DNA from: an uncultured Poribacteria bacterium
Lineage (GTDB): Bacteria > Poribacteria > WGA-4E > WGA-3G
Assembly (NCBI GenBank): GCA_951828515.1
Contig: OX639992.1
Location: 1,952,008-2,016,007 of the forward strand
Direction: 5' to 3'
DNA length: 64,000 nucleotides
Below, one piece after another: positions 1-64,000 of the stretch; positions within the stretch are counted from its first letter, which is position 1, and the number at the start of each line of letters is the position of its first letter. Under the pieces are notes generated by a model. The model searched no databases and was not told where the DNA came from. It worked only from the letters and a program-made list of their open reading frames with translations. The translations under genes and the position numbers were made by a program.

Positions 1-1
1 G

Positions 2-904
2 TTGAACATCGTAAAAGACTCGGGAAACGCCCAAGCAAAAACACTCCGATTTGGGGAACCCCTCTCAAAACACACCTACTTCGGCATTGGCGGCAAAGCC
101 ACTGCTTACATTGAAGTCAGCACGGTAGCAGAATTGGCAGCAGTGGCACGTTTTCATCGGCAGTGGGATGTCCCAGTCGCAATTATTGGTCGTGGCTCAA
201 ATCTGTTGGTGAGCGATACCGGCTTCAATGGCATAGGTGTCAGATTAGTTGGAGAATTAGCGAAACTGGAGGTTGATGGGAACATCGTTTCGGTCGGCGC
301 AGGGCTCTCACTACCGCGACTCTCAAAAGTGATGTCGCGACAGGGGCTGAGCGGTGTGGAATTTGCGCTCGGTATTCCCGGTTCCGTTGGTGGTGCCCTG
401 ATTATGAACGCTGGCGCATGGGGGAGTAGTTTTGGAGATGTCGTCACAGATGTCACGGTCATGAACGATACCGGTGAACTGCTCACCTTAACCCACACTG
501 AGGCAAAATTTGAATACCGACGCAGCGGTTTGGATGCCTATTTCTGTGTCATAGGTGCGACACTGAAACTCGAATCCGGGGACGCTGACGCGATCACGGC
601 ACGGATGCAAACGTTTTACAAACAGAAAGTTGAAACGCAACCCTTCGCCGAAGAGAACGCGGGATGTATGTTCAAAAATCCGCTCGGTGATTCCGCGGGA
701 CGGTTGATCGACATCAGCGGCTTGAAAGGTCACCGTATTGGTGGCGCAGAGGTGTCCACGGTACATGGGAATTTCATTCTCAATATCGACAATGCCACCG
801 CGAGCGATGTGTTGGATTTGGTCGCCTACATCCAAGAACAGGTGCGTGAAAAGACAGGAATCTCCTTACAAACAGAGGTAAAACGGTTGGGATTCGACGA
901 CTAA
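2..904 (+). CDS. murB: UDP-N-acetylenolpyruvoylglucosamine reductase (MurB)
   Basis: MurB is the FAD/NADPH enzyme that reduces UDP-GlcNAc-enolpyruvate to UDP-N-acetylmuramate in cytoplasmic peptidoglycan synthesis. The 300 residues show the FAD-binding GRGSNLLVSD motif (about 63-72), GIPGSVGG (124-131), the EYRRS active-site stretch (171-175) and the C-terminal substrate domain with GCMFKNP (221-227) and LQTEVKRLG near the end. The position usually filled by the general-acid serine in this last region carries Cys222, a substitution I believe also occurs in other MurBs. The first possible start is a TTG at base 2, so the true start may lie upstream of the window. The gene converges on the minus-strand MR-MLE gene, with a palindromic repeat between them that could end both transcripts. 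Confidence 0.93.
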   Translation: MNIVKDSGNAQAKTLRFGEPLSKHTYFGIGGKATAYIEVSTVAELAAVARFHRQWDVPVAIIGRGSNLLVSDTGFNGIGVRLVGELAKLEVDGNIVSVGAGLSLPRLSKVMSRQGLSGVEFALGIPGSVGGALIMNAGAWGSSFGDVVTDVTVMNDTGELLTLTHTEAKFEYRRSGLDAYFCVIGATLKLESGDADAITARMQTFYKQKVETQPFAEENAGCMFKNPLGDSAGRLIDISGLKGHRIGGAEVSTVHGNFILNIDNATASDVLDLVAYIQEQVREKTGISLQTEVKRLGFDD

Positions 905-907
905 TCA

Positions 908-997
908 GCCACTTCGTTGGGAATTCGGTGCGGTTGCAAACCGCACCTACCATGTCTGGGATCGAGACTTATATTTTTCCTAAAATTGACACCTATG
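908..997. repeat. Palindromic repeat between convergent genes
   Basis: A perfect 9-bp stem with a 3-nt loop lies at 927-947 (GGTGCGGTT and its complement). It is followed by the family tail CCTACC..TCTGGG and by a 20-bp motif, TTTCCTAAAATTGACACCTA, at about 976-995 that overlaps the downstream gene's stop codon. The same motif recurs inverted near 31470 and again near 31820. The position between two converging genes suits a bidirectional terminator, but that role is inferred. Confidence 0.75.
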
Positions 998-2186
998 GTC
1001 TGATAACCGTGCCATCCATCCGCCGCACGGGTGCCCAACCGCCGTTGAGTGGGTCCTCTGGAAATGGGAACCGCGCGGCGAGTTCTTCATCTAAATCGAT
1101 GCCGAGCCCTGGTGCCTCATTTACCCAAAAACAGCCCTCTCGAATTTCGGGACAACCGGGGAAGACCTCTTTGGTGTTTTCACCGAAGACATGCTGTTCC
1201 TGAATACCGAAGTTATAGCACGCGAGATCCAGCGCAACGTTGGCGGCATGACCGACCGGCGAAACATCACCAGGACCGTGCCATGCGGTGCGTACACCGA
1301 AGAATTCACAGAACGCGGCGAGTTTACGCGCAGGACTGATACCCCCGATTTGCGAAATATGGACTCGGATGAAGTCGATAAGTCGATCCTTAATAAGATG
1401 AACGTATTCATTCGGGTTATTGAACAATTCACCCATCGCAATTGGGATACTCGTCTGCTGACGCATGAGTTGGAAATAATCAACATCTTCGGGGGCAAAC
1501 GGATCTTCGAGAAAGAAGAGGTTATACGGTTCCAGTCCTTTCGCGAGATTAATCGCTTGGATGGGGGGGATGCGTTCATGCACGTCGTGTAGGAGTTCCA
1601 CTTCATCACCGAGATGTGTCCGCAGATGATCGAAAAGTTTGATGATGGTATTGACATAAGGGGTCGGTTCAAAAGCAGGTGAACTCCGCTTTCCACCGCC
1701 TGCTCCATAGGTCGAATACCCCGGTATTGCCACCTGTGCGCGAACATAGCGATAGCCTTGCTCCATATAACCGCGGATGCTCTCCTCCACCTCTTCAAAA
1801 GTGCCACCGCCAGCGTGCGCATAAAGTGTTGCCGCCTCCCGACATTTACCACCGAGCAATTGGTAGACGGGCATGTTGGCACGCTTGCCCATGATGTCCC
1901 ATAAGGCGATGTCCACACCACTGAGTGCATTGTTGAGCACCGGACCATTTCGCCAATAGGAACTGACGAAACTGGTTTGGAAAATGTCCTCTATGTTCGT
2001 CGGATCTTTCCCAATGAGAAAAGGTTTGAGATACTCATCGACTGCGGTTGCTACAGCGAGTGGACGCTGTGTAAATGTGGCACACCCGATTCCGTATAAA
2101 CCGGGTTCACTCGTTTCGATCTTAACAACAACGAGCCGAGTTCCGTTGGGTGCTGTCAAAATGGTTTTCACATCTGTAATCTTCAT
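993..2186 (-). CDS. Enolase-superfamily (MR-MLE) dehydratase, mannonate dehydratase/RspA-like
   Basis: This is a 397-residue mandelate racemase/muconate lactonizing enzyme, probably a sugar-acid dehydratase of the ManD/RspA group. The three metal ligands are visible as D201 (LLHDVHER), E227 (FFLEDPF) and E253 (AMGELF), and the histidine motif follows in RTAWHGPGDVSPVGH. The N-terminal capping domain begins MKITDVKT, identical to the second MR-MLE gene at 41624-42769. It is the last gene of a minus-strand run with HyuA, a 2-hydroxyacid dehydrogenase and an iron alcohol dehydrogenase, which suggests sugar- or hydroxy-acid catabolism. The start is preceded by AAGGTATAATTAAAAA, a version of the start-proximal repeat seen elsewhere here. 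The exact substrate cannot be read from the sequence. Confidence 0.85.
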   Translation of the reverse strand: MKITDVKTILTAPNGTRLVVVKIETSEPGLYGIGCATFTQRPLAVATAVDEYLKPFLIGKDPTNIEDIFQTSFVSSYWRNGPVLNNALSGVDIALWDIMGKRANMPVYQLLGGKCREAATLYAHAGGGTFEEVEESIRGYMEQGYRYVRAQVAIPGYSTYGAGGGKRSSPAFEPTPYVNTIIKLFDHLRTHLGDEVELLHDVHERIPPIQAINLAKGLEPYNLFFLEDPFAPEDVDYFQLMRQQTSIPIAMGELFNNPNEYVHLIKDRLIDFIRVHISQIGGISPARKLAAFCEFFGVRTAWHGPGDVSPVGHAANVALDLACYNFGIQEQHVFGENTKEVFPGCPEIREGCFWVNEAPGLGIDLDEELAARFPFPEDPLNGGWAPVRRMDGTVIRP

Positions 2187-2267
2187 TTTTTAATTATACC
2201 TTTTTAATAGTTGTCAGTGCGGGTTGCTACGATGGGGAAACACCCTATCAAAAACACCCTTTCAGTT

Positions 2268-2320
2268 TTAACCATCAACTCGTGCCTTAACATTTATAAC
2301 GGAGGCGAGTTGATGGTTAA
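2268..2320. terminator. Long stem-loop after the HyuA gene
   Basis: A perfect 15-bp inverted repeat (2268-2282 TTAACCATCAACTCG and 2306-2320 its complement) encloses a 23-nt loop. It lies about 90-140 nt past the hyuA stop and before the MR-MLE start. The loop is long and there is no clean T-tract, so it may be a foldback repeat or RNA-processing site instead of an intrinsic terminator. Confidence 0.45.
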
Positions 2321-2408
2321 AGTTTTCAGTTAAGAGGTTTCGTTTAACAAATCCGTCTTGTAATTGAAAACCGATAACCAATAACGAATATAAGGAATTC
2401 TCTCACGC

Positions 2409-4601
2409 CTATTTCTTCGCCAAAATAAGATTCTGGTAGGCATCAACAACAGCGGAGAAATTCGGGGGTATTACAGTCGTCGCGCTAAATTCTGTCACAA
2501 TCGCGGGACCTGCGATTTGATTGCCGGGACGCAACGCCTCACGGCGGTAGAAATCGGTTGGGAGTGCTTCACCTTCAAAGATAACAGGATTTTGGGCAGT
2601 AAACGCTTCAGAGGCATCAGTATCGGCGAGTGAAACTGATTGGATAGGAGGTTTGTCGGTTTCCCCAGTGGCTGTAAGTCGTAGGTTCACCACCTCCACT
2701 GGCGCGTCATTTCGGGCATAGCCAAACCGTAATTCATGTGCAGCGTGAAATCTCTCAATAAGCGTCTCTATCTCGGTTGAAGATGCATGTTCCATGGTAA
2801 AACACGGAATATTCAACTCATAAGACTGTCCCTCATACCGCATATCAAGCGAACGGTCAATTTTAAGTTCGTGCGGAGCGAATCCCTCAAATTTCATCTC
2901 GTTCTCTGCGCGGGTCGAGAGTGTGCCAAAACCGGTGTTCAACGCTTTAACAAGACTCCTGCTATCTTCGCCGCTCTTTTCAAATTGCCATAGTACTGTC
3001 TGCGAATAATCTTTAACAACATCTGCAAAGAGCATTCCGTAAGCAGAGAGTAAACCACCATTTGGCGGAATAAGCACTGTCTCAATTCCGAGATTTTCTG
3101 CCATAAATGCGGCATGCAAACCGCCAGCACCTCCGAAGGAAACGAGCGTGAAATCACGTGTATCAAACCCGCGTTCCACAGAAATGACCTTGATGGCACG
3201 TTCCATCGCTGCGTTAGCAACCTTAAGAATGCCATCCGCCGCTTGCATCGGTGGAACACCAAGACGTTTCGCAAGCTCTTCAATGTGTGTCAGCGTCTTA
3301 TCGGAATCCAGGGACATTGCACCCCCTAAAAACTGGGTTGCCGCGATGCGTCCCAAGTAGAGGTTCGCGTCGGTTACCGTGACATCTTCTCCGTTGTTTC
3401 CGTAGCAGATGGGACCTGGATCTGCTCCCGCGCTTTCTGGTCCGACGCGTAGTGCGCCACCGGCATCCACAGTCGCAATAGAACCACCCCCTGCACCGAC
3501 GGTGTGAATATCGATGAGTGGAACTTTGATTGGGAGTCCACTAATCGTGCTCTCGGTTGTGAGGGAGATACCGCCATTGCAGAGACTCACATCCGTTGAA
3601 GTGCCCCCCATATCAAACGTGATGATTTGATCGTAGCCAGCGGTTTTGGCGACTTGATACGCACCAATAACGCCCCCAGCAGGACCGGAAAGGACTGTGC
3701 GGATACCCGCGGATTCACCTCTGTATAGCAAGTTTTCAGCTTGCAAGCTACGCTGAAAAATCTCGGCAGAGATACAACCGCCGTTGGAAAGCATCAAACG
3801 GAACGATTTTTTAATTTTACCTTGCGGAACGGTTTCGTTAAAACCGCGCAGCAAGTCAGAATCCGTCAGCGTAGAGAGATGCCGTTCTAAAGTAGGACGG
3901 ATATACGCGTTCGCTACAGTGGTGCTGAAACGCGCATACTCCCGATATTCCGGTAAAACTTCGTGTGAACATGAAACGGGTATATCAAGCCGCGCAAGGT
4001 GTTTCGCAACAATTTGTTCGTTCTGTGGATTGACGTAGGCAAAGAGGAAACAGACAGCGATGGCATCGAGTTCCAATGTAGCGAGTTTGGACACCAGTGC
4101 CTCTAAATCGCTTGACTCAATCTCCGTTTGGATTTCACCGGTGTGCAGTGTCCGCTCTGATATACCGAAGCGTCTATCGGCAGGGACAAGGGGCGCGGGA
4201 CGTTCCACGAAGAAATCATAGAGGTTCGGACGTGCCTGTCTGCCTATCTCCAAAATGTCCTCAAAATCCTTCGTCGTGACGAGGGCGATACGCGCACCTC
4301 TACGCTCAAGAAGCGCGTTCGTTGCCACCGTCGATCCGTGGACAATGTCCAGCCGTTCGGTATCGGCACCGTGCATACGCAAGATTTCACTCACACCTTG
4401 TATTACAGCGAGAGCAGGGTTCTGCGGTGTGGACAGGACTTTGTGCGTGAATAGGTCGCCATTCATCCGCAGCACAATGTCGGTGAAGGTACCACCCGTA
4501 TCAACTCCGATATTTTTAACTGTGGGGGTTTCTGCTCGATTTTCTCCGTTGTCGAAAATCGGTTTTTGATGAGATTGAGGCTCATCTGGGATCAATTGCA
4601 T
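2409..4601 (-). CDS. HyuA-type N-methylhydantoinase / 5-oxoprolinase subunit A
   Basis: An ATP-dependent hydantoinase/oxoprolinase A-subunit protein of about 730 residues. The N-terminal actin-like ATPase signature is NIGVDTGGTFTDIVL. Later come VHGSTVATNALLERRGA, the GPAGGVIGAYQVA segment, FDMGGTSTDVSL and VSFGGAGGLHA, all typical of HyuA. An upstream ATG at 4649 would overlap the preceding dehydrogenase by 8 nt. I prefer the ATG at 4601, which follows the purine-rich GAAAGAAGAAAAAAG. HyuA usually works with a HyuB partner, but none is next to it here; the gene sits in a sugar/organic-acid dehydrogenase cluster. Either HyuB lies elsewhere or this is an orphan with another substrate. Confidence 0.88.
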   Translation of the reverse strand: MQLIPDEPQSHQKPIFDNGENRAETPTVKNIGVDTGGTFTDIVLRMNGDLFTHKVLSTPQNPALAVIQGVSEILRMHGADTERLDIVHGSTVATNALLERRGARIALVTTKDFEDILEIGRQARPNLYDFFVERPAPLVPADRRFGISERTLHTGEIQTEIESSDLEALVSKLATLELDAIAVCFLFAYVNPQNEQIVAKHLARLDIPVSCSHEVLPEYREYARFSTTVANAYIRPTLERHLSTLTDSDLLRGFNETVPQGKIKKSFRLMLSNGGCISAEIFQRSLQAENLLYRGESAGIRTVLSGPAGGVIGAYQVAKTAGYDQIITFDMGGTSTDVSLCNGGISLTTESTISGLPIKVPLIDIHTVGAGGGSIATVDAGGALRVGPESAGADPGPICYGNNGEDVTVTDANLYLGRIAATQFLGGAMSLDSDKTLTHIEELAKRLGVPPMQAADGILKVANAAMERAIKVISVERGFDTRDFTLVSFGGAGGLHAAFMAENLGIETVLIPPNGGLLSAYGMLFADVVKDYSQTVLWQFEKSGEDSRSLVKALNTGFGTLSTRAENEMKFEGFAPHELKIDRSLDMRYEGQSYELNIPCFTMEHASSTEIETLIERFHAAHELRFGYARNDAPVEVVNLRLTATGETDKPPIQSVSLADTDASEAFTAQNPVIFEGEALPTDFYRREALRPGNQIAGPAIVTEFSATTVIPPNFSAVVDAYQNLILAKK

Positions 4602-4641
4602 CTTTTTTCTTCTTTCACGTGATGGTTTCTTTAACAAAACC

Positions 4642-5601
4642 TTAAACAACTACGTTCTGTGGTGTGCCTTTCAAAAAAGCGATGATATTGTCCACCGCGC
4701 CCTCATTAAGAAGCTCAACACCTTCAGGGGTCATATCCGCACAATGTGGGGTCAAAATTACCTGCTCGCATTCCAAAAGCGGGTGGTTCGCCGGGGGCGG
4801 TTCCTGATCATACACATCAATAGCCACCCCACCGAGGTGTCCGCCGTTCAAAGCCGCGACCAACGCATCTGTATCAATTACACCGCCACGTGCGACGTTG
4901 ATTAGGAGCGCGCCCTGCTTCATCAAACCGAGTTCACGTTCCCCTATGAGATGGTGGCTTTCCTCTGTGAGTCTGACGTGCAAACTCACAACATCAGCAG
5001 CACGCAGCAGTTCGTCCAGAGAAACAAATTCAACCCCCAACGCCTCCGCGCGCGCCCGCGAAGGGTGATACGTCCACGCAATAACGTTCATCCCGATCGC
5101 TCGTCCAAGGCGTGCCATCTCTGCCCCGATATGCCCAGTGCCTATAACTCCCAAGGTTTTCCCTTGAAGGTAGATATTATCCATACGGGGCCATCCCCCT
5201 GCCTTCATAGACGCTGTCAGGAACGCCGCTCGTTTGGCGAGTGCGAACATCAATCCAAATCCGTGTTCTGCTACAACTGGAGCGGTACGTCCGGGTTGAT
5301 TGCAAACGGTAATTCCACGTTCTTTCGCCTCATCAAGCCCAATCATATCGGTACCGATAGAGCAAAGTGAAATCAACTTGAGCTTGGGGAGTTGGCGTAG
5401 GATTTCCGCGGGCCATTTGACGATCCCGCGTGAATTGATGAGGACATCTGCATCACCGGCACGGCGAATTTGCTCTTCGGGCGTTTCAGGTCGGTCGGTG
5501 TAAAGAACAACATCGCCATAAGGTACCAAACGTTCCAGATGCGACGAGCCTTGGATTTGCGGTGGTGAATCACCCGGAACAACGATTTTAAGTTTGTTCA
5601 C
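4642..5601 (-). CDS. D-isomer 2-hydroxyacid dehydrogenase, SerA-like
   Basis: A 319-residue NAD-dependent D-2-hydroxyacid dehydrogenase (phosphoglycerate/glyoxylate reductase family). The Rossmann motif is LGVIGTGHIGAEMARLG. The catalytic Arg lies in the stretch NVARGGVIDTDALV or just before it, Glu in DVYDQEPPP, and the catalytic His in LTPHCADMTPEG. Translation starts at a GTG preceded by AAAAAAGGAATGAATT. It lies 15 nt downstream of the iron alcohol dehydrogenase and 40 nt upstream of the preferred hyuA start, so the three are probably co-transcribed. It lacks the C-terminal ACT domain of long SerA enzymes, so serine biosynthesis is less likely than catabolic hydroxyacid oxidation or reduction. 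Confidence 0.9.
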   Translation of the reverse strand: MNKLKIVVPGDSPPQIQGSSHLERLVPYGDVVLYTDRPETPEEQIRRAGDADVLINSRGIVKWPAEILRQLPKLKLISLCSIGTDMIGLDEAKERGITVCNQPGRTAPVVAEHGFGLMFALAKRAAFLTASMKAGGWPRMDNIYLQGKTLGVIGTGHIGAEMARLGRAIGMNVIAWTYHPSRARAEALGVEFVSLDELLRAADVVSLHVRLTEESHHLIGERELGLMKQGALLINVARGGVIDTDALVAALNGGHLGGVAIDVYDQEPPPANHPLLECEQVILTPHCADMTPEGVELLNEGAVDNIIAFLKGTPQNVVV

Positions 5602-5616
5602 AATTCATTCCTTTTT

Positions 5617-6774
5617 TTAAAAACACTGACGGTACAGGGCAACGATCTCCTCAGCCGTTGCTTGCCGCGGATTGTTGGCAGGACTTCCGCTTGCAATAGC
5701 ATCAACTGCCATCTGCTCAATGACAGCCTCGAATTTCTCTCTGTCAATACCGATTTCACCGAGTCGTGGCATCCGAATATCGGTGACAAGCCGTTCCACG
5801 GCATCAATCGCTGCATCCGCTTGCTCCATTGGAGACAATCCGTCAATCGGTTCGCCCATGGCATACGCAATATCGGCAAAACGAGCGGGGGCACCGACGA
5901 CGCTAAATTCCATCACATCACGCAATAACACCGAATTCGATAACCCGTGATGAATGTGGAAATACGCACCGATTGGACGAGACATCCCGTGAACCAAAGC
6001 CACAGATGAATTGCTGAACGCCATCCCTGCGATAGAGGCACCGATCATCATATCCGTGCGGGCAGGGATGTTTTCACCGTCCGCCCATGCCTGTCGCAGT
6101 GAGCCAGAAATCATATCAATCGCCTTCAACGCGAGTGCATCGGTTATGGGTTGGGCGCGTTTGGAGATGTATGCCTCTATTGCATGCGTCAACGCGTCAA
6201 CACCGACTGCCGCAGTCAAGTGCGGCGGAGTTGTAAGGGATAGCAGCGGATCCACGAGGGCAATAGATGCCAACAAACAAGGGCTACTGAGCATCATTTT
6301 GACATTCCGTTCGGTGTCGGTGATGACAGTAACTTTGGAGACCTCGCTACCCGTCCCACCTGTCGTCGGTATCGCGATGAGAGGCGCACCCGGATTCGGG
6401 ATCTTGTCCACACCCATGTAATCGGCGAAGTCACCGTCGTTTGTGAGCTTCATGGCGATGCCTTTTCCGCAGTCGATTGCACTTCCGCCACCGACACTCA
6501 CAATTACATCGCAGGTGTCGTCAGCATACTGCTTTAAGCCGTCTCGCACATTCTGTAGGGTTGGGTCGGGTGTGACATCAGAGAAACATGAGGATGCTAT
6601 CCCGGCATCATTCAAATTTTGGGCGATCTTGTCGGCGTATCCGATTTTAGCGATGCCCGGATCGGTCACGATGAGTGCGCTTGTTGCGTCGAGCCGTTTC
6701 GCCTGTTCGCCGACGTTCTCGGATGCGCCTGCGCCTGTAATTATCATGGAGGGAAGCATTAATGTCGTAGGCAA
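5617..6774 (-). CDS. Iron-containing alcohol dehydrogenase
   Basis: A 385-residue group III (Fe-dependent) alcohol dehydrogenase, close in type to lactaldehyde/1,3-propanediol dehydrogenases. The NAD-binding GGGSAIDCGK motif and IPTTGGTGSEVS are present. Metal ligands appear in DALTHAIEAY and in the histidine-rich HGMSRPIGAYFHIHHGLSN segment. The start is a TTG 9 nt after AGGAAA; an in-frame ATG follows five codons later. It is the first gene of the minus-strand catabolic run at 993-6774. The aldehyde or alcohol substrate cannot be told from sequence alone. Confidence 0.92.
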   Translation of the reverse strand: MPTTLMLPSMIITGAGASENVGEQAKRLDATSALIVTDPGIAKIGYADKIAQNLNDAGIASSCFSDVTPDPTLQNVRDGLKQYADDTCDVIVSVGGGSAIDCGKGIAMKLTNDGDFADYMGVDKIPNPGAPLIAIPTTGGTGSEVSKVTVITDTERNVKMMLSSPCLLASIALVDPLLSLTTPPHLTAAVGVDALTHAIEAYISKRAQPITDALALKAIDMISGSLRQAWADGENIPARTDMMIGASIAGMAFSNSSVALVHGMSRPIGAYFHIHHGLSNSVLLRDVMEFSVVGAPARFADIAYAMGEPIDGLSPMEQADAAIDAVERLVTDIRMPRLGEIGIDREKFEAVIEQMAVDAIASGSPANNPRQATAEEIVALYRQCF

Positions 6775-6852
6775 TTTTCAATTTCCTGTAAGAAGTTTAT
6801 TGTATTCAACTGAATGGGAAGTGAACGCAATCGTCTATAATTAATGGACATA

Positions 6853-7158
6853 TTAAACAGTTACGTCAATTAGAGGTACATCGCTAACCTGAATGCGTGG
6901 GTTGGGTTCAGAAGCACCCTCTTTTTCATGCTGTACTATTGACTCTAAAAGATGTTCTTCGCCATGCTCCAAAAGTGATTCAATGAGCAAATCAACAGCG
7001 TCTTGTAGATTCTTTAGAGCCTCTTTTTGAGTATATCCCCAACTTGAAGCTCCTTGATGCACCAGTGAGGGAATGCACGCCCGCCAAACGGCTTTCTCAT
7101 CTGGTTCATCGGGCCACTTGTCCTTTTCCAAAACAACCTCAAATGCATACGTTTTCAT
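6853..7158 (-). CDS. hicB: HicB-like protein, second copy of the TA unit
   Basis: A protein of about 101 residues in the HicB/UPF0150 fold. It begins MKTYAFEVVLEKDKW and contains WRACIPSLVHQGASSWGYTQKEALKNLQDAVDLL in segments, the usual HicB pattern of a beta-sheet then a helix that packs on HicA. The start is fixed by a strong AAGGAG at 7165-7170 overlapping the stop of the preceding hicB, so the two are probably translationally coupled. No C-terminal ribbon-helix-helix or HTH is evident. Having two HicB-like proteins behind one HicA is unusual; this one may be a spare antitoxin, a regulator or a separate nearby protein. Confidence 0.72.
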   Translation of the reverse strand: MKTYAFEVVLEKDKWPDEPDEKAVWRACIPSLVHQGASSWGYTQKEALKNLQDAVDLLIESLLEHGEEHLLESIVQHEKEGASEPNPRIQVSDVPLIDVTV

Positions 7159-7168
7159 ACGTGGCTCC

Positions 7169-7414
7169 TTAGTTATTACCTGTGCCATTCAAAAATTTTT
7201 CGATATTTTTACCAATAGTAGGAGGTGGGAGTGCCTCATTGTCGCGATGAAAGATTTCTATCCAGTCATCAACAATCTCACATAACTGCCGATACACCTC
7301 GACTTCATTAGTGCCGTGAGCGCAGGGACCGATGATTCCGGGACAATACCCAATAAAACATTCGTCCTCGTCTGACCATTCAACGATCTTGACGTACTTC
7401 GCACTTTCAATCAT
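7169..7414 (-). CDS. hicB: HicB-family antitoxin, first copy
   Basis: An 81-residue short HicB antitoxin. The N-terminal KYVKIVEWSDEDECFIGYCPG matches the HicB pattern of a strand followed by the conserved G-x-C/V-P-G turn (given here as KIVEWSDEDECF and IGYCPG). It overlaps the hicA stop by 4 nt (ATGA), typical of hicA-hicB operons, and would neutralise the HicA mRNA interferase. It is too short to include an obvious DNA-binding domain, so autoregulation could depend on the second HicB or be absent. Confidence 0.8.
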   Translation of the reverse strand: MIESAKYVKIVEWSDEDECFIGYCPGIIGPCAHGTNEVEVYRQLCEIVDDWIEIFHRDNEALPPPTIGKNIEKFLNGTGNN

Positions 7415-7605
7415 CTTTGAGACTCCTCAATTCTTCTTTTGATTAAATTCTCTTGGAAGGGCTTGGCATCATCCCCGAGTTTTCCAGAAATAGTAACCCG
7501 CGGCCCCTTCGGGTGTCTAAAATTCCGATGGCTACCTTTTCCCCCAGTGTTAACAAAACCTGCTTTTCTCAAATCCGCTATGAGCTGTCGTATTTTCCTT
7601 GGCAT
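7411..7605 (-). CDS. hicA: HicA-family mRNA interferase toxin
   Basis: A 64-residue double-stranded-RNA-binding-fold toxin that cleaves mRNA when free of HicB. The hallmark GGKGSHRNFRHP contains the catalytic histidine (about residue 26), preceded by IRQLIADLRKAGFV and followed by PRVTISGK. It is the first gene of the hicA-hicB-hicB unit, overlapping the next by 4 nt. No good Shine-Dalgarno is visible before ATG 7605. Three short direct repeats lie 28-70 nt upstream and may be an operator. Confidence 0.88.
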   Translation of the reverse strand: MPRKIRQLIADLRKAGFVNTGGKGSHRNFRHPKGPRVTISGKLGDDAKPFQENLIKRRIEESQR

Positions 7606-7632
7606 AGCATACCATAAAATTTACTGAATATT

Positions 7633-7675
7633 TATAGTAAAGTTTAGAATTATAGTAAAGTCAACAATTATAGTA
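7633..7675. promoter_or_regulatory. Three 18-bp-spaced iterons upstream of hicA
   Basis: TATAGTA(A) occurs at 7633, 7651 and 7669 with an exact 18-bp period. On the hicA strand each reads TTACTATA, resembling repeated -10 boxes and preceded once by TTGACT. The placement just upstream of the toxin gene suits an operator/promoter bound by a HicB complex, but binding is inferred. Confidence 0.45.
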
Positions 7676-7699
7676 GAACCCGTAATTACTTATACACCG

Positions 7700-8000
7700 A
7701 CAGAGAGGCGAGGTTAGAAACCTCGCCAGCGAAACGGTGGGACCTGTTTATCAAAATGTAAACTTATTTTCAGAAACTACTATAACTATACACCCACCGG
7801 AAGGCGAGGTTAGAAACCTCGCCAGCGGCGGAACGGTGCTTGTGTTTCTAAAGTGTGCACTTATTTTTAGGATTTACTATAATTGGACACTCCGCACCGG
7901 CACCCCTTCCCAGGAACGGGTGGGGACCCCGGTTGGAAACCTCACCTACCAGGGGAGGGGAGAATGTCTGCTCATTTTTAGGATTCACTATAATACGCCG
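7700..8000. repeat. Three tandem-like intergenic repeat units with compensated hairpins
   Basis: Two perfect hairpins, GGCGAGGTT-AGA-AACCTCGCC, lie at 7707-7727 and 7803-7823; a decayed third lies around 7929-7950. Each is followed about 30-50 nt later by CTTATTTTNAGGANTTACTATAA-like text near 7757, 7859 and 7972 (consensus approximate). The stem differs from the GGTGCGGTT stem of related repeats by paired changes. No gene is evident in the 438 bp between hicA and the purH stop. Confidence 0.7.
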
Positions 8001-8043
8001 CGAGGCGGTTTCGCTCAACGTAACTTCCGATTATCCAGTGTTA

Positions 8044-9609
8044 CTAATGCCTGAAATGTCGCACGCCTGTCAGTACCATTGCCATACCGTAAGCGTCTGC
8101 TGTTGCAATTACAGGGGCATCATTGACAGAACCACCGGGCTGAATAATAGCACTGATACCCGCCTCACCCGCGATTTCAACACCATCGGGGAATGGGAAA
8201 TAGGCGTCTGAGGCTAATACCGCACCCTTCGCCTTTTCATCCGCCTTCCGAATAGCGATGATAGCGGCATCCACGCGACTCATCTGACCTGCACCGATAC
8301 CAACGCTTTGTGTGCCGTTGGCAAGCAGGATGCAATTCGATTTGACATGTTTGCACGCCTTCCACGCAAAAAGGAGGGATTCTATCTCTGCTTCCGTTGG
8401 CGCACGAGAGGTTGCAACCTCCAAATCATCAGCGTTTAAGTCGTGGACATCTGGGTCTTGGACCAGCACGCCACCAGTAATATTGCGAATCTGCGAGCCA
8501 GGTTCCGCAGCCGAGAGCGACCCAGCTTCAAGAATTGGTCGGCGTTTGACACGAGACAAGGCTCGCAGTGCCTTGTCAGTGTAACTCGGTGCAACAATTG
8601 CGTCAATTTTCACACCTGCATTTGCGGCTTCTCGGATGATGTTTGCCGTCTGGATCGTCACCTTCCGATTCAACCCGACAATCGAACCGAAAGCGGAGGT
8701 GCGATCACACTCCAATGCGTTCGTGAATGCATCTTGCAGATTGTCAGCCGTCGCCAGCCCACACGGGTTATTATGCTTGATAATGGCACAAGCAGGGGCC
8801 TCAAAGTCCTTGACGATCTCTAAGGCGGCTTCTAAATCGAGGAGGTTATTAAAGGAGAGTGGTTGTCCACTCAGTTGGTTTGCCCACGCAGCGCATGCCC
8901 CTGGGCTGGTTTCAGTTTTGTAGAAAGCGGCGCGTTGATGCGGGTTTTCGCCATAGCGAAGCGTACGCTCCTTCTTGAAATGGAGCGTTAGGTCAGTGGC
9001 GAATTCGTCTGGTTGTGAATCTATGTGAGCGAGATAGGCAGCAATTGCGGTGTCATATTGTGAGGTATGAGCAAATGCCTCTTTTGCCAGTTCAAATCGC
9101 CTCTCTTCCGAAAGACAACCGTCGTTTGCATCTAAATCGGCGATAATTTGCGGATATTGGTTTGCCTCCGTGAGGACAGCGACGTGACGATAATTTTTTG
9201 CTGCGGCGCGAATCATCGTTGGACCCCCGATGTCAATGTTCTCAATCGCTTCGGGGAGTGTCACATCGGGCTTAGCGACGGTTGCCTCAAATGGATACAA
9301 ATTGCATATCACCATGTCAATGGAGGTGATACCGTGTGCCTCTGCTTGGGCATTGTGTTCAGCATTATCCCAATTCGCAAGGAGTCCGCCATGAATTTTG
9401 GGGTGGAGCGTTTTGACCCTACCATCAAGCATTTCAGGAAAGCCGGTGTAGTCAGAAACATCAAGAATTTCAATCCCAGCGTCTCGCAGGTGTCTAGCTG
9501 TGCCACCGGTGGAGAGAATCTCCACACCACGTTGTGCGAGGGCATTGGCTATCTCTAAGAGGTTCGTTTTGTCATAGACGCTGATGAGCGCACGTTGTAT
9601 TTTTCTCAT
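8044..9609 (-). CDS. purH: Bifunctional AICAR formyltransferase / IMP cyclohydrolase (PurH)
   Basis: A full-length 521-residue PurH, performing the last two steps of de novo IMP synthesis in the cytoplasm. The N-terminal IMP cyclohydrolase/MGS-like domain shows ALISVYDKTNLLE, ILSTGGTARHL and DGRVKTLHPKIHGG. The C-terminal transformylase domain has LRYGENPHQRAAFY, the KHNNPCG motif around residue 267 and the terminal DAYFPFPDGVE and QPGGSVND segments. The gene stands alone, with no other pur gene nearby. Its ATG is preceded by CCGCAAGGAAAACTAAAAAAAC, the end of a repeat shared with several other genes in the window. Confidence 0.97.
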   Translation of the reverse strand: MRKIQRALISVYDKTNLLEIANALAQRGVEILSTGGTARHLRDAGIEILDVSDYTGFPEMLDGRVKTLHPKIHGGLLANWDNAEHNAQAEAHGITSIDMVICNLYPFEATVAKPDVTLPEAIENIDIGGPTMIRAAAKNYRHVAVLTEANQYPQIIADLDANDGCLSEERRFELAKEAFAHTSQYDTAIAAYLAHIDSQPDEFATDLTLHFKKERTLRYGENPHQRAAFYKTETSPGACAAWANQLSGQPLSFNNLLDLEAALEIVKDFEAPACAIIKHNNPCGLATADNLQDAFTNALECDRTSAFGSIVGLNRKVTIQTANIIREAANAGVKIDAIVAPSYTDKALRALSRVKRRPILEAGSLSAAEPGSQIRNITGGVLVQDPDVHDLNADDLEVATSRAPTEAEIESLLFAWKACKHVKSNCILLANGTQSVGIGAGQMSRVDAAIIAIRKADEKAKGAVLASDAYFPFPDGVEIAGEAGISAIIQPGGSVNDAPVIATADAYGMAMVLTGVRHFRH

Positions 9610-9702
9610 GTTTTTTTAGTTTTCCTTGCGGTTCGATGAACGACGTTTTTTTGGACGTGCCTTTTCGTAATCCAGCCCGCCCGTCGGTTGGGCTTACCGT
9701 TT
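9610..9702 (-). repeat. Start-proximal repeat upstream of purH
   Basis: Read on the gene strand, the unit starts near AACGGTAAGCCCAACC and ends in GAACCGCAAGGAAAACTAAA just before the purH ATG. It shares its end with the units before mutL, the VWA gene, the acetyltransferase gene and the SNF2 gene. The AAGG may act as a distant Shine-Dalgarno (14 nt from ATG). Confidence 0.7.
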
Positions 9703-9738
9703 TTCTTTGGTGCGAAGATTTATTTAAGAGTATGCCTA

Positions 9739-11085
9739 CTACCTTTCTGTAACATATCGGGGGAACCCAAACCCGTCGTTTGCGACGTGGCTTCGCGCCG
9801 GAATCTGCGAGCGGTTGGGTATAATCAGGTCCATTTCCGATGTATTCTCAATGACAGTGCCGTCTCCAATGCGCACCTCATCTCCGATATAGATTCTTCC
9901 GGGATGCTCTGCCGCGCCTCGGATCGTCCCGATCACGACTGATGAACCGATGCGACACCGCTGTTCGATTTCAACAAACCCATAAATCTCGGTGTTCGTT
10001 CCGACAGTGGAATAGTCAGAGACCTGGACAGGTCCGAGCAGGCTGGTGTCCGTGCCGATTTCAACAAAATCGCCGATGACGGGGTGTCGTTGCTTTACTT
10101 TGACACTCAAGCCACCGAACGTGCTTGGATAGATAACACATCCGCAACCGATGATGCCCGTCTGTCCAGTGGTTACCCCGCGATGTGGGTGTTCCAAGAA
10201 ATTGGCATCGCCTATCTGCGTTTCCGGGTGTAAATCGGCTTGATAGTAGCGTCCACCGAGTTCTGAGATGGCGCGCGGCAACAATGGGACCGGGATCCTG
10301 TGAATGTTTGGACTCTCTTCAAGGTCATCACTTCGGGTTAAAGCGTGTGCGACATCGTGGTAAAAGAGTACTCGCCAACCGGGATACGTACTCCCTACCA
10401 ATTGGAGTTGATAATCCAAAACAGATGCGAGATTCAGACTACCAAGAAAGTCTTGGTAGGATTCAAAGGTTCGTTCCTGAATTGCGGTATCTACTTGGGA
10501 ACGGAAATCAAGTGCGGCGAGTTTTTCGCGAGAGATACCGGTGTGGAGGAGATAAGCATCCCAGACAGCCGGATCTTTAAGAGAGGCGAAGCGATTCCAA
10601 AGGGCTCGACTTTTGAGCCGTGGCAGTTCCCAGAGGAGCGAAAAAGCGGTTTCAAGTGCAGCACCGAGACGTGTGTCGTCCGTAACAGCCAAAAACGATT
10701 GTGCTACCATCGCATACAACTGGTCTGCGACTTCCTCAATCGCTTCTGAGAGTTCGCGTCTTTGGTTACGCAACTGCGGTGCGTTATGCGATCCGGGTGC
10801 GACACATTCCAGCAAATTACCGAGTACAGTCTCAAGGATATCTCGATTGACAAATCCGCGTCCAGAGCGTTGCGCTAACCCCTCTCGACTCATACTGTCA
10901 ATACGTAAAGCGTCCAGTTCAGATTTGCTATAGATGGGACGCAAACGTTCCAGCGTTTGGGTCAATAACGGTTTTTTTCGGTGTTCGTAAGAAGCATCAA
11001 AAAGTGTATTTTTAATTTTCCTTGCGGTTCGGTCAGGTGGGCGTGGATAATGACCTACCTTCCCGTATACCCGCCCTCCATTCAT
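9739..11085 (-). CDS. Serine acetyltransferase-like hexapeptide-repeat acyltransferase
   Basis: A protein of up to 448 residues. The C-terminal third is a left-handed beta-helix built from hexapeptides (examples: TGIIGCGCVIYPST, GDFVEIGTDTSLLG, GSSVVIGTIRG, GDEVRIGDGTVIE). The N-terminal helical part and the FYHDVAHAL...HPETQIGD passage resemble CysE-type serine acetyltransferases but are longer. The first about 28 codons lie inside the start-proximal repeat (11009-11101), and no ATG follows until residue 65. A TTG (residue about 48) or a non-standard start is also possible. The role may be cysteine synthesis or transfer of acetyl to another small acceptor. Confidence 0.75.
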   Translation of the reverse strand: MNGGRVYGKVGHYPRPPDRTARKIKNTLFDASYEHRKKPLLTQTLERLRPIYSKSELDALRIDSMSREGLAQRSGRGFVNRDILETVLGNLLECVAPGSHNAPQLRNQRRELSEAIEEVADQLYAMVAQSFLAVTDDTRLGAALETAFSLLWELPRLKSRALWNRFASLKDPAVWDAYLLHTGISREKLAALDFRSQVDTAIQERTFESYQDFLGSLNLASVLDYQLQLVGSTYPGWRVLFYHDVAHALTRSDDLEESPNIHRIPVPLLPRAISELGGRYYQADLHPETQIGDANFLEHPHRGVTTGQTGIIGCGCVIYPSTFGGLSVKVKQRHPVIGDFVEIGTDTSLLGPVQVSDYSTVGTNTEIYGFVEIEQRCRIGSSVVIGTIRGAAEHPGRIYIGDEVRIGDGTVIENTSEMDLIIPNRSQIPARSHVANDGFGFPRYVTER

Positions 11086-11101
11086 TACGGCTACGGTTTT
11101 T
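11009..11101 (-). repeat. Start-proximal repeat overlapping an N-terminus
   Basis: On the gene strand it reads GTAGCCGTAATGAATGGAGG, then a variable core, then GAACCGCAAGGAAAATTAAA. It covers the predicted beginning of the acetyltransferase-like ORF, so either it supplies coding sequence or the true start is downstream. Confidence 0.7.
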
Positions 11102-11175
11102 CATTCTATCCAAGATAGCAGCCTGCCCCAACGGCACAGGCGGATACAAGAGAAAACCCTGAATAAAAAAACGCC

Positions 11176-12324
11176 TCATTTCTCGCCTCGCGAACATTTA
11201 AAAACCTCCTGTGCAGCCGTAACGCCAGCACCCAGTGGAACCTCATATCCGATCTCTACTAACCCCCGCTCAAAGGCAGAAATGGCGACGATAACATCGT
11301 TTTCATTCATCCAACCGAGATGTGCGATCCGGACGATTTTTCCGCTTAATTGACTCTGACCACCCGCATAGGTAATACCATATCTGTCGCGCATCAAATT
11401 GATGAACGCTTTCCCATCAATTTCCGTTGGCAAGCGAATAGAGGTCAAGGTATTCGCTGGAGATATTGCAAAGAGCGGAAGACCGAGTGCTTTAACCGCA
11501 CTTCGGGTCGCGATTGCCAAGCGACTGTGCCGGGCAATGGTATCGCGAATATCCTCTGCACAGATGCGATTTAAGGCACATTGTAGTGCCGTCAGCAGTG
11601 TTATCGCTGGAGTGTAGGGCACAGAACCCTCCAAACCGCTTTGGTGCGCCTTTCGGAAGTCGAGATAGTATTTCGGAAGGTTAGAGCATTTAACGGTATC
11701 CCATGCCCGTTGATTGAGCGCAGCGAACGCCAGGCCCGGCGGTGTCATTAAGCCTTTTTGGGAGCAGGAAACAACAACGTCCACCCCCCAATTATCCATC
11801 TGTAAATCATCGGCAGCGAGCGCACTGACAGCGTCAACAACTAAGAGCGTTGGACGAACTCGCGTTAGACCTGCCAACGCCTCAATGTCGTGCAAGGCAC
11901 CCGTTGATGTCTCGCAGAGCGTTGCAAACACCGCTTTCACATCGGGGTGTTCTGTTAAGAGTGCCTCAACTATCTGTGGTTCAACAGAATCGCCCCATGT
12001 CACATCAATCAGGATCACTTCAACGCCGTAAGCGGTGCAGATGTCGTTCCACCGTTCTCCGAATTTACCGCTCTGAATGACAATGACTTTGTCTTCACGA
12101 GACAGAAGATTCGCGACTGCGCCTTCCATGGCACCGGTTCCGGACGATGTTAGAAAGAGGATATCGTTCTCGGTTTGGAAAACGTGTTTGAGTTTTTCAA
12201 GAACGTCTTTAATAAGCGTTACAGCGGTATCGCTACGGTGGTAATCAATCGGTTGCGCCATCGCCAACAACGCTTCAGGCGGAATTGGTGTAGGACCGGG
12301 TGTAAAAAGTAATTCTTTTTTCAT
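11176..12324 (-). CDS. Class V aminotransferase (alanine-glyoxylate / serine-pyruvate type)
   Basis: A pyridoxal-phosphate aminotransferase of about 382 residues, family of alanine-glyoxylate, serine-glyoxylate and phosphonoacetaldehyde-forming aminotransferases. Signatures include LLFTPGPTPIPPEAL at the N-terminus, FLTSSGTGAMEGAVANL, LLVVDAVSALAAD and VVSCSQKGLMTPPGLAF, where the SQK lysine binds PLP. The ORF extends 24 codons upstream, but MKKELLFTPGPTP at 12324 matches the family start. It is next to the acetyltransferase-like gene, and both could act in serine/glycine/cysteine metabolism, which is inference. Confidence 0.9.
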   Translation of the reverse strand: MKKELLFTPGPTPIPPEALLAMAQPIDYHRSDTAVTLIKDVLEKLKHVFQTENDILFLTSSGTGAMEGAVANLLSREDKVIVIQSGKFGERWNDICTAYGVEVILIDVTWGDSVEPQIVEALLTEHPDVKAVFATLCETSTGALHDIEALAGLTRVRPTLLVVDAVSALAADDLQMDNWGVDVVVSCSQKGLMTPPGLAFAALNQRAWDTVKCSNLPKYYLDFRKAHQSGLEGSVPYTPAITLLTALQCALNRICAEDIRDTIARHSRLAIATRSAVKALGLPLFAISPANTLTSIRLPTEIDGKAFINLMRDRYGITYAGGQSQLSGKIVRIAHLGWMNENDVIVAISAFERGLVEIGYEVPLGAGVTAAQEVFKCSRGEK

Positions 12325-12421
12325 GGATAATAAGTTCGGGGCGTGCGATAATGCGCTTCGCATTTGGGCGAGTACGCCGCAAAATCGCACTACCACAAAT
12401 CAAGTGTTTGTAGGTTTCACA

Positions 12422-12637
12422 TCAGGCAGTGTTAACAGCTACAACCGTTTTGCCTTCAACGTTAACAATAACCCATTCTTGGTCAAGGAGTTCACACAAT
12501 TCTATAATTGCGGCGCGTTGCGCTGTGCTATCCATCGGTACCTCAAGGGTGAGTGTGGCGAATTCTTCTTTTTGTATTTCGCCATCTTTATCGAATTTCA
12601 TCGGTGTAATCTGAATTTTTCTCAATTTTGCGTCCAT
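12422..12637 (-). CDS. Small conserved-looking protein of unknown function
   Basis: A 71-residue acidic ORF (MDAKLRKIQITPMKFD...). It has alternating strand/helix predictions by eye and no recognisable motif, signal peptide or membrane segment. A good ribosome-binding site, AAAGGAAAAAAT, directly precedes the ATG, which is the main support. The segment STAQRAAIIELCELLDQEW looks helical. It lies between the aminotransferase and the Gfo/Idh gene. I do not recognise its family. Confidence 0.55.
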   Translation of the reverse strand: MDAKLRKIQITPMKFDKDGEIQKEEFATLTLEVPMDSTAQRAAIIELCELLDQEWVIVNVEGKTVVAVNTA

Positions 12638-12659
12638 ATTTTTTCCTTTATTTTTATTA

Positions 12660-12727
12660 CCAGTCAGCAGTCAGTAGAGAAGGTTATTGTTTAAGAATGC
12701 CTCTTTGCTGATTGCTGATTGCTGACA
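12660..12727. repeat. Short CAGCAATCAGCAGTCAGT-type repeat cluster
   Basis: Degenerate repeats of CAGCAATCAGCAGTCAG (either strand) lie here and again near 19530-19600, 26808-26845 and 57318-57340, always between genes. They look like simple slippage-type repeats; no function is evident. Confidence 0.55.
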
Positions 12728-12733
12728 GCGATA

Positions 12734-13744
12734 TTATGCGTCATTCATGAAGGCTGCGACATCAATGCATTCTCCGCCGCGCCGAGAAGACTCCCACCCT
12801 GCTAAAATAGGGGCTAAAGAGAAAAGCCCATCGTAATAATCACTCTGCAAAAGACTTGCATCCGCAGACTGAACGGCGCGGATAAACGTTTTGTCCTGTT
12901 CCAACCAAGGATCAAATTCGTCGGCTGGATAAAGGACATCGCCATTTACGACAATCCTATCGTATCCGTGAATTTCAAGGCATCCACCTTCATAGAAAAT
13001 GGTAAACCGCGGTTCATTTTTCGGACCCGGACCGGCTGCGACAAAACTGAGCGTCATCGTAGCCCCGTTCTCAAAGCAGTAATTGAAACTGGTAGACAGT
13101 GGATTCGCATAAGCCGGGCGTTGACAATAAAATGCTTGGGATTTAGCAACGTTTAATCCCGTCATAAAACGGGTATAGTCGGTCGCATGAACCCCCCAAT
13201 CAAGGGCACTCCCACCAGATTTTCCCATATCTTCCCACCACGTTTTGGGCCCACCCTCCGTTGAAGGCGGCAAGCCTCCAAAACTTTGAAACCGGGCATG
13301 CACGATGTGTTTGTCCATCAAATATCGGCGAGCCTCTTGGAAGATTGGACGATACCGTTCGCGAAACCCAACGGTGCTGATAACTCCTGCTTGCTGAATC
13401 GCGTTGTTAATTCGGTGTGCCACCTGCATCGTGAGTGCTTGTGGCTTCTCACTGAAGATGTGGATACCCTTTTCTGCGGCGGTCGACTCAACGTTAGTTC
13501 GTACGTACGCCGGTACGATAGAGTATAGCACGCCAATTGCTTCGGTGTCAAGCATTTCGTGTGCGTCTTGGTAGACACTCGGAATCTTGAAGCGTGCCGC
13601 TGTCTCTTGTGCGGTCTGTAGGCTGCTATCACACACAGCGACAATATCCACCGAATTTGTTTGTAATAGGTTCGGAATTCGGGTCCGGTTCGCGAAGTTT
13701 CCACATCCATAGAAAGCGACGCGAACGCGTGATGTTGTTGACAC
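12734..13744 (-). CDS. Gfo/Idh/MocA-family oxidoreductase
   Basis: A 336-residue NAD(P)-dependent oxidoreductase. The N-terminal Rossmann fold is RVAFYGCGNFANRTRIPNL, and the family FSEKPQALT (the EKP catalytic Lys) occurs near residue 98. The C-terminal substrate domain contains SGGSALDWGVHATDYTRF, typical of inositol/glucose-fructose oxidoreductase relatives. The start is GTG after GGAGAACGTTTATC. It probably acts on a sugar or sugar derivative; the substrate is unknown. It lies just past the WD40 gene and is separated from the small ORF by a short stretch of CTGATTGCTGATTGCTGA-like repeats. Confidence 0.9.
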   Translation of the reverse strand: MSTTSRVRVAFYGCGNFANRTRIPNLLQTNSVDIVAVCDSSLQTAQETAARFKIPSVYQDAHEMLDTEAIGVLYSIVPAYVRTNVESTAAEKGIHIFSEKPQALTMQVAHRINNAIQQAGVISTVGFRERYRPIFQEARRYLMDKHIVHARFQSFGGLPPSTEGGPKTWWEDMGKSGGSALDWGVHATDYTRFMTGLNVAKSQAFYCQRPAYANPLSTSFNYCFENGATMTLSFVAAGPGPKNEPRFTIFYEGGCLEIHGYDRIVVNGDVLYPADEFDPWLEQDKTFIRAVQSADASLLQSDYYDGLFSLAPILAGWESSRRGGECIDVAAFMNDA

Positions 13745-13792
13745 GATAAACGTTCTCCAAATTTTTGAGGTAAAGGTTTTTGTCGATCCGTG

Positions 13793-15844
13793 TTAATTCT
13801 GTCCGAAATATGATGCAACCCATACTAAATCCTGGACATTCACCACGTCATCACCATTCACGTCCGCAGTATTCACACCGGTTTGCCCAAAATGCGATGC
13901 GACCAACACCAAATCTTGAATATTCACTACGCCATCACTGTTGACATCTCCCGGTATTTGTAGGAGAAATGGCGTGAAGTCCCACAGCAAAATCGTGCCA
14001 TCTTCACTGCCGCTGGCAAGCGTGCGACCATCGGGAGACAGGGTAAGCGTGTTAACTCTGTTCGTGTGCCCTGCGAGGACCCCGAGGCGTCTCCCACTGT
14101 CCACATCCCATAATCGAATTGTGCTGTTCCAACTTCCACTCACAAGCGTGCGACCATCGGCGGAGAACGCGAGGGATCTGATCGGACCTACATTTCCCCC
14201 GAAAGTTGCTTTGGGTTGTTCGGTCTGTATATCCCACAATCGAATTCTCCTATCCCGACCTGCACTCACGAGTGTGCGACCATCCGGACTAAATACGATA
14301 GCCTGAACAGGTTCTGTATGCCCTGTCAAAGTCAATTGGCGTCGCGCAGTTCCTACATCCCATAATTGAATTGTGGTGTTTTTACCACCGCTGGCAAGTG
14401 TGCGACCATCCGGACTGTACGCAACAGCATAGACATCTTGTGTATCCCCGAGTATTGCTCTATTTCTGCCTGTCCGAGTATCCCACAATCGAACGGTGTT
14501 GTCCCAACTCGCACTCGCAAGCATGTGACCATCCGGAGTAAACACGATAACCCCAACACCGTACTTATGGCCTGTGAGTGGTGCCTTAGGTTGTGCTGTG
14601 TGTGCATCCCACAAATGAATTGTGGTGTCAGGGTTTCCTCCACCGCTGGCGAGGGTTTTACCATCTGGCGAAAACGCAACTGAAAGGACACGTCCGCCGT
14701 GCCCCGTGAGGGTATTTTGGAAATGCCCTGTGTGTGCATCCCACAAGTAGATCGATTTGTCATCGTTCGCACTGGCAAGTATTTCGCCATCTGGACTGAA
14801 TGTAACCGTATTAACCGCCAGAGCGTGCCCTGTGAGGGTTGCCTTGTGTTGCTCAGTGACAGGATCCCAAAACTGAATCACCTGATCATCGCCTGAACTG
14901 GCAAGTGTTCTACCATCAGGACTGAAGGCAACGGACTTCACCCAATGTGTATGTCCCGTCAATGTCGCTTTGAGGTCGCCAGTGGCAGCATCCCACAATC
15001 GAACCGTTTTGTCATTACTCGCACTCGCAAGCGTCTGCCCATCTTGGGAAAACACCACCGAATTAACCGCACCTGTGTGTTCTGCCAGGGTTGCTTTACG
15101 CTCACCGGTATGTGGGTTCCACAATTGAATCGTGTCATCCACACCCGCACTCGCAAGCGTCTCCCCATCAGGACTAAAGGCAACGGACTTCACCCAACCT
15201 TTATGCTCTGGGAAATAAGCGATTGGGTACTCAGTTTCCACATGCCATAATCGAATCGTGTTATCTTCCCAGCCCCCACCGCTGGCAAGCACCTTTCCGT
15301 CAGGACTAAATACGACAGAAGTGACATTTCCTTTATGCCCCTTAAGCGTTCCTATATGATTTCCCGTCTCAGTATCCCACAATCGAATTGTTTTGTTCCA
15401 TCTTCCACCCCCACTTGCTAACGTACTGCCATCTGGAGAGAACGCAATGGACGTAACATCGCCCATACCGTCTCTCATAAGAGTTTTCTTGCGTTGACCT
15501 GTATGTGGATTCCACAACCGAATCGTTCTGTCCCAACTTCCGCTGGCAAGTGTTTGTCCATCTGGTGAGAACGCAACGCACGTGACCCAAGCCGTATGCC
15601 CTGTGAGTAAGTTAACTTCTTCATGGGTATCCGTATCGTAAAGCCAAACGCCAATGGAACTGCTGACAGCGAGCAGTGTGCCGTCCGGGGAATATTGGAC
15701 GTTTCCCGTTATTGCCCCTTTACCAAGTCGTGCTTTCGTCCCTTCAGGTAAATGCCACTGGTTATAATCTTGAGAGAAGGCGTGTGGGAGAAATACCGCC
15801 CCAACAAAAAGTATCGTCAAAACCGAAAATCCTGTCAGTTTCAT
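13793..15844 (-). CDS. Exported 14-blade WD40 protein with C-terminal dockerin
   Basis: A 683-residue exported protein. The signal peptide is at 1-24 (LTGFSVLTILFVGAVFLPHAFS). By eye I count 14 WD40 blades (each ending in IRLWD-like), which fits two seven-bladed propellers. The C-terminus is a dockerin-type pair of calcium loops (GDVNSDGVVNIQDLVLVA and ADVNGDDVVNVQDLVWVA). Dockerins normally dock on cohesins, but no cohesin is seen here. The start ATG follows AAGGAGTTACACCG. The tandem blades are nearly identical at DNA level, implying recent repeat expansion. Function is likely protein scaffolding outside the cytoplasm. Confidence 0.9.
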   Translation of the reverse strand: MKLTGFSVLTILFVGAVFLPHAFSQDYNQWHLPEGTKARLGKGAITGNVQYSPDGTLLAVSSSIGVWLYDTDTHEEVNLLTGHTAWVTCVAFSPDGQTLASGSWDRTIRLWNPHTGQRKKTLMRDGMGDVTSIAFSPDGSTLASGGGRWNKTIRLWDTETGNHIGTLKGHKGNVTSVVFSPDGKVLASGGGWEDNTIRLWHVETEYPIAYFPEHKGWVKSVAFSPDGETLASAGVDDTIQLWNPHTGERKATLAEHTGAVNSVVFSQDGQTLASASNDKTVRLWDAATGDLKATLTGHTHWVKSVAFSPDGRTLASSGDDQVIQFWDPVTEQHKATLTGHALAVNTVTFSPDGEILASANDDKSIYLWDAHTGHFQNTLTGHGGRVLSVAFSPDGKTLASGGGNPDTTIHLWDAHTAQPKAPLTGHKYGVGVIVFTPDGHMLASASWDNTVRLWDTRTGRNRAILGDTQDVYAVAYSPDGRTLASGGKNTTIQLWDVGTARRQLTLTGHTEPVQAIVFSPDGRTLVSAGRDRRIRLWDIQTEQPKATFGGNVGPIRSLAFSADGRTLVSGSWNSTIRLWDVDSGRRLGVLAGHTNRVNTLTLSPDGRTLASGSEDGTILLWDFTPFLLQIPGDVNSDGVVNIQDLVLVASHFGQTGVNTADVNGDDVVNVQDLVWVASYFGQN

Positions 15845-15885
15845 CGGTGTAACTCCTTATTCTCAGAAAGCCATTGGTGGGAATT

Positions 15886-16776
15886 TTATTCACGCCAAGG
15901 GGGAACGTCCCACGTGTTGAACCATTCCCATTTCCAGATTACCCGTTTCTCTGGCATTTCCACCTCGTATTCTATGCCTGCGGTGAACGGGAGGAGGTGC
16001 GTTCTGTCTCCGACGATTTCACGGATTGATTCAATAAACGCCATTTCATCGGTGACGTTGGGGGGCCAGTGTCCGGCGGGTATTGGATCGGATTTCCGAT
16101 CAGTTCGGTAATGCGTCGGTATCACAAAGCGTGGTTGGATTAAGTCGACAAGTTCTATGAGTCGAGACGCAAGTCCCTCACCAAGACCGAGTTTCATGTG
16201 AATCAGGAAATCCACCGTGCCTCGGAGGTTCACCAACGTTGGATAGGGTTCGTGCAAATCGCCAGTGTGCAAGACAGAGACATTCTTTGTTGTGTGTGTT
16301 ATCAGATATCCGTTCGTCGGGAGGTTTGGTGTTTGGTTTTCACCACTTTCAATCGTCTCGACTCGAATATCCCCGAGATCAAGCGTATCTGAACCTTGAA
16401 AGGTGCGCGTGAACCCCTGTTTTTCGTTGAGATGTTTCGGATAGAGAACCTGGACCTTATCGGTGGGGACATGCTTGGTAATCGGCAGATCCCGCGCGAA
16501 CGCGGCATCTCCGTATTTCTCAGCGATGGGTTGTGCGGGTGTCATACAACCAACGTTGACGAACAATTTTTTAAAACGCTCACCACAACACAATTTCTGT
16601 AAGGTTACCGGGTGGCAGTGGTCGAAATGTTCGTGGGAAATAAAGATGTAGTCGTATATCGGTTCAGCATCTGCTAAGTTCTGATCGAACAGATATGGAT
16701 CGAAAGCGATATTGACATCTCCAAAGCGAACGTCAAATGCGCCGCATCCCCACCATCTCAAAAATATGTTTTCCAC
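15886..16776 (-). CDS. Metallo-beta-lactamase-fold hydrolase
   Basis: An UlaG/MBL-fold hydrolase of about 296 residues. The metal-binding HEHFDHCHP motif (HxHxDH) occurs near residue 65. Further ligands are plausible in LHTGDLH and PTHYRTD. The predicted substrate is a phosphoester or lactone and cannot be named. I chose a GTG at 16776 preceded by GAAAGGCTCTTGTT. An upstream GTG at 16818 is possible and would overlap the FG-GAP gene by 16 nt. It lies between the FG-GAP protein and the WD40 protein. Confidence 0.82.
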   Translation of the reverse strand: MENIFLRWWGCGAFDVRFGDVNIAFDPYLFDQNLADAEPIYDYIFISHEHFDHCHPVTLQKLCCGERFKKLFVNVGCMTPAQPIAEKYGDAAFARDLPITKHVPTDKVQVLYPKHLNEKQGFTRTFQGSDTLDLGDIRVETIESGENQTPNLPTNGYLITHTTKNVSVLHTGDLHEPYPTLVNLRGTVDFLIHMKLGLGEGLASRLIELVDLIQPRFVIPTHYRTDRKSDPIPAGHWPPNVTDEMAFIESIREIVGDRTHLLPFTAGIEYEVEMPEKRVIWKWEWFNTWDVPPWRE

Positions 16777-16802
16777 AACAAGAGCCTTTCTGTCTTGAGG
16801 AC

Positions 16803-18638
16803 CTATTTCAGTAGCCACATTTTCCGAACGCTTTGTGTATCGCCTGCCCGGAACTCGTAGAAATAGATGCCACTGGCGACGGTTTCCCCATTCCGGTTTT
16901 TACCGTCCCAATAAAGTGTTTTTTCACCATAAGACTGCTGTCCGAGGTTAAAGTCCCGAATCAATTCACCGCTTTGTGAGTAGATTGTAATCTGAACATC
17001 AGCGGACTCGAAAAGCCGATAGGGAATCCACGTTTCTGGATTAAATGGATTGGGGTAGTTTTGCAAAACTTCGGCAGCTTTTATCTTGCCCCATGTCGCG
17101 CTCTGCTTCCCAACGGGTTCAACCGCTACCGCTACGTTTTCGGCTTCGGTGAAAGTAAGCACATCCGCATCATAACCAAGATGATGGTAAGTTTCAACAA
17201 GACCTGAGGGCCAGGCTAAAGTGACGGAATCGATTCGGTGAACAGAAGAGAGACCGAATTCCAGTTCTAAACTATCACTGCCCAAAAAGCCGGTCCCACA
17301 AATTAACTCTTGTACCTGAACACGGTCGCCTACAACCACTGATACCCGTGTACCGATCCCATCACGATTGCTCTTCGTTCCGCGCAGCCGAATTTTTATG
17401 TGTCGATTGTCAGAATCAACATCGTTTTGCAGAAGCGTATTACCGGTGTTATTGACGACGTAAAAATCGACATCACCATCGTTATCAAAATCACCAGTGG
17501 TTGCACCACGCCCAACGGCATCAACACTGACGTTTAGGGCATCAGCGCGGTCTACAAATTGACCGTTCCGATTATGATAGAGTCGATTCCGATTGGTTTT
17601 CTGTGAGTTATCGACATCGCCGTTGACAACGTATAGGTCACGCCAACCGTCGTTGTCATAGTCAATGAAACTGGCGTACCACCCGACCCCCTCGTTTGCG
17701 ACCCCAACAGCTTCAGCGACATTCGTGAAAGTGCCATCTCCGTTATTGCGCCAGAGGAGATCTGCATCGTAATTCGTGATGAAGAAATCCAGATCCGTGT
17801 CGTTATCATAGTCGCCAACACAGAGACCCATTGCCCCTGTCGGTCTTCCGTTGATTTCGGTCACGATGCCGGACTGTTCTGAAACATCTGCAAAAGTGTC
17901 ATCACCGTTGTTTTTATAGAGTTTGTCGGGCCCATGGTCATTTGCGACGAAGAGGTCTGCCCATGTATCACCATCGTAGTCAAAGAAGATTGCTCCCCAA
18001 GCGATACCGTCGTCGCCAACCCTGGCGGCATCGGTGGTTTCTTCAAAGGTGCCGTCGCCACGGTTTCGGTAGAGAACATTGGTTTTGGGGGCGGGATTTG
18101 GGTTTAGGAGGGATGCTGATCGTCCCCAATTAGCGATGTAAATGTCGAGCCATCCATCATGATCATAATCAGCGATCACGGGACCTGTGCCGTGTTTTTC
18201 GTCTCCGACACCTGCTTGCTGCGTCACGTCTGTGAAGGTGCCATCGCCGTTGTTTTGAAAGAGGAAGTTAGGGCCGGCACAAGTTACATAGAGGTCACGC
18301 CATCCGTCATTGTTATAGTCAAACCAGACGCATCCGCGTCCTCTTGGCGTGTTTGCGACTCCCGCTCTGGCTGCTTCGTCTGTGAAAGTGCCATCGCCAT
18401 TATTGCGGTAAAGTGCGTTGGGTAAACCACCATCACCAACGACGAAGATGTCAAGCCAGTAGCCATCGTTATCATAATCCGCAGTAGCAGTGCCGGGGCC
18501 CATCCAAGCCCCGGATTCCGCATCAATAGGAATTTCACGTTGATAGACATTTGCAGTGAGACTGACATCGGTAAAGGTCGACGCCGCTAAGGTGGAAACA
18601 CCAAAGAACATCAAAAAAATCATCAGACGGTACTGCAT
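16803..18638 (-). CDS. Exported FG-GAP/VCBS, ASPIC-UnbV protein with FlgD-like C-terminal domain
   Basis: An exported protein of about 611 residues (signal MQYRLMIFLMFFGVSTLAAS). The body is repeated FG-GAP/VCBS calcium-binding blades of the form DYDNDGWLDIY with an NNGDGTFTDV partner. An ASPIC/UnbV-type domain (LRGTKSNRDGIGTRVSV...) follows, then a C-terminal FlgD/Por-secretion-like domain (NYPNPFNPETWIPYRL ... GIYFYEFRAGD ... KMWLLK). The motif VEPVGKQSATWGKIK lies just before that domain (17079-17123) and is shared with three other exported proteins. Probably a surface or secreted adhesin-like protein. Confidence 0.87.
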   Translation of the reverse strand: MQYRLMIFLMFFGVSTLAASTFTDVSLTANVYQREIPIDAESGAWMGPGTATADYDNDGYWLDIFVVGDGGLPNALYRNNGDGTFTDEAARAGVANTPRGRGCVWFDYNNDGWRDLYVTCAGPNFLFQNNGDGTFTDVTQQAGVGDEKHGTGPVIADYDHDGWLDIYIANWGRSASLLNPNPAPKTNVLYRNRGDGTFEETTDAARVGDDGIAWGAIFFDYDGDTWADLFVANDHGPDKLYKNNGDDTFADVSEQSGIVTEINGRPTGAMGLCVGDYDNDTDLDFFITNYDADLLWRNNGDGTFTNVAEAVGVANEGVGWYASFIDYDNDGWRDLYVVNGDVDNSQKTNRNRLYHNRNGQFVDRADALNVSVDAVGRGATTGDFDNDGDVDFYVVNNTGNTLLQNDVDSDNRHIKIRLRGTKSNRDGIGTRVSVVVGDRVQVQELICGTGFLGSDSLELEFGLSSVHRIDSVTLAWPSGLVETYHHLGYDADVLTFTEAENVAVAVEPVGKQSATWGKIKAAEVLQNYPNPFNPETWIPYRLFESADVQITIYSQSGELIRDFNLGQQSYGEKTLYWDGKNRNGETVASGIYFYEFRAGDTQSVRKMWLLK

Positions 18639-18652
18639 AAGGGTGCCCATCC

Positions 18653-19447
18653 TCAATATTGGGTTTTGATTGTCGCCCAAGTCGTTGTTGCTTTTCCACC
18701 GGGTTCAACAGGGAACGGATTTAGGTTATCATTGAAATATTCGTAGTCTACTTCAAGACTCCCTGCGCCCGCTGCGACACCGGCGTAAATACCGAGCCAC
18801 AAGGGTGGCGTGAGTTTGAATTCGGTTACACCAATCTCAAGCCAATCCTCGTTCTCCTTCGTCTTATACCAAGCACTGTATTCATCTCCATCCTTGGCGA
18901 GTCGGAGGAACAGTTCGGTTTCACCAAACTCAGGGGTGAATCCAGCATTTCCTGTTAAACCGTTGCCGTTTTCATTCTGCTTAGTTTGATATTGGATTTG
19001 TCCTTTTGCTGCCGCATCTCGTGACCAGAACTTAATGGTTACCCAATTATCGTCCTTTGGACTTTTCGCGACGAGTCCATTGACCCCGGAACTGGCATCC
19101 CATCTGGCGAAGAAATGGGTTTCAACATCGAAAATATCGGTGTCGGTTTCCTGATACAGGAAATGAGACATGTCAGTTGCCCAAAGATTTCGGTTGGGTT
19201 CGCTGTCAATAAAAAGGAAATTCTCACGGGTGTCGCCGACATCCCATTTGGGGGGTTCGTTCTGCCATTTCCAATTCGGGTTCTGTAGTTCACCCTTCTC
19301 AAAGGGATCGCCGAACGAATCCTCTGCGAGTGCGACGTTCCCGAAAAGGAGCATGAGTAAACATACACCAACACTACATTTGACAATTTTTCTAAATCTT
19401 CGCGTGGCTTGTAATCCAAAATCTGCGGTTAAAAGTCGGATTTGCAT
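18653..19447 (-). CDS. Exported concanavalin-like (DUF1349-type) protein
   Basis: A 264-residue exported protein with signal sequence CSVGVCLLMLLFGNVALAED. The body (FDVETHFFARWDASSGVNGL, WVTIKFWSRD, YSAWYKTKENEDW) resembles the DUF1349/glucanase-like lectin fold that binds polysaccharide. It ends in VEPGGKATTTWATIK plus TQY, matching the tail motif shared with the Kelch, FG-GAP and LamG proteins. A strong AGGAGG lies 13 nt before the chosen ATG. The start lies 28 nt from the FG-GAP gene end region on the same strand, suggesting an operon of exported proteins. Confidence 0.8.
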   Translation of the reverse strand: MQIRLLTADFGLQATRRFRKIVKCSVGVCLLMLLFGNVALAEDSFGDPFEKGELQNPNWKWQNEPPKWDVGDTRENFLFIDSEPNRNLWATDMSHFLYQETDTDIFDVETHFFARWDASSGVNGLVAKSPKDDNWVTIKFWSRDAAAKGQIQYQTKQNENGNGLTGNAGFTPEFGETELFLRLAKDGDEYSAWYKTKENEDWLEIGVTEFKLTPPLWLGIYAGVAAGAGSLEVDYEYFNDNLNPFPVEPGGKATTTWATIKTQY

Positions 19448-19701
19448 AAATTTTTCATAACCTCCTACCCCTAATTTTAAAATAGATTGCCGAGATTGTC
19501 AAGGCAAATAGAATTGCAAGGCAAAGGCACTCAGTTGGCAGCAATCAGCAGTCAGTCGGATGAGGTACGGAAACATCCAGAGCGAAGCAGCAATCAGTTT
19601 CCACGGGTTGTCTGAATTGGGATTTACCAAACCCACCAAAAGATGAGCGAGGTTAGATGAAGATAATATAGTTTGGAATTTTGGGCATCTTGAGATAGGA
19701 G

Positions 19702-20118
19702 TCAATCTCGCTTTATTCCAACAACTACATTCTCAGATGACACATCTTCCGGTATGACGACAAAAATCTTTCCAGATTCGTGACTCTCGCTTTGTGTTTT
19801 CAGATACTGTGATATTTCAGCGTCGTCCAAAAGGACCGCGCCATCTGTATCGGATTCAGGTGTAGGTCCGAGGGGTGTGCCAAATTTCCGAATCCATTTG
19901 AAAACGGTACTCGGTGATACAGAAAACATTCGCGCGATTTTGCTTATAGAAATCCCACGACAGTATAGGAACACTGCTAAGGCTCTCTGCCACGGTGGTC
20001 TTCCACGGGAGGTAAGTCGTGTAAATTGAAATCCACAAGATTTACATTTATAGCGTTGGCGTTCCCTTGCTTTCCCGTTTTTGACAGCGTTTTCTCGTTT
20101 GCAGCGCGGACAGTTCAT
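19702..20118 (-). CDS. Zinc-ribbon/HTH protein related to IS1 InsA N-terminus
   Basis: A protein of about 138 residues. The N-terminal zinc ribbon is MNCPRCKRENAVKNGKA...YKCKSCGFQF (CxxC-x15-CxxC), followed by an HTH (ISISKIARMFSVSPSTVFKWIRKFG). Both resemble InsA of IS1-type elements, but there is no DDE catalytic partner. The C-terminal half is unique and ends in IFVVIPEDVSSENVVVGIK. The start is fixed by GGAGGAGGG before ATG 20118. It is a candidate domesticated DNA-binding protein. It faces the P1 gene across a roughly 350-bp gap, so the two are divergent. Confidence 0.75.
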   Translation of the reverse strand: MNCPRCKRENAVKNGKARERQRYKCKSCGFQFTRLTSRGRPPWQRALAVFLYCRGISISKIARMFSVSPSTVFKWIRKFGTPLGPTPESDTDGAVLLDDAEISQYLKTQSESHESGKIFVVIPEDVSSENVVVGIKRD

Positions 20119-20467
20119 CGCGATGTACCCTCCTCCGAAATATGATAAAAGACAGTATAACATAAAACTACTACTTTAGCAATAAACCGTGTTTTAGGTT
20201 CAGAGCTACTCAGTTTTTGACCTTACTGTTGGTTCTGTGGGATAAATCGCGATTACAAGGGTATGTCGTGATTCGGAAATTTCCCAACAGAAAAGCCATA
20301 TTTTTCCTACCAATATAAGCTGTAAAAAACTTGAATTAGAAAGCGGATTTGTGGTAACATTTAGTACACACCTCCCACCATAGAACCAGCGTGATGTCGA
20401 AGTACGCTCAATTTTAAGGTGTTGCTCGTGGATAACATCAAGTAGAAAACCCAAATAGAGGTCAGAG
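20119..20467. other. Divergent intergenic gap, no gene seen
   Basis: About 350 bp between the divergent zinc-ribbon gene and P1. It includes an A/T-rich stretch near 20300 and probably holds promoters for both, but I cannot point to a definite box. No tRNA or repeat was recognised. Confidence 0.4.
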
Positions 20468-22819
20468 ATGAGAACAAACCCCCAAATGTCTCGCTCTTAT
20501 GGACTGACTATGAATTCTTTGAAACACATTATTCAACGCTGCCACCAACGGCATAAAAAGCCGCTTCGACAGCGGAAGACAAGGGTAACGCCTACCTTGT
20601 ACAAAGGTTTGCCTTATCATTTCACGGTTCATTGTGCGTGGAAATATCCTGTAAGGCTCTATGAACTCGAGCAGGCAGACATCTCCTTCATGCCGATAGG
20701 ACACGCACCAGATCACGACCACGGTCCACGGTTTTTTGGAGGCAAGCGATTTTTGAAACGACAAGAGGCACGAGACTGGATACCCAGACGGTGGTATGCA
20801 TCATGGGGTATTCAAGTGTATACCGGTGCTCCCTCCGGACGCGATGGTGCCCAATGGCACGATATTGATTTTAAGTATGATGCTATCCGCGATGCCCCCG
20901 ATGCCGTTTTAACGTGTATCAAGTCCCTCATCAACGCCGTTGCAAATCCGCTTTTGACGATGACAAAGTCGGGTGGGTTACGCTTTTCTTGTAGGATAAC
21001 GGATTACCTGCATCCGAATACTGATGAGGCGAAACAGTATATCTACAAACACACACCAACCTCGGAAAATCCTGATCACCGCGACGTGTATCTCGAAATC
21101 CTTGGTGAAGCGGGATACAGTCGCTGGGATGCACGCTACGAGATCCTGCTTGGAAACCTATCAGCCCCACCTATTATTACCAAAGAGGTTCTCTTTGCCT
21201 TTATTGATATGCTTCGTGCTACGCTACATGAACCAGCACCGACATCGGAAAACAGTTTGGAACCTACTCTTCAAGCGACCCCCATCTCGCCCCCAGCACC
21301 GGCACCTATAGATGAGAAAGTGATCGCAATACGGGAAGGAAAACTGAGTCCATTGGCGATAAAACGTCCATTTCCGGTGCTATGCAAGTCGGAAGATAGG
21401 GGTTTGTCGCGAGAGGTACTTGGTTTACGTGTTCTCGAACACGACGAAAAAACAGGATGGCTTTACGCAGTCAACGAAGCGGGGACACATCTACTATTCC
21501 ACGAAATTAGGATATCTAAACCTATATTGGAGGCATGGAGTGTCAATGAAGAAGGGACTGCCTTAAGGAACTTTGCGAGAGCTTTACTGCATACTTTAGA
21601 GAGCAAAAGTAAACTTCATGAGAATCCAGTCGGACGTGTCCGCATGGTAATGAGGGCATTTGAGGGGCAACAAGAAACACTTATTGAGCAGATGCGCGAA
21701 GAGAGGGAATTTTGGCATCAACTGAAACATTTTTTTGCGCATTATCAGCGGAACGACGATGCCCCGATTATCTGGGACCAAGACGTGCTACGGTTCTGGG
21801 TGCCATCAGCACCAGATGCAAGTAGGGTGCATCCAAATGGGGTGAAAAATGCCGAATCGAGACCGTGGCTGGAGGGAAATCGAGTTTTTCAGATTCGTAC
21901 CGGTATTTATTCAATGCATCAAATTTTAAACTACGAAAACAGTTGGGACGATCTTGGGTTCTCCGAAATCGGGAAACGTTTTTTCCACGGTATCCATGCA
22001 GAAATTGAAAAAGATTCGGCAGTTCAACACACAGTTGTCTGCGGTGAACATGTTGCTGGACTGTTAAGAAATATTGGACCAAAGGAAAACGCCCGTTACC
22101 TGAGTCATATCAAAAGAGCAATAAATGTAGCAGGGGTGGGGAAGGCATTGGAACTGGCAGATGTAATCTGGATAGTCGGGGCACCGTACTGGCCGCCGCA
22201 TCTCATGTGGAAGCAAGCGCAGGTTCTGTTTGGAGACGACACGGAACCGCTACGTTACGATGTAGACATGGATCCTTATCACTACAAAGATGAACGAATT
22301 CAAAAGTTGTGTGAACAGAATATCATCGGTATCCTCACAAAGATTATAGGTCAAGCGGGGTTGACCCACTTACCAAACAAGAAAATTGTATTACTCACGA
22401 GTGCCCCGTTGCCCGATATCACCGATAGACCCGAAACACTTCTTTTTGACTGGGAAGATTTTGAGGTTGCTGGCGGGCTGGAGAAACTCCCTGAGGTGAT
22501 CGCGGGACGCCAGCGTTTTGAGACAGAACGAGACAATCTCACATCGGAATCCAAGAGAGAAAAAGTGGAACAAGTTTTAGGAATCTCAAAGAGCCAAGCG
22601 AACCGCGTGTTAATGAAGTTGCGGGGCGGGAAAATCCAACGCATTTCCTTCCACGCTCAGATCCGAGTCCTCCTTGAAGGTGGTGAGAAAAAGACAGCGG
22701 AACTCACTGCGGCTATTGAAGGGCATCCAGGAGCCGTAAAAAATGAACTCAAGCGACTTGTAGATAGTGGGGAAATTGTAAAGGTCCGTCGGGGTCTGTA
22801 TGCTCTGCCAAAAGCGTAA
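20468..22819 (+). CDS. P1: primase-helicase-like family protein lacking the ATPase segment
   Basis: A 783-residue paralogue of P2 and P3. It keeps the N-terminal domain (YKGLPYHFTV, WGIQVYTGAP, WHDIDF, SGGLRFSCRI, LEILGEAGYSRWDARYE), the C-terminal helicase-lobe stretch (DVIWIVGAPYW, NKKIVLLTSAPLPDITDRPE) and the winged-helix tail (KTAELTAAIEGHPGAVKNELK). Absent are the about 110-residue middle insert, the Walker A segment and the zinc cysteines. The Walker B region reads GWLYAVNEAGTHLLF in place of LCIIDEIEAHDLF. No stop codon interrupts the ORF. The start ATG at 20468 has AGAGGTCAGAG before it; MNSLKHII at 20510 matches the paralogues' start and is an alternative. Confidence 0.8.
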   Translation: MRTNPQMSRSYGLTMNSLKHIIQRCHQRHKKPLRQRKTRVTPTLYKGLPYHFTVHCAWKYPVRLYELEQADISFMPIGHAPDHDHGPRFFGGKRFLKRQEARDWIPRRWYASWGIQVYTGAPSGRDGAQWHDIDFKYDAIRDAPDAVLTCIKSLINAVANPLLTMTKSGGLRFSCRITDYLHPNTDEAKQYIYKHTPTSENPDHRDVYLEILGEAGYSRWDARYEILLGNLSAPPIITKEVLFAFIDMLRATLHEPAPTSENSLEPTLQATPISPPAPAPIDEKVIAIREGKLSPLAIKRPFPVLCKSEDRGLSREVLGLRVLEHDEKTGWLYAVNEAGTHLLFHEIRISKPILEAWSVNEEGTALRNFARALLHTLESKSKLHENPVGRVRMVMRAFEGQQETLIEQMREEREFWHQLKHFFAHYQRNDDAPIIWDQDVLRFWVPSAPDASRVHPNGVKNAESRPWLEGNRVFQIRTGIYSMHQILNYENSWDDLGFSEIGKRFFHGIHAEIEKDSAVQHTVVCGEHVAGLLRNIGPKENARYLSHIKRAINVAGVGKALELADVIWIVGAPYWPPHLMWKQAQVLFGDDTEPLRYDVDMDPYHYKDERIQKLCEQNIIGILTKIIGQAGLTHLPNKKIVLLTSAPLPDITDRPETLLFDWEDFEVAGGLEKLPEVIAGRQRFETERDNLTSESKREKVEQVLGISKSQANRVLMKLRGGKIQRISFHAQIRVLLEGGEKKTAELTAAIEGHPGAVKNELKRLVDSGEIVKVRRGLYALPKA

Positions 22820-23049
22820 TTCTACATGGAAGATACAGGCGAAATTATCTCTTTCCATTTGGTTCATTTGGAAATTTTCCCTTGTTATTTTTTTTGGCAT
22901 TGTATATTATATGTTTAGGTTGGAGCTTGTAAACCAGTACAACAAACATCAGAATAATTTTGAGCAGAAGGTTGTCAGTCTTCATCAGAACTTTGATAGG
23001 AGCACATTGTGCTCACGACGCGCGCCAGTGCGTAAAGGAGAACACAATC

Positions 23050-24069
23050 ATGGCAGGGAAACTGAAAGTAGCAGCAGTTGGGTGCGGTGGCATCGGTCAT
23101 CGTCATCAACTGGGGTATCTTCAGCATCCGGGTGCGGAATTAGTGGCAGTCTGCGATATAGACGCTGCTAAAGCAAAAACACGTGCTGAAGAACTCGGTA
23201 TCGCGAAGTGGTACCCTTCCATCAAAGAGATGCTTGCGAATGAAGAGTGCGACCTCGTAGACGTTGTAACCGCCGATTACCTGCACTTTGAACCCGTGAT
23301 GGAATGTCTGGAAGCCGGAAAACACGTTATCTCTGAAAAACCGTTGTCACTTTACATCGATGAAGCAGAACAGATGGTCGCAAAGGCAGACGAAAAAGGC
23401 GTTCACCTTGCTATAGATTACAATCGTCGGTTCGCACCCGGGTATGTCCAGGCTCGGAAGTGGTTTGATACCGGTGCGATTGGGCAGACTTACTACTTAG
23501 ATATGAAATTATCTCAAGGTGGACCCGCTTCAACCTGGAAAGGTGAATATTATCTGCTCTATGAACTGGAAACCCACGCGATCGACCTACTTCGATGGTT
23601 TGGCGGCGAAATTGTCGCTGTTTGCGTGCAAATGGCGAAGCCGCGGCAACACGAAGTGCGTGAGGGAGAAGATGCATGTTATACAAGCATGGCTATCTCT
23701 TTCCGCTATGAAACAGAAGCAGTCGCTACGTTGATGGCGAGTTGGGATAGCGATTTTATTCATCCGATCGAGCACCTCGAAATCTGCGGTTCCGATGGCG
23801 AAATCGTCGTTGATAATGTCCTCACGCGAGCGACTTTGATGAGACGGGAAAATCAGATCGTCGAAGAATACCGTCCCTCCATTTTTAGAGAGGAACAACT
23901 TGCTTTTGATGGAACATTCGCTTTGCGGGTAGCGGCTCTCGTCGATGACTTACTCGCCGACCGGTCGCCTGCCCCAACGGGGAGAGATGGTTTGCAAGCG
24001 TTACGGATTACTGAAGCTATTGTAGAATCGTGGAAGGAAAAACGGGAAGTCGCAGTTAAAATTGATTAA
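23050..24069 (+). CDS. Gfo/Idh/MocA-family oxidoreductase
   Basis: An oxidoreductase of about 339 residues. The Rossmann motif is VAAVGCGGIGHRHQLGYL. SEKPLSL near residue 90 gives the EKP lysine. The C-terminal domain has the ELETHAIDLLRWFGGE segment common in this family. The ATG at 23050 follows a clear AAAGGAGAACACAATC. It starts a plus-strand run with the C39-like lipoprotein and the GH127 arabinofuranosidase, so a role in plant or algal sugar use is plausible. The substrate is unknown. Confidence 0.92.
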   Translation: MAGKLKVAAVGCGGIGHRHQLGYLQHPGAELVAVCDIDAAKAKTRAEELGIAKWYPSIKEMLANEECDLVDVVTADYLHFEPVMECLEAGKHVISEKPLSLYIDEAEQMVAKADEKGVHLAIDYNRRFAPGYVQARKWFDTGAIGQTYYLDMKLSQGGPASTWKGEYYLLYELETHAIDLLRWFGGEIVAVCVQMAKPRQHEVREGEDACYTSMAISFRYETEAVATLMASWDSDFIHPIEHLEICGSDGEIVVDNVLTRATLMRRENQIVEEYRPSIFREEQLAFDGTFALRVAALVDDLLADRSPAPTGRDGLQALRITEAIVESWKEKREVAVKID

Positions 24070-24127
24070 GAATGACACGTAAACCATATCTCACGCAAAC
24101 CGTTTCTATATGCAAGAAGGATGAACC

Positions 24128-24814
24128 ATGAAACATTATCTGTCTTATCTAAGAGAATTTCGTCAAGAGTTAATTACGGGTTCGTTATATTCAACGGTGT
24201 GCGCTTGTATTGCCTCACTTGTTTTTCCACTTTTGGCAATAAACTGTGGTCCACCCCCTCAAGGGCAGTACCACGTCCCTGAAACGGCACTTGCTGCTGC
24301 TGAGAGAAACACGAGCCCCCGATCCAGCCAGAGCCAAGTTAGCTTACCTGAAAGTGCCACGATCCAGTTACAAAGACTACCCTATGTCAGAAACGCCTTC
24401 AAAGCACCTCCACGCGTCGGTAGCAGAGGTGGACTTGATGATTTTTATGCGACGACCCGTGGTACAGTGCAGCATGTCGCTATTATCTCCAACTGTTCGC
24501 TCGATGTCTTAAAGGCATTTATTGCGAAAGGGTGGCCCCCCATTGTGATGGTTCAATTCCAAGGACGCAGCCCGGAAATTTTATCGTTGCCTGATTACAA
24601 CGACCAACTGGGCGAAGTATCACTTCAAAATCCGAATAGCTCGGCTAAACGTCGATTGAGTTACACGGATTTTGAGGCATCTTGGAGCAAGACTTCACGG
24701 AATAAATGTGTTTTAATCACACCCCAACAACTCTCGGATATAGATGTTCAGAACGTGTTAGGCAGATACTTACCTACAGAAGCGTTCCAAGGGATTAGCG
24801 TAAGAAGTCGCTAA
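24128..24814 (+). CDS. Lipoprotein with degenerate C39-like peptidase fold
   Basis: A 228-residue lipoprotein with a lipobox-type LAINC at Cys40. The C-terminal part (CSLDVLKAFIAKGWPPIVMVQF, then a strand-like ILSLPDYNDQLGEVSL, then RLSYTDFEASWS) resembles the C39-like papain-fold domain of bacteriocin processing. The expected catalytic His-region (HYVVVxGYDD type) reads ILSLPDYND, so peptidase activity looks lost or altered. It lies between the Gfo/Idh and GH127 genes with short spacing. The fold assignment is tentative. Confidence 0.6.
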   Translation: MKHYLSYLREFRQELITGSLYSTVCACIASLVFPLLAINCGPPPQGQYHVPETALAAAERNTSPRSSQSQVSLPESATIQLQRLPYVRNAFKAPPRVGSRGGLDDFYATTRGTVQHVAIISNCSLDVLKAFIAKGWPPIVMVQFQGRSPEILSLPDYNDQLGEVSLQNPNSSAKRRLSYTDFEASWSKTSRNKCVLITPQQLSDIDVQNVLGRYLPTEAFQGISVRSR

Positions 24815-24831
24815 GATGAAGGTTAAAAATT

Positions 24832-26721
24832 TTGAGATCACTTCCGTTCACGGCTGTTACAATTAACGACCGGTTTTGGGCACCTCGGCAGCAGACGAAT
24901 TCAGAGGTAACGATCCCACACGAATTGGCGCAGTGCCAAACAACAGGTCGAATCGATAACTTTGCGAAAGCCGCTGGCTTGATGTCTGGCGAATTTGAAG
25001 GTATTTTCTTCAACGATTCCGATGTCCACAAATGGGTGGAGGCGGCATCGTATACGCTTCAGACACATCCGAACCCAGAATGGGAATCGGATCTGGATGC
25101 GGTCATTGCGAAGATCGCAGCAAGCCAACAGCCTGATGGTTATCTGAACACCTATTTTACGCTCGTTGCGCCGACGAAGCGGTGGCAAAACCTCGGTATC
25201 ATGCACGAACTATACTGTGCTGGACACCTGTTTGAAGCAGCCGTTGCGCACTATCAAGCCACCGGAAAGAGTAAGCTGCTTGACGTTGCATGCCGGTTCG
25301 CAGACCTAATCGATAGCATCTTTGGACCCGATAAACAAGACGGACTGCCTGGGCATGAAGGTATCGAACTTGCCCTCGTGAAGTTGGCGGGCGTTACAGG
25401 TGAGGCACGCTACTCGGCACTCGCGGAATACTTTGTTACCCGACGTGGACATTCTCCATCGGTCTTTGAGAAGGAATTAGAGAATCCGGACATTCCGGGT
25501 GGACTCGACGCGTATCGACATCACTTCACGCGCGATGGAAACTTTGAGGGGCATTACGCGCAAGCACATCTCCCAATACAGAAACAGACGGAGTGTGTTG
25601 GACACGCCGTGCGTGCGATGTACCTCTATAGTGCCGCCGCCGACATCGCATACCAGACAGGTGACACCGCAATTATAAATGCTCTGGAAGCACTTTGGCG
25701 GAACGTAACAGAGAAACGATTATATGTCACCGGGGGTGTGGGTCCTTCTGGACACAACGAAGGTTTCACAAACGACTATGAGCTACCGAACGTCTCTGCT
25801 TACGCTGAAACATGTGCGTCTATCGGACTGATATTTTGGGCACAGCGAATGTTCTTATTGAAAGGTGCGTCACGCTTTGTGGATGTATTGGAGACGGCAC
25901 TTTACAACGGTGCGCTCTCTGGCATCTCTCTCGATGGCACGGGCTTCTTCTATCAGAATCCACTCGCAAGCCACGGGGGTCGGCACCGGGATGAATGGTT
26001 TGGCTGTGCCTGTTGCCCACCGAATATTGCGCGACTTCTTGCATCCATCGGACAGTACGCTTATGCCGAATCGGACGAAGGTGTATGGGTGAACCTATAC
26101 ATTGGTGGCACTGCCGATGCAACTGTTGCGGGAGACGTTTCGGTGAAAGTGACCCAAGAAACGGATTATCCGTGGTCCGGTGATGTCAAGATAACAGTGG
26201 ATCCGGAAACGCCTGTAACGTTCGGATTAAATTTAAGAATTCCGGCTCGGTGTGACGCGTTTGAAGTGCGTGTCAATGGAGCGGTTCACACGTCAGAAAC
26301 GAACGCTAACGGGTACCTCTCAATTCAGCGACAGTGGCATGTCAAGGACACAGTTCACTTGACACTCGCCATGCCGATTGAGCGGGTTTACGCACATCCG
26401 CTTGTCAAAGAAAATCTCGGACGATACGCCTTACGCCGCGGTCCCCTGGTCTACTGCTTTGAGGATGTGGACAATCCCGATGGCGTTTTCCAGACGTTGT
26501 CGCTGGTAGAGGGTGCTCCCTTAGAAACAGCGTTTGACAGTGAAATCTTAGGCGGTGTTACCCTCATCCGTGGGACAGGAACGGTGCTTGATGCCGCCGA
26601 TTGGGGACATAATCTCTATCTACATTCAAAACCAGATTTGAAGCGGACAGACGTTACGGCAATTCCGTATTACGCATGGTGTAACCGTGGTGCCGGACAG
26701 ATGGCTGTGTGGGTTTTGTAG
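24832..26721 (+). CDS. GH127 beta-L-arabinofuranosidase-like protein
   Basis: A 629-residue GH127 (DUF1680) glycoside hydrolase. It opens with TAVTINDRFWAPRQQTNSE and has the active-site cysteine cluster FGCACCPPNIARLL near residue 400. DGYLNTYFTL near 105 and ETCASIGLIFWAQR near 325 are also family-typical. No signal peptide is visible, so it may be cytoplasmic. It uses a TTG start at 24832. A neighbouring ATG at 24815 is out of frame, so a sequencing or real frameshift is possible. The short hairpin 26739-26758 after the stop may be a weak terminator. Confidence 0.92.
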   Translation: MRSLPFTAVTINDRFWAPRQQTNSEVTIPHELAQCQTTGRIDNFAKAAGLMSGEFEGIFFNDSDVHKWVEAASYTLQTHPNPEWESDLDAVIAKIAASQQPDGYLNTYFTLVAPTKRWQNLGIMHELYCAGHLFEAAVAHYQATGKSKLLDVACRFADLIDSIFGPDKQDGLPGHEGIELALVKLAGVTGEARYSALAEYFVTRRGHSPSVFEKELENPDIPGGLDAYRHHFTRDGNFEGHYAQAHLPIQKQTECVGHAVRAMYLYSAAADIAYQTGDTAIINALEALWRNVTEKRLYVTGGVGPSGHNEGFTNDYELPNVSAYAETCASIGLIFWAQRMFLLKGASRFVDVLETALYNGALSGISLDGTGFFYQNPLASHGGRHRDEWFGCACCPPNIARLLASIGQYAYAESDEGVWVNLYIGGTADATVAGDVSVKVTQETDYPWSGDVKITVDPETPVTFGLNLRIPARCDAFEVRVNGAVHTSETNANGYLSIQRQWHVKDTVHLTLAMPIERVYAHPLVKENLGRYALRRGPLVYCFEDVDNPDGVFQTLSLVEGAPLETAFDSEILGGVTLIRGTGTVLDAADWGHNLYLHSKPDLKRTDVTAIPYYAWCNRGAGQMAVWVL

Positions 26722-26738
26722 TCTTTGCTTCACTCGGT

Positions 26739-26758
26739 AGTCCCGATACGGTGGGACT
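26739..26758 (+). terminator. Possible short terminator after GH127
   Basis: A 6-bp stem (AGTCCC/GGGACT) with a 8-nt loop, followed by TCTGTT. It is weak and lacks a true T-run, but lies about 20 nt past the stop. Confidence 0.3.
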
Positions 26759-26848
26759 TCTGTTATACCATATCTGTCGGAATTCCCTCCTACAGGAACA
26801 GCGATTAGCAGTTAGTTATCAGCAATCACCGGTCAGCAGTCAGTCTTT

Positions 26849-27964
26849 TTAAGGTTGGTTTTGGCGTTCTGCTTTCAGTTCACCCCAACTTGTGGGCAGT
26901 TTGCCGTTTGCTTCAACAGCACGAAATCCGGTATCATATACCACAACGTCTGGAAGTAATTCCACACCTTTTCCAACATCTCCCGAGCCTCCGAAAACAT
27001 AAATCCTTCCGTTGACCGCCTCTGCACCCTGAGGCAGGAGGGGGATTGGCATTGCTGGAAGATCGCTCCATGTATCTTTCTGTGGATCATACACATTCAC
27101 ACTCGCTAAATACTCGTATCCCACTCCCTTCCAAATGACTCCCCCGATCAGATAGATGGAATCCCTAACAACGACCGTCGCGAACGAATCTTTGGTGTCT
27201 AACATATCACCCCTCTTCCGCCATTGACGGCTTGTCGAATCATATTCCTCAACGACCGTAAGATGGGGACCAATGCGAACTGGTGGCCATCCACGTCCAC
27301 CGATGGCATAAATACGGTTGCTGACAACCCCCACACCTAAACTCGAGCGTGGGGTCGGCATTTCTCGACCCTTCACCCACGTATCGATGGCAGGATTATA
27401 AACATCAACACGGCCGATTCGTTCTCCACCTCCATCGCTGCGTATCGCCCCTCCAATGATATAGATTTTTCTATCAACTACACCAATATCAAACTCGACA
27501 CGAGAAACAGGCATGTCCTTTTTCTCGATCCATGTATCGGTTTGAGGATTATATGCCTCTACGCTAACTGGATATTTCCTATTTGCAAAGTCCCCGTCTT
27601 TCCCATTCCATCCTCCGAAGACAAAGATGGTCCCGTTAACAACAGCAGCTTTAGCACCATGGCGTGGCGTTGGCATATCTGCAACTCTCTGCCAGGTGTT
27701 GATCTGCGTGTCATACACCTCAACAGTTGAAATTCCATAGGGGCCCCGGACGGCTTTACCGCGCTTCACGTCTGCATAGAGGGTGCCACCGATGAGATAA
27801 ATCTTACTACCCACGACAGCAGTAGCGAAAGTTATTCTCTCAGTGGAGAGCTGAGTTTTCAGTTCCCAGTCCTGATCAGCAAAAGTTTCTATTTGCATAA
27901 GCAAGAGAATGAAAACAACGACACCAATAATGATAGATTTTTTAGATGTGAACACGGTTGGCAT
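26849..27964 (-). CDS. Exported Kelch-repeat propeller protein
   Basis: A 371-residue protein with an N-terminal signal/membrane segment (KKSIIIGVVVFILLLMQIETFA). At least six Kelch blades are visible, with repeated IYLIGG, VYDTQTNTW-like and DMPTPR motifs, consistent with one propeller. The extreme C-terminus is VEANGKLPTSWGELK plus AERQNQP (26873-26917), matching the tail motif shared by three other exported proteins. AAGGAGGAATTACCT precedes the ATG. It is isolated between GH127 and the sigma-propeller gene and probably acts outside the cytoplasm. Confidence 0.87.
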   Translation of the reverse strand: MPTVFTSKKSIIIGVVVFILLLMQIETFADQDWELKTQLSTERITFATAVVGSKIYLIGGTLYADVKRGKAVRGPYGISTVEVYDTQINTWQRVADMPTPRHGAKAAVVNGTIFVFGGWNGKDGDFANRKYPVSVEAYNPQTDTWIEKKDMPVSRVEFDIGVVDRKIYIIGGAIRSDGGGERIGRVDVYNPAIDTWVKGREMPTPRSSLGVGVVSNRIYAIGGRGWPPVRIGPHLTVVEEYDSTSRQWRKRGDMLDTKDSFATVVVRDSIYLIGGVIWKGVGYEYLASVNVYDPQKDTWSDLPAMPIPLLPQGAEAVNGRIYVFGGSGDVGKGVELLPDVVVYDTGFRAVEANGKLPTSWGELKAERQNQP

Positions 27965-28125
27965 AGGTAATTCCTCCTTATATCGTTAATACAAACAATC
28001 TCTGGAACATCAAGAATCTGCAACAAACGGCAATATATCATATAAAGCGAGAACCTATACAAAAATGAAAACAACGAGGTCAATACCGTTTAGTCTATAG
28101 GTCATATTACTCCGAGAATTTCTAT

Positions 28126-31047
28126 CTACCGTTCTTCGGAAACCAGGGACGTGTGAAATATTCCCTGTCCTTTGACGATACTATAGAGTCTATTGTTAGT
28201 AATAGCGAGAGAGACAATTTCATCTGGCACTTCTGTAGAAACCATCTTCCACCGACTACGGGTATCCAAGCAGTAGACACCCACATCGCTGATACCATAA
28301 ACTTTGCTCCCATCCACAGCAAAGTTATTTATGACGGGACGCGCGCCTGCGCTATTGGTCAGCACGTGCCACTGTTCCGCGGTTTTGGAGACCATAACGC
28401 CATTATCTGTTGCGACGTAAAGGGTTGACCCAACAAAGACTATCTCTTTGAAGCGTGTGAAGCGGAGCGGCAGACTTGGTGTGATGTCTCTCCAACTCTC
28501 CCCTTCATCCAGCGATTGAAACAACTCACCCTTCCGCTTCCCCACGTAGACGGTCTCTTCTAAAACCGCTAATTTGAATCCGTTCTTGTAAGCAAACCGA
28601 TAATCATCATACCGATACCCATCGTCGACTAACCCAGTGCCTGTCCATTCTGAATCACCCATCTTCCATTTGTAGAGTTCGCCTCCGTATTCTACATAAA
28701 AGGTATCACGACTCGCCGCAGCAGTCTCCGTTCTCAGACGAAATACACGAATATACTCTCCTCGATCTTTTGACTTATAATAAAATTTTTCATAGCCGAT
28801 TTTTCTACGATCGAAAATGGGGACACCTTGAACTGGAATTAGCATATCCCCATTGGTCGATAAACGGAAAATACCCACATTGTCTTCTCCGCCTTCCGGA
28901 CCTGCAAGAAAATAAAGAATATCGCCAACAGGTATCAGGTTTGAAGTAAAAGTCAGCTTGGTAGTGGGGATGTTGAGTACAACTTCCCGCCCATGATTCC
29001 AAAGTTTTTTCCAAGACACACCCGCATCCGTTGATTGATAAACGTCATAGCCGGTATGGGCGTATAAGCTATTGTTAAACGCGACGAGATCCACTATAGT
29101 AGTTCCCATCACCCCATTCATAAATATATGCCATGACGTACCCCCATCCGTCGTGCGGTGAATGCCCTCTGGATTCGCTTTGTAGAACGTTCTTTCGTTG
29201 ACCATTACAACTGGCAGGCGACTCCTGCCCAAAAAATTATGATCCTTTTCAAGTGCTGTCCACGTTTGTCCACTATCCGTTGAACGAGATTGCGTGGAAC
29301 TCAATGCCAAGAGCGTTTTACCCGTTGCTAAAACCGTTATACCTGCTGGTGAATGTTTGCGAAGATGTTCACTTCGAAGCTTTATTTCAGTCCACGATGC
29401 CCCCAAGTCAGTCAAATGGAATATCTTGACAAAATGTAAATTTCCGTGCTGTATCCCCTCCCACTCCCTTCGCGTTAATTTCACTAACAGCTCATGACCT
29501 ATCCCAACATAAAGATTATTCCCTGAGACTGCCAAGGAACAGACGGCTCCAGATGTATCCAGAGGTAATTTTTTCCAAACATCTGAATCGAGACGGTAGA
29601 GACCGTTCTCTGTCCCCACAAACACTGTTTTTCCAACGGCAGTCATTGCGGAAATTTTTTCGGAAACCGTCAATCCGTCGTTCAGAGGATGCCAGTGCGC
29701 GCCACCATCTGTGGACCGGAATATCTCGCTATCTCTCAGTGCCAGATACATCGTAAAAGGCACCTGTGAACTGGACGCTTGTTCGGTATCTGTGATGACG
29801 AGTTCAACGGCATTTCCCTCGGGCCGGGGCCCGAGCGGCCTCCACGTCTCACCCCTGTTCTCTGAAGCAAATATCTCGTCAGTAGAAACAATATAAAGCG
29901 TCCCACTATGCTCTGCCATTGGCATCAAAGACTTGCCAATCGGAACACTCGTGTTGATGCGTGTCCACGCAGTCGCATCCGCTGTTAATCTGTATATCCC
30001 TGTTTGTATGACAGCATAGACAGTCCCGTCGGATGTAGCGAAGATATTGTGGACAGGACCCGATGGTGGCGCGTTTTCCTGCGCCCATTGCGCGGTAGAG
30101 AATCTGGTGGAATTCTCCATCGTAGCAGATATTGAGGTCACATCAGAAACCTGCGTGCCGGAACTGCTGGTTTTGTCGCGAGTGGTGGCGCGTCCGACCT
30201 GATTTCGCACAGCGGGTTTCGCTGTTATATCAAGGATGATAGGCGCGTCGACGATTTCAACTGTGGGTTCAGATTCTGCTTCAAAACTATACGGCTTCTG
30301 GAAATGGGTGAGGTATCGGTTGCTCGTACCGAGGAGTAAAGCAATCAAAAGCGTAACTGTACCCAAAGCCATCCATGGGAGGAATGGTTTAGAAGTCGGA
30401 GACGGTGCGGGGTTAATCTCAGAGACTTGTCGCATGACGTTCTCGCCTAAACTCGCCGGTATTTGCACGCCACCGAAGACTTGTTGGATCATCAGTTCTT
30501 CATCCTCTTGCAAACGCTTGCGTCCCCGACGAAGCCGACTCTTAATTGTATCCACCGACACCCCCAGGAATTTTCCAATCTCTTTGGTCGTCATTTCGCC
30601 GAGGTAGAAGAGTGTAACCACCGTGCGTTCACTCTCTGGGAGTTTTGCGAGCAGTTTTTTGACGAGTTCATGGCGATGCTCAGTAATCTCCGTCTGCCGC
30701 TGTTCTGATACGTGATGTGCATAAGAGGCTCTCTCGATTTCTTCCACAGGTGTGTCCTCCAGCGATTGCGTTATGAGTCTTCTCTTGCGACTCCAATCTA
30801 TGCAAAGCCGATCTGCGATGACATACAGCCATCCGGCAAACTGATCGTGATTCTTCAGCGTTGAGAGTTTTTTGTATGCCTGAAGGAAGGTGTCTTGGGT
30901 AATATCTTCAGCAAGGTGAAAATCCCCAATCTTTCGCCAGACGAGCGCGTGTACGCTTTTTTGGTGTCTTTGGAGCAAGATACCAAATGCCGTATCGTCA
31001 CCCGATAAGGTTCTCTGAATCAGTTGAACATCGTCTTCTCTTTCCAC
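28126..31047 (-). CDS. ECF sigma factor fused through a membrane segment to a BNR propeller
   Basis: A 973-residue fusion. Sigma region 2 is at about 20-95 (AEDITQDTFLQAYKKL, HDQFAGWLYVIADRLC) and region 4 at about 132-180 (LPESERTVVTLFYLGEMTTK, GVSVDTIKSRLRRGRKR). A predicted membrane helix (FLPWMALGTVTLLIALLLGT) lies at about 222-242. The remaining roughly 700 residues are BNR/sortilin-like blades, which would be periplasmic. A GTG start at 31047 follows AGGGAGAATTTC; a TTG at 31071 is an alternative. This would place promoter recognition and an external sensor in one polypeptide. No anti-sigma gene is adjacent. Confidence 0.9.
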   Translation of the reverse strand: MEREDDVQLIQRTLSGDDTAFGILLQRHQKSVHALVWRKIGDFHLAEDITQDTFLQAYKKLSTLKNHDQFAGWLYVIADRLCIDWSRKRRLITQSLEDTPVEEIERASYAHHVSEQRQTEITEHRHELVKKLLAKLPESERTVVTLFYLGEMTTKEIGKFLGVSVDTIKSRLRRGRKRLQEDEELMIQQVFGGVQIPASLGENVMRQVSEINPAPSPTSKPFLPWMALGTVTLLIALLLGTSNRYLTHFQKPYSFEAESEPTVEIVDAPIILDITAKPAVRNQVGRATTRDKTSSSGTQVSDVTSISATMENSTRFSTAQWAQENAPPSGPVHNIFATSDGTVYAVIQTGIYRLTADATAWTRINTSVPIGKSLMPMAEHSGTLYIVSTDEIFASENRGETWRPLGPRPEGNAVELVITDTEQASSSQVPFTMYLALRDSEIFRSTDGGAHWHPLNDGLTVSEKISAMTAVGKTVFVGTENGLYRLDSDVWKKLPLDTSGAVCSLAVSGNNLYVGIGHELLVKLTRREWEGIQHGNLHFVKIFHLTDLGASWTEIKLRSEHLRKHSPAGITVLATGKTLLALSSTQSRSTDSGQTWTALEKDHNFLGRSRLPVVMVNERTFYKANPEGIHRTTDGGTSWHIFMNGVMGTTIVDLVAFNNSLYAHTGYDVYQSTDAGVSWKKLWNHGREVVLNIPTTKLTFTSNLIPVGDILYFLAGPEGGEDNVGIFRLSTNGDMLIPVQGVPIFDRRKIGYEKFYYKSKDRGEYIRVFRLRTETAAASRDTFYVEYGGELYKWKMGDSEWTGTGLVDDGYRYDDYRFAYKNGFKLAVLEETVYVGKRKGELFQSLDEGESWRDITPSLPLRFTRFKEIVFVGSTLYVATDNGVMVSKTAEQWHVLTNSAGARPVINNFAVDGSKVYGISDVGVYCLDTRSRWKMVSTEVPDEIVSLAITNNRLYSIVKGQGIFHTSLVSEER

Positions 31048-31084
31048 GAAATTCTCCCTGATGACCGACAACTATTAAAACGAA

Positions 31085-31165
31085 GCCATGCGATACACTT
31101 TACGTCCTCTATTATTAAAGACGGATTTCGAGTCAGAAAAGGTGCAACATGGAAAAAAAGGATGC
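31085..31165 (-). promoter_or_regulatory. 5' region of the sigma-propeller gene, duplicated at the deletion scar
   Basis: About 80 bp upstream of the fusion gene match 34643-34730 at roughly 85% (for example TTAAA, AAGGTGCAAC, ATGGAAAAAA). Conservation of this stretch in the scar suggests it holds the promoter or a translational leader. No exact -10/-35 can be assigned. Confidence 0.5.
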
Positions 31166-31251
31166 TATGAAAGTTGCTATGAAAATTTCACACCGGTCGA
31201 TAGCAGTCATAAGACTTTCTCGGCATTGGAGGGATAATTGTATATCTTCTT

Positions 31252-31382
31252 TAGGACTTACGCAAATTGAACAGACAAGATATGTTTTCTACTGAAAAAT
31301 GCCTCGCAGTGAGAGTATTTCGGTGTTTTAACCCCCTAAATCCCCCTTATCAGGGGGACTTTAAGAGGAAATGCGTAAGTCC
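31252..31382. mobile_element. 131-bp MITE with 9-bp target duplication
   Basis: The inverted termini TAGGACTTACGCA and TGCGTAAGTCC(TA) are separated by about 100 bp containing CCCCCTAAATCCCCCTTATC. The element is flanked by the direct repeat TATCTTCTT at 31243-31251 and 31383-31391. It holds no ORF. The termini and interior look, from memory, like repeats common in cyanobacteria, which should be checked by search. Confidence 0.75.
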
Positions 31383-31404
31383 TATCTTCTTATAAATGTT
31401 CGGA

Positions 31405-31906
31405 AGGAAGATTAAAAAATAAATTGGGTAATTTCATAGAGATGCTCGGTGCGGTTAGGAAACCGCACCATAGGTGTCAATTTAAGAAAAATATGTCCGT
31501 GGCAGCGTAGGTTGGGTAGAACGGATTCCATCAAATCCCGAAAAAGTCATAAAAAAATGAAGTCTCGCCAGACACGCTATATCCAGCAGATACCGAGTGA
31601 AACCCAACGCTTTGGTTGTGAAGTTTCCGGGACTCTGCGGGTATGAAGTTGGGTTTCACTATGGTCTTGAGAGTATAGCAGCGTCTATCAGATTTCAGGT
31701 GTGTTTGGAACACCGATGTTCGCCTTCTCAAGACCGTTCAACCCAACCTACGGGCGCACTGTCCTTGGGTTAATCCCGGTTCGGTTAGGAAACCGAACCT
31801 ACCGGGCCTGGGGGACCGCTAAATTGACACCTATGGTTGGGTTAGGAAACCGCACCTACCGGACCTGGGGAAACCGGGATTACCGAATTAAATACTTAAT
31901 CTTCAT
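31405..31906. repeat. Composite repeat region with nested foldback element
   Basis: Outer ends match the 115-bp MITE termini (left near 31408; right ATTACCGAATTAAATACTTA to 31906). Inside lie palindromes at 31448-31469, 31778-31799 and 31835-31856. A 245-bp foldback lies at 31507-31751 with 18-bp termini (17/18 matching) and inner inverted repeats 31596-31608/31648-31660 and 31663-31672/31726-31735. No gene is evident in the 886-bp gap downstream of the WD40 gene. Confidence 0.65.
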
Positions 31907-31956
31907 ACAGTTTTCGGTACAGAAACACCATGGATTTGGATTGCGATTCAGAACAT

Positions 31957-34497
31957 CTATTTTAGAATTAACATCCGTCGCGTTGCTTCAAAATTGCCCG
32001 CAGTGAGCGTATAGAAATAGATACCACTCGCAACAGATTCTCCGAAAGCATTCTTACCATCCCAATACGCCGCACGGCTACGTGATTCATAGATTCCCAC
32101 CGCTTGCGTGCCTAACGCAAGTCTCCGGATCAACCTCCCATCTGCGGCATAGATAGAGATTTTGGCATCCGCAGGTTTTGCCAACTGATACGGTAGCCAT
32201 GTTTCTGGGTTAAACGGATTCGGGTAGTTCGGCAATAAAGCGGTCTGTTTCGGTGTTAATGTTGCAAGGAGTTGTTCCAGAATGAGAATACCGCGTTGAA
32301 ACGCCGGGTCTGTTAGGGATAACTGCCGGGCTTCCTGAAGCCATTTTTCTACCTCCGCAGCAGTGAACGTTTGGGGGATCTGAGCATTCAGAGCAGGCGC
32401 GGAAGCACTTGCACCTATGGCACCCGCAACGAGGACAAGGTCCTGTATATTGACAATCCCATCCGCATTGACATCCGCAGGATTACTTCCGGATTTCCCA
32501 AGATTTGATGCGATCAATACAAGGTCTTGGATGTTAACAATATCATCCCCAGTGACATCCTCTTTGCGCCTTGTAGGTTCAGTGGCATCTGATATAGGTT
32601 CAGTGGCATCTGATTCAGTAGAGGGATTGAGTTCCCATACGAGTACGGTGCCGTCCTTACTCCCGGTCGCAACGGTATTGCTATCCGGACCAAACGAGAC
32701 GCTATCGACCTCATCCGTATGCCCAATGAACGTGCGGAGCTCGCTACCCGTGTTCACATCCCAGACACGGGCGGTGCGGTCCCAACTCGCGGTTGCAACG
32801 GTCGTTCCATCCGGACTATACGATACGCCGACGATCGAGCCCTTATGCCCGGTGAGGGTGTGAAGCTCGCTACCCGTGTTTACATCCCACAGACGGGCGG
32901 TGTTGTCATAACTCCCGGTTAGGATGATCGTGCCATCCGGACTAAACGATACGCTGGCGACTCCAGCCCTATGTCCGTCGAGTGTGCGGAGATGGTCACC
33001 TGTGTTTGCATCCCACAGACGGGCGGTGTTGTCATAACTCCCGCTTACGATGGTCATCCCATCCGGACTAAACGATACACTTCTGACCCAATGCGTATGT
33101 CCAGTGAACGTGCGGAAATGTGAACCCGTGTTCACATCCCAGAAACGGACGGTGTTGTCACCACTCGCGGTTGCGAGGGTCGTGCCATCTGGGCTAAACG
33201 ATACATCTCTGATCCAATCCGTATGCCCGTCGAGCGTTCGGAGATGGTCACCCGTGTTCACATCCCAAAGACGGGCGGTGTCGTCATAACTCCCGCTGGC
33301 GACGATCGTGCCATCTGGACTAAACGATAGGCTGTTGACCCAAGCCCTATGCCCGGTGAGCGTGTGGAGATGGTTATTCGTGTTCGCATCCCAAAGACGA
33401 ACAGCGTAGTCCACACTCCCGCTGGCGATCGTCTTTCCATCCGGACTCAACGATACGCCGATGACCCCATCCGTATACCCGGTAAGTATGCGGAGTTCGC
33501 TACCTGTGTCCGCATCCCACAGACGGACAGTGCCGTCCCGACTCCCACTGGCGATCGTCTTCCCATCCGGACTCAACGATACGCTACTGACCCCAGACCT
33601 ATGCCCAGTGAACGTGCGGAGAGGACTCCCTGTGGTGGCATCCCAGAGACGGACAGTGTTGTCCCAACTCCCGCTGACCATCGTCGTCCCATCCGAACTA
33701 AACGATACGCTGGTGACCGTCGTCCTATGCTCGATGAGCGTGCGGAGGGGATCACCCGTGCTCACATCCCAGAGACGAATGATGAGGTCCCCAGCTGCGA
33801 CAGTGGTGCCATCCGGACTCAACGATACGCTGCTGACCCCAACCCTCTCATGCCCGGTGAGCGTGTGGAGTGGACCACCCGTATTCACATCCCAGAGACG
33901 GACAGTGCGGTCCGAACCCCCGCTGGCGATCGTCTTCCCATCTGGACTAAACGATACGCTTCTGACCCCAGACCTAACAAGGTTTCTGGTCGGTCTCTGA
34001 TGCCCGGTGAGCGTGTGGAGTGGACTACCTGTGTCCGCATCCCAGAGACGGACGGTGCGGTCCTCACTCCCGCTGGCGATCATCGTTCCATCCCGACTAA
34101 ACGAGACGCTGTTGACGCCAGATGTATGCCCAGTGAGCGTGCGGAGGGGATCACCTGTGATCGCATCCCAGAGGCGGATGTCACTGTCTTCACCCCCACT
34201 CGCCATTATGCTGCCATCTGGACTAAACGATACGCTGTTGACTCCAGACGTATGTCCTCTGATTAGTTCGAGTGCTTCGCCTGTCTGTGCGTCGTGGATC
34301 CAAATACCGATACTACTTGCGACTGCCAGACGTGTGCCGTCTGGGGAATACTTTACTTCATTTATCTTCCCTTTGCCGAGACGTGCTTTAGCACTTTCGG
34401 GTAATCCCAACGTTGTGTCGTCTTGTGCAACGGTGTTTGCCACGACAGTAAATATCGCCAAAAGTCCAACGAAAATCGAAAATAGTGTGGTTTTCAT
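31957..34497 (-). CDS. Exported 14-blade WD40 protein with dockerin and FlgD-like C-terminus
   Basis: An 846-residue exported protein (signal FSIFVGLLAIFTVVANTVAQ). By eye there are 14 WD40 blades ending in VRLWD-type motifs, consistent with two propellers. A dockerin-type pair of calcium loops follows (EDVTGDDIVNIQDLVLIA, ADVNADGIVNIQDLVLVA), then a roughly 90-residue FlgD/Por-secretion-like domain (NYPNPFNPETWLPYQL, WDGKNAFGESVASGIYFY, RRMLILK). Compared with the other WD40 protein it adds this last domain. Blade repeats are very similar in DNA, which also creates long antisense ORFs that I treat as shadows. It probably acts at the cell surface. Confidence 0.9.
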   Translation of the reverse strand: MKTTLFSIFVGLLAIFTVVANTVAQDDTTLGLPESAKARLGKGKINEVKYSPDGTRLAVASSIGIWIHDAQTGEALELIRGHTSGVNSVSFSPDGSIMASGGEDSDIRLWDAITGDPLRTLTGHTSGVNSVSFSRDGTMIASGSEDRTVRLWDADTGSPLHTLTGHQRPTRNLVRSGVRSVSFSPDGKTIASGGSDRTVRLWDVNTGGPLHTLTGHERVGVSSVSLSPDGTTVAAGDLIIRLWDVSTGDPLRTLIEHRTTVTSVSFSSDGTTMVSGSWDNTVRLWDATTGSPLRTFTGHRSGVSSVSLSPDGKTIASGSRDGTVRLWDADTGSELRILTGYTDGVIGVSLSPDGKTIASGSVDYAVRLWDANTNNHLHTLTGHRAWVNSLSFSPDGTIVASGSYDDTARLWDVNTGDHLRTLDGHTDWIRDVSFSPDGTTLATASGDNTVRFWDVNTGSHFRTFTGHTHWVRSVSFSPDGMTIVSGSYDNTARLWDANTGDHLRTLDGHRAGVASVSFSPDGTIILTGSYDNTARLWDVNTGSELHTLTGHKGSIVGVSYSPDGTTVATASWDRTARVWDVNTGSELRTFIGHTDEVDSVSFGPDSNTVATGSKDGTVLVWELNPSTESDATEPISDATEPTRRKEDVTGDDIVNIQDLVLIASNLGKSGSNPADVNADGIVNIQDLVLVAGAIGASASAPALNAQIPQTFTAAEVEKWLQEARQLSLTDPAFQRGILILEQLLATLTPKQTALLPNYPNPFNPETWLPYQLAKPADAKISIYAADGRLIRRLALGTQAVGIYESRSRAAYWDGKNAFGESVASGIYFYTLTAGNFEATRRMLILK

Positions 34498-34558
34498 ACG
34501 TAATTTCTCCTTATAGGTTTTCCATATTCAGTTTTACCAAGATTTCGGTAACGGAGGG

Positions 34559-34730
34559 GTGAAATATTCTCTGTCCTTCGACGACACCATAGCGTCTACT
34601 GAAAGCATGAGTTTGATGTCACATCTTTTAACATCAAGTAAGGCAATACGGTTTACATCCTCTACTATTAAAAACGGGTTTCAAGTCAGAAAAGGTGCAA
34701 CATGGAAAAAAATTGTATATCTGACTATGA
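34559..34730 (-). pseudogene. Deletion scar of a sigma-propeller paralogue
   Basis: Bases 34559-34601 match the last coding bases of the fusion gene (28153-28195) with 6 mismatches in 43. On the gene strand they translate to SRRYGVVEGQRIFH against NRLYSIVKGQGIFH. Bases 34643-34730 match that gene's upstream region (31090-31170). Only about 40 bp separate them, where the real gene has about 2.9 kb. This is what remains after internal deletion of a second copy. Confidence 0.8.
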
Positions 34731-34895
34731 AATGTTGCGAAGGGAGACTAACTTTCACGGAGGCTTCACGGAGGTTTTTACGGACGTAGGCGTGACGTGG
34801 GTCGCCAAAATGCGTTATACTGTCTCTCCGTGAAAAACGAATGTGAAAACAGGATTAACGTATTGTATCGGTGTTTTTATGGTAGATTTACAGGA

Positions 34896-35031
34896 GGCGA
34901 GGTTAATGAAGATTAAGAATTTAATTCGGTAATTTCCTAATGAGATCCGGTGCGGTTGCAAACCGCACCTACCGGGTCTGAGGGAACATAGAATTACCGA
35001 AATATTTATTTAAACCTCATCAAACCTCGCC
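34896..35031. repeat. 115-bp MITE inserted inside a hairpin repeat
   Basis: The element at 34906-35020 has imperfect inverted ends of about 28 bp (ATGAAGATTAAGAATTTAAT and the complement of its right end) and a central palindrome at 34949-34969. It splits the hairpin GGCGAGGTT (34896-34904) from AACCTCGCC (35023-35031). Removing it restores a 9-bp stem with loop ACA. No target duplication is evident. Confidence 0.75.
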
Positions 35032-35092
35032 AGCGAAGGAGAGACGTTTTGTATTTTGAGAGCATCCACAGACTTTCGGGTTTTACCATAAT

Positions 35093-36961
35093 TTACCGGT
35101 GGAATCGACGTTCCAATTCATCGCGTCCCATCTCGACGATGATAGGACGTGAGTGCGGACAATTGAACGGGAGTTTCGCCTCGGAGAGTTCCTTGATGAG
35201 GTTTATCATCTCTTTGGTATCCAATGTGTCCCCGGCTTTAACGGCCGATTTGCAGGCGAGTGTTATCAAGGCGTTATCGATCGCCTCTGGGATTTGCACG
35301 TCGGTATGGGGTGCTTCGGGAAGTTTGTCAAGCAGATCGGTGACGGTTTGCGCGGCGATGCGGGTCGGTAATGGCGATGGAATCGCACGAATTAGGATAG
35401 TATTGCCACCGAACTCCTCCAGATCGAAGCCGAGTTTCTTGAAGAGGTCGCTGTGAATTTTGAGGACTCCAAGCTGCTGCGGTGTAACTTCTAAAGTTAC
35501 CGGCAGTAGCAATCCCTGCACAGGAATCCCATCGGTTTCCACTTGGTTAACGAAACGTTCATAAAGGACGCGTTCGGCAGCGACGTGTTGGTCGATGAAG
35601 AAGATTTTATCTCCCGCCTCAACGATAATATAGGTTTTAAAGAGGTTCGCCTTGAGTTGGACATTCTCAAAGTCGAGTAGACTGAGACTTGCATCATCAG
35701 GCATTCGCTGCTGCGGTGGCTGCACAACAATCTCGGTAGGTGTAGACGGCGTATGCGCCTCCGAAGTCTGATCCGTGTCTTCCGTCTCCTGTGATGTGAC
35801 AGACGGTGTTTGCATGCGCTGCGGTTGTGGAATAGGCGTTGTCCGTTGCCCTCTCCCAACAACGGTTGGGGACCCCGGCGTGGAAATCCGTTGTGATAGG
35901 TTTGTATCGCGCCTTTCAGTGTCTCCTTCGGATTGCGTCGATTCAATGGGGGTCTCAATTTTGGGGATATATTTCGCCCTATGGACAGCGTCACGCAGCA
36001 TCCGGACGACACCGCTATAAATCGTGCGCTCGTTCCGAAAACGCACCTCGATTTTGGCGGGATGCACATTTACATCAACCGTCTCCGGTTCCAGCGTTAG
36101 GAAAAGCAGAGCAACAGGCTGCCTGTCCTTGGCAACCATCGCGTTGAGTGCTTCTGTCAATGCGGCACCGATGATACGGCTGCGTATGGGTCGCTGATTG
36201 AGGAAAAAGAGTTGATACTCGCGATTCGGCTTCGTAAATTCGGGTTTACCGAGTAGACCGTACATCTTCAAGTCAGGTAGTTCCTCTGTAAATTCGATGA
36301 GGTTTTCGGCGAACTCTCTACCGTAGAGGAGACGCACGCGTTCGAGATATGAATCACAGGAACGGACATCAAGTATTGATCTGCCGTTGTGCGTCAGCGA
36401 AAAATGGATATTCGGATGCGCGAGTGCCGCCCATGTCACCTGATTTGTGATATGGTTCATCTCGGTCGTATCGGTTTTGAGGAATTTCAGGCGTGCGGGG
36501 ACATTATAAAAAAGGTTGTTAATTGACATGTGGGTGCCGGGGGAACATCCGCTCTCTTGCACAGAACGGAAAACGCCACCTTCAACGTCCACCTTTGTTC
36601 CCTCAAGGGCATCAGCGGTGCGGGTGAGGAGTTCAAATTGCGATACGGAGGCGATACTTGCCAGAGCCTCGCCGCGGAACCCAAAGGTTTGAATACGCTC
36701 AAGGTCCTCTATACGCCCCACTTTGCTCGTCGCGTGGCGTTCCAAAGCGAGAAGTGCGTCCTCGCGTTCCATACCGACACCGTTATCAGACACGCGGATG
36801 AGCCGTTTCCCGCCTGCCCGAATTTCGACGCGGATCGAGGTGCTTTCTGCATCTATAGCGTTTTCAATAAGTTCTTTGACGACGGATGCAGGACGCTCGA
36901 CGACCTCGCCTGCGGCGATCTTATTGGCAACATCTGCGGAGAGTATTTTAATTTTTGCCAT
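35093..36961 (-). CDS. mutL: DNA mismatch repair protein MutL
   Basis: A 622-residue MutL, the ATPase that links mismatch recognition to strand removal. GHKL ATPase motifs are clear: ELIENAIDAES, DNGVGM and GFRGEALASI, with the signature GVFRSVQESGCSPGT nearby. The C-terminal domain includes the endonuclease-type DQHVAAERVLYE (compare DQHA..E....E) and CPHSRP, so it may nick DNA. The usual A of DQHA is V here. The long Pro/Thr-rich linker (about 350-420) is typical. The ATG is directly preceded by CCGTAAGGTAAAATTAAAAT, the end of the repeat at 36962-37075. No mutS is in the window. Confidence 0.95.
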   Translation of the reverse strand: MAKIKILSADVANKIAAGEVVERPASVVKELIENAIDAESTSIRVEIRAGGKRLIRVSDNGVGMEREDALLALERHATSKVGRIEDLERIQTFGFRGEALASIASVSQFELLTRTADALEGTKVDVEGGVFRSVQESGCSPGTHMSINNLFYNVPARLKFLKTDTTEMNHITNQVTWAALAHPNIHFSLTHNGRSILDVRSCDSYLERVRLLYGREFAENLIEFTEELPDLKMYGLLGKPEFTKPNREYQLFFLNQRPIRSRIIGAALTEALNAMVAKDRQPVALLFLTLEPETVDVNVHPAKIEVRFRNERTIYSGVVRMLRDAVHRAKYIPKIETPIESTQSEGDTERRDTNLSQRISTPGSPTVVGRGQRTTPIPQPQRMQTPSVTSQETEDTDQTSEAHTPSTPTEIVVQPPQQRMPDDASLSLLDFENVQLKANLFKTYIIVEAGDKIFFIDQHVAAERVLYERFVNQVETDGIPVQGLLLPVTLEVTPQQLGVLKIHSDLFKKLGFDLEEFGGNTILIRAIPSPLPTRIAAQTVTDLLDKLPEAPHTDVQIPEAIDNALITLACKSAVKAGDTLDTKEMINLIKELSEAKLPFNCPHSRPIIVEMGRDELERRFHR

Positions 36962-37075
36962 ATTTTAATTTTACCTTACGGATTTTTAATTTTACCTTGC
37001 GGGTCGATCACGGAGGTTAGGACTTTCTTCTGCCTTCCCGTAGACCCGCTCTCCATTACATTACGAGCTACGCAC
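36962..37075 (-). repeat. Start-proximal repeat upstream of mutL, with duplicated end unit
   Basis: On the mutL strand it runs from TAGCTCGTAATGTAATGGAG through CCTCCGTGATCGACCCGCAA to a doubled end unit of the form AATCCG(C/T)AAGGTAAAATTAAA. The same doubling occurs before the SNF2 gene. Confidence 0.75.
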
Positions 37076-37104
37076 TTGGGTGTCAGGCACCAAGAGAAAA
37101 AACA

Positions 37105-39147
37105 TCAACACTGATACAAGTAACAGTGGCATGAATGCGTCTGTGTAAAATTGATTGCGTCCGGATATTCGTCTTTACACACGGGCATCACTTCCGAGCA
37201 ACGTGGATGAAAATGACACCCCACTGGACGATTGATTGGCGAAGGCACGTCCCCCTCCAACCGAATTTTTTCAACACCCGTCTGCTCATCCATCTTCGGT
37301 ACGGCGGAGAGGAGTGCACGTGTATAAGGATGCTTGGGTGAATCGAAAATCTCCTCTGTTGTTCCACGCTCAACGATTCGACCGAGATACATCACTGCTA
37401 CTTCATCCGCAAAGTACTCAACAACGGCAAGGTTATGCGTGATGAAGAGGTAGGTGAGATTAAAATCAACCTGTAGCGATCTCAACAGATTTAGTATTTG
37501 CGCTTGCACGGATACATCTAACGCGCTGGTAGCCTCGTCACAGACAATGAACTCCGGATCGACGGCGAGGCACCGTGCGATGCCGATACGCTGTCTTTGA
37601 CCACCGGAAAATTCGTGTGGATAGCGGGTTACCATATCTGGAGATAAGCCAACACGACGCATCAATTCTGCGACTCTCGCCCGTCGTTCTTCGTCGGATG
37701 CGCCAATACCGTGTGCCTGCATCCCCTCCTGAATAATAGCACCAACAGGCATCCGCGGGTTAAGGGAGGCGTAGGGGTCTTGGAAGATAATTTGCATTCT
37801 CTTCCGATACGGATGCATTAGTTGACGGGTGGTCGTAGCGATATTAGCACCATCATAAACAATGTCGCCTTCAACAGGCACACCCAATCGGAGAATAGCT
37901 TTACCGAAGGAGGTCTTGCCGGATCCAGATTCACCGACGAGTGCGAGCGTTTTGCCGCTCGGAATATCAAGCGTAACATTATCAACGGCGTAAACATAAC
38001 CGACTGTCCGTTTGAAGATGCCCTTCTGAATAGGGTAGTGGACACACAGATCCTTCACCTGAAGTTGAGGATGCGACGCTGTCGGTTGTTCTGAAGACTC
38101 TTCATTTTTTTTGTTAACCGTTGTTTCAAGTTCAAGTCTCGTAGTTGAAGCCCTGGTAGAATTAAACGGCGGTTCAGGATTGTAAAGATGACAAGCGATA
38201 TTGTGTTCGCTGCCGTTGACAGCGTGTAACGTCGGAACAATGTTGTCGCATCCGTCCATGACTTTAGGACACCGATCAGCAAATCGACAACCGTCATTAT
38301 ACTCGGTTGCTTTCGGGACTCTACCGGTAATCGTGTGCAACTTCGTTCCGCGTTTATCTCGCGCCGGTGTCGATTCGAGAAGTTTTACCGTATAAGGGTG
38401 CTGCGGCGTTTCGTAGAGTTGTTCCCACGTCCCCATCTCAGCAATCTTTCCGGCGTACATAACAGCAACTCGGTCAGCGACGTTGGCGACGACCCCCAAA
38501 TCATGCGTAATTAGGAGGACTGCCATCTGCAATTCTTGCTGGAGACGTTGGATAAGTTCAAGGATCTGTGCCTGTATGGTGACATCGAGCGCGGTTGTCG
38601 GTTCATCGGCGATAAGGAGTCCCGGACGACAGGAGAGTGCCATAGCAATCATGACACGCTGTTTCATACCGCCAGACATTTGGTGTGGATATTCGTTGTA
38701 ACGGGCGGCAGGTTCTGGAATGCCGACGAGGTCGAGCATCTCAATTGCCGCATTCCTTGCAGCGGAACCATGAAGGTCTTGATGTTCCTGGATTGCCTCT
38801 GAAATCTGGTTACCGATGGTGAAAACAGGGTTGAGACTGGTCATCGGTTCTTGGAATATCATGGCGATGTCGTTGCCTTGGATCTTCCGCTTCTCAACCT
38901 CAGACAAGCGTACGATGTCTTGCCCCTTATAATAGATAGCACCATCGGCAATGAACCCAGCAGGTTGCGCAATGAGCTGAATTATAGAGAGCGCGGTGAC
39001 GCTTTTACCACAACCGGACTCCCCGACGAGCGCGAAAATTTCGTTCGCTTTGATGTCAAAAGAGATGCCGTCAACGGCACGAGCAAGTCCTTCGGGAGTG
39101 CGAAAATAGGTTTTGAGGTTCTGTACGCTAAGCAATGTGTCGTCCAT
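37105..39147 (-). CDS. Fused dipeptide/oligopeptide ABC transporter ATPase
   Basis: A protein of about 680 residues containing two complete ABC ATPase domains in tandem (DppD-DppF/GsiA arrangement). Walker A motifs are GESGCGKS and GESGSGKT; ABC signatures include MSGGMKQR and FSGGQRQR. Each half ends in the cysteine-containing oligopeptide domain (CRFADRCPKVMDGCDN and CHFHPRCSEVMPVC). MDDTLLSVQNLKTYF at 39147 is the natural start; the ORF extends 30 codons further. No permease or binding protein is adjacent, so the rest of the importer must lie elsewhere. Confidence 0.93.
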   Translation of the reverse strand: MDDTLLSVQNLKTYFRTPEGLARAVDGISFDIKANEIFALVGESGCGKSVTALSIIQLIAQPAGFIADGAIYYKGQDIVRLSEVEKRKIQGNDIAMIFQEPMTSLNPVFTIGNQISEAIQEHQDLHGSAARNAAIEMLDLVGIPEPAARYNEYPHQMSGGMKQRVMIAMALSCRPGLLIADEPTTALDVTIQAQILELIQRLQQELQMAVLLITHDLGVVANVADRVAVMYAGKIAEMGTWEQLYETPQHPYTVKLLESTPARDKRGTKLHTITGRVPKATEYNDGCRFADRCPKVMDGCDNIVPTLHAVNGSEHNIACHLYNPEPPFNSTRASTTRLELETTVNKKNEESSEQPTASHPQLQVKDLCVHYPIQKGIFKRTVGYVYAVDNVTLDIPSGKTLALVGESGSGKTSFGKAILRLGVPVEGDIVYDGANIATTTRQLMHPYRKRMQIIFQDPYASLNPRMPVGAIIQEGMQAHGIGASDEERRARVAELMRRVGLSPDMVTRYPHEFSGGQRQRIGIARCLAVDPEFIVCDEATSALDVSVQAQILNLLRSLQVDFNLTYLFITHNLAVVEYFADEVAVMYLGRIVERGTTEEIFDSPKHPYTRALLSAVPKMDEQTGVEKIRLEGDVPSPINRPVGCHFHPRCSEVMPVCKDEYPDAINFTQTHSCHCYLYQC

Positions 39148-39303
39148 GAGATTACTATAGCACAGAATTTTGTGAGAGTCAACGGAAATTGAGAAAAGAA
39201 ATAAGAGTTGATTTTTTCTTAAATTTGGGGTATACATAAGGAAGGAGAAAATAAGTAGCGCGCGTAATAGGGACTTACGTTATTACCAGCAGGAGACACA
39301 ATT

Positions 39304-40320
39304 ATGGTAGCACAGCGTTTTTTGACGGCAGAGCAAGGCGTTGAACAACTTCTGAAAGCAACGCCACCCCTCCATTTCAATGGGACGACAAAAACGGAGT
39401 GGCAAGAATGGAGAAGAAGATTCCGACGGAACCTCGTCAAGGACTTGGGACCTTCGCCGGAAGCATTGCCATTGGAAGTTGAAGTCTTAGAGGAGATAAA
39501 GCGGGACGGTTACACACGGAAAAAGATAATCTTTAACCCAGATCCATTTTCTTCAATCCCAGCGTATGTTTTAATTCCAGAAAGTGCAAGTGCGAAGAAT
39601 CCAGCACCGGCAGTATTATGTGCACACGGACACGGAGTTGGCAAAGACGGGGCAGTCGGGATTGTGGAGGACTACCAGAAACAGTACGCAGTGGAATTGG
39701 CGAGGCGCGGTTTTGTTACATTAGCACCCGACTGGCGGTGCTTCGGTGAACGAAAAGACAGAGACGAGTGGGTGCGCCGTCCCAGTCGCGATGGATGCAA
39801 CGTTGCTTATCTCGCATACGGGTACTTCGGTTATCAACTGATGCAACTGAATATCTCAGACGGACAACGGTGTCTGGACTATCTCCAGTCGCTCCCCGAA
39901 GTTGATGCGCGCCGTTTAGGCTGCATGGGATGTTCGTTCGGCGGCACGATGACGACCTATATTTCTGCTCTGGATCAGCGGGTAAAGGCATCAGTCATCG
40001 TCTGTTACCTCAGCACATTGACGGATGCATTAAATGACAGGGGACGTGGGAATACGTGCGGTTCACAGTTTATGTTCGGGCTTAGGAAAGCCGGTGATAT
40101 CTCAGACGTAGCCGGACTCATTGCTCCGCGAGCATGCATGGTGCAGATCGGTTCCGACGATACATGTTTTATCGAGTCAGACGCTTTAGCGGCGTTCGGA
40201 CAACTCGAGAACATCTACGCAGCATCAGGGCAACGTGACCGATTGGTGTTGGATCACTTTCAGGGTGAACACGAGATTGATTTGGAAACCGGGATTACGT
40301 TCTTAGAGACGCAGTTGTGA
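39304..40320 (+). CDS. Alpha/beta-hydrolase, acetyl xylan esterase-like
   Basis: A 338-residue alpha/beta-hydrolase resembling bacterial acetyl xylan esterases and DUF-type sugar esterases. The nucleophile elbow is GCSFGG (about 218), the acid is plausibly in GSDDTCFIESDAL (about 285), and the histidine in GEHEIDLETG (about 320). CAHGHGVGKDG is the oxyanion-region motif. No signal peptide is evident. AGGAGACACAATT precedes the ATG. It stands alone, divergent from the ABC ATPase gene and facing lysA. Confidence 0.85.
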   Translation: MVAQRFLTAEQGVEQLLKATPPLHFNGTTKTEWQEWRRRFRRNLVKDLGPSPEALPLEVEVLEEIKRDGYTRKKIIFNPDPFSSIPAYVLIPESASAKNPAPAVLCAHGHGVGKDGAVGIVEDYQKQYAVELARRGFVTLAPDWRCFGERKDRDEWVRRPSRDGCNVAYLAYGYFGYQLMQLNISDGQRCLDYLQSLPEVDARRLGCMGCSFGGTMTTYISALDQRVKASVIVCYLSTLTDALNDRGRGNTCGSQFMFGLRKAGDISDVAGLIAPRACMVQIGSDDTCFIESDALAAFGQLENIYAASGQRDRLVLDHFQGEHEIDLETGITFLETQL

Positions 40321-40357
40321 GGATAGCCATCAGGACGGATTTTTTTATTCCGCACGC

Positions 40358-41605
<1,248 letters not shown>

Positions 41606-41623
41606 TTATTCCTATCATTTAGA

Positions 41624-42769
41624 CTAATATTCGCGTTTGTGCCAGTCGTCTTCAAAGAGGTTGAATGAACCTTCACGATATGGATGTTCAGTGATGAGGT
41701 CTTCATTCAACTCCATACCGAGTCCAGGTCCATTGGGCAAACTAAAATAGCCGTCAATGACTTCGGGACACCCGGTGGCAGCCTCTTTTACCCACGCTTC
41801 AGAGAAATCGTTGAAATGTTCCTGAATTTTAAAGTTAGTGGTACCCGCAGCAAAGTGCAAGGCAGTTGCTGTGGAGACGGGTCCACCGACGTTATGCGGT
41901 GCTACCGTCATATAACACATATCGCCCATCGCCGCGATCTTCTTGGTTTCCAAGAATCCACCTGTCTGGGTAATGTCAGGCTGTAGGATATCCGCCGCCT
42001 GTAAGTTAATCAATTCTCGGTATTCATACTTGTTGTGGAGCCGCTCCCCCGTAGCAACTGGGAGATTAATCTTTTCAGCAGCTTTTGCGAGTGCAGCGAT
42101 GTTATCCGGCGGCACAGGTTCCTCAACCCAACTCGGTTGGAATTTCTCCAATTCTGCAGAAATTTCGATTGCCATATACGGACTAAACCGCCCGTGCATC
42201 TCAACAAGAATTTCGACATCAGGTCCGACAGCATCACGTACCGCTTCAACGAGCCCAACAGACTTTAACTTCTCCTCATAAGAGAGTTCATAATAGCCAG
42301 CACCGAACGGATCGAATTTGAGTGCCCGATAGCCTTTTTCAAGGACACGTTTGGCGGCGGCGTGAAATTCTTCCGGTGAACGTTCAACACGATACCAGCC
42401 GTTGGCATACGCTTTGATTTTATCCCGGCAGGCTCCGCCGAGTAAGCGGTAGACAGGCTGGTTTAGTGCTTTACCGACAATGTCCCAGCATGCGATTTCA
42501 ATAACGCTGATACCGGTTGCAACAATTTCACCGGCGCGACCATAATCGTCGCGGAACAGACGTTGATAGAGGTCCTCGGTGTTGAATGGATCGCTTCCGA
42601 TGACATGCCGTCGTTTCGCACCATCAATATAGGCAACGAGCGCGTCTGTACGGTTGTTCATCCGCACTTCACTGACACCAGTTAAGCCTTCGTCGGTTTC
42701 AACTTTCACGAACGTTAGATTGCGCCAACTGGTTCCCATGACAAGGGTTTTGACATCTGTAATTTTCAT
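41624..42769 (-). CDS. Enolase-superfamily (MR-MLE) galactonate-dehydratase-like enzyme
   Basis: A 381-residue MR-MLE enzyme of the galactonate dehydratase/mandelate racemase type. Active-site pieces are KFDPFGAGY, the metal-ligand region VEMHGRFSPYMAIE, WVEEPVPPDN, ATGERLHNKYEYREL and the HNVGGPVSTATALHFA histidine area. It shares its opening MKITDVKT with the first MR-MLE gene but differs in the specificity loops. It is followed by lysA. ATG 42769 is preceded by TAAGGTCCATAATTAAAAA, another copy of the start-proximal sequence. Confidence 0.87.
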   Translation of the reverse strand: MKITDVKTLVMGTSWRNLTFVKVETDEGLTGVSEVRMNNRTDALVAYIDGAKRRHVIGSDPFNTEDLYQRLFRDDYGRAGEIVATGISVIEIACWDIVGKALNQPVYRLLGGACRDKIKAYANGWYRVERSPEEFHAAAKRVLEKGYRALKFDPFGAGYYELSYEEKLKSVGLVEAVRDAVGPDVEILVEMHGRFSPYMAIEISAELEKFQPSWVEEPVPPDNIAALAKAAEKINLPVATGERLHNKYEYRELINLQAADILQPDITQTGGFLETKKIAAMGDMCYMTVAPHNVGGPVSTATALHFAAGTTNFKIQEHFNDFSEAWVKEAATGCPEVIDGYFSLPNGPGLGMELNEDLITEHPYREGSFNLFEDDWHKREY

Positions 42770-42826
42770 TTTTTAATTATGGACCTTACTCGCCTGCGCC
42801 GTTATTGCAGGCGGCTTTTGTTAAAA
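42770..42826 (-). repeat. Short start-proximal repeat upstream of the MR-MLE gene
   Basis: On the gene strand: GCCGCCTGCAATAACGGCGC, a short stem-forming core, then AGTAAGGTCCATAATTAAAA directly before the ATG. It is a shorter form of the family at 9610, 11009, 36962, 55944 and 57174. Confidence 0.6.
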
Positions 42827-42869
42827 CCAAGCCCTTGTTGCATCTCAAAGGGCTCAATTAACCTTTTTT

Positions 42870-44240
42870 TTAACTCCTTGCTTCCGCTTCGGAGACGCTG
42901 CGTTGCCCGCTTCTCTGTATGGGTGCAGATTCAATTGTGGGTGCCTCTTCACCAGCCTCTAACATCCGGCGAATGAGCCGCTCCCGCATCACCGCTGTGA
43001 CAATTTCGTGTGATTGCAATTCAATCAGGTTCCGCAACTCGTAGGGATCCGCTTGGAGATCATAGAGATATTGTTCGACATACCGGTCCGATCCAGCATC
43101 TGCACCGCCATTTTTATCGGGGGCATCCACACCATATTTCCAGCGTTGTGTCCGGACGGCACGTCCCACTTGTGCCTCGCTGATCTGGACGAAAACCTCC
43201 TCTTGCCAGTCATCTGTTTCCCCACGTAGCAGGGGTAGAATGGATTTGCCCTGCATCTCACCCGGTACCTCCAAACCTGCGGCATCAAGGAGTGTCGGCG
43301 GGAGATCTACAAGACTCACAAGTTCCTGGACCTGTCCACCACCGATGAATTCGGGTCCGTGGAACGCCGTCGGGACACGGATGGAACTCTCGTGGCATGA
43401 GCGTTTATATTCACCGTTGCGGGTTTTGAAATGACACCCATGGTCAGAAGTGAAAAGAATTACAGTGTTATCCAGCAAGTGAAGGCTCTTAAGGGCATCG
43501 AGAAGTCTGCCGAGTGCTTCATCCAGTCTTTTCACCATACCGTAGTAGCCACCCAAGTGCTGATGCGTCGAACCACCGAGCGCGGCGAGATCCGGGGGTA
43601 TCCATTTCCCAGCGTACCGTTCCCGATATCCGTCCGGCGGTGGGTAATCGTCCAGATGGTTTTGGTGGTGCGGCTCAATGTATGACGTAAAGAGATAAAA
43701 AGGAGAACCCGTTTTATGCCGATCAACGTAACGTATCACCGCATCAGTGAGCGCATCAACACGATAACCGGGGAGGTCTACGGGTTTATTGTCGTTATCG
43801 TAAAGTGTTGTTTGATACGCATCGGAAGTGAATTCAAGGGTGTTGGACGCTAACCAGTAGTCATACCCGCCGCGATGCTCAACTGGTACAGGTCCCGGAC
43901 CGGTGCCGCCGCTATAGAGATGCCACTTACCGATGTATCCAGTGGCATAGCCTGCCTCACCGAAGTGGTGCGCGAGGGTCTTGAGATTGGGCGACAGTGG
44001 GATGCCGTTTCGGAAGCATCCGGTGCGAGTTGCGTATAACCCCGTTTGTAGGCATGAGCGGGCAGGTCCACAGACGGGTTGGCACGTAAAGGATCGGTGG
44101 ACATGTGTCCCGCGTTGTGCCATCCGGTCGAAGTTGGGCATTAAGTCAAGTGGGTTGCCGTGCAAGCCGGAGGTGTCCCACCGCTGCTGGTCGGTGAAAA
44201 AGACGATAACATTCGGTTGATTTGTATCACTTTGTAGCAT
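42870..44240 (-). CDS. Sulfatase (alkaline-phosphatase superfamily)
   Basis: A 456-residue arylsulfatase-type enzyme. The Cys-type formylglycine motif CGPARS occurs in SFTCQPVCGPARSCLQTG (about residue 57). Metal-binding pieces include NVIVFFTDQQRWDT at the N-terminus and TSDHGCHFKTRNGEYK later. No signal peptide is seen, so it looks cytoplasmic. AAGGAAACAGAGAT precedes the ATG. An FGE-like lipoprotein lies 206 bp upstream, with a small palindrome between (44379-44394). Sulfatases need a formylglycine-generating enzyme; see the neighbour entry. The natural substrate is probably a sulfated sugar. Confidence 0.93.
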   Translation of the reverse strand: MLQSDTNQPNVIVFFTDQQRWDTSGLHGNPLDLMPNFDRMAQRGTHVHRSFTCQPVCGPARSCLQTGLYATRTGCFRNGIPLSPNLKTLAHHFGEAGYATGYIGKWHLYSGGTGPGPVPVEHRGGYDYWLASNTLEFTSDAYQTTLYDNDNKPVDLPGYRVDALTDAVIRYVDRHKTGSPFYLFTSYIEPHHQNHLDDYPPPDGYRERYAGKWIPPDLAALGGSTHQHLGGYYGMVKRLDEALGRLLDALKSLHLLDNTVILFTSDHGCHFKTRNGEYKRSCHESSIRVPTAFHGPEFIGGGQVQELVSLVDLPPTLLDAAGLEVPGEMQGKSILPLLRGETDDWQEEVFVQISEAQVGRAVRTQRWKYGVDAPDKNGGADAGSDRYVEQYLYDLQADPYELRNLIELQSHEIVTAVMRERLIRRMLEAGEEAPTIESAPIQRSGQRSVSEAEARS

Positions 44241-44378
44241 ATCTCTGTTTCCTTACTCTCTGTACAAGTTTGGCTTTCCTCATTTTAGAGAATTTTTAGA
44301 TAGATGTCAAGCAAAAAAGTCAGAGACACCAGAGGTATCCAGTTTTCAGTTTTCTACCCATTTTTGCAAGAAGAAATC

Positions 44379-44394
44379 GCGACCGGGAGGTCGC
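44379..44394. repeat. Small palindrome in the sulfatase leader
   Basis: GCGACC-GGGA-GGTCGC, followed by TCCTACAGGA. It lies between the sulfatase and FGE-like genes and could be a processing site or a weak terminator. Confidence 0.4.
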
Positions 44395-44446
44395 TCCTAC
44401 AGGAATGCGTCGGGAAGATAACCTGTAAGGGGCACACCACATCCCC

Positions 44447-45292
44447 TTACGGGGCATCCATCGCGCATCGGAAACCGACAACGTTTAGGCTACTGTCCGG
44501 GAAATCGCTAATGCGTTCGGCATTGCGGATGGTATGTGCAGCACGGTACCACGTTCCACCACGTAAGACGCGGCGTTCACCGGTGTCAGGTCCCTTCGGA
44601 TTCCGAGGTGGACTCTCCGTACCTTGTACATCGCTGTAGTAGGTTGGACTGTACCAATCCTCACACCATTCCCAGACATTCCCCGCCATATCAAACAAAC
44701 CATACCCGTTGGGCGGAAAGGTTCCAACAGGTGCGGTAAAAAGGAATCCGTCGTTTACATTGGCACTCCGCCATTCAAATTCCGTTTGACTGTCAGCAAA
44801 GTTAGCACTTGTGTTATCGGGTTCGGTATCTCCCCACGGATAGTGTGCGCCTTCCAAGCCACCGCGCGACGCTTTCTCCCATTCCGCCTCCGTCGGTAAC
44901 CGTTTGCCTACCCATTCACAGTAGGCAGTCGCATCAAACCATGTTACCGTTGTGATGGGTTGGTTTGGATGATTAAAACCTGGGTCGTCCCACGGCTCGT
45001 AATTGTGTTTGAGGCGTTCATAGACAGCAGTATAACCGATCCCGCGTGGCTCAGGATGTCCTGTTGCGGCGACAAACATCTGATATTCGGCGTTTGTTAC
45101 TTCATGCTGATCAATGTAATACGCATCAAGCTTCACCGCGTGCACAGGCACTTCGTCCACGTCCCCCGTCGTGCTTCCCATCTGAAAGGTGCCTGCGGGA
45201 ATCAGCACCATGCCTTCGGGCGGTTCGGATGCTTCTTCTTCGGAACAGGAAAGGTAGACAAAAACAAGGGCGAAATGGAGCAGGTACCACAT
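44447..45292 (-). CDS. FGE/SUMF1-domain lipoprotein lacking the catalytic cysteine pair
   Basis: A lipoprotein of about 281 residues. Start M at 45292 gives MWYLLHFALVFVYLSC with a lipobox Cys. The fold is FGE/sulfatase-modifying: GTFQMGSTTGDVDE, YYIDQHEVTNAEYQMFV, RLPTEAEWEKASRGG, DMAGNVWEWCEDWY and VVGFRCAM. The loop that in active FGEs carries the two cysteines (SYLCHDSYC type) reads TWYRAAHTIRNAE here, so I doubt it converts sulfatase cysteine. Its exported location also does not suit the cytoplasmic sulfatase next door. It may bind sugars or other ligands. Confidence 0.85.
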   Translation of the reverse strand: MWYLLHFALVFVYLSCSEEEASEPPEGMVLIPAGTFQMGSTTGDVDEVPVHAVKLDAYYIDQHEVTNAEYQMFVAATGHPEPRGIGYTAVYERLKHNYEPWDDPGFNHPNQPITTVTWFDATAYCEWVGKRLPTEAEWEKASRGGLEGAHYPWGDTEPDNTSANFADSQTEFEWRSANVNDGFLFTAPVGTFPPNGYGLFDMAGNVWEWCEDWYSPTYYSDVQGTESPPRNPKGPDTGERRVLRGGTWYRAAHTIRNAERISDFPDSSLNVVGFRCAMDAP

Positions 45293-45391
45293 CGGAAACC
45301 TCTGTTGGACCCCATCACGCCCTTTTTTTGAATTAGAAACTATTCCTACCATGGTCATACAAGAAACACAAACAACACTTGAGATGCGAAA

Positions 45392-46177
45392 CTACTGTTT
45401 CGCCTTCACTTTGCCCCAGATGGTTGCCAGTTTTCCACGCGCTTGAACATCAAGTGCTTCATCAATGTTGCCGCTTGCCTCTTTCACCTGATCCTCATCC
45501 AAAGCGACCGAAAACACTGCAACCTCATCGAGCAAACCGTTGTACCAGTGCCCGCTGCCTCCACGGTGGCCGAGTCGCAAGTCCTGCTCTCCAGCAATTA
45601 ATTTGCCTCCATGAGGTGCTGAATTTGCCAGATCGCCATCAATATAGATTTGGGCATCTTTACCATCATAGACACAGACACAATGCGTCCACTTTCCAGG
45701 TTCGGTCGTGCCGTTACCAGAATTCATCACCTTATGTTGACCTTCGCCACCTACAGAGAGCGTAAAGTAAAAGTAGCGACTCCCACGGTTGACAAAGAGT
45801 CCATAGTTCTCCCACGGTCCGCCTTGCATCCCGTTTGCCATCACACACAACCAACCATTGCCGGGGGCATCGTTCCAATTAACCCAGGCGGAAATTGTGA
45901 CTTCATCGGCAATTGAGAGTGATTTAGAGCTTTTAAGAAGCACATGGTTATCTCCGCCTTTGAATTCCATGGCATTGCCATATTTACCTTTGCCCTTTGC
46001 AACGGATGCTTTCATAATCGTTCCGTGATTCCCGTGTTCTGAACCGTCCGTAACCTTATTGCCTTGAATGTCATCAAAAGACATATAGAGGGCAAGATCA
46101 TCAAGGGGCAATTCTGCTCGCGTTGCCACCGGTAGCAGGCAACAGAGTAAGACAGTTACGATTATCATCAATCTCAT
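45392..46177 (-). CDS. Exported LamG-domain protein
   Basis: A 261-residue exported protein (signal MIIVTVLLCCLLPVATRA). A single LamG/concanavalin-like fold follows (LYMSFDDIQGNKVTDGS, KSLSIADEVTISAWVN, IYIDGDLANSAPHGGKL, LRLGHRGG, GLLDEVAVFSVALDEDQV). It ends in VQARGKLATIWGKVK plus AKQ (45404-45448), the shared tail motif. AAGGAGGCTTGACAA precedes the ATG. It is the upstream neighbour of the FGE-like lipoprotein. Confidence 0.88.
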   Translation of the reverse strand: MRLMIIVTVLLCCLLPVATRAELPLDDLALYMSFDDIQGNKVTDGSEHGNHGTIMKASVAKGKGKYGNAMEFKGGDNHVLLKSSKSLSIADEVTISAWVNWNDAPGNGWLCVMANGMQGGPWENYGLFVNRGSRYFYFTLSVGGEGQHKVMNSGNGTTEPGKWTHCVCVYDGKDAQIYIDGDLANSAPHGGKLIAGEQDLRLGHRGGSGHWYNGLLDEVAVFSVALDEDQVKEASGNIDEALDVQARGKLATIWGKVKAKQ

Positions 46178-46364
46178 TTGTCAAGCCTCCTTGCGTTAAT
46201 TTATGTCAATTTTAGCAAATTTTTGGATAGCTGTCAAGCAGAAAATTAGCAGAAAGAAAAATATGGAACGCTTAGAAAAAACATTCGTTAAATCACGTAA
46301 AACCATATTAAGTCAACCATTAATTTGTAATTTACTAACATTTACTGCTCGTCCCGGTGATAGA

Positions 46365-46384
46365 CCCCCGAATGAATTCGGGGG
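46365..46384. repeat. IS605-type end hairpin
   Basis: CCCCCGAATGAATTCGGGGG lies just past the tnpB stop; an identical 20-bp copy is at 47150-47169. In IS200/IS605-type elements this kind of hairpin marks the right end and the 3' part of the guide RNA. Confidence 0.65.
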
Positions 46385-46395
46385 CTTCCGCAATG

Positions 46396-46974
46396 TTATG
46401 CGAAAGCATTTGTGGATTTCAGAAGCGGACTGGTCGCTTCAATGGAGGTGCCGACAATCCTGTTGAACAGGACAATCGGTCTGACGACTCCTAAGCCAAA
46501 GGAAGCTACCCCTTCCTTGAGAATATTCATCGCAGCGTTCGGGTCGCGGTCGAGGTATGTCTCACACCTCGGACATTGCCAATGACGGTCTGCTAACGTG
46601 AGGGTTTCATTTTTATAGCCACAAACACAGCAGCACTTACTTGTCGGAGACCAGCGATCAATCTTCAACACGGAACGGATACGTTTTTTGCTTTGGTGTT
46701 TGAGTTTCCGCAGGAACTCACCAAAACCAAGGTCAGAGACTTGTTTCCCCCACAAGCGTTTCATACCCGCAATGTTCAGATCTTCAAAGAACAGAATATC
46801 GAACTTTTGGCACAGCTCTATCGCAAGTTTCCAATGGTGGTCCGTTCTCTAGCGGCGGTAATATCGCATAGAGAGTGCCAAAAAGTGATTCCGCACAACG
46901 CCACTGATATTCAACTCGTCGTGCAAGTGGCGCAACGTCTTATCTTTGAAAAGTTTGTGTTTTGTGTTTCGCAT
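46396..46974 (-). pseudogene. tnpB: TnpB pseudogene (IS200/IS605 type)
   Basis: The ORF from 46764 holds the TnpB C-terminus (ILKIDRWSPTSK-like text as VLKIDRWSPTSK, zinc ribbon CCVCGYKN...WQCPRCETYLDRDP). In the same frame upstream, 46974-46852 encodes a TnpB-like N-terminus (MRNTKHKLFKDKTLRHLHDE...), ended by TAG at 46849-46851. The following residues TDHHWKLAIELCQKFDIL join to the C-terminus. So roughly 200 internal residues are missing and a stop is present; the nuclease core is gone. Confidence 0.85.
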
Positions 46975-47149
46975 GGTATATCAAGTATCAAGGCGTTAAC
47001 CCCTAACAAGTGGGTAGGAAACCGACACGTAACCTTGCGATTACGCTTGAACTGTCTGCCAACTTGATACATATATTAAACCACAATTAAGGCTAAATGC
47101 CAACTCTTTTTTTAGGCGTTTGGTCTTTTCCAAGAGGACGGTTTTTCAT

Positions 47150-47169
47150 CCCCCGAATGAATTCGGGGG
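47150..47169. repeat. Second IS605-type hairpin copy
   Basis: Identical in 20 bp to 46365-46384 and followed by TTTT. It lies 20 nt before the P2 start and would be translated in the ORF if an upstream start were used, which argues for the downstream start. It may act as a terminator or mark an old element end. Confidence 0.6.
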
Positions 47170-47188
47170 TTTTCAAACCGAGAACTTG

Positions 47189-50100
47189 ATGAATGTCTTG
47201 AAAAATCTTATTGAACGTTGCCACCAACGGCACGAAAAACCGTTGCAGCAGCGGCAGACACAGGTAATGTCTGCACCGTATAAGGGTCTTCCTTATCATT
47301 TCACAGTCTATTGCGCACATAGGTATCCTGTGAAACTCTATGAACTCGAAGAGTCAGATATCTCTTTCATGCCAATTGGACACGCTCCTTGGAACGACAA
47401 CGGTCCGCGGGATTTTGGCGGTGAACGCTTCCTGAAAGGCCAAGGTATAGAGGACTGGCTCATCAGACATTGGCACAAATCCTGGGGAATTCAGGTATAT
47501 ACAGGTATTCCATCCGAACACGACGGCGCGCGATGGCATGACATCGATTTTACATACGAAGCGTTATGCGCCGCACCTGATGCTATTTTAGCCTGTATTG
47601 AGACACTCACCAACGCCGTAGTGAACCCACTGTTGACGCTGTCAAAGTCGGGTGGGATCCGCTTCTCTTGCCGAATCCCCGATTACCTTCATCCAAAGGC
47701 CGAGGCGTCCAAGCAGTATATCTATAAGCACACCGCGACCGGAGAACACTCATATCATCAGGACGTATATCTCGAAATTTCTGGAGAAGAGGGTTATAAC
47801 CGCTGGGATGCGCGCTACGAAATCCTGCTTGGAAATTTGTTAGACCCACCTGTCATTGCCAAAGAAATCCTCTTTGCCATTATTGATGCGCTTCGCGCCG
47901 AGCTCCACGATCCTGTTCCGCTTGAAGAAAAAAAACCGAAATTTATACCAAAATCAGTTCCCATTGTGCCCCTATCCCTCGGCTCGTATAACCTTGATCT
48001 CGCAAAACTGGCGTTTATGAAACGCGGGTTTTCCTATGTTCAAGAAGATAATGGCTCTCACTACTGGCTACCAACCGGTAGCAAGGATAACAACACACAG
48101 GTATCGATATGGGAACGCGATGGCACTGTGTGGGTCCGCACATCAACACCTCACGTTGGGTTGCCGATGGAACCTACACTCATCACAGATGTCTGGGACG
48201 ATACCGGCATCTTACCACCGCTACCCGTTACTGGGCTACCTGTCTCTGAAACAGTGCTCGCCGTACGGGAAGGTAAACTAAGCCCATTAGCGATCAAGCG
48301 ACCATCTCCGGTCCTGCACAAACCAGAACACACTGAAAAAGTTTACGAGCCCCTTGAAAAAACTGCCGTTCAGATCCAGCGTGCTTTCGATGGAACCGCA
48401 CGCATTGCCGGACTTATTGCCGAGAAAGGTGCTGGGAAAAGTTACGCAGCAGAATCCTATCTGCTCAATGGTAGGGTAATTAGCCTAAGCGGAGGATACT
48501 GGACAGTAGAAGAAACAGAAGAACGCCTTCATAAGCGAAACGTTTCATCGGTTGCACGCTGGAGATCTCGACGACACCGGTGGGAACAGGTAAAAGATAT
48601 ACCCGTTGAGCAACGGATGGCGAATCCTTTCCAACATGGTAATATCTGTGAAGACCCGGAGCGGTGCGATGCGCTTGAGAAAAAGGGTGAAGACCCGTCT
48701 GAAAGTATTTGTCCAAAGTGTTCCGTTCATACGGAATGTCAGCAACGTGGCTATCTATCTCAACCCGCTACACTACAACGCGCGGATGCACAAATATTGG
48801 GAACATCCGACCTGTTTTTCAATCCGCGACACGCGGTGAAGGTGGCAGAAATTCTCAAACAGACAGATGAAACAGAACGACTCTGTATCATTGATGAAAT
48901 AGAAGCGCATGATCTGTTTCTTGAATGTCAGGTCTCGAAAGATGTATTAGAGGAATGGGGTGTCAACTGGCAAGGGAGTGCCTTAGGAAACTTTGCTAAA
49001 GCCTTACTGAATGTTTTAGAAACCAAAGGGCAACCATACGGTAATGCTGTCAGACGGACCCGCACAGCATTGCAGGCGTTTGAACAACACGAAGAAGAAC
49101 TCATCATACAAATGTGCCAAGTCAACGTGCGGGGTAAAGTCGTTCCACGGGGCATTATTGATGCCGAAACCGGAAAAGAGTTAGCACGCTTTACCATTGA
49201 GTTTGAGGGTGGCACCTCTGCTTACATTCCTCTCGACAATGACGCTGCAGACGGACTCAAGTCAAAGGGATTGCCTTTTTTCTCGCTGGATTCCTCCGTA
49301 ATTAATGCAGAGACGAGGATCCCCATGCAGATGGTGCAAGCGATTGAGTTGGGAATACTTGACCCGTCAACAGTCGAGAACATTCAGACCTTTCCGACTG
49401 TTTATCCGGATCCAAACTGGACACTCTGGCATTGCTTAAAGCATTTCTTTGCGTATTATAAGTGGGACGACGATGCACCGATGATGTGGCATAATAAAAT
49501 TCTGAGGTTCTGGGTGCCACCGGTGTTGCATCCGGATGTCAAGCACCTTTTGTTTATGTCCTCTACCCTTTCCGAGCGAGATTTATGCAGGGTATTCCCG
49601 GGCGAAGAAATCGCTGTTACTCGTATCAAGCCCGCTGCTTGGGTTGCGGGAAACAAGGTTTTCCAGATTCGCACAGGTACCTATTCACAAGAAATACTCT
49701 TAGAACATTACAGCGACTGGAGCGTTACGGGAATATCTAAAACAGGACAGCGTTTTTTTTCCGGTATCCTCGCAGAAATTGAGAGAGATCCGAATGTTAA
49801 GCATGCGGTTATCACCGATAGATCGCTCATCAGACACCTCACAGAGGTCGAAAAAAAAGAGAACGTCTGTTTTGTGACAGATTTCAAACAGTTGGAAAAA
49901 CTGGAAGAAGCTTTTGAAGAAACACACGTCGTATGGATAGTCGGCACACCGATTTGGGAACTCGGAATCATTTGGCGGCGAGCGCAGATTTTGTTTGGAA
50001 ACGACGAAAAACCTCTCTGTTATGAGACAGAAATGACCGCACGTCGTTACAAGGATGAGCGGGTTCAGCGTGTTTATGAAAAAAATATAATTGGCGCGCT

Positions 50101-50596
50101 CAAAGGAATTATAGGACGTATGGGGTTGAGCCACCGGGCTGACAAGAAAGTCGTATTGGTTACCAGCATAAAACTTCCTGATATTACCGACAGAGCTGAA
50201 ACGCTTCTCTTCGACTGGGAAGATTTCGAGGTTGCCGGTAGGTTAGACAAACTCCCTGAAGTGATAACCACGCGCCAACGCTTTGAAATGGAACGTGATC
50301 ATCTAACCCCCGAATCCAGCAGAAAGGAAGTGGAGCGTGTTCTGGGATGCTCTGCAAGGCAAGCGAACCGTGTACTGCAAAAAATTAGGGGTGGGAATAT
50401 TCCACGCGTGCTTTTCCGCGATCAGATTCACGCACTTCTTTCGACCGGCGAAAAAACGACAGGAGAATTGGTTGCAGCCATCAAAGGACATCCAACATCG
50501 GTAAGAAATGAACTCAAGCGTCTTATAGATGCCGGTGAAATTGTAAAGGTCCGGTGGGGCGTGTATAGTTTACCATCCCGCACCAAACACTGCTAA
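47189..50596 (+). CDS. P2: primase-like/helicase/winged-helix fusion
   Basis: A protein of about 1135 residues. The N-terminal domain has a WHDIDF motif at about 117-122 and SGGIRFSC at about 154, reminiscent of AEP-primase acidic motifs but unproven. After an about 110-residue insert comes a P-loop (AEKGAGKSY, 411-419), a cysteine cluster (Cys 487, 493, 508, 511, 517) and Walker B LCIIDEIE (565-572). Further on are SSTLS (791-795) and a GR pair at about 977. This order resembles XPD/DinG-type SF2 helicases. The tail is a winged helix (about 1072-1127). Start ATG 47189 matches paralogue starts; an upstream ATG at 47120 would read through the hairpin. It is the only family member with intact ATPase motifs. 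Confidence 0.78.
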   Translation: MNVLKNLIERCHQRHEKPLQQRQTQVMSAPYKGLPYHFTVYCAHRYPVKLYELEESDISFMPIGHAPWNDNGPRDFGGERFLKGQGIEDWLIRHWHKSWGIQVYTGIPSEHDGARWHDIDFTYEALCAAPDAILACIETLTNAVVNPLLTLSKSGGIRFSCRIPDYLHPKAEASKQYIYKHTATGEHSYHQDVYLEISGEEGYNRWDARYEILLGNLLDPPVIAKEILFAIIDALRAELHDPVPLEEKKPKFIPKSVPIVPLSLGSYNLDLAKLAFMKRGFSYVQEDNGSHYWLPTGSKDNNTQVSIWERDGTVWVRTSTPHVGLPMEPTLITDVWDDTGILPPLPVTGLPVSETVLAVREGKLSPLAIKRPSPVLHKPEHTEKVYEPLEKTAVQIQRAFDGTARIAGLIAEKGAGKSYAAESYLLNGRVISLSGGYWTVEETEERLHKRNVSSVARWRSRRHRWEQVKDIPVEQRMANPFQHGNICEDPERCDALEKKGEDPSESICPKCSVHTECQQRGYLSQPATLQRADAQILGTSDLFFNPRHAVKVAEILKQTDETERLCIIDEIEAHDLFLECQVSKDVLEEWGVNWQGSALGNFAKALLNVLETKGQPYGNAVRRTRTALQAFEQHEEELIIQMCQVNVRGKVVPRGIIDAETGKELARFTIEFEGGTSAYIPLDNDAADGLKSKGLPFFSLDSSVINAETRIPMQMVQAIELGILDPSTVENIQTFPTVYPDPNWTLWHCLKHFFAYYKWDDDAPMMWHNKILRFWVPPVLHPDVKHLLFMSSTLSERDLCRVFPGEEIAVTRIKPAAWVAGNKVFQIRTGTYSQEILLEHYSDWSVTGISKTGQRFFSGILAEIERDPNVKHAVITDRSLIRHLTEVEKKENVCFVTDFKQLEKLEEAFEETHVVWIVGTPIWELGIIWRRAQILFGNDEKPLCYETEMTARRYKDERVQRVYEKNIIGALKGIIGRMGLSHRADKKVVLVTSIKLPDITDRAETLLFDWEDFEVAGRLDKLPEVITTRQRFEMERDHLTPESSRKEVERVLGCSARQANRVLQKIRGGNIPRVLFRDQIHALLSTGEKTTGELVAAIKGHPTSVRNELKRLIDAGEIVKVRWGVYSLPSRTKHC

Positions 50597-51203
50597 CCGA
50601 TCCTGTTTCGCTTTCATTCCGTTATTAACGCTTCAATAGGCGTGATACGTCACGTAACGTCTCTTAAATCCTTAAGTTGATAGTCATATTCTATAGGTAA
50701 TAAGAGGACACTAATTAAACTACAAAAAACCGTGTTAAGTTCATAGAATATAACTCATAGTGAAATTGCTTAATAATGTCTCAATACGGTTTTCCTTTCT
50801 AAAATCCTTGCCTGCATTGACTTTCCCTGCTTTAAAGAAAAAAATAAATTGGATTAAAAAGTATATATGTGATATTATATACTGTTAACTTTGTAATATG
50901 TTATTTTATACTAACATTGGAAAACCAGACTGGCAGACCAGACTGGCAGTAATCGAAACTTCATATCTGTTTTTGTACGTGCGTGAGCAAGAGAGGTTGA
51001 CTGTAGAACATAGCGTTCACAATTATTTCAGGTAACCATCTTTTATTACAGAAGAAAACGGATTCATAGGGTTTAGACATCAACTTCAGGAAAATCAAGA
51101 AAAAAGAATGCAAAATTCATTTGTGTGAGAAATTCCTGTTGATACCACAATCTACGTTTTGCAGAAGATAAAAACTCCTTGCTTTAACTGAGGGAGCACT
51201 TTA
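50597..51203. other. AT-rich gap between P2 and P3
   Basis: No convincing gene. An AT-rich block lies at about 50840-50920 and a perfect 13-bp tandem repeat, ACCAGACTGGCAG twice, at 50924-50949. The stretch probably includes the P3 promoter. Confidence 0.5.
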
Positions 51204-54134
51204 ATGACAATGAACTCTTTGGAAGCACTCATTGAACGCTGCCGCCACCGGCACGAAAAGCCGCTGCGGCAGCGGAGAACAGTGGTAACACCTGCCTTAT
51301 ATAATAAAAGTTATTCTTATCAGGTTACAGTTTATTGTGCACAGAGATATCCTGTATTGCTTGCTGACATGGAGCAGGCGGACATTTCCTTTATGCCAAT
51401 AGGACGCGCCCCAGAGTACGACCGGGGCCCGAGGGACTTTGACGGTGAACGGTTCTTGAAACGTCAAGGTCGACAAAACTGGGGGGTAAGACGATGGCAT
51501 GTCTCATGGGGGCTCCAAGTGTATACTGGCGTCCCCTCAGCAAGCGATGGTGCCCGATGGCACGACATTAATTTTAAATATGAAGCGGTTTGTGCCGCAC
51601 CCGATGCGGTTTTTGCCTGTATTGAGGCACTCGTCAACGCTGTCGCAAACCCGTTATTGACGATGTCAAGATCTGGCGGCTTACGTTTCTCTTGTAGAGT
51701 GCTTGATTACCTCCATCCAAATACCGAGCAAGAGAAATTATATATCCACAAACATACACCCACCTCAGAAATCCCAGACCAACGCGACGTATATCTTGAA
51801 ATTCTCGGAGAAGAAGGATACAGCCGTTGGGATGCTCGCTATGAAATCTTGCTTGGAAATCTGTTGGATCCCCCTATCATTGCCAAAGAGGTCCTCTTTG
51901 CACCTATTGATGCACTCCGTGCTGAACTCCACGAACCTATTCCTCTTGAAGACGCAAGTTTAATATCGGTTACCGAAAACGAAGCCCTGGAGAAGAATAT
52001 TGCCTCTACCCCAGAATCTCTCGGTTCGTATAATCTTAACTTGGCAAAAGTGGCGTTTTTGAAGCACGGCTTTTCTTATGTCCGACAAGAGGATGGGTAT
52101 CATTACTGGATGTCCCCTGATGACCCCGCTGGCACCGAATACGTATCGCTGTGGGAAAGCGACGGCATCGTATGGGTACGCGCCTCTTCACCTAACGCCG
52201 GGCTGCCTACAACATCAACATCAATCACTCACATCTGGAACGATACAGGCATTCTACAACCAATACCTGCCATAGGGTTGTCTGTCTCTGATGAAGTGAA
52301 TGCTGTGCGGGAAGAAAAACTTAGCCCATTGGCGGTAAAACGTCCGCCTCCGGTGCTGCAGAAATCAGAACGCTCCAATGCAGTTGATGAGACCTTTGAA
52401 ACGCAGATCGCTCAGGTAGAGCGTAGTCTCGATGGAACTTCGCACATCCTCGGGCTTGTTACCCAGACAGAGAAGAAGAAGAACTATGGAATTGAATCCC
52501 ATGTCCGCAATGGCGGTGCAGCCTGTCTAAACCTACCAAATGTCAAACTGGTAGAAGAAGCAGAACAACACTTCCGAGAGCAAAATTTGCCAAGTGAAAA
52601 GATACAGATATCGACAATTCATCAACTGTTTTTCGATCCACAACATTCAGAAATAGTGAAAGAAATGCTCGAAAAGGGAGATGATGCAGAACAACTTTGT
52701 ATCGTCGCAAAAACGAAAGCATATAAACTCTTTCCTGAATGTAGAATATCTAAAAACGTGTTAGAAGAGTGGAGTCTAAACTGGAAAGGGAGTGCTTTAG
52801 GAAATTTCGCCAAAACTTTACTGCATGCAGTAGAAATCAAGGATAAACCGCATGCCGATTCTGTCAAACGGATTCGTACAGCGGTTCAAGTATTTGAATG
52901 GCAAGAAGAAGCACTCGTCAAACAGATGCGCGAGGTCAATGTAGAAGGTAAGGAACCACACTGGACATATTGGCACCAACTCAAGTGTTTCTTCACGCAC
53001 TACACGCGCGATGCTGACGCACCGATACGGTGGAACAACGAAGTCTTGAGGTTCTGGATACCACCGGTGCTGCACCCGAGCGTCAAACACCTCCTGCTCA
53101 CATCGCTAATCCTTCCTGAAGAACATCTTCGCAGGGCACTTCCTGATGACAAAATCACAGTCAATCGTACCGAACCAGCAGCGTGGAGGGCAGGAAACCA
53201 AGTATTCCAAATTCGCACAGGTGTTTATCCACGACATACAATTTTAAACTATAACGGTAACAAAGATACCACCGGTATATCTAAAACGGGACAGCGTTTT
53301 TTTGCGGGTATACGTGCAGAAATTGAGAGAGATCCGAGCACGAAGCATGTCATCATCACTTACAAGTCAATCGCGGTGCGATTGGAAGATATCGCACAAA
53401 AAGAAAATGTCTGTCTCGTGACCGATTTCAAAAACGTGAAAGACTTGAACGCTGCCCTTAGAGAAGCACAAGTCGTTTGGATAGTCGGCACGCCACAATG
53501 GAATCCGAATCTCGTTTGGCGGAACGCACAGATTTTGTTTGGAAACGATGAGGAACCGCTCTCTTATGAGGAAGAAGAAACGGATACCCTCCGCTATAAG
53601 GATGAGCGGATCCAAGGCATTTATGAACAAGCCGTTGCCCGCTTACTCACGAGACTTATCCTGCGAATGAGGTTGAACTACTGGACAAATAAGAAAGTTG
53701 TATTAATCTCCAGTTTGGCACTCCCCGACATCACCGACAGGCCTGAAACGCTTCTTTTCGACTGGGAAGATTTTGAAGTCGCTGGTGGGTTAAACAAACT
53801 CCCTGAGGCGATTGCCACACGTCAGCATTTTGAAACAGAACGCGACAATCTAACCGCCGAATCCAGTAGGGAAAAAGTTGAACAGGTCTTAGGATGTTCC
53901 TCAAGGCAGGCAAATCGTGTACTGCAAAGGCTTAGGGGTGGAAGAACCTTACGTGTCCCGTTCCGTCAGCAAATCCTCACGCTTCTGGCTGCCGATGGCG
54001 AAAAAAGAACAGCCGAATTCGTTGCGGCTATTGAAGGACATCCAAAAGCGATAAAAAATGAGCTCAAACGTCTTGTAGATGTGGGCGAGATTGTAAAGGT
54101 CCGGTGGGGCGTATATACCCTACCACAGGCGTAG
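51204..54134 (+). CDS. P3: P2 paralogue with altered ATPase motifs
   Basis: A 976-residue paralogue. The N-terminal domain matches P2, but the acidic motif is WHDINF (Asn for the last Asp). The Walker A region reads VTQTEKKKNYG, without GxGKS. The Walker B region is LCIVAKTKAYKLF in place of LCIIDEIEAHDLF, and the SSTLS-like motif becomes LLLTSLIL. The cysteine-cluster segment is deleted. C-terminal lobe and winged helix are well kept (NKKVVLISSLALPDITDRPE; KRTAEFVAAIEGHPKAIKNE). The ATG has GAGGGAG 8 nt upstream. No stop interrupts the ORF, so it is not a simple pseudogene. Confidence 0.8.
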   Translation: MTMNSLEALIERCRHRHEKPLRQRRTVVTPALYNKSYSYQVTVYCAQRYPVLLADMEQADISFMPIGRAPEYDRGPRDFDGERFLKRQGRQNWGVRRWHVSWGLQVYTGVPSASDGARWHDINFKYEAVCAAPDAVFACIEALVNAVANPLLTMSRSGGLRFSCRVLDYLHPNTEQEKLYIHKHTPTSEIPDQRDVYLEILGEEGYSRWDARYEILLGNLLDPPIIAKEVLFAPIDALRAELHEPIPLEDASLISVTENEALEKNIASTPESLGSYNLNLAKVAFLKHGFSYVRQEDGYHYWMSPDDPAGTEYVSLWESDGIVWVRASSPNAGLPTTSTSITHIWNDTGILQPIPAIGLSVSDEVNAVREEKLSPLAVKRPPPVLQKSERSNAVDETFETQIAQVERSLDGTSHILGLVTQTEKKKNYGIESHVRNGGAACLNLPNVKLVEEAEQHFREQNLPSEKIQISTIHQLFFDPQHSEIVKEMLEKGDDAEQLCIVAKTKAYKLFPECRISKNVLEEWSLNWKGSALGNFAKTLLHAVEIKDKPHADSVKRIRTAVQVFEWQEEALVKQMREVNVEGKEPHWTYWHQLKCFFTHYTRDADAPIRWNNEVLRFWIPPVLHPSVKHLLLTSLILPEEHLRRALPDDKITVNRTEPAAWRAGNQVFQIRTGVYPRHTILNYNGNKDTTGISKTGQRFFAGIRAEIERDPSTKHVIITYKSIAVRLEDIAQKENVCLVTDFKNVKDLNAALREAQVVWIVGTPQWNPNLVWRNAQILFGNDEEPLSYEEEETDTLRYKDERIQGIYEQAVARLLTRLILRMRLNYWTNKKVVLISSLALPDITDRPETLLFDWEDFEVAGGLNKLPEAIATRQHFETERDNLTAESSREKVEQVLGCSSRQANRVLQRLRGGRTLRVPFRQQILTLLAADGEKRTAEFVAAIEGHPKAIKNELKRLVDVGEIVKVRWGVYTLPQA

Positions 54135-54168
54135 GTATACACACGCACTGGTGAGAAAACAAGCGTGC

Positions 54169-56004
54169 CTAATCGCAGGAAACTTTCTTATATCCTTTCG
54201 GCAATGGCTTTCCTGCAACAAGGGTAGATTTCAGTGGACGGACGTGTCGACAACTACCGCGGTGCGTGAAGCCAGGACAATCACACGTTACATCTACACC
54301 GACAACTTCCAGTGTATAAAACTTGCCCTTTTGCGATGAACTCTCGGCGCGATAAACATTCCGATCGGGACCGGCGAGGACTTGGGCTAAGGTACGGATG
54401 GCTTCTTCAGAATATGGGCGTAACTGCGCACGGGTCGCTTCTTGGAGATGAGACGCGTTTTCTTCAAGGTAGGCATCGCTCGCTTGTTGGAGTACATTGA
54501 GCAATTGTGGTTCTTCGACCTCGGCGGCATGCACAGAGAGCGCATTCATCATTCGCTTAAGTTCACTGAGAACATCGGGCTGGAGCGCACCGTCCTCATC
54601 AGGTATCAACAATGTACCTTCAACAAGGGCATCCATTAGCGCGGCTTTCGTCTCCAACACAGTTTTTACGAATTCGTCTACCGTGCCGCGTGCAATCATA
54701 TAGGTGACGTTAACAGTCCCCGTCTGTCCAATGCGATAGGCACGATCCTCTGCCTGCCAATGATTCGCTGGGACCCAATCTAAATCGTTGAAGACGACCT
54801 GTCGACCCGCGGTCAAATTGATTCCGACACCCGCGACGTGCATATTGGCGATGAAGAGTCTGACGTTTTCATCGTTCTGAAACTGATCGACTCGGTCCTG
54901 TCGCTCTTCGGTCGGAACTTCTCCAGAGACGAAAACGGCTCGGTCACCGAAATGTTTGTGGAAACGTTCCAGTGTATTGAGGAATGCAGTGAAAAGAATG
55001 ACCTTTTCACCCTGTTCCAATGCGTTTTCGACAAACTTGATAGTGTGTCGACACTTGGCAAAAGCGAGTTTTCGACGTGCTGTCGTTAACCTGCCAACCG
55101 CTTGTCGCCGTTCCGAATTTTCCGATTCATCTTCAATCGTACCAATAGATTCAGGTGCGTCAAACTTTGTTAGATATTCGCGGACGGCGTTATTGAAGTG
55201 CTGTATCGCATAAGGGTGCAGCTCAACATCCAACCATGTTCGTACTTTGGGTGGCAGGTCCAATACCTCGTTTTTGGTGCGTCGTAGCATCACGCCGTGT
55301 AGTTGAACGGTCAGTTCCTCAATATTGCTCGCGCCATCTGCTACCAATCCGAAGTCTCCCTGATAGGCATCACAATACCGTTTGGCGAAACTGAGGAAAC
55401 TCTTACCGAGGGGGTGGTCCACCAACTGCAAAATTGGGAAGAGGTCACGAGGACGGTTCGTCATCGGGGTCCCCGTTAACGCGTGGACCATTGGCTGGCG
55501 TTGAATCGCTTTCACCAGTTTAGCGGCGTTCCGACTGCGTTGACTCTGGTGATTTTTCAAGTAATGCGCTTCATCAAAGACAACACCTTTCCATTCAAAC
55601 GCGAGGAGTCCTTCCAGGTGTTTACCGAGAATCTCATAGTTGATGATAACCCAATCTTGCCCTTTAACAATACTGACGGTTGAAGGGAGGGCCCCCGGAC
55701 CTACAATGATAGGTTCAGCTGTGGGAAGCACAAGTTCGATTTCACGCGCCCAGTTCCGTTTAACAGAGGCAGGACAGACGACAAGATAGGGACCTTCGGG
55801 TTCAGCCTCAACCATCGCGATGACGGACTGTCGAGTTTTGCCAAGCCCCATATCGTCGGCAAGAAGTGCCCGGCGACGACCGAGCAGGAAGGCGATCCCT
55901 TCTATCTGATGTGGATAGAGCCCTTCGGCAATCTCTTCAGCACGTTTTTTAATTTTACCTTGCGGATTTTTAATTTTACCTTGCGGAGGTAGGACGTGGT
56001 TCAT
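54169..56004 (-). CDS. SNF2-family helicase with C-terminal SWIM zinc finger
   Basis: A protein of about 611 residues. Helicase motifs are: LADDMGLGKT (I), FDEAHYLKN (II), ALTGTPMTNRP (III), VAGVGINLTAGRQ (V) and QAEDRAYRIGQT (VI). A SWIM finger ends it (VTCDCPGFTHRGSCRH). The architecture recalls annealing/remodelling helicases of the SMARCAL1 type. The first about 19 residues, NHVLPPQGKIKNPQGKIKK after the Met, come from the tandem repeat at 55944-56059. No ordinary start codon lies between that repeat and the helicase core. The gene converges on P3 with about 30 bp between stops. Confidence 0.9.
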   Translation of the reverse strand: MNHVLPPQGKIKNPQGKIKKRAEEIAEGLYPHQIEGIAFLLGRRRALLADDMGLGKTRQSVIAMVEAEPEGPYLVVCPASVKRNWAREIELVLPTAEPIIVGPGALPSTVSIVKGQDWVIINYEILGKHLEGLLAFEWKGVVFDEAHYLKNHQSQRSRNAAKLVKAIQRQPMVHALTGTPMTNRPRDLFPILQLVDHPLGKSFLSFAKRYCDAYQGDFGLVADGASNIEELTVQLHGVMLRRTKNEVLDLPPKVRTWLDVELHPYAIQHFNNAVREYLTKFDAPESIGTIEDESENSERRQAVGRLTTARRKLAFAKCRHTIKFVENALEQGEKVILFTAFLNTLERFHKHFGDRAVFVSGEVPTEERQDRVDQFQNDENVRLFIANMHVAGVGINLTAGRQVVFNDLDWVPANHWQAEDRAYRIGQTGTVNVTYMIARGTVDEFVKTVLETKAALMDALVEGTLLIPDEDGALQPDVLSELKRMMNALSVHAAEVEEPQLLNVLQQASDAYLEENASHLQEATRAQLRPYSEEAIRTLAQVLAGPDRNVYRAESSSQKGKFYTLEVVGVDVTCDCPGFTHRGSCRHVRPLKSTLVAGKPLPKGYKKVSCD

Positions 56005-56059
56005 GATTTGACGGTTTTCGCGCAAGCACCGCCCTCCACTTCGTTACGGGCTACGGTTT
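55944..56059 (-). repeat. Start-proximal repeat encoding the SNF2 N-terminus
   Basis: A unit of about 115 bp ending in a doubled CCGCAAGGTAAAATTAAA. Its ATG at 56004 is in frame with the helicase. The next copy lies at 56082-56178. Confidence 0.75.
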
Positions 56060-56081
56060 CGCGGCACAGAAAAGACGCACT

Positions 56082-56178
56082 CTTTTTAATTTTACCTTGC
56101 GGAGGCAGGATGTGGTTTGTGCTTTGACGGTTTTCGCGCAAGCACCGCCCTCCACTTCGTTACGGGCTACGGTTTTTT
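56082..56178 (-). repeat. Second adjacent start-proximal repeat copy
   Basis: It is about 90% identical to 55944-56059 but has a single end unit and no gene start beneath it, lying between the SNF2 gene and the VWA gene. It indicates local tandem duplication. Confidence 0.7.
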
Positions 56179-56192
56179 GAGGCTAATTTTCC

Positions 56193-57173
56193 TTATCTAC
56201 CTCTACCTCTGTCGACAAGCCATAAATCTCCCTCACTGACGGTCGAGAGGCGTCTCAACATCACAGCACCCGGGAAATTAGGTGCCATTCCGATCCCCAT
56301 CGCGAAGATGCGTCCGTTACCTGCGGCGTGTTGACCAACGAGCGTGAGATCCGGTCCCGAAATCGTGGTAGGAATGCCGTCGCTAAACAAAACAACGATA
56401 GTAGGTGCGGTTTTGGCAACTTCGGTCAACGCCGATAGCATATCGTGGTCGGTCCCTTTTGTGTGAATTTGGGATTGGATGTCGGCGAGATAGTTTGACG
56501 ATGTGGCAACTGCCTGCTCCGTTACAGGGACGAAGCCTTCTTGGTAGACGATGAGTTCCGCACTAAACGCTACGATATTGAAACTATCGTGTGGTTCAAG
56601 GAAAGTAAGCGAATTCCGCATGAGATCTATAATCCGTTTGAGTTTCCGCGGCGGCAGATTTTGCATACTCGTAGAGAGGTCGATGCAGTAGACGATGCGC
56701 TGTGGTCCTTCTTGCGCTTCAATGAACCTCACTAACCGGCTCTTGGGGCGTGCTTTGGCTTTTTTCTCTTTTTTGAAAGGACGTTCGATGACCCTTTGCA
56801 CACGTGGCGTGTCGTCAAATTCGACATTGGTTGCGGTGGGTCCAACAGGTTCTCCCACGTCTTCGGTGTCGAAGGGTTGGAAAGGTGCGGGTTCCGCTGC
56901 GGAGACGACCCCTCGGTTGCTGGGAGGTTGATTGCTCGTGAGAATTTTCAGTCGTGGTTGACTGACATCACGTGTTCGTCTGTGCCTGACTTGTGTGCGT
57001 TTCGGAGGTGTCACGCGCCTGACCTTCGGCTTTTCTTCGATGACAAATAGGGCATTGATAGCGTCAGCATTCCGCTGTGGATTGGTGCTAAACCAGAAGA
57101 AAAGTCCGAGCACCCCAACACCGAGGTGCAATAGGACAGAGATAAGCAATGCTTTACTGGACTTCGATTTCAT
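56193..57173 (-). CDS. Membrane-anchored VWA-domain protein
   Basis: A 326-residue protein with one N-terminal membrane helix (KALLISVLLHLGVGVLGLFF) and a Pro/Arg-rich, TonB-like linker. The C-terminal von Willebrand A domain shows the MIDAS motif DLSTSMQ near 170, plus LFSDGIPT near 265. The body is likely periplasmic. ATG 57173 is preceded by CCGCAAGGAATAATTAAAAT, from repeat 57174-57268. Partner proteins are not evident in the window. Confidence 0.87.
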   Translation of the reverse strand: MKSKSSKALLISVLLHLGVGVLGLFFWFSTNPQRNADAINALFVIEEKPKVRRVTPPKRTQVRHRRTRDVSQPRLKILTSNQPPSNRGVVSAAEPAPFQPFDTEDVGEPVGPTATNVEFDDTPRVQRVIERPFKKEKKAKARPKSRLVRFIEAQEGPQRIVYCIDLSTSMQNLPPRKLKRIIDLMRNSLTFLEPHDSFNIVAFSAELIVYQEGFVPVTEQAVATSSNYLADIQSQIHTKGTDHDMLSALTEVAKTAPTIVVLFSDGIPTTISGPDLTLVGQHAAGNGRIFAMGIGMAPNFPGAVMLRRLSTVSEGDLWLVDRGRGR

Positions 57174-57268
57174 TATTTTAATTATTCCTTGCGGAGGAAC
57201 AGCGTGCGTTTGAACTTTGACGCGCGTTGCTTATATCCGCTCTCCATTACATTACGAGCTACGGATTT
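57174..57268 (-). repeat. Start-proximal repeat upstream of the VWA gene
   Basis: On the gene strand: CCGTAGCTCGTAATGTAATG near the start, ending CTCCGCAAGGAATAATTAAA. It is followed upstream by another copy, 57337-57427, in a gene-free stretch. Confidence 0.7.
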
Positions 57269-57336
57269 TGAGGCTATCTTAGGAGGCAACTTTTGTGAGA
57301 AGAACACCTCTTACCCGATCGCTGATAGCTGATTGC

Positions 57337-57427
57337 TAATTATTCCTTGCGGCGGAACAACGGACATCCTACTATACAGTGCATTTCTTAAAACCCACCT
57401 GCGCTGTTGTTGCAGGCTACGTTTTTG
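57337..57427 (-). repeat. Free-standing start-proximal repeat copy
   Basis: It contains TAGCCTGCAACAACAGCGCA and ends CCGCCGCAAGGAATAATTA, but no gene follows; beyond it lie short GCTGATTGCT-type repeats. The remainder of the 57174-57623 gap shows no gene. Confidence 0.6.
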
Positions 57428-57623
57428 TCTATCTTTTGGGGTTCGATACGTTTCTAAACCGTCAAGGTCAATATCCCTTTCAACTCTATCTCTATGAAGT
57501 ATCTCCGCAAAGAGTATAGCATATCTTATTGGCTACGTCAAGTTTTGACGATTCGGCGGTGCTGCCCCACGAACATAGGCGGGTACGAAGCCCACCCATT
57601 CACCTTCTAATTTCACAACCTAT

Positions 57624-60600
57624 CTATCGCATTGACATCCGCACGGGGGTCTCTAATTTCCGACGCAGGACAACACCCCACTGTCCAACAACCCACAACG
57701 TCTTACCATCTTTGGAACGGGTGATGACATAAAGATTGTTGTCAATATCGGTGTGCTCCTGCTCCCACGTTTCACCCCCATCAGTTGAACGAATAATCGT
57801 TCCTTCTTCACCGACGGCGTAGACCACCTGATCTGAGAGTGCGACGATGCCGTGTAGGTTCTTGGTAACCCCAGTCAATTTAGGTTGCCATGTAAAACCG
57901 CCATCGGTTGTCTTTAGGACGATACCTGCTTCACCGGTTGCCCATCCTGTCCGCTTGGCGATAAATGAGACCGCATTGAGATCGTAATTCGACTTGGTCT
58001 CATGCATCCGCCAATACTCACCACTGTTGATGGTGCGTTGGGTTACCCCGCCTTGTCCGACTGCCCAACCGAGGGGTGCGAATTTCATATCCACATCCAT
58101 AAGTGTGTCATTTGCAGTGGTGCGCTGAGGTGTCCACGTGGGACCGCCATCTTTGTTATGGATAATATATCCGAGTCTACCGACTGCCCAGCCTTCAGAA
58201 AACTTACCGAAGTCAACATCGTTCAGCGAGAATGTACCGGGTGGATCGCCTTCCATGAAAGGCGGTTGCTCAGGCGTATCCCCGGCTGTCCAAATCGCGC
58301 CATCTGTCGTATAGAGGACCGTTCCGTCACGTTGCATTGCCCACCCCCATTTTTCAGGTTCGAGACTCGCAAAGTGTACCCCGATGAGGCGTTGACGCGT
58401 CCGACTTGGAAGCGTCTCCCACGTCTGTCCACTGTCTTGGGTTTCGAGTAGGACGCCGCTGTCCCCTGCTATCCAACCGTTTTTGTCATCGTAGAAGAGG
58501 ACCTTTCGGAAGTCATTACGCTGCTGTTCACCGAGTTGACGTTCCCATGTCTCTCCACCGTCTGCGGTGTGGTAGATACTGCCGCCACTTCCAACAGCCC
58601 ATGCGTGCTCTGCATCCAAGAAATATACGCTGGCGACTCGGCGTGCCCCGCGTCTGCGGCGTCCTTCGGGGGCTGGTGGTGGAGGGGGTTGTTGTTGCCG
58701 AGGTGCGGGTGAAGGAGTCGCCCGTTCGGCATTAGGCGGGAGCTCGCCTTCAGGAGCGAAACGCCCGGGACGTTGCCACTGCGCTCGCAACCGATTTTGA
58801 ATTTCCTCTGGTGTCTCGTCATACGTTAACGTCGGTCCCTCTGCGACCTCTTCCTCCTCTTCCTCTGTTGGGTCTTCCTCCACTTCTGGCTCGGCTTCTT
58901 CAAGCATCTCTGTTTCAGTTTCCCATAAGGCGAACATATCGTCTCCTGTAGCGACAGGAACAGGTTCCCAATTCACGCCTTGATCTCTGGTGATATAAGC
59001 ACCATCGCCACCGAGCCCCCAAGCATTGGTATGCGAACGGAAGGTAATGCGCCGTAAGCCGCGCGTGCTCTGTGCCGTGGTCTGCAATCTCCACGTTTCA
59101 CCACCGTCCTCAGTCAACAAAGAGTTGCCGTTGCCGAGAATTACCCAACCGCGATTTTCGTCAGCGAAATGGACAGCAATACCGGGCTGATTCGTTTTTG
59201 CCTGAATTTTCCAGTAGTCGCCACCATCAACGGTATGGAGAATAAACCCACCGTCTCGACGCTGCGGAGTGACCGCCCACCCCATCTGACTATTGACAAA
59301 GTGGAGATCAGTGATGTTTGCCGTTGTCGTTCCAGTCTTTTGGATTTTCCATGTCTTGCCGCTATCGGTCGTATGTAAGGTCTGTCCAATCCTGGCACCG
59401 AGCCATCCCTCTTCGGCATTTAGGAAGTACATTGTGCTGACGCGTGGCAGGTTCTGCTTGGTTGCCTGAAGAATCGGTTTCCACGTTTCACCCCCATTTT
59501 CGGTCTGAAGTAAGATACCAGATCCAAGGATTCGTCCATGCTTTTCGTCAGAAAATTCGACCTGTTGCAGATCCTCAGTGACACCACTGTGTTGAGGCAA
59601 CCACGTCTTACCGCCGTCTGTGGTATGCGCAATTGCCCCACCCGAACCGACTGCCCATCCGTTCTGCGTATTCACGAAATGGGTATCGGCGAAATTCGTT
59701 CGCCAAGTTGCTTGACGGATAATGTCCCAATGATAGGCAACGGGTTCAACAGGGGTTTCCGCTTCAGCCGTAACCACCTCTGGTTCTTGAGCAACAGGTG
59801 GCAATTTTGCTGGCAATTCTGCCTCTTCAATAGAGTAGCGCATCGCAATTCCGCCCTTACCGACAGCGACGACACCATCGGGTGAGAGTGCCAGCCCATA
59901 CAGGTCGTTGCCGGTGCCGCTCTCTTGCATTTCCCACTTTTTGCCGCCGTTGACGGTGGTAAGCATTACACCCTTATCGCCGACGATTAATCCGTGTTGT
60001 GTACCAGCAAAATAGAGTTTATTCAGATTCTCTTGCGTGCCGCTGCGCTGAAAATTCCAACGCTTTCCACCGTCTTTTGTATGCAGAATTTCGCCAAACT
60101 GTCCGACAATCCACCCTATGTTTTCATCTACGAAGTAAACGGCATAGAGTTCATTGAAAGTGCCGGTCGTCTGCTGATTCCATGTCAAACCCCCATCTTC
60201 CGTCGTGAGGCAAACACCGGGCCATCCAATTGCCCACCCCTTCTTTTCATCAAGAAAAAACACACCCTTCAGCATCAAAGAAAGAAAATCGCCCGTGGCG
60301 GTTTGTTGAAGCCATGTTTCGCCGCCATCAATTGTGTGTAGGATACTACCGAGATCTCCGACGATCCAGCCGACTTGAGGACTCACAAAGTGGACAGCAC
60401 GGAGTGCAAATGCAGAAGGACCACGCTGACGCTCCCAATTCGCACCGCCATCATTGGTATGAACAATAAGACCTCGATCACCAACCGCCCAGCCGTGTTT
60501 ATCCGTTGCGAAATAGATATTCCAGATGCCGTCCCAGATATCAGTCTCAATTTCGCTCCAAGTTTGTCCGCCATCATTGCTCATCGCCATCGTGCCACGC

Positions 60601-61742
60601 TTGCCGACTGCGATTGCGCGGTTCGCATCCGTAAACTGGACGTTCTGCAGGTCATTTGCAGTAGTTCCACTGGTCATCTCCCACGTCGCACCCGCATCCG
60701 TCGTGTGCAAAATAGTACCGTACCACCCAACTGCCCATGCCTCTGTGGGCGTCGTAAACTGGATTCCTGTCAAATTGTTTTCGGTTCCACTTTCCATCAA
60801 TTGCCAGTTGTCACCCCCGTCCTCGGTACGCGTAATAAAGCCGACATCTGCCACGGCGATCCCGTAATTTTCATCTGTGAAATGGATACCGTTGATAGTA
60901 TCCCGGACATGCCCATTAATCAGCGGGATACGACTGTCTTGACGCTCCCAATTAATACCGCCGTTTGCCGTGTGGAAGATAGATCCATCACTACCGACAA
61001 TCCAGCCTTCATTATCGCTAACGAAGAAGACCTGTTTATTGTCATTAATCATCCGGTCGCGCTCACCCGCAAAGCGATTGCTCTGTTCCCGCCACGATTC
61101 ACCACCGGTTTTAGTGTGAAGAATCCTGTCATGGGTACCGACAACCCATCCCATCGAATCATTAACGAACCAGACACCGTTGAGCATAAATTCACTGACG
61201 TACTCGTACCGTTTCCACTCTTTTCCGCCATTCTTGGTGTAGAGGACATCCGAATCTTCCCCAACAATCCAACCCTCTTTTGAATTGGCAAAAAAGACAT
61301 CAAGGAGCATCGCGGAAGTACCACTCCGCTGCAAGGTCCAATGTTTACCACCATCGTCGGTTGCTGCAACTAACCCTTCATCGCCGACTGCCCAACCGTA
61401 ATTCGCGTTCGTGAAGTAAACCGCTTTGAAATCTAACGAGGCATCAGGCAGACGAAATCCTGGGCTTGTTGTATCGACTTCTTGTTGCTTCCACGTCTTT
61501 CCGCCATCTGCAGTATGGATAATCAGTCCCTGCTGCCCGACAACCCATCCCTGTTTATGATTGACGAATTGCAAATCGGTGAAGTGTGTCTCCCAATCCG
61601 CCTTCCGAGTTGCCTCCATCTTGACACAACCGTTAAAAAGGAACAAGATGCCAAAGAAGAGAAGTACCATGACAAAACTATTAACAGCAAGTTTTGACTT
61701 ATAATACACGCCAAAACGGGTCAGACTACGTATCAAACGCAT
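57624..61742 (-). CDS. Giant YCF48/BNR-repeat lipoprotein
   Basis: A lipoprotein of about 1372 residues (start MRLIRSLTRFG at 61742, after CGGAGGTAAAA; lipobox FLFNGC). By eye I count about 27 blades of the pattern GWAVGxxGxIxHTxDGGxTW, in two blocks separated by a Glu-rich/Pro-rich linker (TEEEEEEVAEGPT, QQPPPPPAPEG). Such repeats form propellers like the plant/cyanobacterial YCF48 and BNR families. The long array suggests several propellers on a lipid anchor. It lies next to the VWA gene. The ORF extends 35 codons upstream, but no signal peptide would then be placed at the start. Confidence 0.9.
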   Translation of the reverse strand: MRLIRSLTRFGVYYKSKLAVNSFVMVLLFFGILFLFNGCVKMEATRKADWETHFTDLQFVNHKQGWVVGQQGLIIHTADGGKTWKQQEVDTTSPGFRLPDASLDFKAVYFTNANYGWAVGDEGLVAATDDGGKHWTLQRSGTSAMLLDVFFANSKEGWIVGEDSDVLYTKNGGKEWKRYEYVSEFMLNGVWFVNDSMGWVVGTHDRILHTKTGGESWREQSNRFAGERDRMINDNKQVFFVSDNEGWIVGSDGSIFHTANGGINWERQDSRIPLINGHVRDTINGIHFTDENYGIAVADVGFITRTEDGGDNWQLMESGTENNLTGIQFTTPTEAWAVGWYGTILHTTDAGATWEMTSGTTANDLQNVQFTDANRAIAVGKRGTMAMSNDGGQTWSEIETDIWDGIWNIYFATDKHGWAVGDRGLIVHTNDGGANWERQRGPSAFALRAVHFVSPQVGWIVGDLGSILHTIDGGETWLQQTATGDFLSLMLKGVFFLDEKKGWAIGWPGVCLTTEDGGLTWNQQTTGTFNELYAVYFVDENIGWIVGQFGEILHTKDGGKRWNFQRSGTQENLNKLYFAGTQHGLIVGDKGVMLTTVNGGKKWEMQESGTGNDLYGLALSPDGVVAVGKGGIAMRYSIEEAELPAKLPPVAQEPEVVTAEAETPVEPVAYHWDIIRQATWRTNFADTHFVNTQNGWAVGSGGAIAHTTDGGKTWLPQHSGVTEDLQQVEFSDEKHGRILGSGILLQTENGGETWKPILQATKQNLPRVSTMYFLNAEEGWLGARIGQTLHTTDSGKTWKIQKTGTTTANITDLHFVNSQMGWAVTPQRRDGGFILHTVDGGDYWKIQAKTNQPGIAVHFADENRGWVILGNGNSLLTEDGGETWRLQTTAQSTRGLRRITFRSHTNAWGLGGDGAYITRDQGVNWEPVPVATGDDMFALWETETEMLEEAEPEVEEDPTEEEEEEVAEGPTLTYDETPEEIQNRLRAQWQRPGRFAPEGELPPNAERATPSPAPRQQQPPPPPAPEGRRRRGARRVASVYFLDAEHAWAVGSGGSIYHTADGGETWERQLGEQQRNDFRKVLFYDDKNGWIAGDSGVLLETQDSGQTWETLPSRTRQRLIGVHFASLEPEKWGWAMQRDGTVLYTTDGAIWTAGDTPEQPPFMEGDPPGTFSLNDVDFGKFSEGWAVGRLGYIIHNKDGGPTWTPQRTTANDTLMDVDMKFAPLGWAVGQGGVTQRTINSGEYWRMHETKSNYDLNAVSFIAKRTGWATGEAGIVLKTTDGGFTWQPKLTGVTKNLHGIVALSDQVVYAVGEEGTIIRSTDGGETWEQEHTDIDNNLYVITRSKDGKTLWVVGQWGVVLRRKLETPVRMSMR

Positions 61743-62183
61743 TTTTACCTCCGGTCGTTGTTCTTTTGCGCAAGCCGAGGAAATGACTTGGATTTTTTCT
61801 CGCATGCAAAATGGGTTCCTGTTCTGTGCGCCGTCCGACTTACTCACCTAAACTGGACATACGCAGTCCCGAAGAAACACGTGGATCTCGTACTACGGGC
61901 TTCCTCTAAATTCTTAGATTAAATCGCAGCAAATTCCGTGCCAGTCCGAACAATACTGTACTAACGGGATTCCTCAGCGAAATGTTAGAAAGCCTTGCAC
62001 AAAATGGGGCAGGGTCTACATGCCACTATCCAAAACAGTGCAGATTTGACCAGTCGTTAGGGATACTGCAGAAAATCTATCAAGTCGAATTTACATCAAG
62101 GTACTTAGACAGACTTCTCTAACCTTTTGTTCATCTTAAGTGATAACGCAAGTTGCCACTTATTTATAGACATAGCACCCCTA
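61743..62183. other. Gene-free stretch upstream of the YCF48 lipoprotein
   Basis: About 440 bp with no convincing ORF, tRNA or repeat until the MITE at 62184. It probably holds the lipoprotein promoter. Confidence 0.4.
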
Positions 62184-62298
62184 ATGAGGATTAAGAATTT
62201 AATCGGGTAGTTTTTACCGATACCCGGTGCGGTTAGGAAACCGCACCTACCGGGTCTGGGGGAACATAGAATTACCCAAATATTTTATTAAACTTCAT
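62184..62298. repeat. 115-bp MITE with central palindrome
   Basis: Imperfect inverted ends (ATGAGGATTAAGAATTTAAT on the left; the complement begins ATGAAGTTTAATAAAATATT on the right). The central hairpin is at 62226-62247. It is the same length and plan as 34906-35020. Confidence 0.7.
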
Positions 62299-62347
62299 AC
62301 GGGGTGAGGAAGGATGTCAACTACCCAAGCCTAAAGACTTGGGTTAA

Positions 62348-63292
62348 TTAATAACCGCTGTTGTCACCAAAAAGACCGGAACGTGCGATAGCCACACCGA
62401 TTGCAATAACGACGGGCAGCGCAATCGCTGCTATCTGGACAAACATAGAACGCCGCGCACCAAGTCTCTGAATTGTCTCTATTCGTCCGACGGGTGCCAA
62501 AAATAGTGAGATCGCTAACAAAATAGCACTTGCCGCCGGAACCTCTTCAAAAAAATAGCCGTTCATCCAGATACCCGCAAGTAGGAGTGTCACGACCGGC
62601 GATGCGCTGAGTGGAAAGACGCTCCAACTACTGGAATGCCGCTGTAGAACGAGCGCAACAATCCAACTCGCCACGAAAATCGCTACCAGAATACCACCGT
62701 GTTGCGCTAACCGCAGCGTACCGGAGACAGCAAGGACGAAGGCAGTGCCGCCAGAAAGTCCAAAATATACAAATGGACTCGAAGCACCAGACGGAAACCA
62801 GGTAGTGAAACTCTGCTGGACAAAATTCCAAAAGATAAAAATCACAACGGCGAGACATACCCACCAGATGACGCCTTCAAGTTGTCCCCATGTATACTTA
62901 AATGCTGAATTCAGAAGGAACCGCGGTATAACAATCGAGACCACCACTTGGGCCAACAAGCGTCCCCAAAGTGAAAAATGCCAAAAACACCCAAGAATCA
63001 CCCCAAGAATAGCGAGATAGCAGAGCCAATGGACACCCTCACGGGGTGGGAAAGGAGGCAAACCCTCTAAACCGATATATCCAACGATGTATCCAACACC
63101 CAACGCGACAGCGATGAGCCATCCCGATGATATACCGGTTTCCCTTCCAGTGCTCTCTCCCTGTCCTTTAGAAGCCGAAGCTTTTGCAAACACAAGGATT
63201 CCGCCGGTGACAATAGCCGGTAGGAGTAAACCAAGTATCAGTTGTTTGAATATTAACACTGCTGAAAAAAGCCTATTTTTGCGCCGCTTCAA
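62348..63292 (-). CDS. Multi-pass membrane protein of unknown function
   Basis: A 314-residue hydrophobic protein with about 8-10 predicted membrane segments by eye (for example LIFKQLILGLLLPAIVTGGIL, given in part; YIVGYIGLEGL; CLAVVIFIFWNF; VTLLLAGIWMN; IAALPVVIAIGVAIARSG-like ALPVVIAIGVAIARSG). I do not recognise the family. A TTG start overlaps yceI by 20 nt; a GTG at 63259 is an alternative. Overlap suggests co-transcription with yceI. Confidence 0.7.
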   Translation of the reverse strand: MKRRKNRLFSAVLIFKQLILGLLLPAIVTGGILVFAKASASKGQGESTGRETGISSGWLIAVALGVGYIVGYIGLEGLPPFPPREGVHWLCYLAILGVILGCFWHFSLWGRLLAQVVVSIVIPRFLLNSAFKYTWGQLEGVIWWVCLAVVIFIFWNFVQQSFTTWFPSGASSPFVYFGLSGGTAFVLAVSGTLRLAQHGGILVAIFVASWIVALVLQRHSSSWSVFPLSASPVVTLLLAGIWMNGYFFEEVPAASAILLAISLFLAPVGRIETIQRLGARRSMFVQIAAIALPVVIAIGVAIARSGLFGDNSGY

Positions 63293-63887
63293 TACTGACG
63301 GTGATTCGGATGTCGTCGCTGACGGAACCCATCCCGTAAGTCATACCAAACTCGCTTCGATTAATCGTAAAGGTGCTCTCAAACCCGATGAGGGATTCAC
63401 CCTCTCTTCCTTTAGCTTGCCCCGTAATTTCAACGTCCACCGTGATCGATTTTTTAACACCGTGCAGTTCGAGGTCGCCCGTGACCTCGAACACATCCTC
63501 TTCCCCTTCTTTCGCACTGACTTTTGTGCTCTTGAAGGTGATGACGGGAAACTGCTTTGCACTAAAGAAGTCGGAACTTCTGAGATGCTGATCTCGCTTT
63601 TCGTTGCCAGTATCAACACTCGCTGCCTTGACCTCAAATTCCACCATGCTGTCGATACCCATTGGGTCCATCACGATCTGGCCGGTGAACTCATTAAATC
63701 TGCCGTAATTGTAACTAACCGCATTATGCTTTGCTCGAAAAATGATCATTGAGTGCGCTGTGTCAATTTCATACGTATCTGCTGCATCCGCACGTTGTAT
63801 GTTTCCAGTGAAGCCGCTGATGAGTAAGGCAAAAACAAGAGCAGCAGTATAGGGGATTCGTATGTTGTGTCCTAAGCCTGTTTTCAT
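63273..63887 (-). CDS. YceI-family exported lipid-binding protein
   Basis: A 204-residue exported protein (signal YTAALVFALLISGFTGNIQR). The YceI lipocalin-like barrel follows: YEIDTAHSMIIFRAKHNA, GRFNEFTGQIV, SSDFFSAKQFPVITFKSTKV, FEVTGDLELHGVKKSITV and VNRSEFGMTYG-like INRSEFGMTYG. YceI proteins bind isoprenoid-like lipids in the periplasm. A good AAGGAG precedes the ATG. The gene overlaps the membrane protein gene, suggesting a shared function at the envelope. The region past 63887 to the window end is likely its promoter. Confidence 0.92.
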   Translation of the reverse strand: MKTGLGHNIRIPYTAALVFALLISGFTGNIQRADAADTYEIDTAHSMIIFRAKHNAVSYNYGRFNEFTGQIVMDPMGIDSMVEFEVKAASVDTGNEKRDQHLRSSDFFSAKQFPVITFKSTKVSAKEGEEDVFEVTGDLELHGVKKSITVDVEITGQAKGREGESLIGFESTFTINRSEFGMTYGMGSVSDDIRITVSIEAAQK

Positions 63888-64000
63888 TGAAAAGAGATCT
63901 CCTTAATCCAGTTGATAGTTAAGTTTTGTTATAGAGTGTATTGTCTTGTATTCGGCAAAAGAAGTATACCGTATTTTCTGACAGATGTCAATCTGAAATG

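Follow-up and report, generated by a model that had tools for sequence, protein, structure and literature searches.

We analysed a 64-kb window, the whole stretch of DNA considered here, from a Poribacteria genome represented by a single contig of 5.85 Mb. Neighbours of its purH in public genomes place it in Candidatus Poribacteria, which are sponge symbionts. Searching the window with the query CCGCAAGGWAAAATTAAAA (≤3 mismatches) recovered ten copies of a short end unit, all ten of them minus-strand, where shuffled sequence predicts 0.03 (Table 1). Ends of the form CCGCAAGGWAWAATTAAAA precede purH, mutL and a VWA gene, and variant ends precede two MR-MLE genes; Pfam confirmed MutL, PurH, VWA and both MR_MLE genes. 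Read directly, the gap between AAGG and ATG is 12 bases at mutL, 14 at purH, 13 at the VWA gene, and 12 and 14 at MR-MLE genes 1 and 2, respectively. Both the repeat ends at these five starts and the AAGG placed 12-14 nt before ATG had been described in an earlier note on this DNA, and direct reading and Pfam agree with that description. The mutL leader carries two end units in tandem, with a single hairpin in front of both. The SNF2-helicase copy and its tandem neighbour share about 95% identity over 93 nt.

Table 1 Copies of the element, its end unit and its variants in the 64-kb window
Feature	Position	Strand	Details
MR-MLE gene 1 variant end AAGGTATAATTAAAAA	2187..2205	-	ATG 2186; no hairpin 1 in front
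End unit (PQGKIK) in frame within hydantoinase A gene 2409-4649	3809..3827	-	
purH element	9613..9721	-	end unit 9613-9631; hairpin is a GC-rich variant, about 9679-9693; ATG 9609
Element continuing in frame into hexapeptide-repeat gene 9739-11085	11009..11120	-	end unit 11009-11027
mutL element	36963..37096	-	left arm to about 37096; hairpin 1 37048-37068; middle
mutL tandem 21-nt end units	36984-37002 CCGCAAGGTAAAATTAAAA; 36963-36981 CCGTAAGGTAAAATTAAAA	-	then one base, ATG 36961
MR-MLE gene 2 variant	42770..42812	-	hairpin 1 42792-42812, directly then AAGGTCCATAATTAAAAA; ATG 42769
SNF2-helicase copy	55947..56079	-	tandem end units 55947-55965, 55968-55986; hairpin 56031-56051; continues in frame (..MNHVLPPQGKIKNPQGKIKK..) into SNF2-type helicase gene 54169-56025
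Tandem neighbour of the SNF2-helicase copy	56084..56195	-	end unit 56084-56102; hairpin 56147-56167; no start codon directly behind
VWA-gene element	57176..57287	-	end unit 57176-57194; hairpin 1 57239-57259; ATG 57173
Copy further upstream of VWA gene	57334..57445	-	end unit 57334-57352; hairpin 57397-57417; no start codon directly behind

The unit is the end of an element of ~90-110 nt that consists, in order, of an A-rich left arm (about TTAAAACCAAAACCGTA), a 21-nt hairpin (hairpin 1), a middle of about 45 nt, the 8-mer CCGCAAGG and an A-rich tail. Between copies, mean pairwise identity is highest in CCGCAAGG (0.99) and the tail (0.85), intermediate in hairpin 1 (0.67) and the middle (0.47), and lowest in the left arm (0.36) and the flanks (0.25). 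Hairpin 1 covaries: its stem pairs are complementary in 96-100% of copies versus 75-89% after shuffling, with compensatory C-G/T-A exchanges. Its loop or shoulder often holds nested short modules (GTTTTTGCTTGGGCGTTTCCCC or small palindromes), with the stem intact. A second hairpin in the middle, hinted at by single-sequence folding, was rejected (z-scores near -1.2, one covarying column pair). The tetramer before the hairpin is GTAG in 54 of 119 full copies, ATAG in 18, GCAG in 11 and CAAG in 10. Most hairpins (127/140) have an end unit within 170 nt; the other 13 have none nearby. In divergent gene regions, for example in the left flanks before 2366674 and 1963016, head-to-head hairpin-1 pairs share a spacer like TGCTGTCTTGGATAAACC.

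Genome-wide, the end unit has 489 matches at ≤2 mismatches in 5.85 Mb, and the reversed control has none. A 2.0-Mb sample contained 192 end units and, by profile (E below 1e-3), 211 elements, which extrapolates to about 650 elements per genome. Among the 192 end units, ATG lies exactly one base after TTAAAA (+1) at 59 and one 21-nt tandem unit later (+22) at ten, with 1 to 8 copies at each of the remaining offsets. Gene starts were taken from a self-written simple gene finder and are approximate, and the +1 peak is independent of it. The 211 elements comprise 191 intergenic copies, 15 located at 5' ends of genes on the same strand, four lying deeper and one antisense. For 159 of the 191 intergenic elements the next gene is co-oriented (null, 56%). 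Where the neighbouring genes stand in tandem, 133 elements are same-sense and 23 opposite (null, 1:1). Beyond the adjacent class, 28 copies lie 4-30 nt from the start, 19 lie 31-100 nt and 43 lie >100 nt. The end unit is thus tied to start codons far beyond chance, and the +1 peak together with the orientation bias excludes copies scattered without regard to starts. The genome-wide search that the earlier note had suggested therefore bears out its view that the repeat ends favour start codons. One array (G000:C1:2189107-2189421) has three near-identical copies in tandem with a 148-nt period, and only the last adjoins an ATG.

The 16S tail (GGATCACCTCCTTTCT; CCTCCTTTCT) is complementary to AAGG. 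Native genes of the genome have Shine–Dalgarno (SD) sequences mostly at an aligned spacing of 4-10. Aligned to the anti-SD, the AAGGA of the element's A variants has a spacing of 9; the T variants (AAGGT) present a four-base AAGG match at the same place. At ATG-adjacent copies the final 20 nt before the start are element sequence, so no other SD is available there. From this match and spacing, AAGG appears to act as the ribosome-binding site at ATG-adjacent copies, and mutL has no candidate for such a site other than the inner end unit. Where the end lies 0-3 nt before ATG, AAGG would be used as the SD and the A-rich tail as the spacer, an arrangement best explained by the element having become the translation start region of the gene. 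The earlier note had proposed a ribosome-binding or upstream control element; the AAGG/anti-SD match at spacing 9 and the tie to start codons support the first of these, not the second.

Selection of CCGCAAGG as a ribosome-binding site is plausible. In copies found by the body alone, 2 of 376 CCGCAAGG positions are changed beside ATG and 23 of 720 elsewhere (p = 0.004), a difference that may partly reflect damaged copies and copies without the end. The change rate is 0.5% next to ATG, 1.2% where a gene follows without an adjacent ATG, 1.8% in tandem copies and 5.7% with no gene behind, the last figure coming mostly from three matches that lack the end altogether. The 8-mer is also kept within genes, in tandem copies and in copies that no gene follows, so its conservation has a further reason besides ribosome binding.

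The end unit can be read in three frames: frame 0 (PQGKIK) and frame 1 (RKVKLK) are open, and the frame of the +1 ATG reads TAA AAT TAA, whose stops would separate the gene from upstream reading. Because the two other frames are open, copies behind an ATG or inside a gene would be tolerable as N-terminal or internal peptides. About 20 copies with no following ATG lie in an open frame with a gene and are, by coding scores, putative N-terminal fusions (for example, with a slash at the junction, ..KEKLK/IPRIGFIGLGNMG, ..PQGKIK/KALVTGGAGFMG, ..ARKIKN/ILITGANGYLAQ and ..PQGKIK/KLGTLYLVSTPIGNL). Many of these have an in-frame ATG within the element ahead of the junction, and translation of the fusions would start from the element. 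The putative fusion products include an epimerase, an rsmI-like protein and the SNF2 helicase. Homologues of gene 9739-11085 begin with M(S/A/T)ETTLFDASYE; here the ATG and the next codons are missing, leaving ..ARKIKN/TLFDASYE. In hydantoinase A, four congeners carry the full element in frame (..NETVARNEMEG..YPQGKIKKSFRLML..) and five others lack it; the gene in the window keeps the end unit alone (3809-3827), which is probably a deletion derivative of the full element. For annotation, Poribacteria start codons beside PQGKIK/RKVKLK-like N-termini should be treated as repeat-derived.

Homologous sites were compared using search loci, purH neighbourhoods and 20 pieces of one further genome (G023). 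In 22 congeners, what precedes the mutL start is this element, a different repeat family or neither of them, and the purH starts of about 50 Poribacteria are mostly element-free, with few carriers. Nine MR-MLE starts with the end unit use ATG, whereas ten without it use TTG behind their own SD; the element bodies of the carriers differ, and a TTGACA/TATACT-like promoter is kept upstream in some. This comparison indicates that the same start has been occupied more than once and that the native leader has been partly lost. Element-free homologous starts, or starts with another body, thus occur for mutL, purH, MR-MLE and gene 9739, so that the comparison with homologous genes put forward in the earlier note yields congeners without the element or with a different one. 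Its suggestion that the repeat spreads by insertion near starts fares less evenly: the congener sites fit insertion or replacement, but they do not show that insertion as such favours starts. Same-site copies in related species are about 80-99% alike. Among dispersed pairs in the sample, the closest is 83% alike and the median is about 50%, which gives no sign of recent transposition.

Nearly all members of the genus carry copies, and high numbers occur in this genus (g1) only: seven sampled species have 265-450 copies per genome, the rest of the genus 0-144 and other genera of the order 0-3. A single exact end unit with an element was found in a different family of the order (G035, locus L137), preceding the same PHP-like gene (MIIDSHTH) as in G000; either this copy was transferred horizontally or its contig was misbinned. 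TTAAAA also terminates a second repeat family (..CCGATTTTGACAACGGAAAAATCGGAGCRGAAACCCAATATTTAAAA; loci L273-L302), which has at most 35 copies in a genome, adjoins ATG within 1-3 nt at 8 of 30 loci and lies before mutL in G004-G007, G010, G013, G015 and G020 (L151-L169). Chimeras join a first-family hairpin 1 to a second-family end (G000 block B1.6M, minus strand). At loci L169 and L170 (G007:C19), the mutL match is split between two reading frames, which may reflect a frameshift in the assembly concerned.

Considering the anatomy, the start-codon register, the orientation bias, the genus-wide range, the presence, absence and body turnover at homologous sites and the in-frame copies, all of which were observed, our preferred reading (probability of roughly 0.7) is that these are genus-specific non-coding dispersed elements, preferentially joined to gene starts, whose end serves as a translation start region. 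Copies would persist where new sequence is tolerated, and preferentially where they are joined to gene starts. They presumably moved by a transposase-like or recombination process, and would derive either from many old source lineages of low activity or from copying during which the body is rewritten. A bolder version of this reading seems improbable to us, namely a mobile translation-start cassette whose spread is directed to start codons, which hands its own ribosome-binding site (perhaps with the ATG) to hundreds of genes and whose copying process keeps the 8-base core exact while rewriting the body at nearly every copy.

How the copies came to adjoin start codons can be read in several ways. 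It is possible, if less probable, that selection did all of the sorting with no transposase involved: intergenic insertion or copying would occur anywhere, and ATG-adjacent copies would accumulate by replacing weak native leaders. The rarity of antisense and mid-gene copies is what purifying selection would give, copies do occur at other distances (4-30, 31-100 and >100 nt), and the ATG of the nine MR-MLE carriers, as against TTG with its own SD in the ten non-carriers, could be produced by selection; however, the single-base +1 peak (59 copies versus 1-10 elsewhere) is sharper than an SD spacing tolerance of 4-10 would yield. That register would instead be carried over from donor to recipient if leaders recombined or switched templates, with short homology linking a donor leader and its ATG to a recipient start, a reading that we hold equally tentatively. 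Such joining would also explain the replacement of native SDs and the change from TTG to ATG at MR-MLE genes, the chimeric heads and tails (hairpin 1 with a family-2 end), the tandem 21-nt end units and the position of the conserved part beside the junction. It needs no reverse transcriptase, and none was found in three high-copy genomes, but no conserved tract of donor codons follows the ATG, and the copying step and the homology at the left end are unsupported. A SINE-like retroelement, hinted at by the A-rich tail and by 5'-shortened copies, was set aside as a leading explanation, as no reverse transcriptase (Pfam RVT_1) was matched in these genomes (G000, G012 and G023, with 388, 265 and 298 copies). 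The left arm consensus (TTAAAACCAAAACCGTAG) and the right end (CCGCAAGGTAAAATTAAAA) show no clear inverted copies by eye, with the left boundary ill-defined, and left junctions at homologous sites are too divergent for a target-site duplication to be read.

We consider it very unlikely that a RAYT (Y1 tyrosine transposase) mobilises the elements as a REP family, although the hairpin follows GTAG in 54 of 119 copies and ATAG or GCAG in a further 29, and although Y1_Tnp genes are present in 23 of 24 congeners. Neither element nor hairpin lies within 1.5 kb of any of this genome's six Y1_Tnp loci, and few hairpins (13 of 140) lack a nearby end unit. The number of Y1_Tnp genes does not track copy number: genomes with 16, 265 and 401 copies have 12, 0 and 4 such genes, respectively, the second of these genomes being 89% complete. 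Among Y1_Tnp transposases, the class examined, no autonomous partner with the same ends was found. A conserved regulatory 5' leader RNA of a regulon, whether riboswitch-like or the target of a trans-acting RNA or protein, would account for the compensatory changes in the hairpin and for the fixed distance to the start codon; it strikes us as most unlikely nonetheless, given that no Rfam covariance model matched the window or the element, that the middle is about 47% alike with little pair support, that the genes served look unrelated, and that copies lie in genes and where there is no gene, with congener homologues lacking the element. Least credible is a conserved upstream open reading frame coupled to the gene through an ATGA overlap, as in MIRU, directional intergenic repeats that are reported to overlap start and stop codons at gene boundaries. 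In 21 of 52 ATG-adjacent copies, frame 0 of the end stays open until it stops in ATGA, but frame 0 through the body is open in 19 of 52 against 19.1 expected from shuffled bodies, and on this chance-level result the candidate was rejected. Unlike MIRU, the Poribacteria element has no conserved open reading frame, and we know of no sequence relationship between the two.

On the preferred reading, the element belongs to the short dispersed hairpin elements, and we regard it as a separate kind from two that behave alike. Rickettsia palindromic elements (RPE) are 105-146-bp dispersed hairpin-forming repeats that lie between genes and in frame within conserved protein genes (PMC2229807). The Poribacteria element likewise is dispersed, has a hairpin and is inserted in frame in a conserved gene (hydantoinase A, in addition to the N-terminal fusions). 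By contrast, descriptions of RPE give them terminal inverted repeats and long stem–loops, whereas here the 21-nt hairpin 1 alone is supported, the other end is a directional A-rich unit with an SD-like AAGG, and the main position is against start codons. TAACTGA repeats of marine Beggiatoaceae occupy hundreds of intergenic bases, mostly in forward orientation ahead of start codons; their largest class stops 1 nt short of the start, and a translational role was proposed (PMC4679880). The abutment of start codons and the commonest end position, 1 nt before the start, are shared; however, those repeats are short tandem heptamers with little SD character, unlike an element of ~100 nt with a hairpin, an SD-complementary AAGG and a tandem unit of 21 nt.

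GTAG REPs are short GTAG-tagged hairpins, present in hundreds of copies, with alternative complementary residues in their stems and a terminal GTAG in over 90% of the members of published families; start codons are not mentioned for them (PMC3733652). The tagged short hairpin, the copy number and the compensated stems are similar here, but GTAG is found in under half of the copies, there is no RAYT association and the hairpin is rarely solo. Nonautonomous MITEs (Correia/NEMIS, RUP and ERIC) are short, non-coding and dispersed, turn over between relatives and can alter the expression of neighbours (PMC2229807). The Poribacteria element shares the first four properties, including turnover between related genomes, but shows no clear terminal inverted repeats by eye and no autonomous partner among Y1_Tnp transposases. 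We found no earlier description of it in the open-licence literature.

If the ends are used as ribosome-binding sites, a dispersed repeat would run the translation initiation of many housekeeping genes, including mutL and purH, across the genus. Hundreds of natural replicates, together with empty sites in sister species, would show how a repeat becomes a control part of genes and how proteins gain N-termini, and movement of a repeat that has no matching transposase can be tested by comparing high- and low-copy species. The window also contains another hairpin repeat, GGTGCGGTTAGGAAACCGCACCTACCGGG, in five copies (31445-31485, 31775-31872, 34945-34985 and 62223-62263), and two arrays of coding repeats of about 126 nt (42 amino acids) at 13980-15574 and 32593-34293, which probably encode WD40-like beta-propeller proteins.

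Follow-up and report, generated by a model that had tools for sequence, protein, structure and literature searches.

P0001 encodes an AEP-like primase domain followed by a linker, an XPD/DinG-like SF2 helicase with a cysteine cluster, and a C-terminal helix-turn-helix (HTH)/winged helix. The reading that we favor, and regard as rather probable, is that this gene belongs to a domesticated chromosomal family specific to Poribacteria, and that this family either arose from the primase-helicase of integrated plasmids of the same phylum or is closely related to it by common ancestry. The host is a sponge-dwelling Candidatus Poribacteria whose genome (G000) is a single contig of 5.85 Mb, and the window, namely, the whole stretch of 64,000 nucleotides that was analyzed, is G000:C1:1952008-2016007. 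The features are listed in Table 1.

An earlier note, made from the letters of this DNA, had drawn attention to the open reading frame at 47189-50596 (1135 aa), and this frame proved to be real. The start codon ATG at 47189 was favored over TTG at 47120, because homology with the paralogs begins at the former. The motifs named in that note were all recovered within 1-2 residues, namely, WHDIDF, SGGIRFSC, AEKGAGKSY (411-419), DEIE (569-572), SSTLS, and the winged helix, and its five-cysteine cluster corresponds to Cys 487, 493, 508, 511, and 517, four of which are invariant where the region is present. Among the 97 family members, R158 is conserved in 96, D118 in 94, D207 in 94, and Cys487, Cys508, Cys511, and Cys517 in 80 of the 80 that have the region, indicating that these motifs do not occur by chance.

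Table 1. Features of P0001 and its paralogs in the window (positions count from the first letter of the window; residue numbers are those of P0001)
Feature	Position	Strand	Remark
Whole gene P0001	47189..50596	+	1135 aa + stop; AlphaFold2 pLDDT 81, pTM 0.75
AEP primase-like domain, residues ~22-242	47252..47914	+	separate model; top VIA matches are AEP primases, model range 39..240
AEP motif I candidate WHDIDF (116-121), D118 and D120	47534..47551	+	aligns with DLDF/DFDI of plasmid-type relatives
AEP motif II candidate SGGIRFSC (154-161), Arg158 replacing His	47648..47671	+	R158 in 96/97 members
AEP motif III candidate W206-D207	47804..47809	+	D207 in 94/97 members
Linker/small domain (243-386)	47915..48346	+	position of the zinc-binding segment of plasmid-type relatives
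XPD/DinG-like SF2 helicase, residues 387-1037	48347..50299	+	structural matches (Foldseek, VIA)
Walker A AEKGAGKS (411-418)	48419..48442	+	strict form in 25/97 members
Cysteine cluster C487-x5-C493-x14-C508-x2-C511-x5-C517, between Walker A and Walker B	48647..48739	+	probable Fe-S site
Walker B CIIDEIE (566-572)	48884..48904	+	sequence and family alignment
Arch-like segment (658-745)	49160..49423	+	missing from every member without the cysteine region
Motif III-like SSTLS (791-795)	49559..49573	+	
Motif VI region GIIGRMG (973-979)	50105..50125	+	QAxxRxR in plasmid-type relatives
C-terminal helix-turn-helix and winged helix (1045-1128)	50321..50572	+	AbiEi-like, sub-threshold; winged helix proper at ~1076-1128
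Tandem paralog, 976 aa	51204..54134	+	without cysteine and arch-like segments and without Walker A
Paralog, 783 aa	20468..22819	+	without P-loop, cysteine, and arch-like segments

The fold of the N-terminal part was examined in predicted structures. An AlphaFold2 model of the whole protein was built on 47 family members, and the first 282 residues were also modeled alone (pLDDT 72.6). As determined by VIA, the best match of the latter model was pRN1 ORF904 (1rni; rmsd 4.3 Å, 164 residues aligned) with a Z of 7.2, a Z of about 7 being a level that can reflect a mere common arrangement. NrS-1 (7rr4, Z 5.9) came next, followed by LigD-Pol, Prim-PolC, and PriS; ranks 1-29 were all occupied by AEP enzymes, and the first non-AEP structure appeared at rank 30. 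The order of strands and helices and the positions of D118/D120, R158, and D207 fit AEP motifs I, II, and III, respectively, and D118, D120, and D207 make up the AEP metal-ligand pattern. Hence, at the level of predicted structure and with a moderate Z, residues ~39-240 would adopt an AEP/Prim-Pol fold; the suggestion of an AEP-like primase, which the earlier note had itself called weak, therefore holds for the model of the domain alone. ORF904 resembles P0001 in being its best N-terminal structural match and is part of a plasmid replication protein; however, the identity is ~13%, the motif II His is replaced by Arg in P0001, and the helicases are different. AEP motif II varies by family, being His in most and Gln or Tyr in some, and Arg/Lys at this position has been reported for the DR0530-like AEP family (PMC5862659). 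Arg158 represents this DR0530-like form. It is highly improbable that the N-terminal domain is no kin of primases and has another ferredoxin-like or Rep-like fold: although the Z is moderate, the second acidic residue of motif I varies within the family, and the His of motif II is replaced, AEPs top the structural ranking above the unrelated entries, relatives carry DLD/DFD and the R where they are expected, and a sister protein carries PF08800, which is an AEP family.

For residues 387-1037, XPD and DinG structures ranked first in the Foldseek search against the PDB (9p55, 1.2e-10), and VIA matched this part to 2vl7 (Z 13.5) and to DinG 6fws (Z 13.1). Two RecA domains in the XPD/DinG arrangement were observed in the predicted structure. 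The structural matches across this range bear out the earlier claim of an XPD/DinG-like helicase; both refutation checks proposed along with it, for a non-primase N-terminal fold and for a helicase misaligned with SF2, were run, and the architecture stood. The four invariant cysteines lie between Walker A and Walker B, with C493 being present in 70 of the 80 members that have the region, and this pattern suggests that the cluster is probably an Fe-S site. All 17 Cys-less members have lost the arch-like segment as well, and in seven members the arch-like segment is the only one of the two that is missing; the coupled loss is what is expected if both segments form an XPD-like pore. Motif VI of XPD/DinG helicases is of the QxxGRxxR type and carries catalytic arginines. 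In the corresponding GIIGRMG of P0001, one Arg remains, and the Gln and the second Arg found in plasmid-type relatives are missing. Like the XPD/DinG helicases (DinG, YoaA, and CasDinG), P0001 has two RecA domains, an arch-like insertion, and a cysteine domain located after Walker A and before Walker B; unlike them, it has an AEP domain in front and a winged helix behind, its motif VI is degraded, and most of its paralogs have lost the P-loop. P0001 is, as modeled, built like an XPD/DinG helicase, and we do not claim its membership among the active helicases. CasDinG, too, is reported to have a vestigial FeS domain (PMC10450177).

Approximately nine copies of the family are carried by the G000 chromosome, three of them in the window, and the full-length paralogs share 57-64% protein identity with P0001. 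A match was obtained in 33 of the 38 genomes of the same genus, of which G018 has a plasmid-type relative only, so that the family itself is present in 32 of 38; in a second Poribacteria genus it is present in 16 of 18 genomes. All the relatives found belong to Candidatus Poribacteria, and no family member outside the two genera was detected among the other genomes in the collections searched. Tandem arrays of four family genes each were observed on other Poribacteria chromosomes (L042, 161-13414; L039, 1-13405). Besides the full-length proteins there are shortened ones, which are without the cysteine region and the arch-like segment; seven of these are also without the P-loop. The second acid of motif I (position 120) is D/E in 62 of the 97 members, and Walker A is kept in just about one-fourth of the family, which a single-sequence view could not reveal. 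Motif I D/E, motif III D, Walker A, and Walker B DE occur together in only 14 of the 97 members, including P0001, which carries both Walker A and Walker B DE. To judge from its residues, P0001 is among the better-preserved copies, yet not fully canonical.

No Pfam match to P0001 reached the cut-off, and no convincing sequence match was obtained in PHROGs, NCBIfam, PDB sequences, plasmids, phages, or IMG/VR. Our literature searches found no report of the family.

The loci of the family are fixed. Old orthologous groups that span genomes and both genera were resolved in the family tree, and each group has its own conserved neighbors, these being metabolic or housekeeping genes. A neighbor gene common to all paralog groups was sought but not found, and no integrase or Rep genes adjoin the chromosomal copies. 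With no shared flanks, with chromosomal neighbors, and with loci orthologous across genera, the P0001 family was not found to reside in an integrated mobile element. Paralogs are homologous from start codon to stop codon and not beyond, and neither terminal repeats nor target-site duplications were seen at the gene edges. The P0001 spot is flanked by a laminin-G-like gene and an SNF2 gene and holds two copies in G000, one in G047, and none in several genomes; at the empty site of G040, a relic of the gene end was seen by eye in the sequence. A mobile gene-sized element was rejected, because homology ends at the open reading frame, no terminal repeats or target-site duplications came to light, and the empty site of G040 is a deletion with a relic. 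The family dynamics is birth-and-death of fixed genes, with loss by deletion, and not transposition.

Pairwise dN/dS between orthologs was 0.19-0.29, whether or not Walker A was intact, which is ~2- to 6-fold that of the neighboring genes (0.04-0.14). That the copies are functionless, decaying remains of many integrated plasmids is very unlikely: some copies do carry stops or frameshifts and one empty site holds a relic, but uninterrupted frames of about 800-1150 codons are in the majority, purifying selection acts on them, as a pairwise dN/dS of <1 indicates, and their loci are common to both genera with no integrase or Rep genes beside them. Between P0001 and its G047 ortholog, dN/dS, which carries large errors for regions this small, was 0.09 for the cysteine region, 0.10 for the C-terminal HTH/winged helix, 0.18 for the AEP domain, 0.26-0.29 for the arch and RecA2, 0.36 for the linker, and 0.45, the highest value, for the Walker A part. 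This order fits a protein in which the motor may matter least, and the cysteine domain together with the ends for DNA and nucleotide binding most.

These values also bear on whether P0001 itself could be a fully active, self-contained primase-helicase for DNA replication or repair, with the decayed paralogs as side branches. Its place among the 14 members that keep the four motifs and the GDGKS and DLD retained by its G047 ortholog argue for such activity; nevertheless, motif VI is degraded and the Walker A part is the least constrained, and we consider this explanation rather doubtful. Of the interpretation in the earlier note, the architecture was thus upheld, whereas the "self-contained DNA replication or repair machine" was not established, given the degraded motif VI, the many paralogs (most of them) without a functional P-loop, and the chromosomal multigene family to which P0001 belongs.

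In more remote relatives within the phylum, this helicase is fused to an AEP, BT4734-type, or TOPRIM primase. L104 and L105 have a P0001-type N-terminal domain with motif I DFD/DLD and the P-loop GKT, and L105 gave no convincing match in plasmids or phages. L094 (= L029) joins a BT4734-like_N AEP domain (3.1e-12) to the same helicase, and it matched plasmid and phage sequences through the BT4734-like N terminus only. Positions 1413-10967 of L094 are an integrated plasmid-like stretch with a tyrosine recombinase (phage integrase), a Rep3 initiator, a DNA methyltransferase, and the BT4734-like primase fused to the cysteine helicase. In L149, which belongs to another family of the order, a 1285-aa protein (264-4118, minus strand) has a zinc ribbon and a DUF3854/TOPRIM primase domain before a helicase related to that of the P0001 family, i.e., the helicase is joined to a second primase type. 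A mobile-element context is evident for L094, whereas for L105 there are no more than hints of one. A Rep3 gene beside L105 had been guessed from a length equal to that of the L094 Rep3 and was rejected; the 439-aa neighbor is a Dam-type methyltransferase. Together, L104/L105, L094, and L149 indicate that the module is a primase-helicase of plasmid-like elements, and we infer that the chromosomal family descends from such a module. This direction is drawn from the fuller motif set of the plasmid-type copies and not from a well-rooted tree.

Bacterial AEP primases of the PrimPol-PV1 supergroup have been reported to be located almost exclusively on mobile elements, and the plasmid and prophage AEP primase-helicase fusions of the PrimPol-PV1 supergroup and the BT4734-like type resemble P0001 in having an N-terminal AEP domain, a middle P-loop helicase, and a C-terminal winged helix (PMC5862659). 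The P0001 family differs from them in its XPD/DinG-type helicase with a cysteine cluster and in being chromosomally fixed and multicopy, not on integrated elements.

Given that the motor was given up in many paralogs, and the pore too in some, the core of the protein would be DNA binding and the AEP domain. The winged helix would place the protein on host DNA, the Fe-S/arch pore of the helicase part may hold single-stranded DNA, and the helicase part could move on DNA with ATP where Walker A survives. The AEP domain might bind metal and nucleotide and make or extend short primers, for example, in replication restart, and replication restart or related maintenance would probably be the task of the family. 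The chief functional alternative is that the family interferes with incoming plasmids, as an anti-plasmid/anti-phage device that binds incoming replicons and jams their replication. Birth-and-death turnover, tandem arrays, a dN/dS above that of neighboring genes, and kinship with plasmid primase-helicases are consistent with such a device, but there are no defense-system neighbors in the metabolic and housekeeping surroundings and PADLOC gives a weak AbiEi-like winged helix only, making it unlikely in our view. A defense-island gene was rejected as a candidate on the same two grounds.

Returning to domestication, we tentatively propose that a plasmid primase-helicase gave rise in this lineage to a large family, fixed at multiple loci, in which the motor can be dispensed with, and that the winged helix, the cysteine domain, and the primase fold may serve a host function unknown from other bacteria, such as repriming at forks that have stalled or the jamming of replicons that enter the cell. 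If true, a chromosomal AEP + XPD/DinG family that is vertically inherited, has duplicated repeatedly, and is maintained by selection despite the loss of ATPase motifs would clearly exemplify domestication. It raises the testable question of what role a primase fold plays in a host without its motor, and the coupled loss of the cysteine domain and arch-like segment would offer a naturally occurring test of the XPD-type pore.

Two other features of the window were observed. Upstream of P0001, at 46396-46764 on the minus strand, a 122-aa frame is a TnpB C-terminal remnant (PF07282 TNB domain, 4.4e-18); it is flanked on both sides by CCCCCGAATGAATTCGGGGG hairpins, is absent at the G047 locus, and looks like an IS200/IS605-type remnant. 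At 57624-61847, also on the minus strand, a 1407-aa protein with YCF48/BNR-type beta-propeller repeats is encoded.

Follow-up and report, generated by a model that had tools for sequence, protein, structure and literature searches.

How does a long helicase-like gene come to be intact when every one of its ATPase motifs has changed: is it a dying copy of its neighbour, a partner of that neighbour, or a protein with a job of its own? This question is raised by P3, at positions 51204-54134 of the window (the 64,000-nucleotide stretch of Poribacteria contig OX639992.1 that was analysed; all features below lie on its forward strand unless stated otherwise). ORF analysis gave a reading frame of 976 codons with an ATG start and zero internal stops. 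Together, the ORF, a structural model and the selection analysis suggest a 976-aa ATPase-dead protein that combines Prim-Pol-like, XPD/DinG-type helicase-like and winged-helix parts. The paralogue P2 (47189-50596, for which the ATG at 47189 is a likelier start than the TTG at 47120) retains GAGKS, DEIE and SSTLS in the alignment, along with an intact cysteine cluster; according to the tree, it is not the parent of P3.

Aligned with P2, P3 retains the overall architecture, and each of the changes listed in the preliminary description was present. The Walker A segment IAEKGAGKSYA of P2 reads VTQTEKKKNYG in P3 (residues 419-429, positions 52458-52490), with TEKKKN in place of GxGK[ST]. In the Walker B/DExx region, LCIIDEIEAH has become LCIVAKTKAY, with AKTK at the acidic positions (the former motif now reads LCIVAKTKAYKLF, 52695-52733). 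LLFMSSTLSE of motif III has become LLLTSLILPE (LLLTSLIL, 53091-53114), TSLIL standing where S-A or S-T is expected, and most of motif VI is lost, IIGRMG being replaced by LILRMR (LTRLILRMRL, 53646-53675). In the N-terminal domain, WHDID has changed to WHDIN. The five-cysteine segment of P2, whose position in intact members suggests an Fe-S cluster, is deleted (site at FREQNLPSEKI, 52572-52604). The first description missed a second deletion (site at 52938-52964), of about 90 residues of P2 (RGIIDAETGKELARF...ILDPSTVEN), between DExx and motif III. It had also described the C-terminal part as conserved and the gene as free of stops, and this agrees with our alignment, in which the frame is open and P2 is matched at 61% identity over the C-terminal 391 aa. 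The orthologue of P3 in genome G012 (L034, 81% identical) carries the same losses. Because of this, and of a dN/dS of 0.20 for the pair, the losses in P3 go beyond chance or sequencing error.

The selection estimates bear directly on the reading of P3 as a decaying P2 pseudogene that is by chance still open. Such a reading would draw on the loss of every catalytic motif, the two large deleted segments and the stops present in some family members of other genomes. Neutral evolution was not seen, however: P3 and L034 differ by a dN of 0.105 at a dS of 0.52, and their dN/dS of 0.20 (bootstrap 0.16-0.25) is far from the value near 1 expected of a pseudogene. The value for P2 and its orthologue is 0.23 (0.19-0.27), and codon-model omega was 0.27 in the P3 clade, 0.28 in the intact clade and 0.21-0.38 in the other dead clades. 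Internal stops, the other sign of decay that had been proposed for checking in relatives, occur in none of the 11 P3-clade genes, and P3 is nearer to other dead genes of its locus than to P2. We give the pseudogene reading almost no probability; for the lineage it is already refuted, and decay could have escaped detection only if very recent and confined to the species. P3 has lost its motifs while remaining under purifying selection.

Between P3 and L034, columns of the former motifs have changed about twice as fast as random columns (dN 0.215 vs 0.097, P=0.0005 by resampling). The same columns in the P2 pair show no such excess (dN 0.113 vs 0.129 for random columns, P=0.68). Faster change at the former motifs is what is predicted when ATPase constraint is relieved within an otherwise constrained protein. 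Among other dead clades, the altered core is as constrained as the rest of the protein in the GPWD clade (core omega 0.19); in the AEKD clade the core is relaxed (omega 0.70).

The tree and the gene order show where P3 comes from. P3 and its G012 orthologue fall into a clade of 11 members (support 98), all 11 without the ATPase motifs; the cysteine segment is lost only in P3 and L034, the remaining nine having it. The identity of P3 to several of its best-matching clade members is 66-67%, vs 59% to P2. Wherever the neighbourhood is readable, P3-clade genes share one locus (LamG...SNF2-VWA), ahead of SNF2, VWA and YCF48 genes; the assignment rested on gene order in six genomes (G000, G012, G021, G028, G006 and G013) and on the distance to the VWA gene in four (G032, G015, G004 and G027). 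On tree and synteny, P3 is the positional orthologue of the gene of this locus, with its motifs lost clade-wide, and not a dead copy of P2; its origin as a dying P2 duplicate is ruled out by tree, locus and dN/dS. The SNF2 helicase gene that flanks P3 (54169-56025, reverse strand, by gene order) was also considered as an obligate partner and ruled out, as SNF2 stands alone at sites empty of P3.

How common is the dead state? The P3 genome (5.85 Mb, one contig) has nine long family members, P1, P2 and P3 among them. P1 (20510-22819) is a shorter paralogue from another dead clade, with Walker A and the cysteine region deleted. In a first search, members turned up in 29 of 35 further genomes of the genus; of 24 more distant genomes, none had a member, one marginal match aside. 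With an outgroup query, members were also found in a sister genus belonging to the same taxonomic family. Every named relative is a Candidatus Poribacteria, and the family is restricted to Poribacteria. Searches of Pfam, NCBIfam, PHROG and PDB sequences gave no match above cut-off for P2 or P3, no match to a TOTE-type AEP (PF22548) was found in the genus, and literature searches returned no description of the family.

We collected 139 members and counted motifs in the 125 that have at least 800 residues, including two outgroup genes. GxGK and D[ED] are both present in 18, one of the two in 12, and neither in 95. The outgroup genes carry the full motif set (e.g. GTGKN, QDD or HDE, SATL, QAIGRARL), and the intact state was therefore taken as ancestral. 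When the motif columns were left out of the tree, the dead members fell into seven maximal clades, or eight with partly changed members counted; the largest, which contains P3, is weakly supported as a unit (44), and the number of ATPase losses is therefore approximate. Other parts of the protein have been kept: of the five cysteines, four are retained in every one of the 77 dead members in which the segment is present (139-member alignment), and the W-H-D, SGG-R and WD-RYE residues hardly vary among dead and intact members. The remaining cysteine position is Phe in one clade of seven members. Calling such genes degenerate copies is wrong here, where the dead state prevails and the motor-bearing P2 is the minority form.

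The distribution of P3 is patchy. Its clade was found in 12 genomes but in none of the nearest relatives, and P3 is therefore dispensable at species level, although many assemblies are incomplete (78-97%) and gene absences are provisional. The nearest relative of P2 is a gene of genome G030 at the same locus, where P3 is missing; DNA homologous to the 5' flank of P3 reaches the P3 start codon there and then joins the end of SNF2. Other near relatives have neither P2 nor P3 at the locus, and the sites are empty in G016, G023, G026, G033 and G024. This pattern, with its CDS-sized difference between G000 and G030, several paralogues per genome and a primase-helicase-like architecture, could suggest a selfish or mobile family of primase-helicase descent, kept by its own spread and not by a host function. 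Other dead clades point the other way: the gene order around the GPWD clade is shared by six genomes and that around the NDSE clade by five, and both are therefore vertically inherited. Searches of phages, plasmids and viral contigs with derived-family and outgroup queries also gave no match, and an origin from such elements was set aside. We regard the mobile explanation as very unlikely. At the level of the DNA, the P2-P3 spacer (50597-51203) is homologous to the P2-SNF2 spacer of G030 (L267) through the last base before the P3 ATG, and the breakpoints of the presence/absence difference lie at the start codon and the SNF2 3' end.

The preliminary description had proposed that P3 is a non-catalytic partner, decoy or regulator of P2. 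Its first half stands, a non-catalytic and maintained protein being supported by the sequence, the dN/dS of 0.20 and the absence of stops; the tie to P2 finds no support in the locus and clade evidence. As for the co-occurrence that it suggested examining, in G021, G028, G006 and G013 a P3-type gene sits at this locus with no P2-type gene beside it, and G030 has the P2 orthologue without P3. Our results lend no support to a partnership with P2 itself, and P3 is no degenerate P2 copy and has no obvious need for P2.

In a broader version, P3 would form a hetero-oligomer with P2 or another paralogue that bears the ATPase, and be its non-catalytic subunit, in an AddAB-like pairing. P2 and P3 are adjacent and co-directional, and a Walker-A-intact member was found in 12 of 12 P3-clade genomes and in 6 of the 17 remaining genomes (P=0.0004, with no correction for relatedness or copy number). 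Yet four of the 12 P3-clade genomes have no member with both Walker A and the DExx acids, eleven genomes have dead members without any Walker-A-bearing derived member, and P2-type and P3-type genes occur apart, as described above. We consider such a complex unlikely, though less so than a mobile origin; a partnership of P3 with some Walker-A-bearing paralogue is possible.

What, then, might the protein be? The AlphaFold2 models had a pLDDT of 78 for P3 and 77 for P2, the P2 model being poor at the N-terminus. Foldseek and VIA-align comparisons of the P3 model place an SF2 helicase core of XPD/DinG type at residues 394-868 (52383-53807), with two predicted lobes as in these helicases. The match to XPD (9pd3_B) had a Z of 15.9 over 422 residues at an rmsd of 5.2, and DinG a Z of 15.1; in the P2 model, residues 388-1037 matched XPD/DinG likewise (best Z 14.2). 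The likeness to the XPD/DinG (Fe-S) helicases extends to intact family members, which carry GxGK, DE and S-T, with a cysteine cluster lying between motifs I and II, whereas P3 has neither the ATPase motifs nor the cluster, is about 10% identical and has no Pfam helicase match. Towards the C-terminus, the model predicts a helix-turn-helix and winged helix (53862-54131), with weak matches to AbiEi-type wHTH domains that are short and cover the wHTH part only (E 0.0012-0.027).

The N-terminal domain (51204-51938, its limit taken from the model) lies outside the XPD/DinG structure matches, and for it we used profile-profile alignment and residue conservation. With hhalign, it is collinear with Prim-Pol AEPs (PF09250), scoring 32.8 over 165 columns for the outgroup and 28.0 over 143 for the family, with probabilities of only 29% and 9%; controls scored 10-17.5 over at most 28 columns. 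Differences from the Prim-Pol enzymes lie in the motifs. Motif I (DxD) reads WHDIN in P3 (51558-51572), N taking the place of a second acid that is variable family-wide. The motif II histidine (GGxH) is replaced by arginine, GGxR being found in P3 (SGGLRFSCR, 51672-51698) and, wherever the column is present, in intact and dead members alike (110 of 110). YLEILG (51792-51809) lies further along the domain. There is modest evidence that the domain is Prim-Pol-like. One could imagine that it gained a new activity on the near-invariant residues W-H-D, GG-R...R and WD-RYE, and that the helicase part was demoted to a nucleic-acid-binding scaffold, hence the repeated and harmless loss of ATPase; we think this improbable, if somewhat less so than a mobile origin.

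The account that we prefer, and hold to be likely, is that P3 is a selected, ATP-independent nucleic-acid-binding pseudohelicase. We base it on the open frame, the purifying selection, the faster change of the former motifs, the orthology with a locus-fixed dead clade and the helicase fold in the model. The ancestor would have been a protein with Prim-Pol-like and XPD/DinG-type helicase parts. ATP hydrolysis would then have been lost, with the N-terminal domain, helicase lobe 2 and winged helix kept by selection. P3 would need no ATP for its work: most likely, its helicase scaffold and winged helix would bind a nucleic-acid structure, giving the protein a structural or regulatory role. This binding is predicted from the fold and the winged helix only, and the changed pocket may bind nucleotide. 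Species after species, engine-less copies have been kept intact, which probably points to a job on DNA or RNA without ATP.

Single pseudohelicases are already known. In this bacterial family, most members are ATPase-less, and about seven maximal dead clades have stayed intact, with synteny in part of them and with purifying selection; the family offers a natural experiment on a motorless helicase scaffold. PriA of Deinococcus radiodurans is a pseudohelicase whose motifs are lost lineage-wide, with ATP hydrolysis gone and DNA binding kept (PMC4504706). The P3 clade likewise has lost its helicase motifs across a whole lineage, but PriA is a replication-restart protein of another helicase family, whereas the P3 family is multi-copy and mostly dead, and its DNA binding is only predicted. 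AddB of AddAB reuses a helicase-like domain for Chi recognition (PMC4824097). It resembles P3 in having a helicase-resembling domain with another use; unlike P3, which no such partner gene adjoins, AddB belongs to a helicase-nuclease complex.

A sigma-70-like promoter element lies upstream of P3 (50849-50882), of a type common to other family genes: in the upstream regions of dozens of them, approximately TTTGAC-N17-TTGATAATAT is common to intact and dead paralogues. In the outgroup genes L195, L238, L239 and L240, the N-terminal domain is separated from the helicase by a zinc-ribbon-like segment (C...H...CHNC or CFNC) that is absent from the derived family. In L241 (G007:C23), an outgroup-type N-terminal domain runs on into a helicase-like part of another kind, which shows a weak DpnI-like match. 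At L302 (G021) and L303 (G028), four family genes form an array in which two P1-type and two full-length genes are adjacent.
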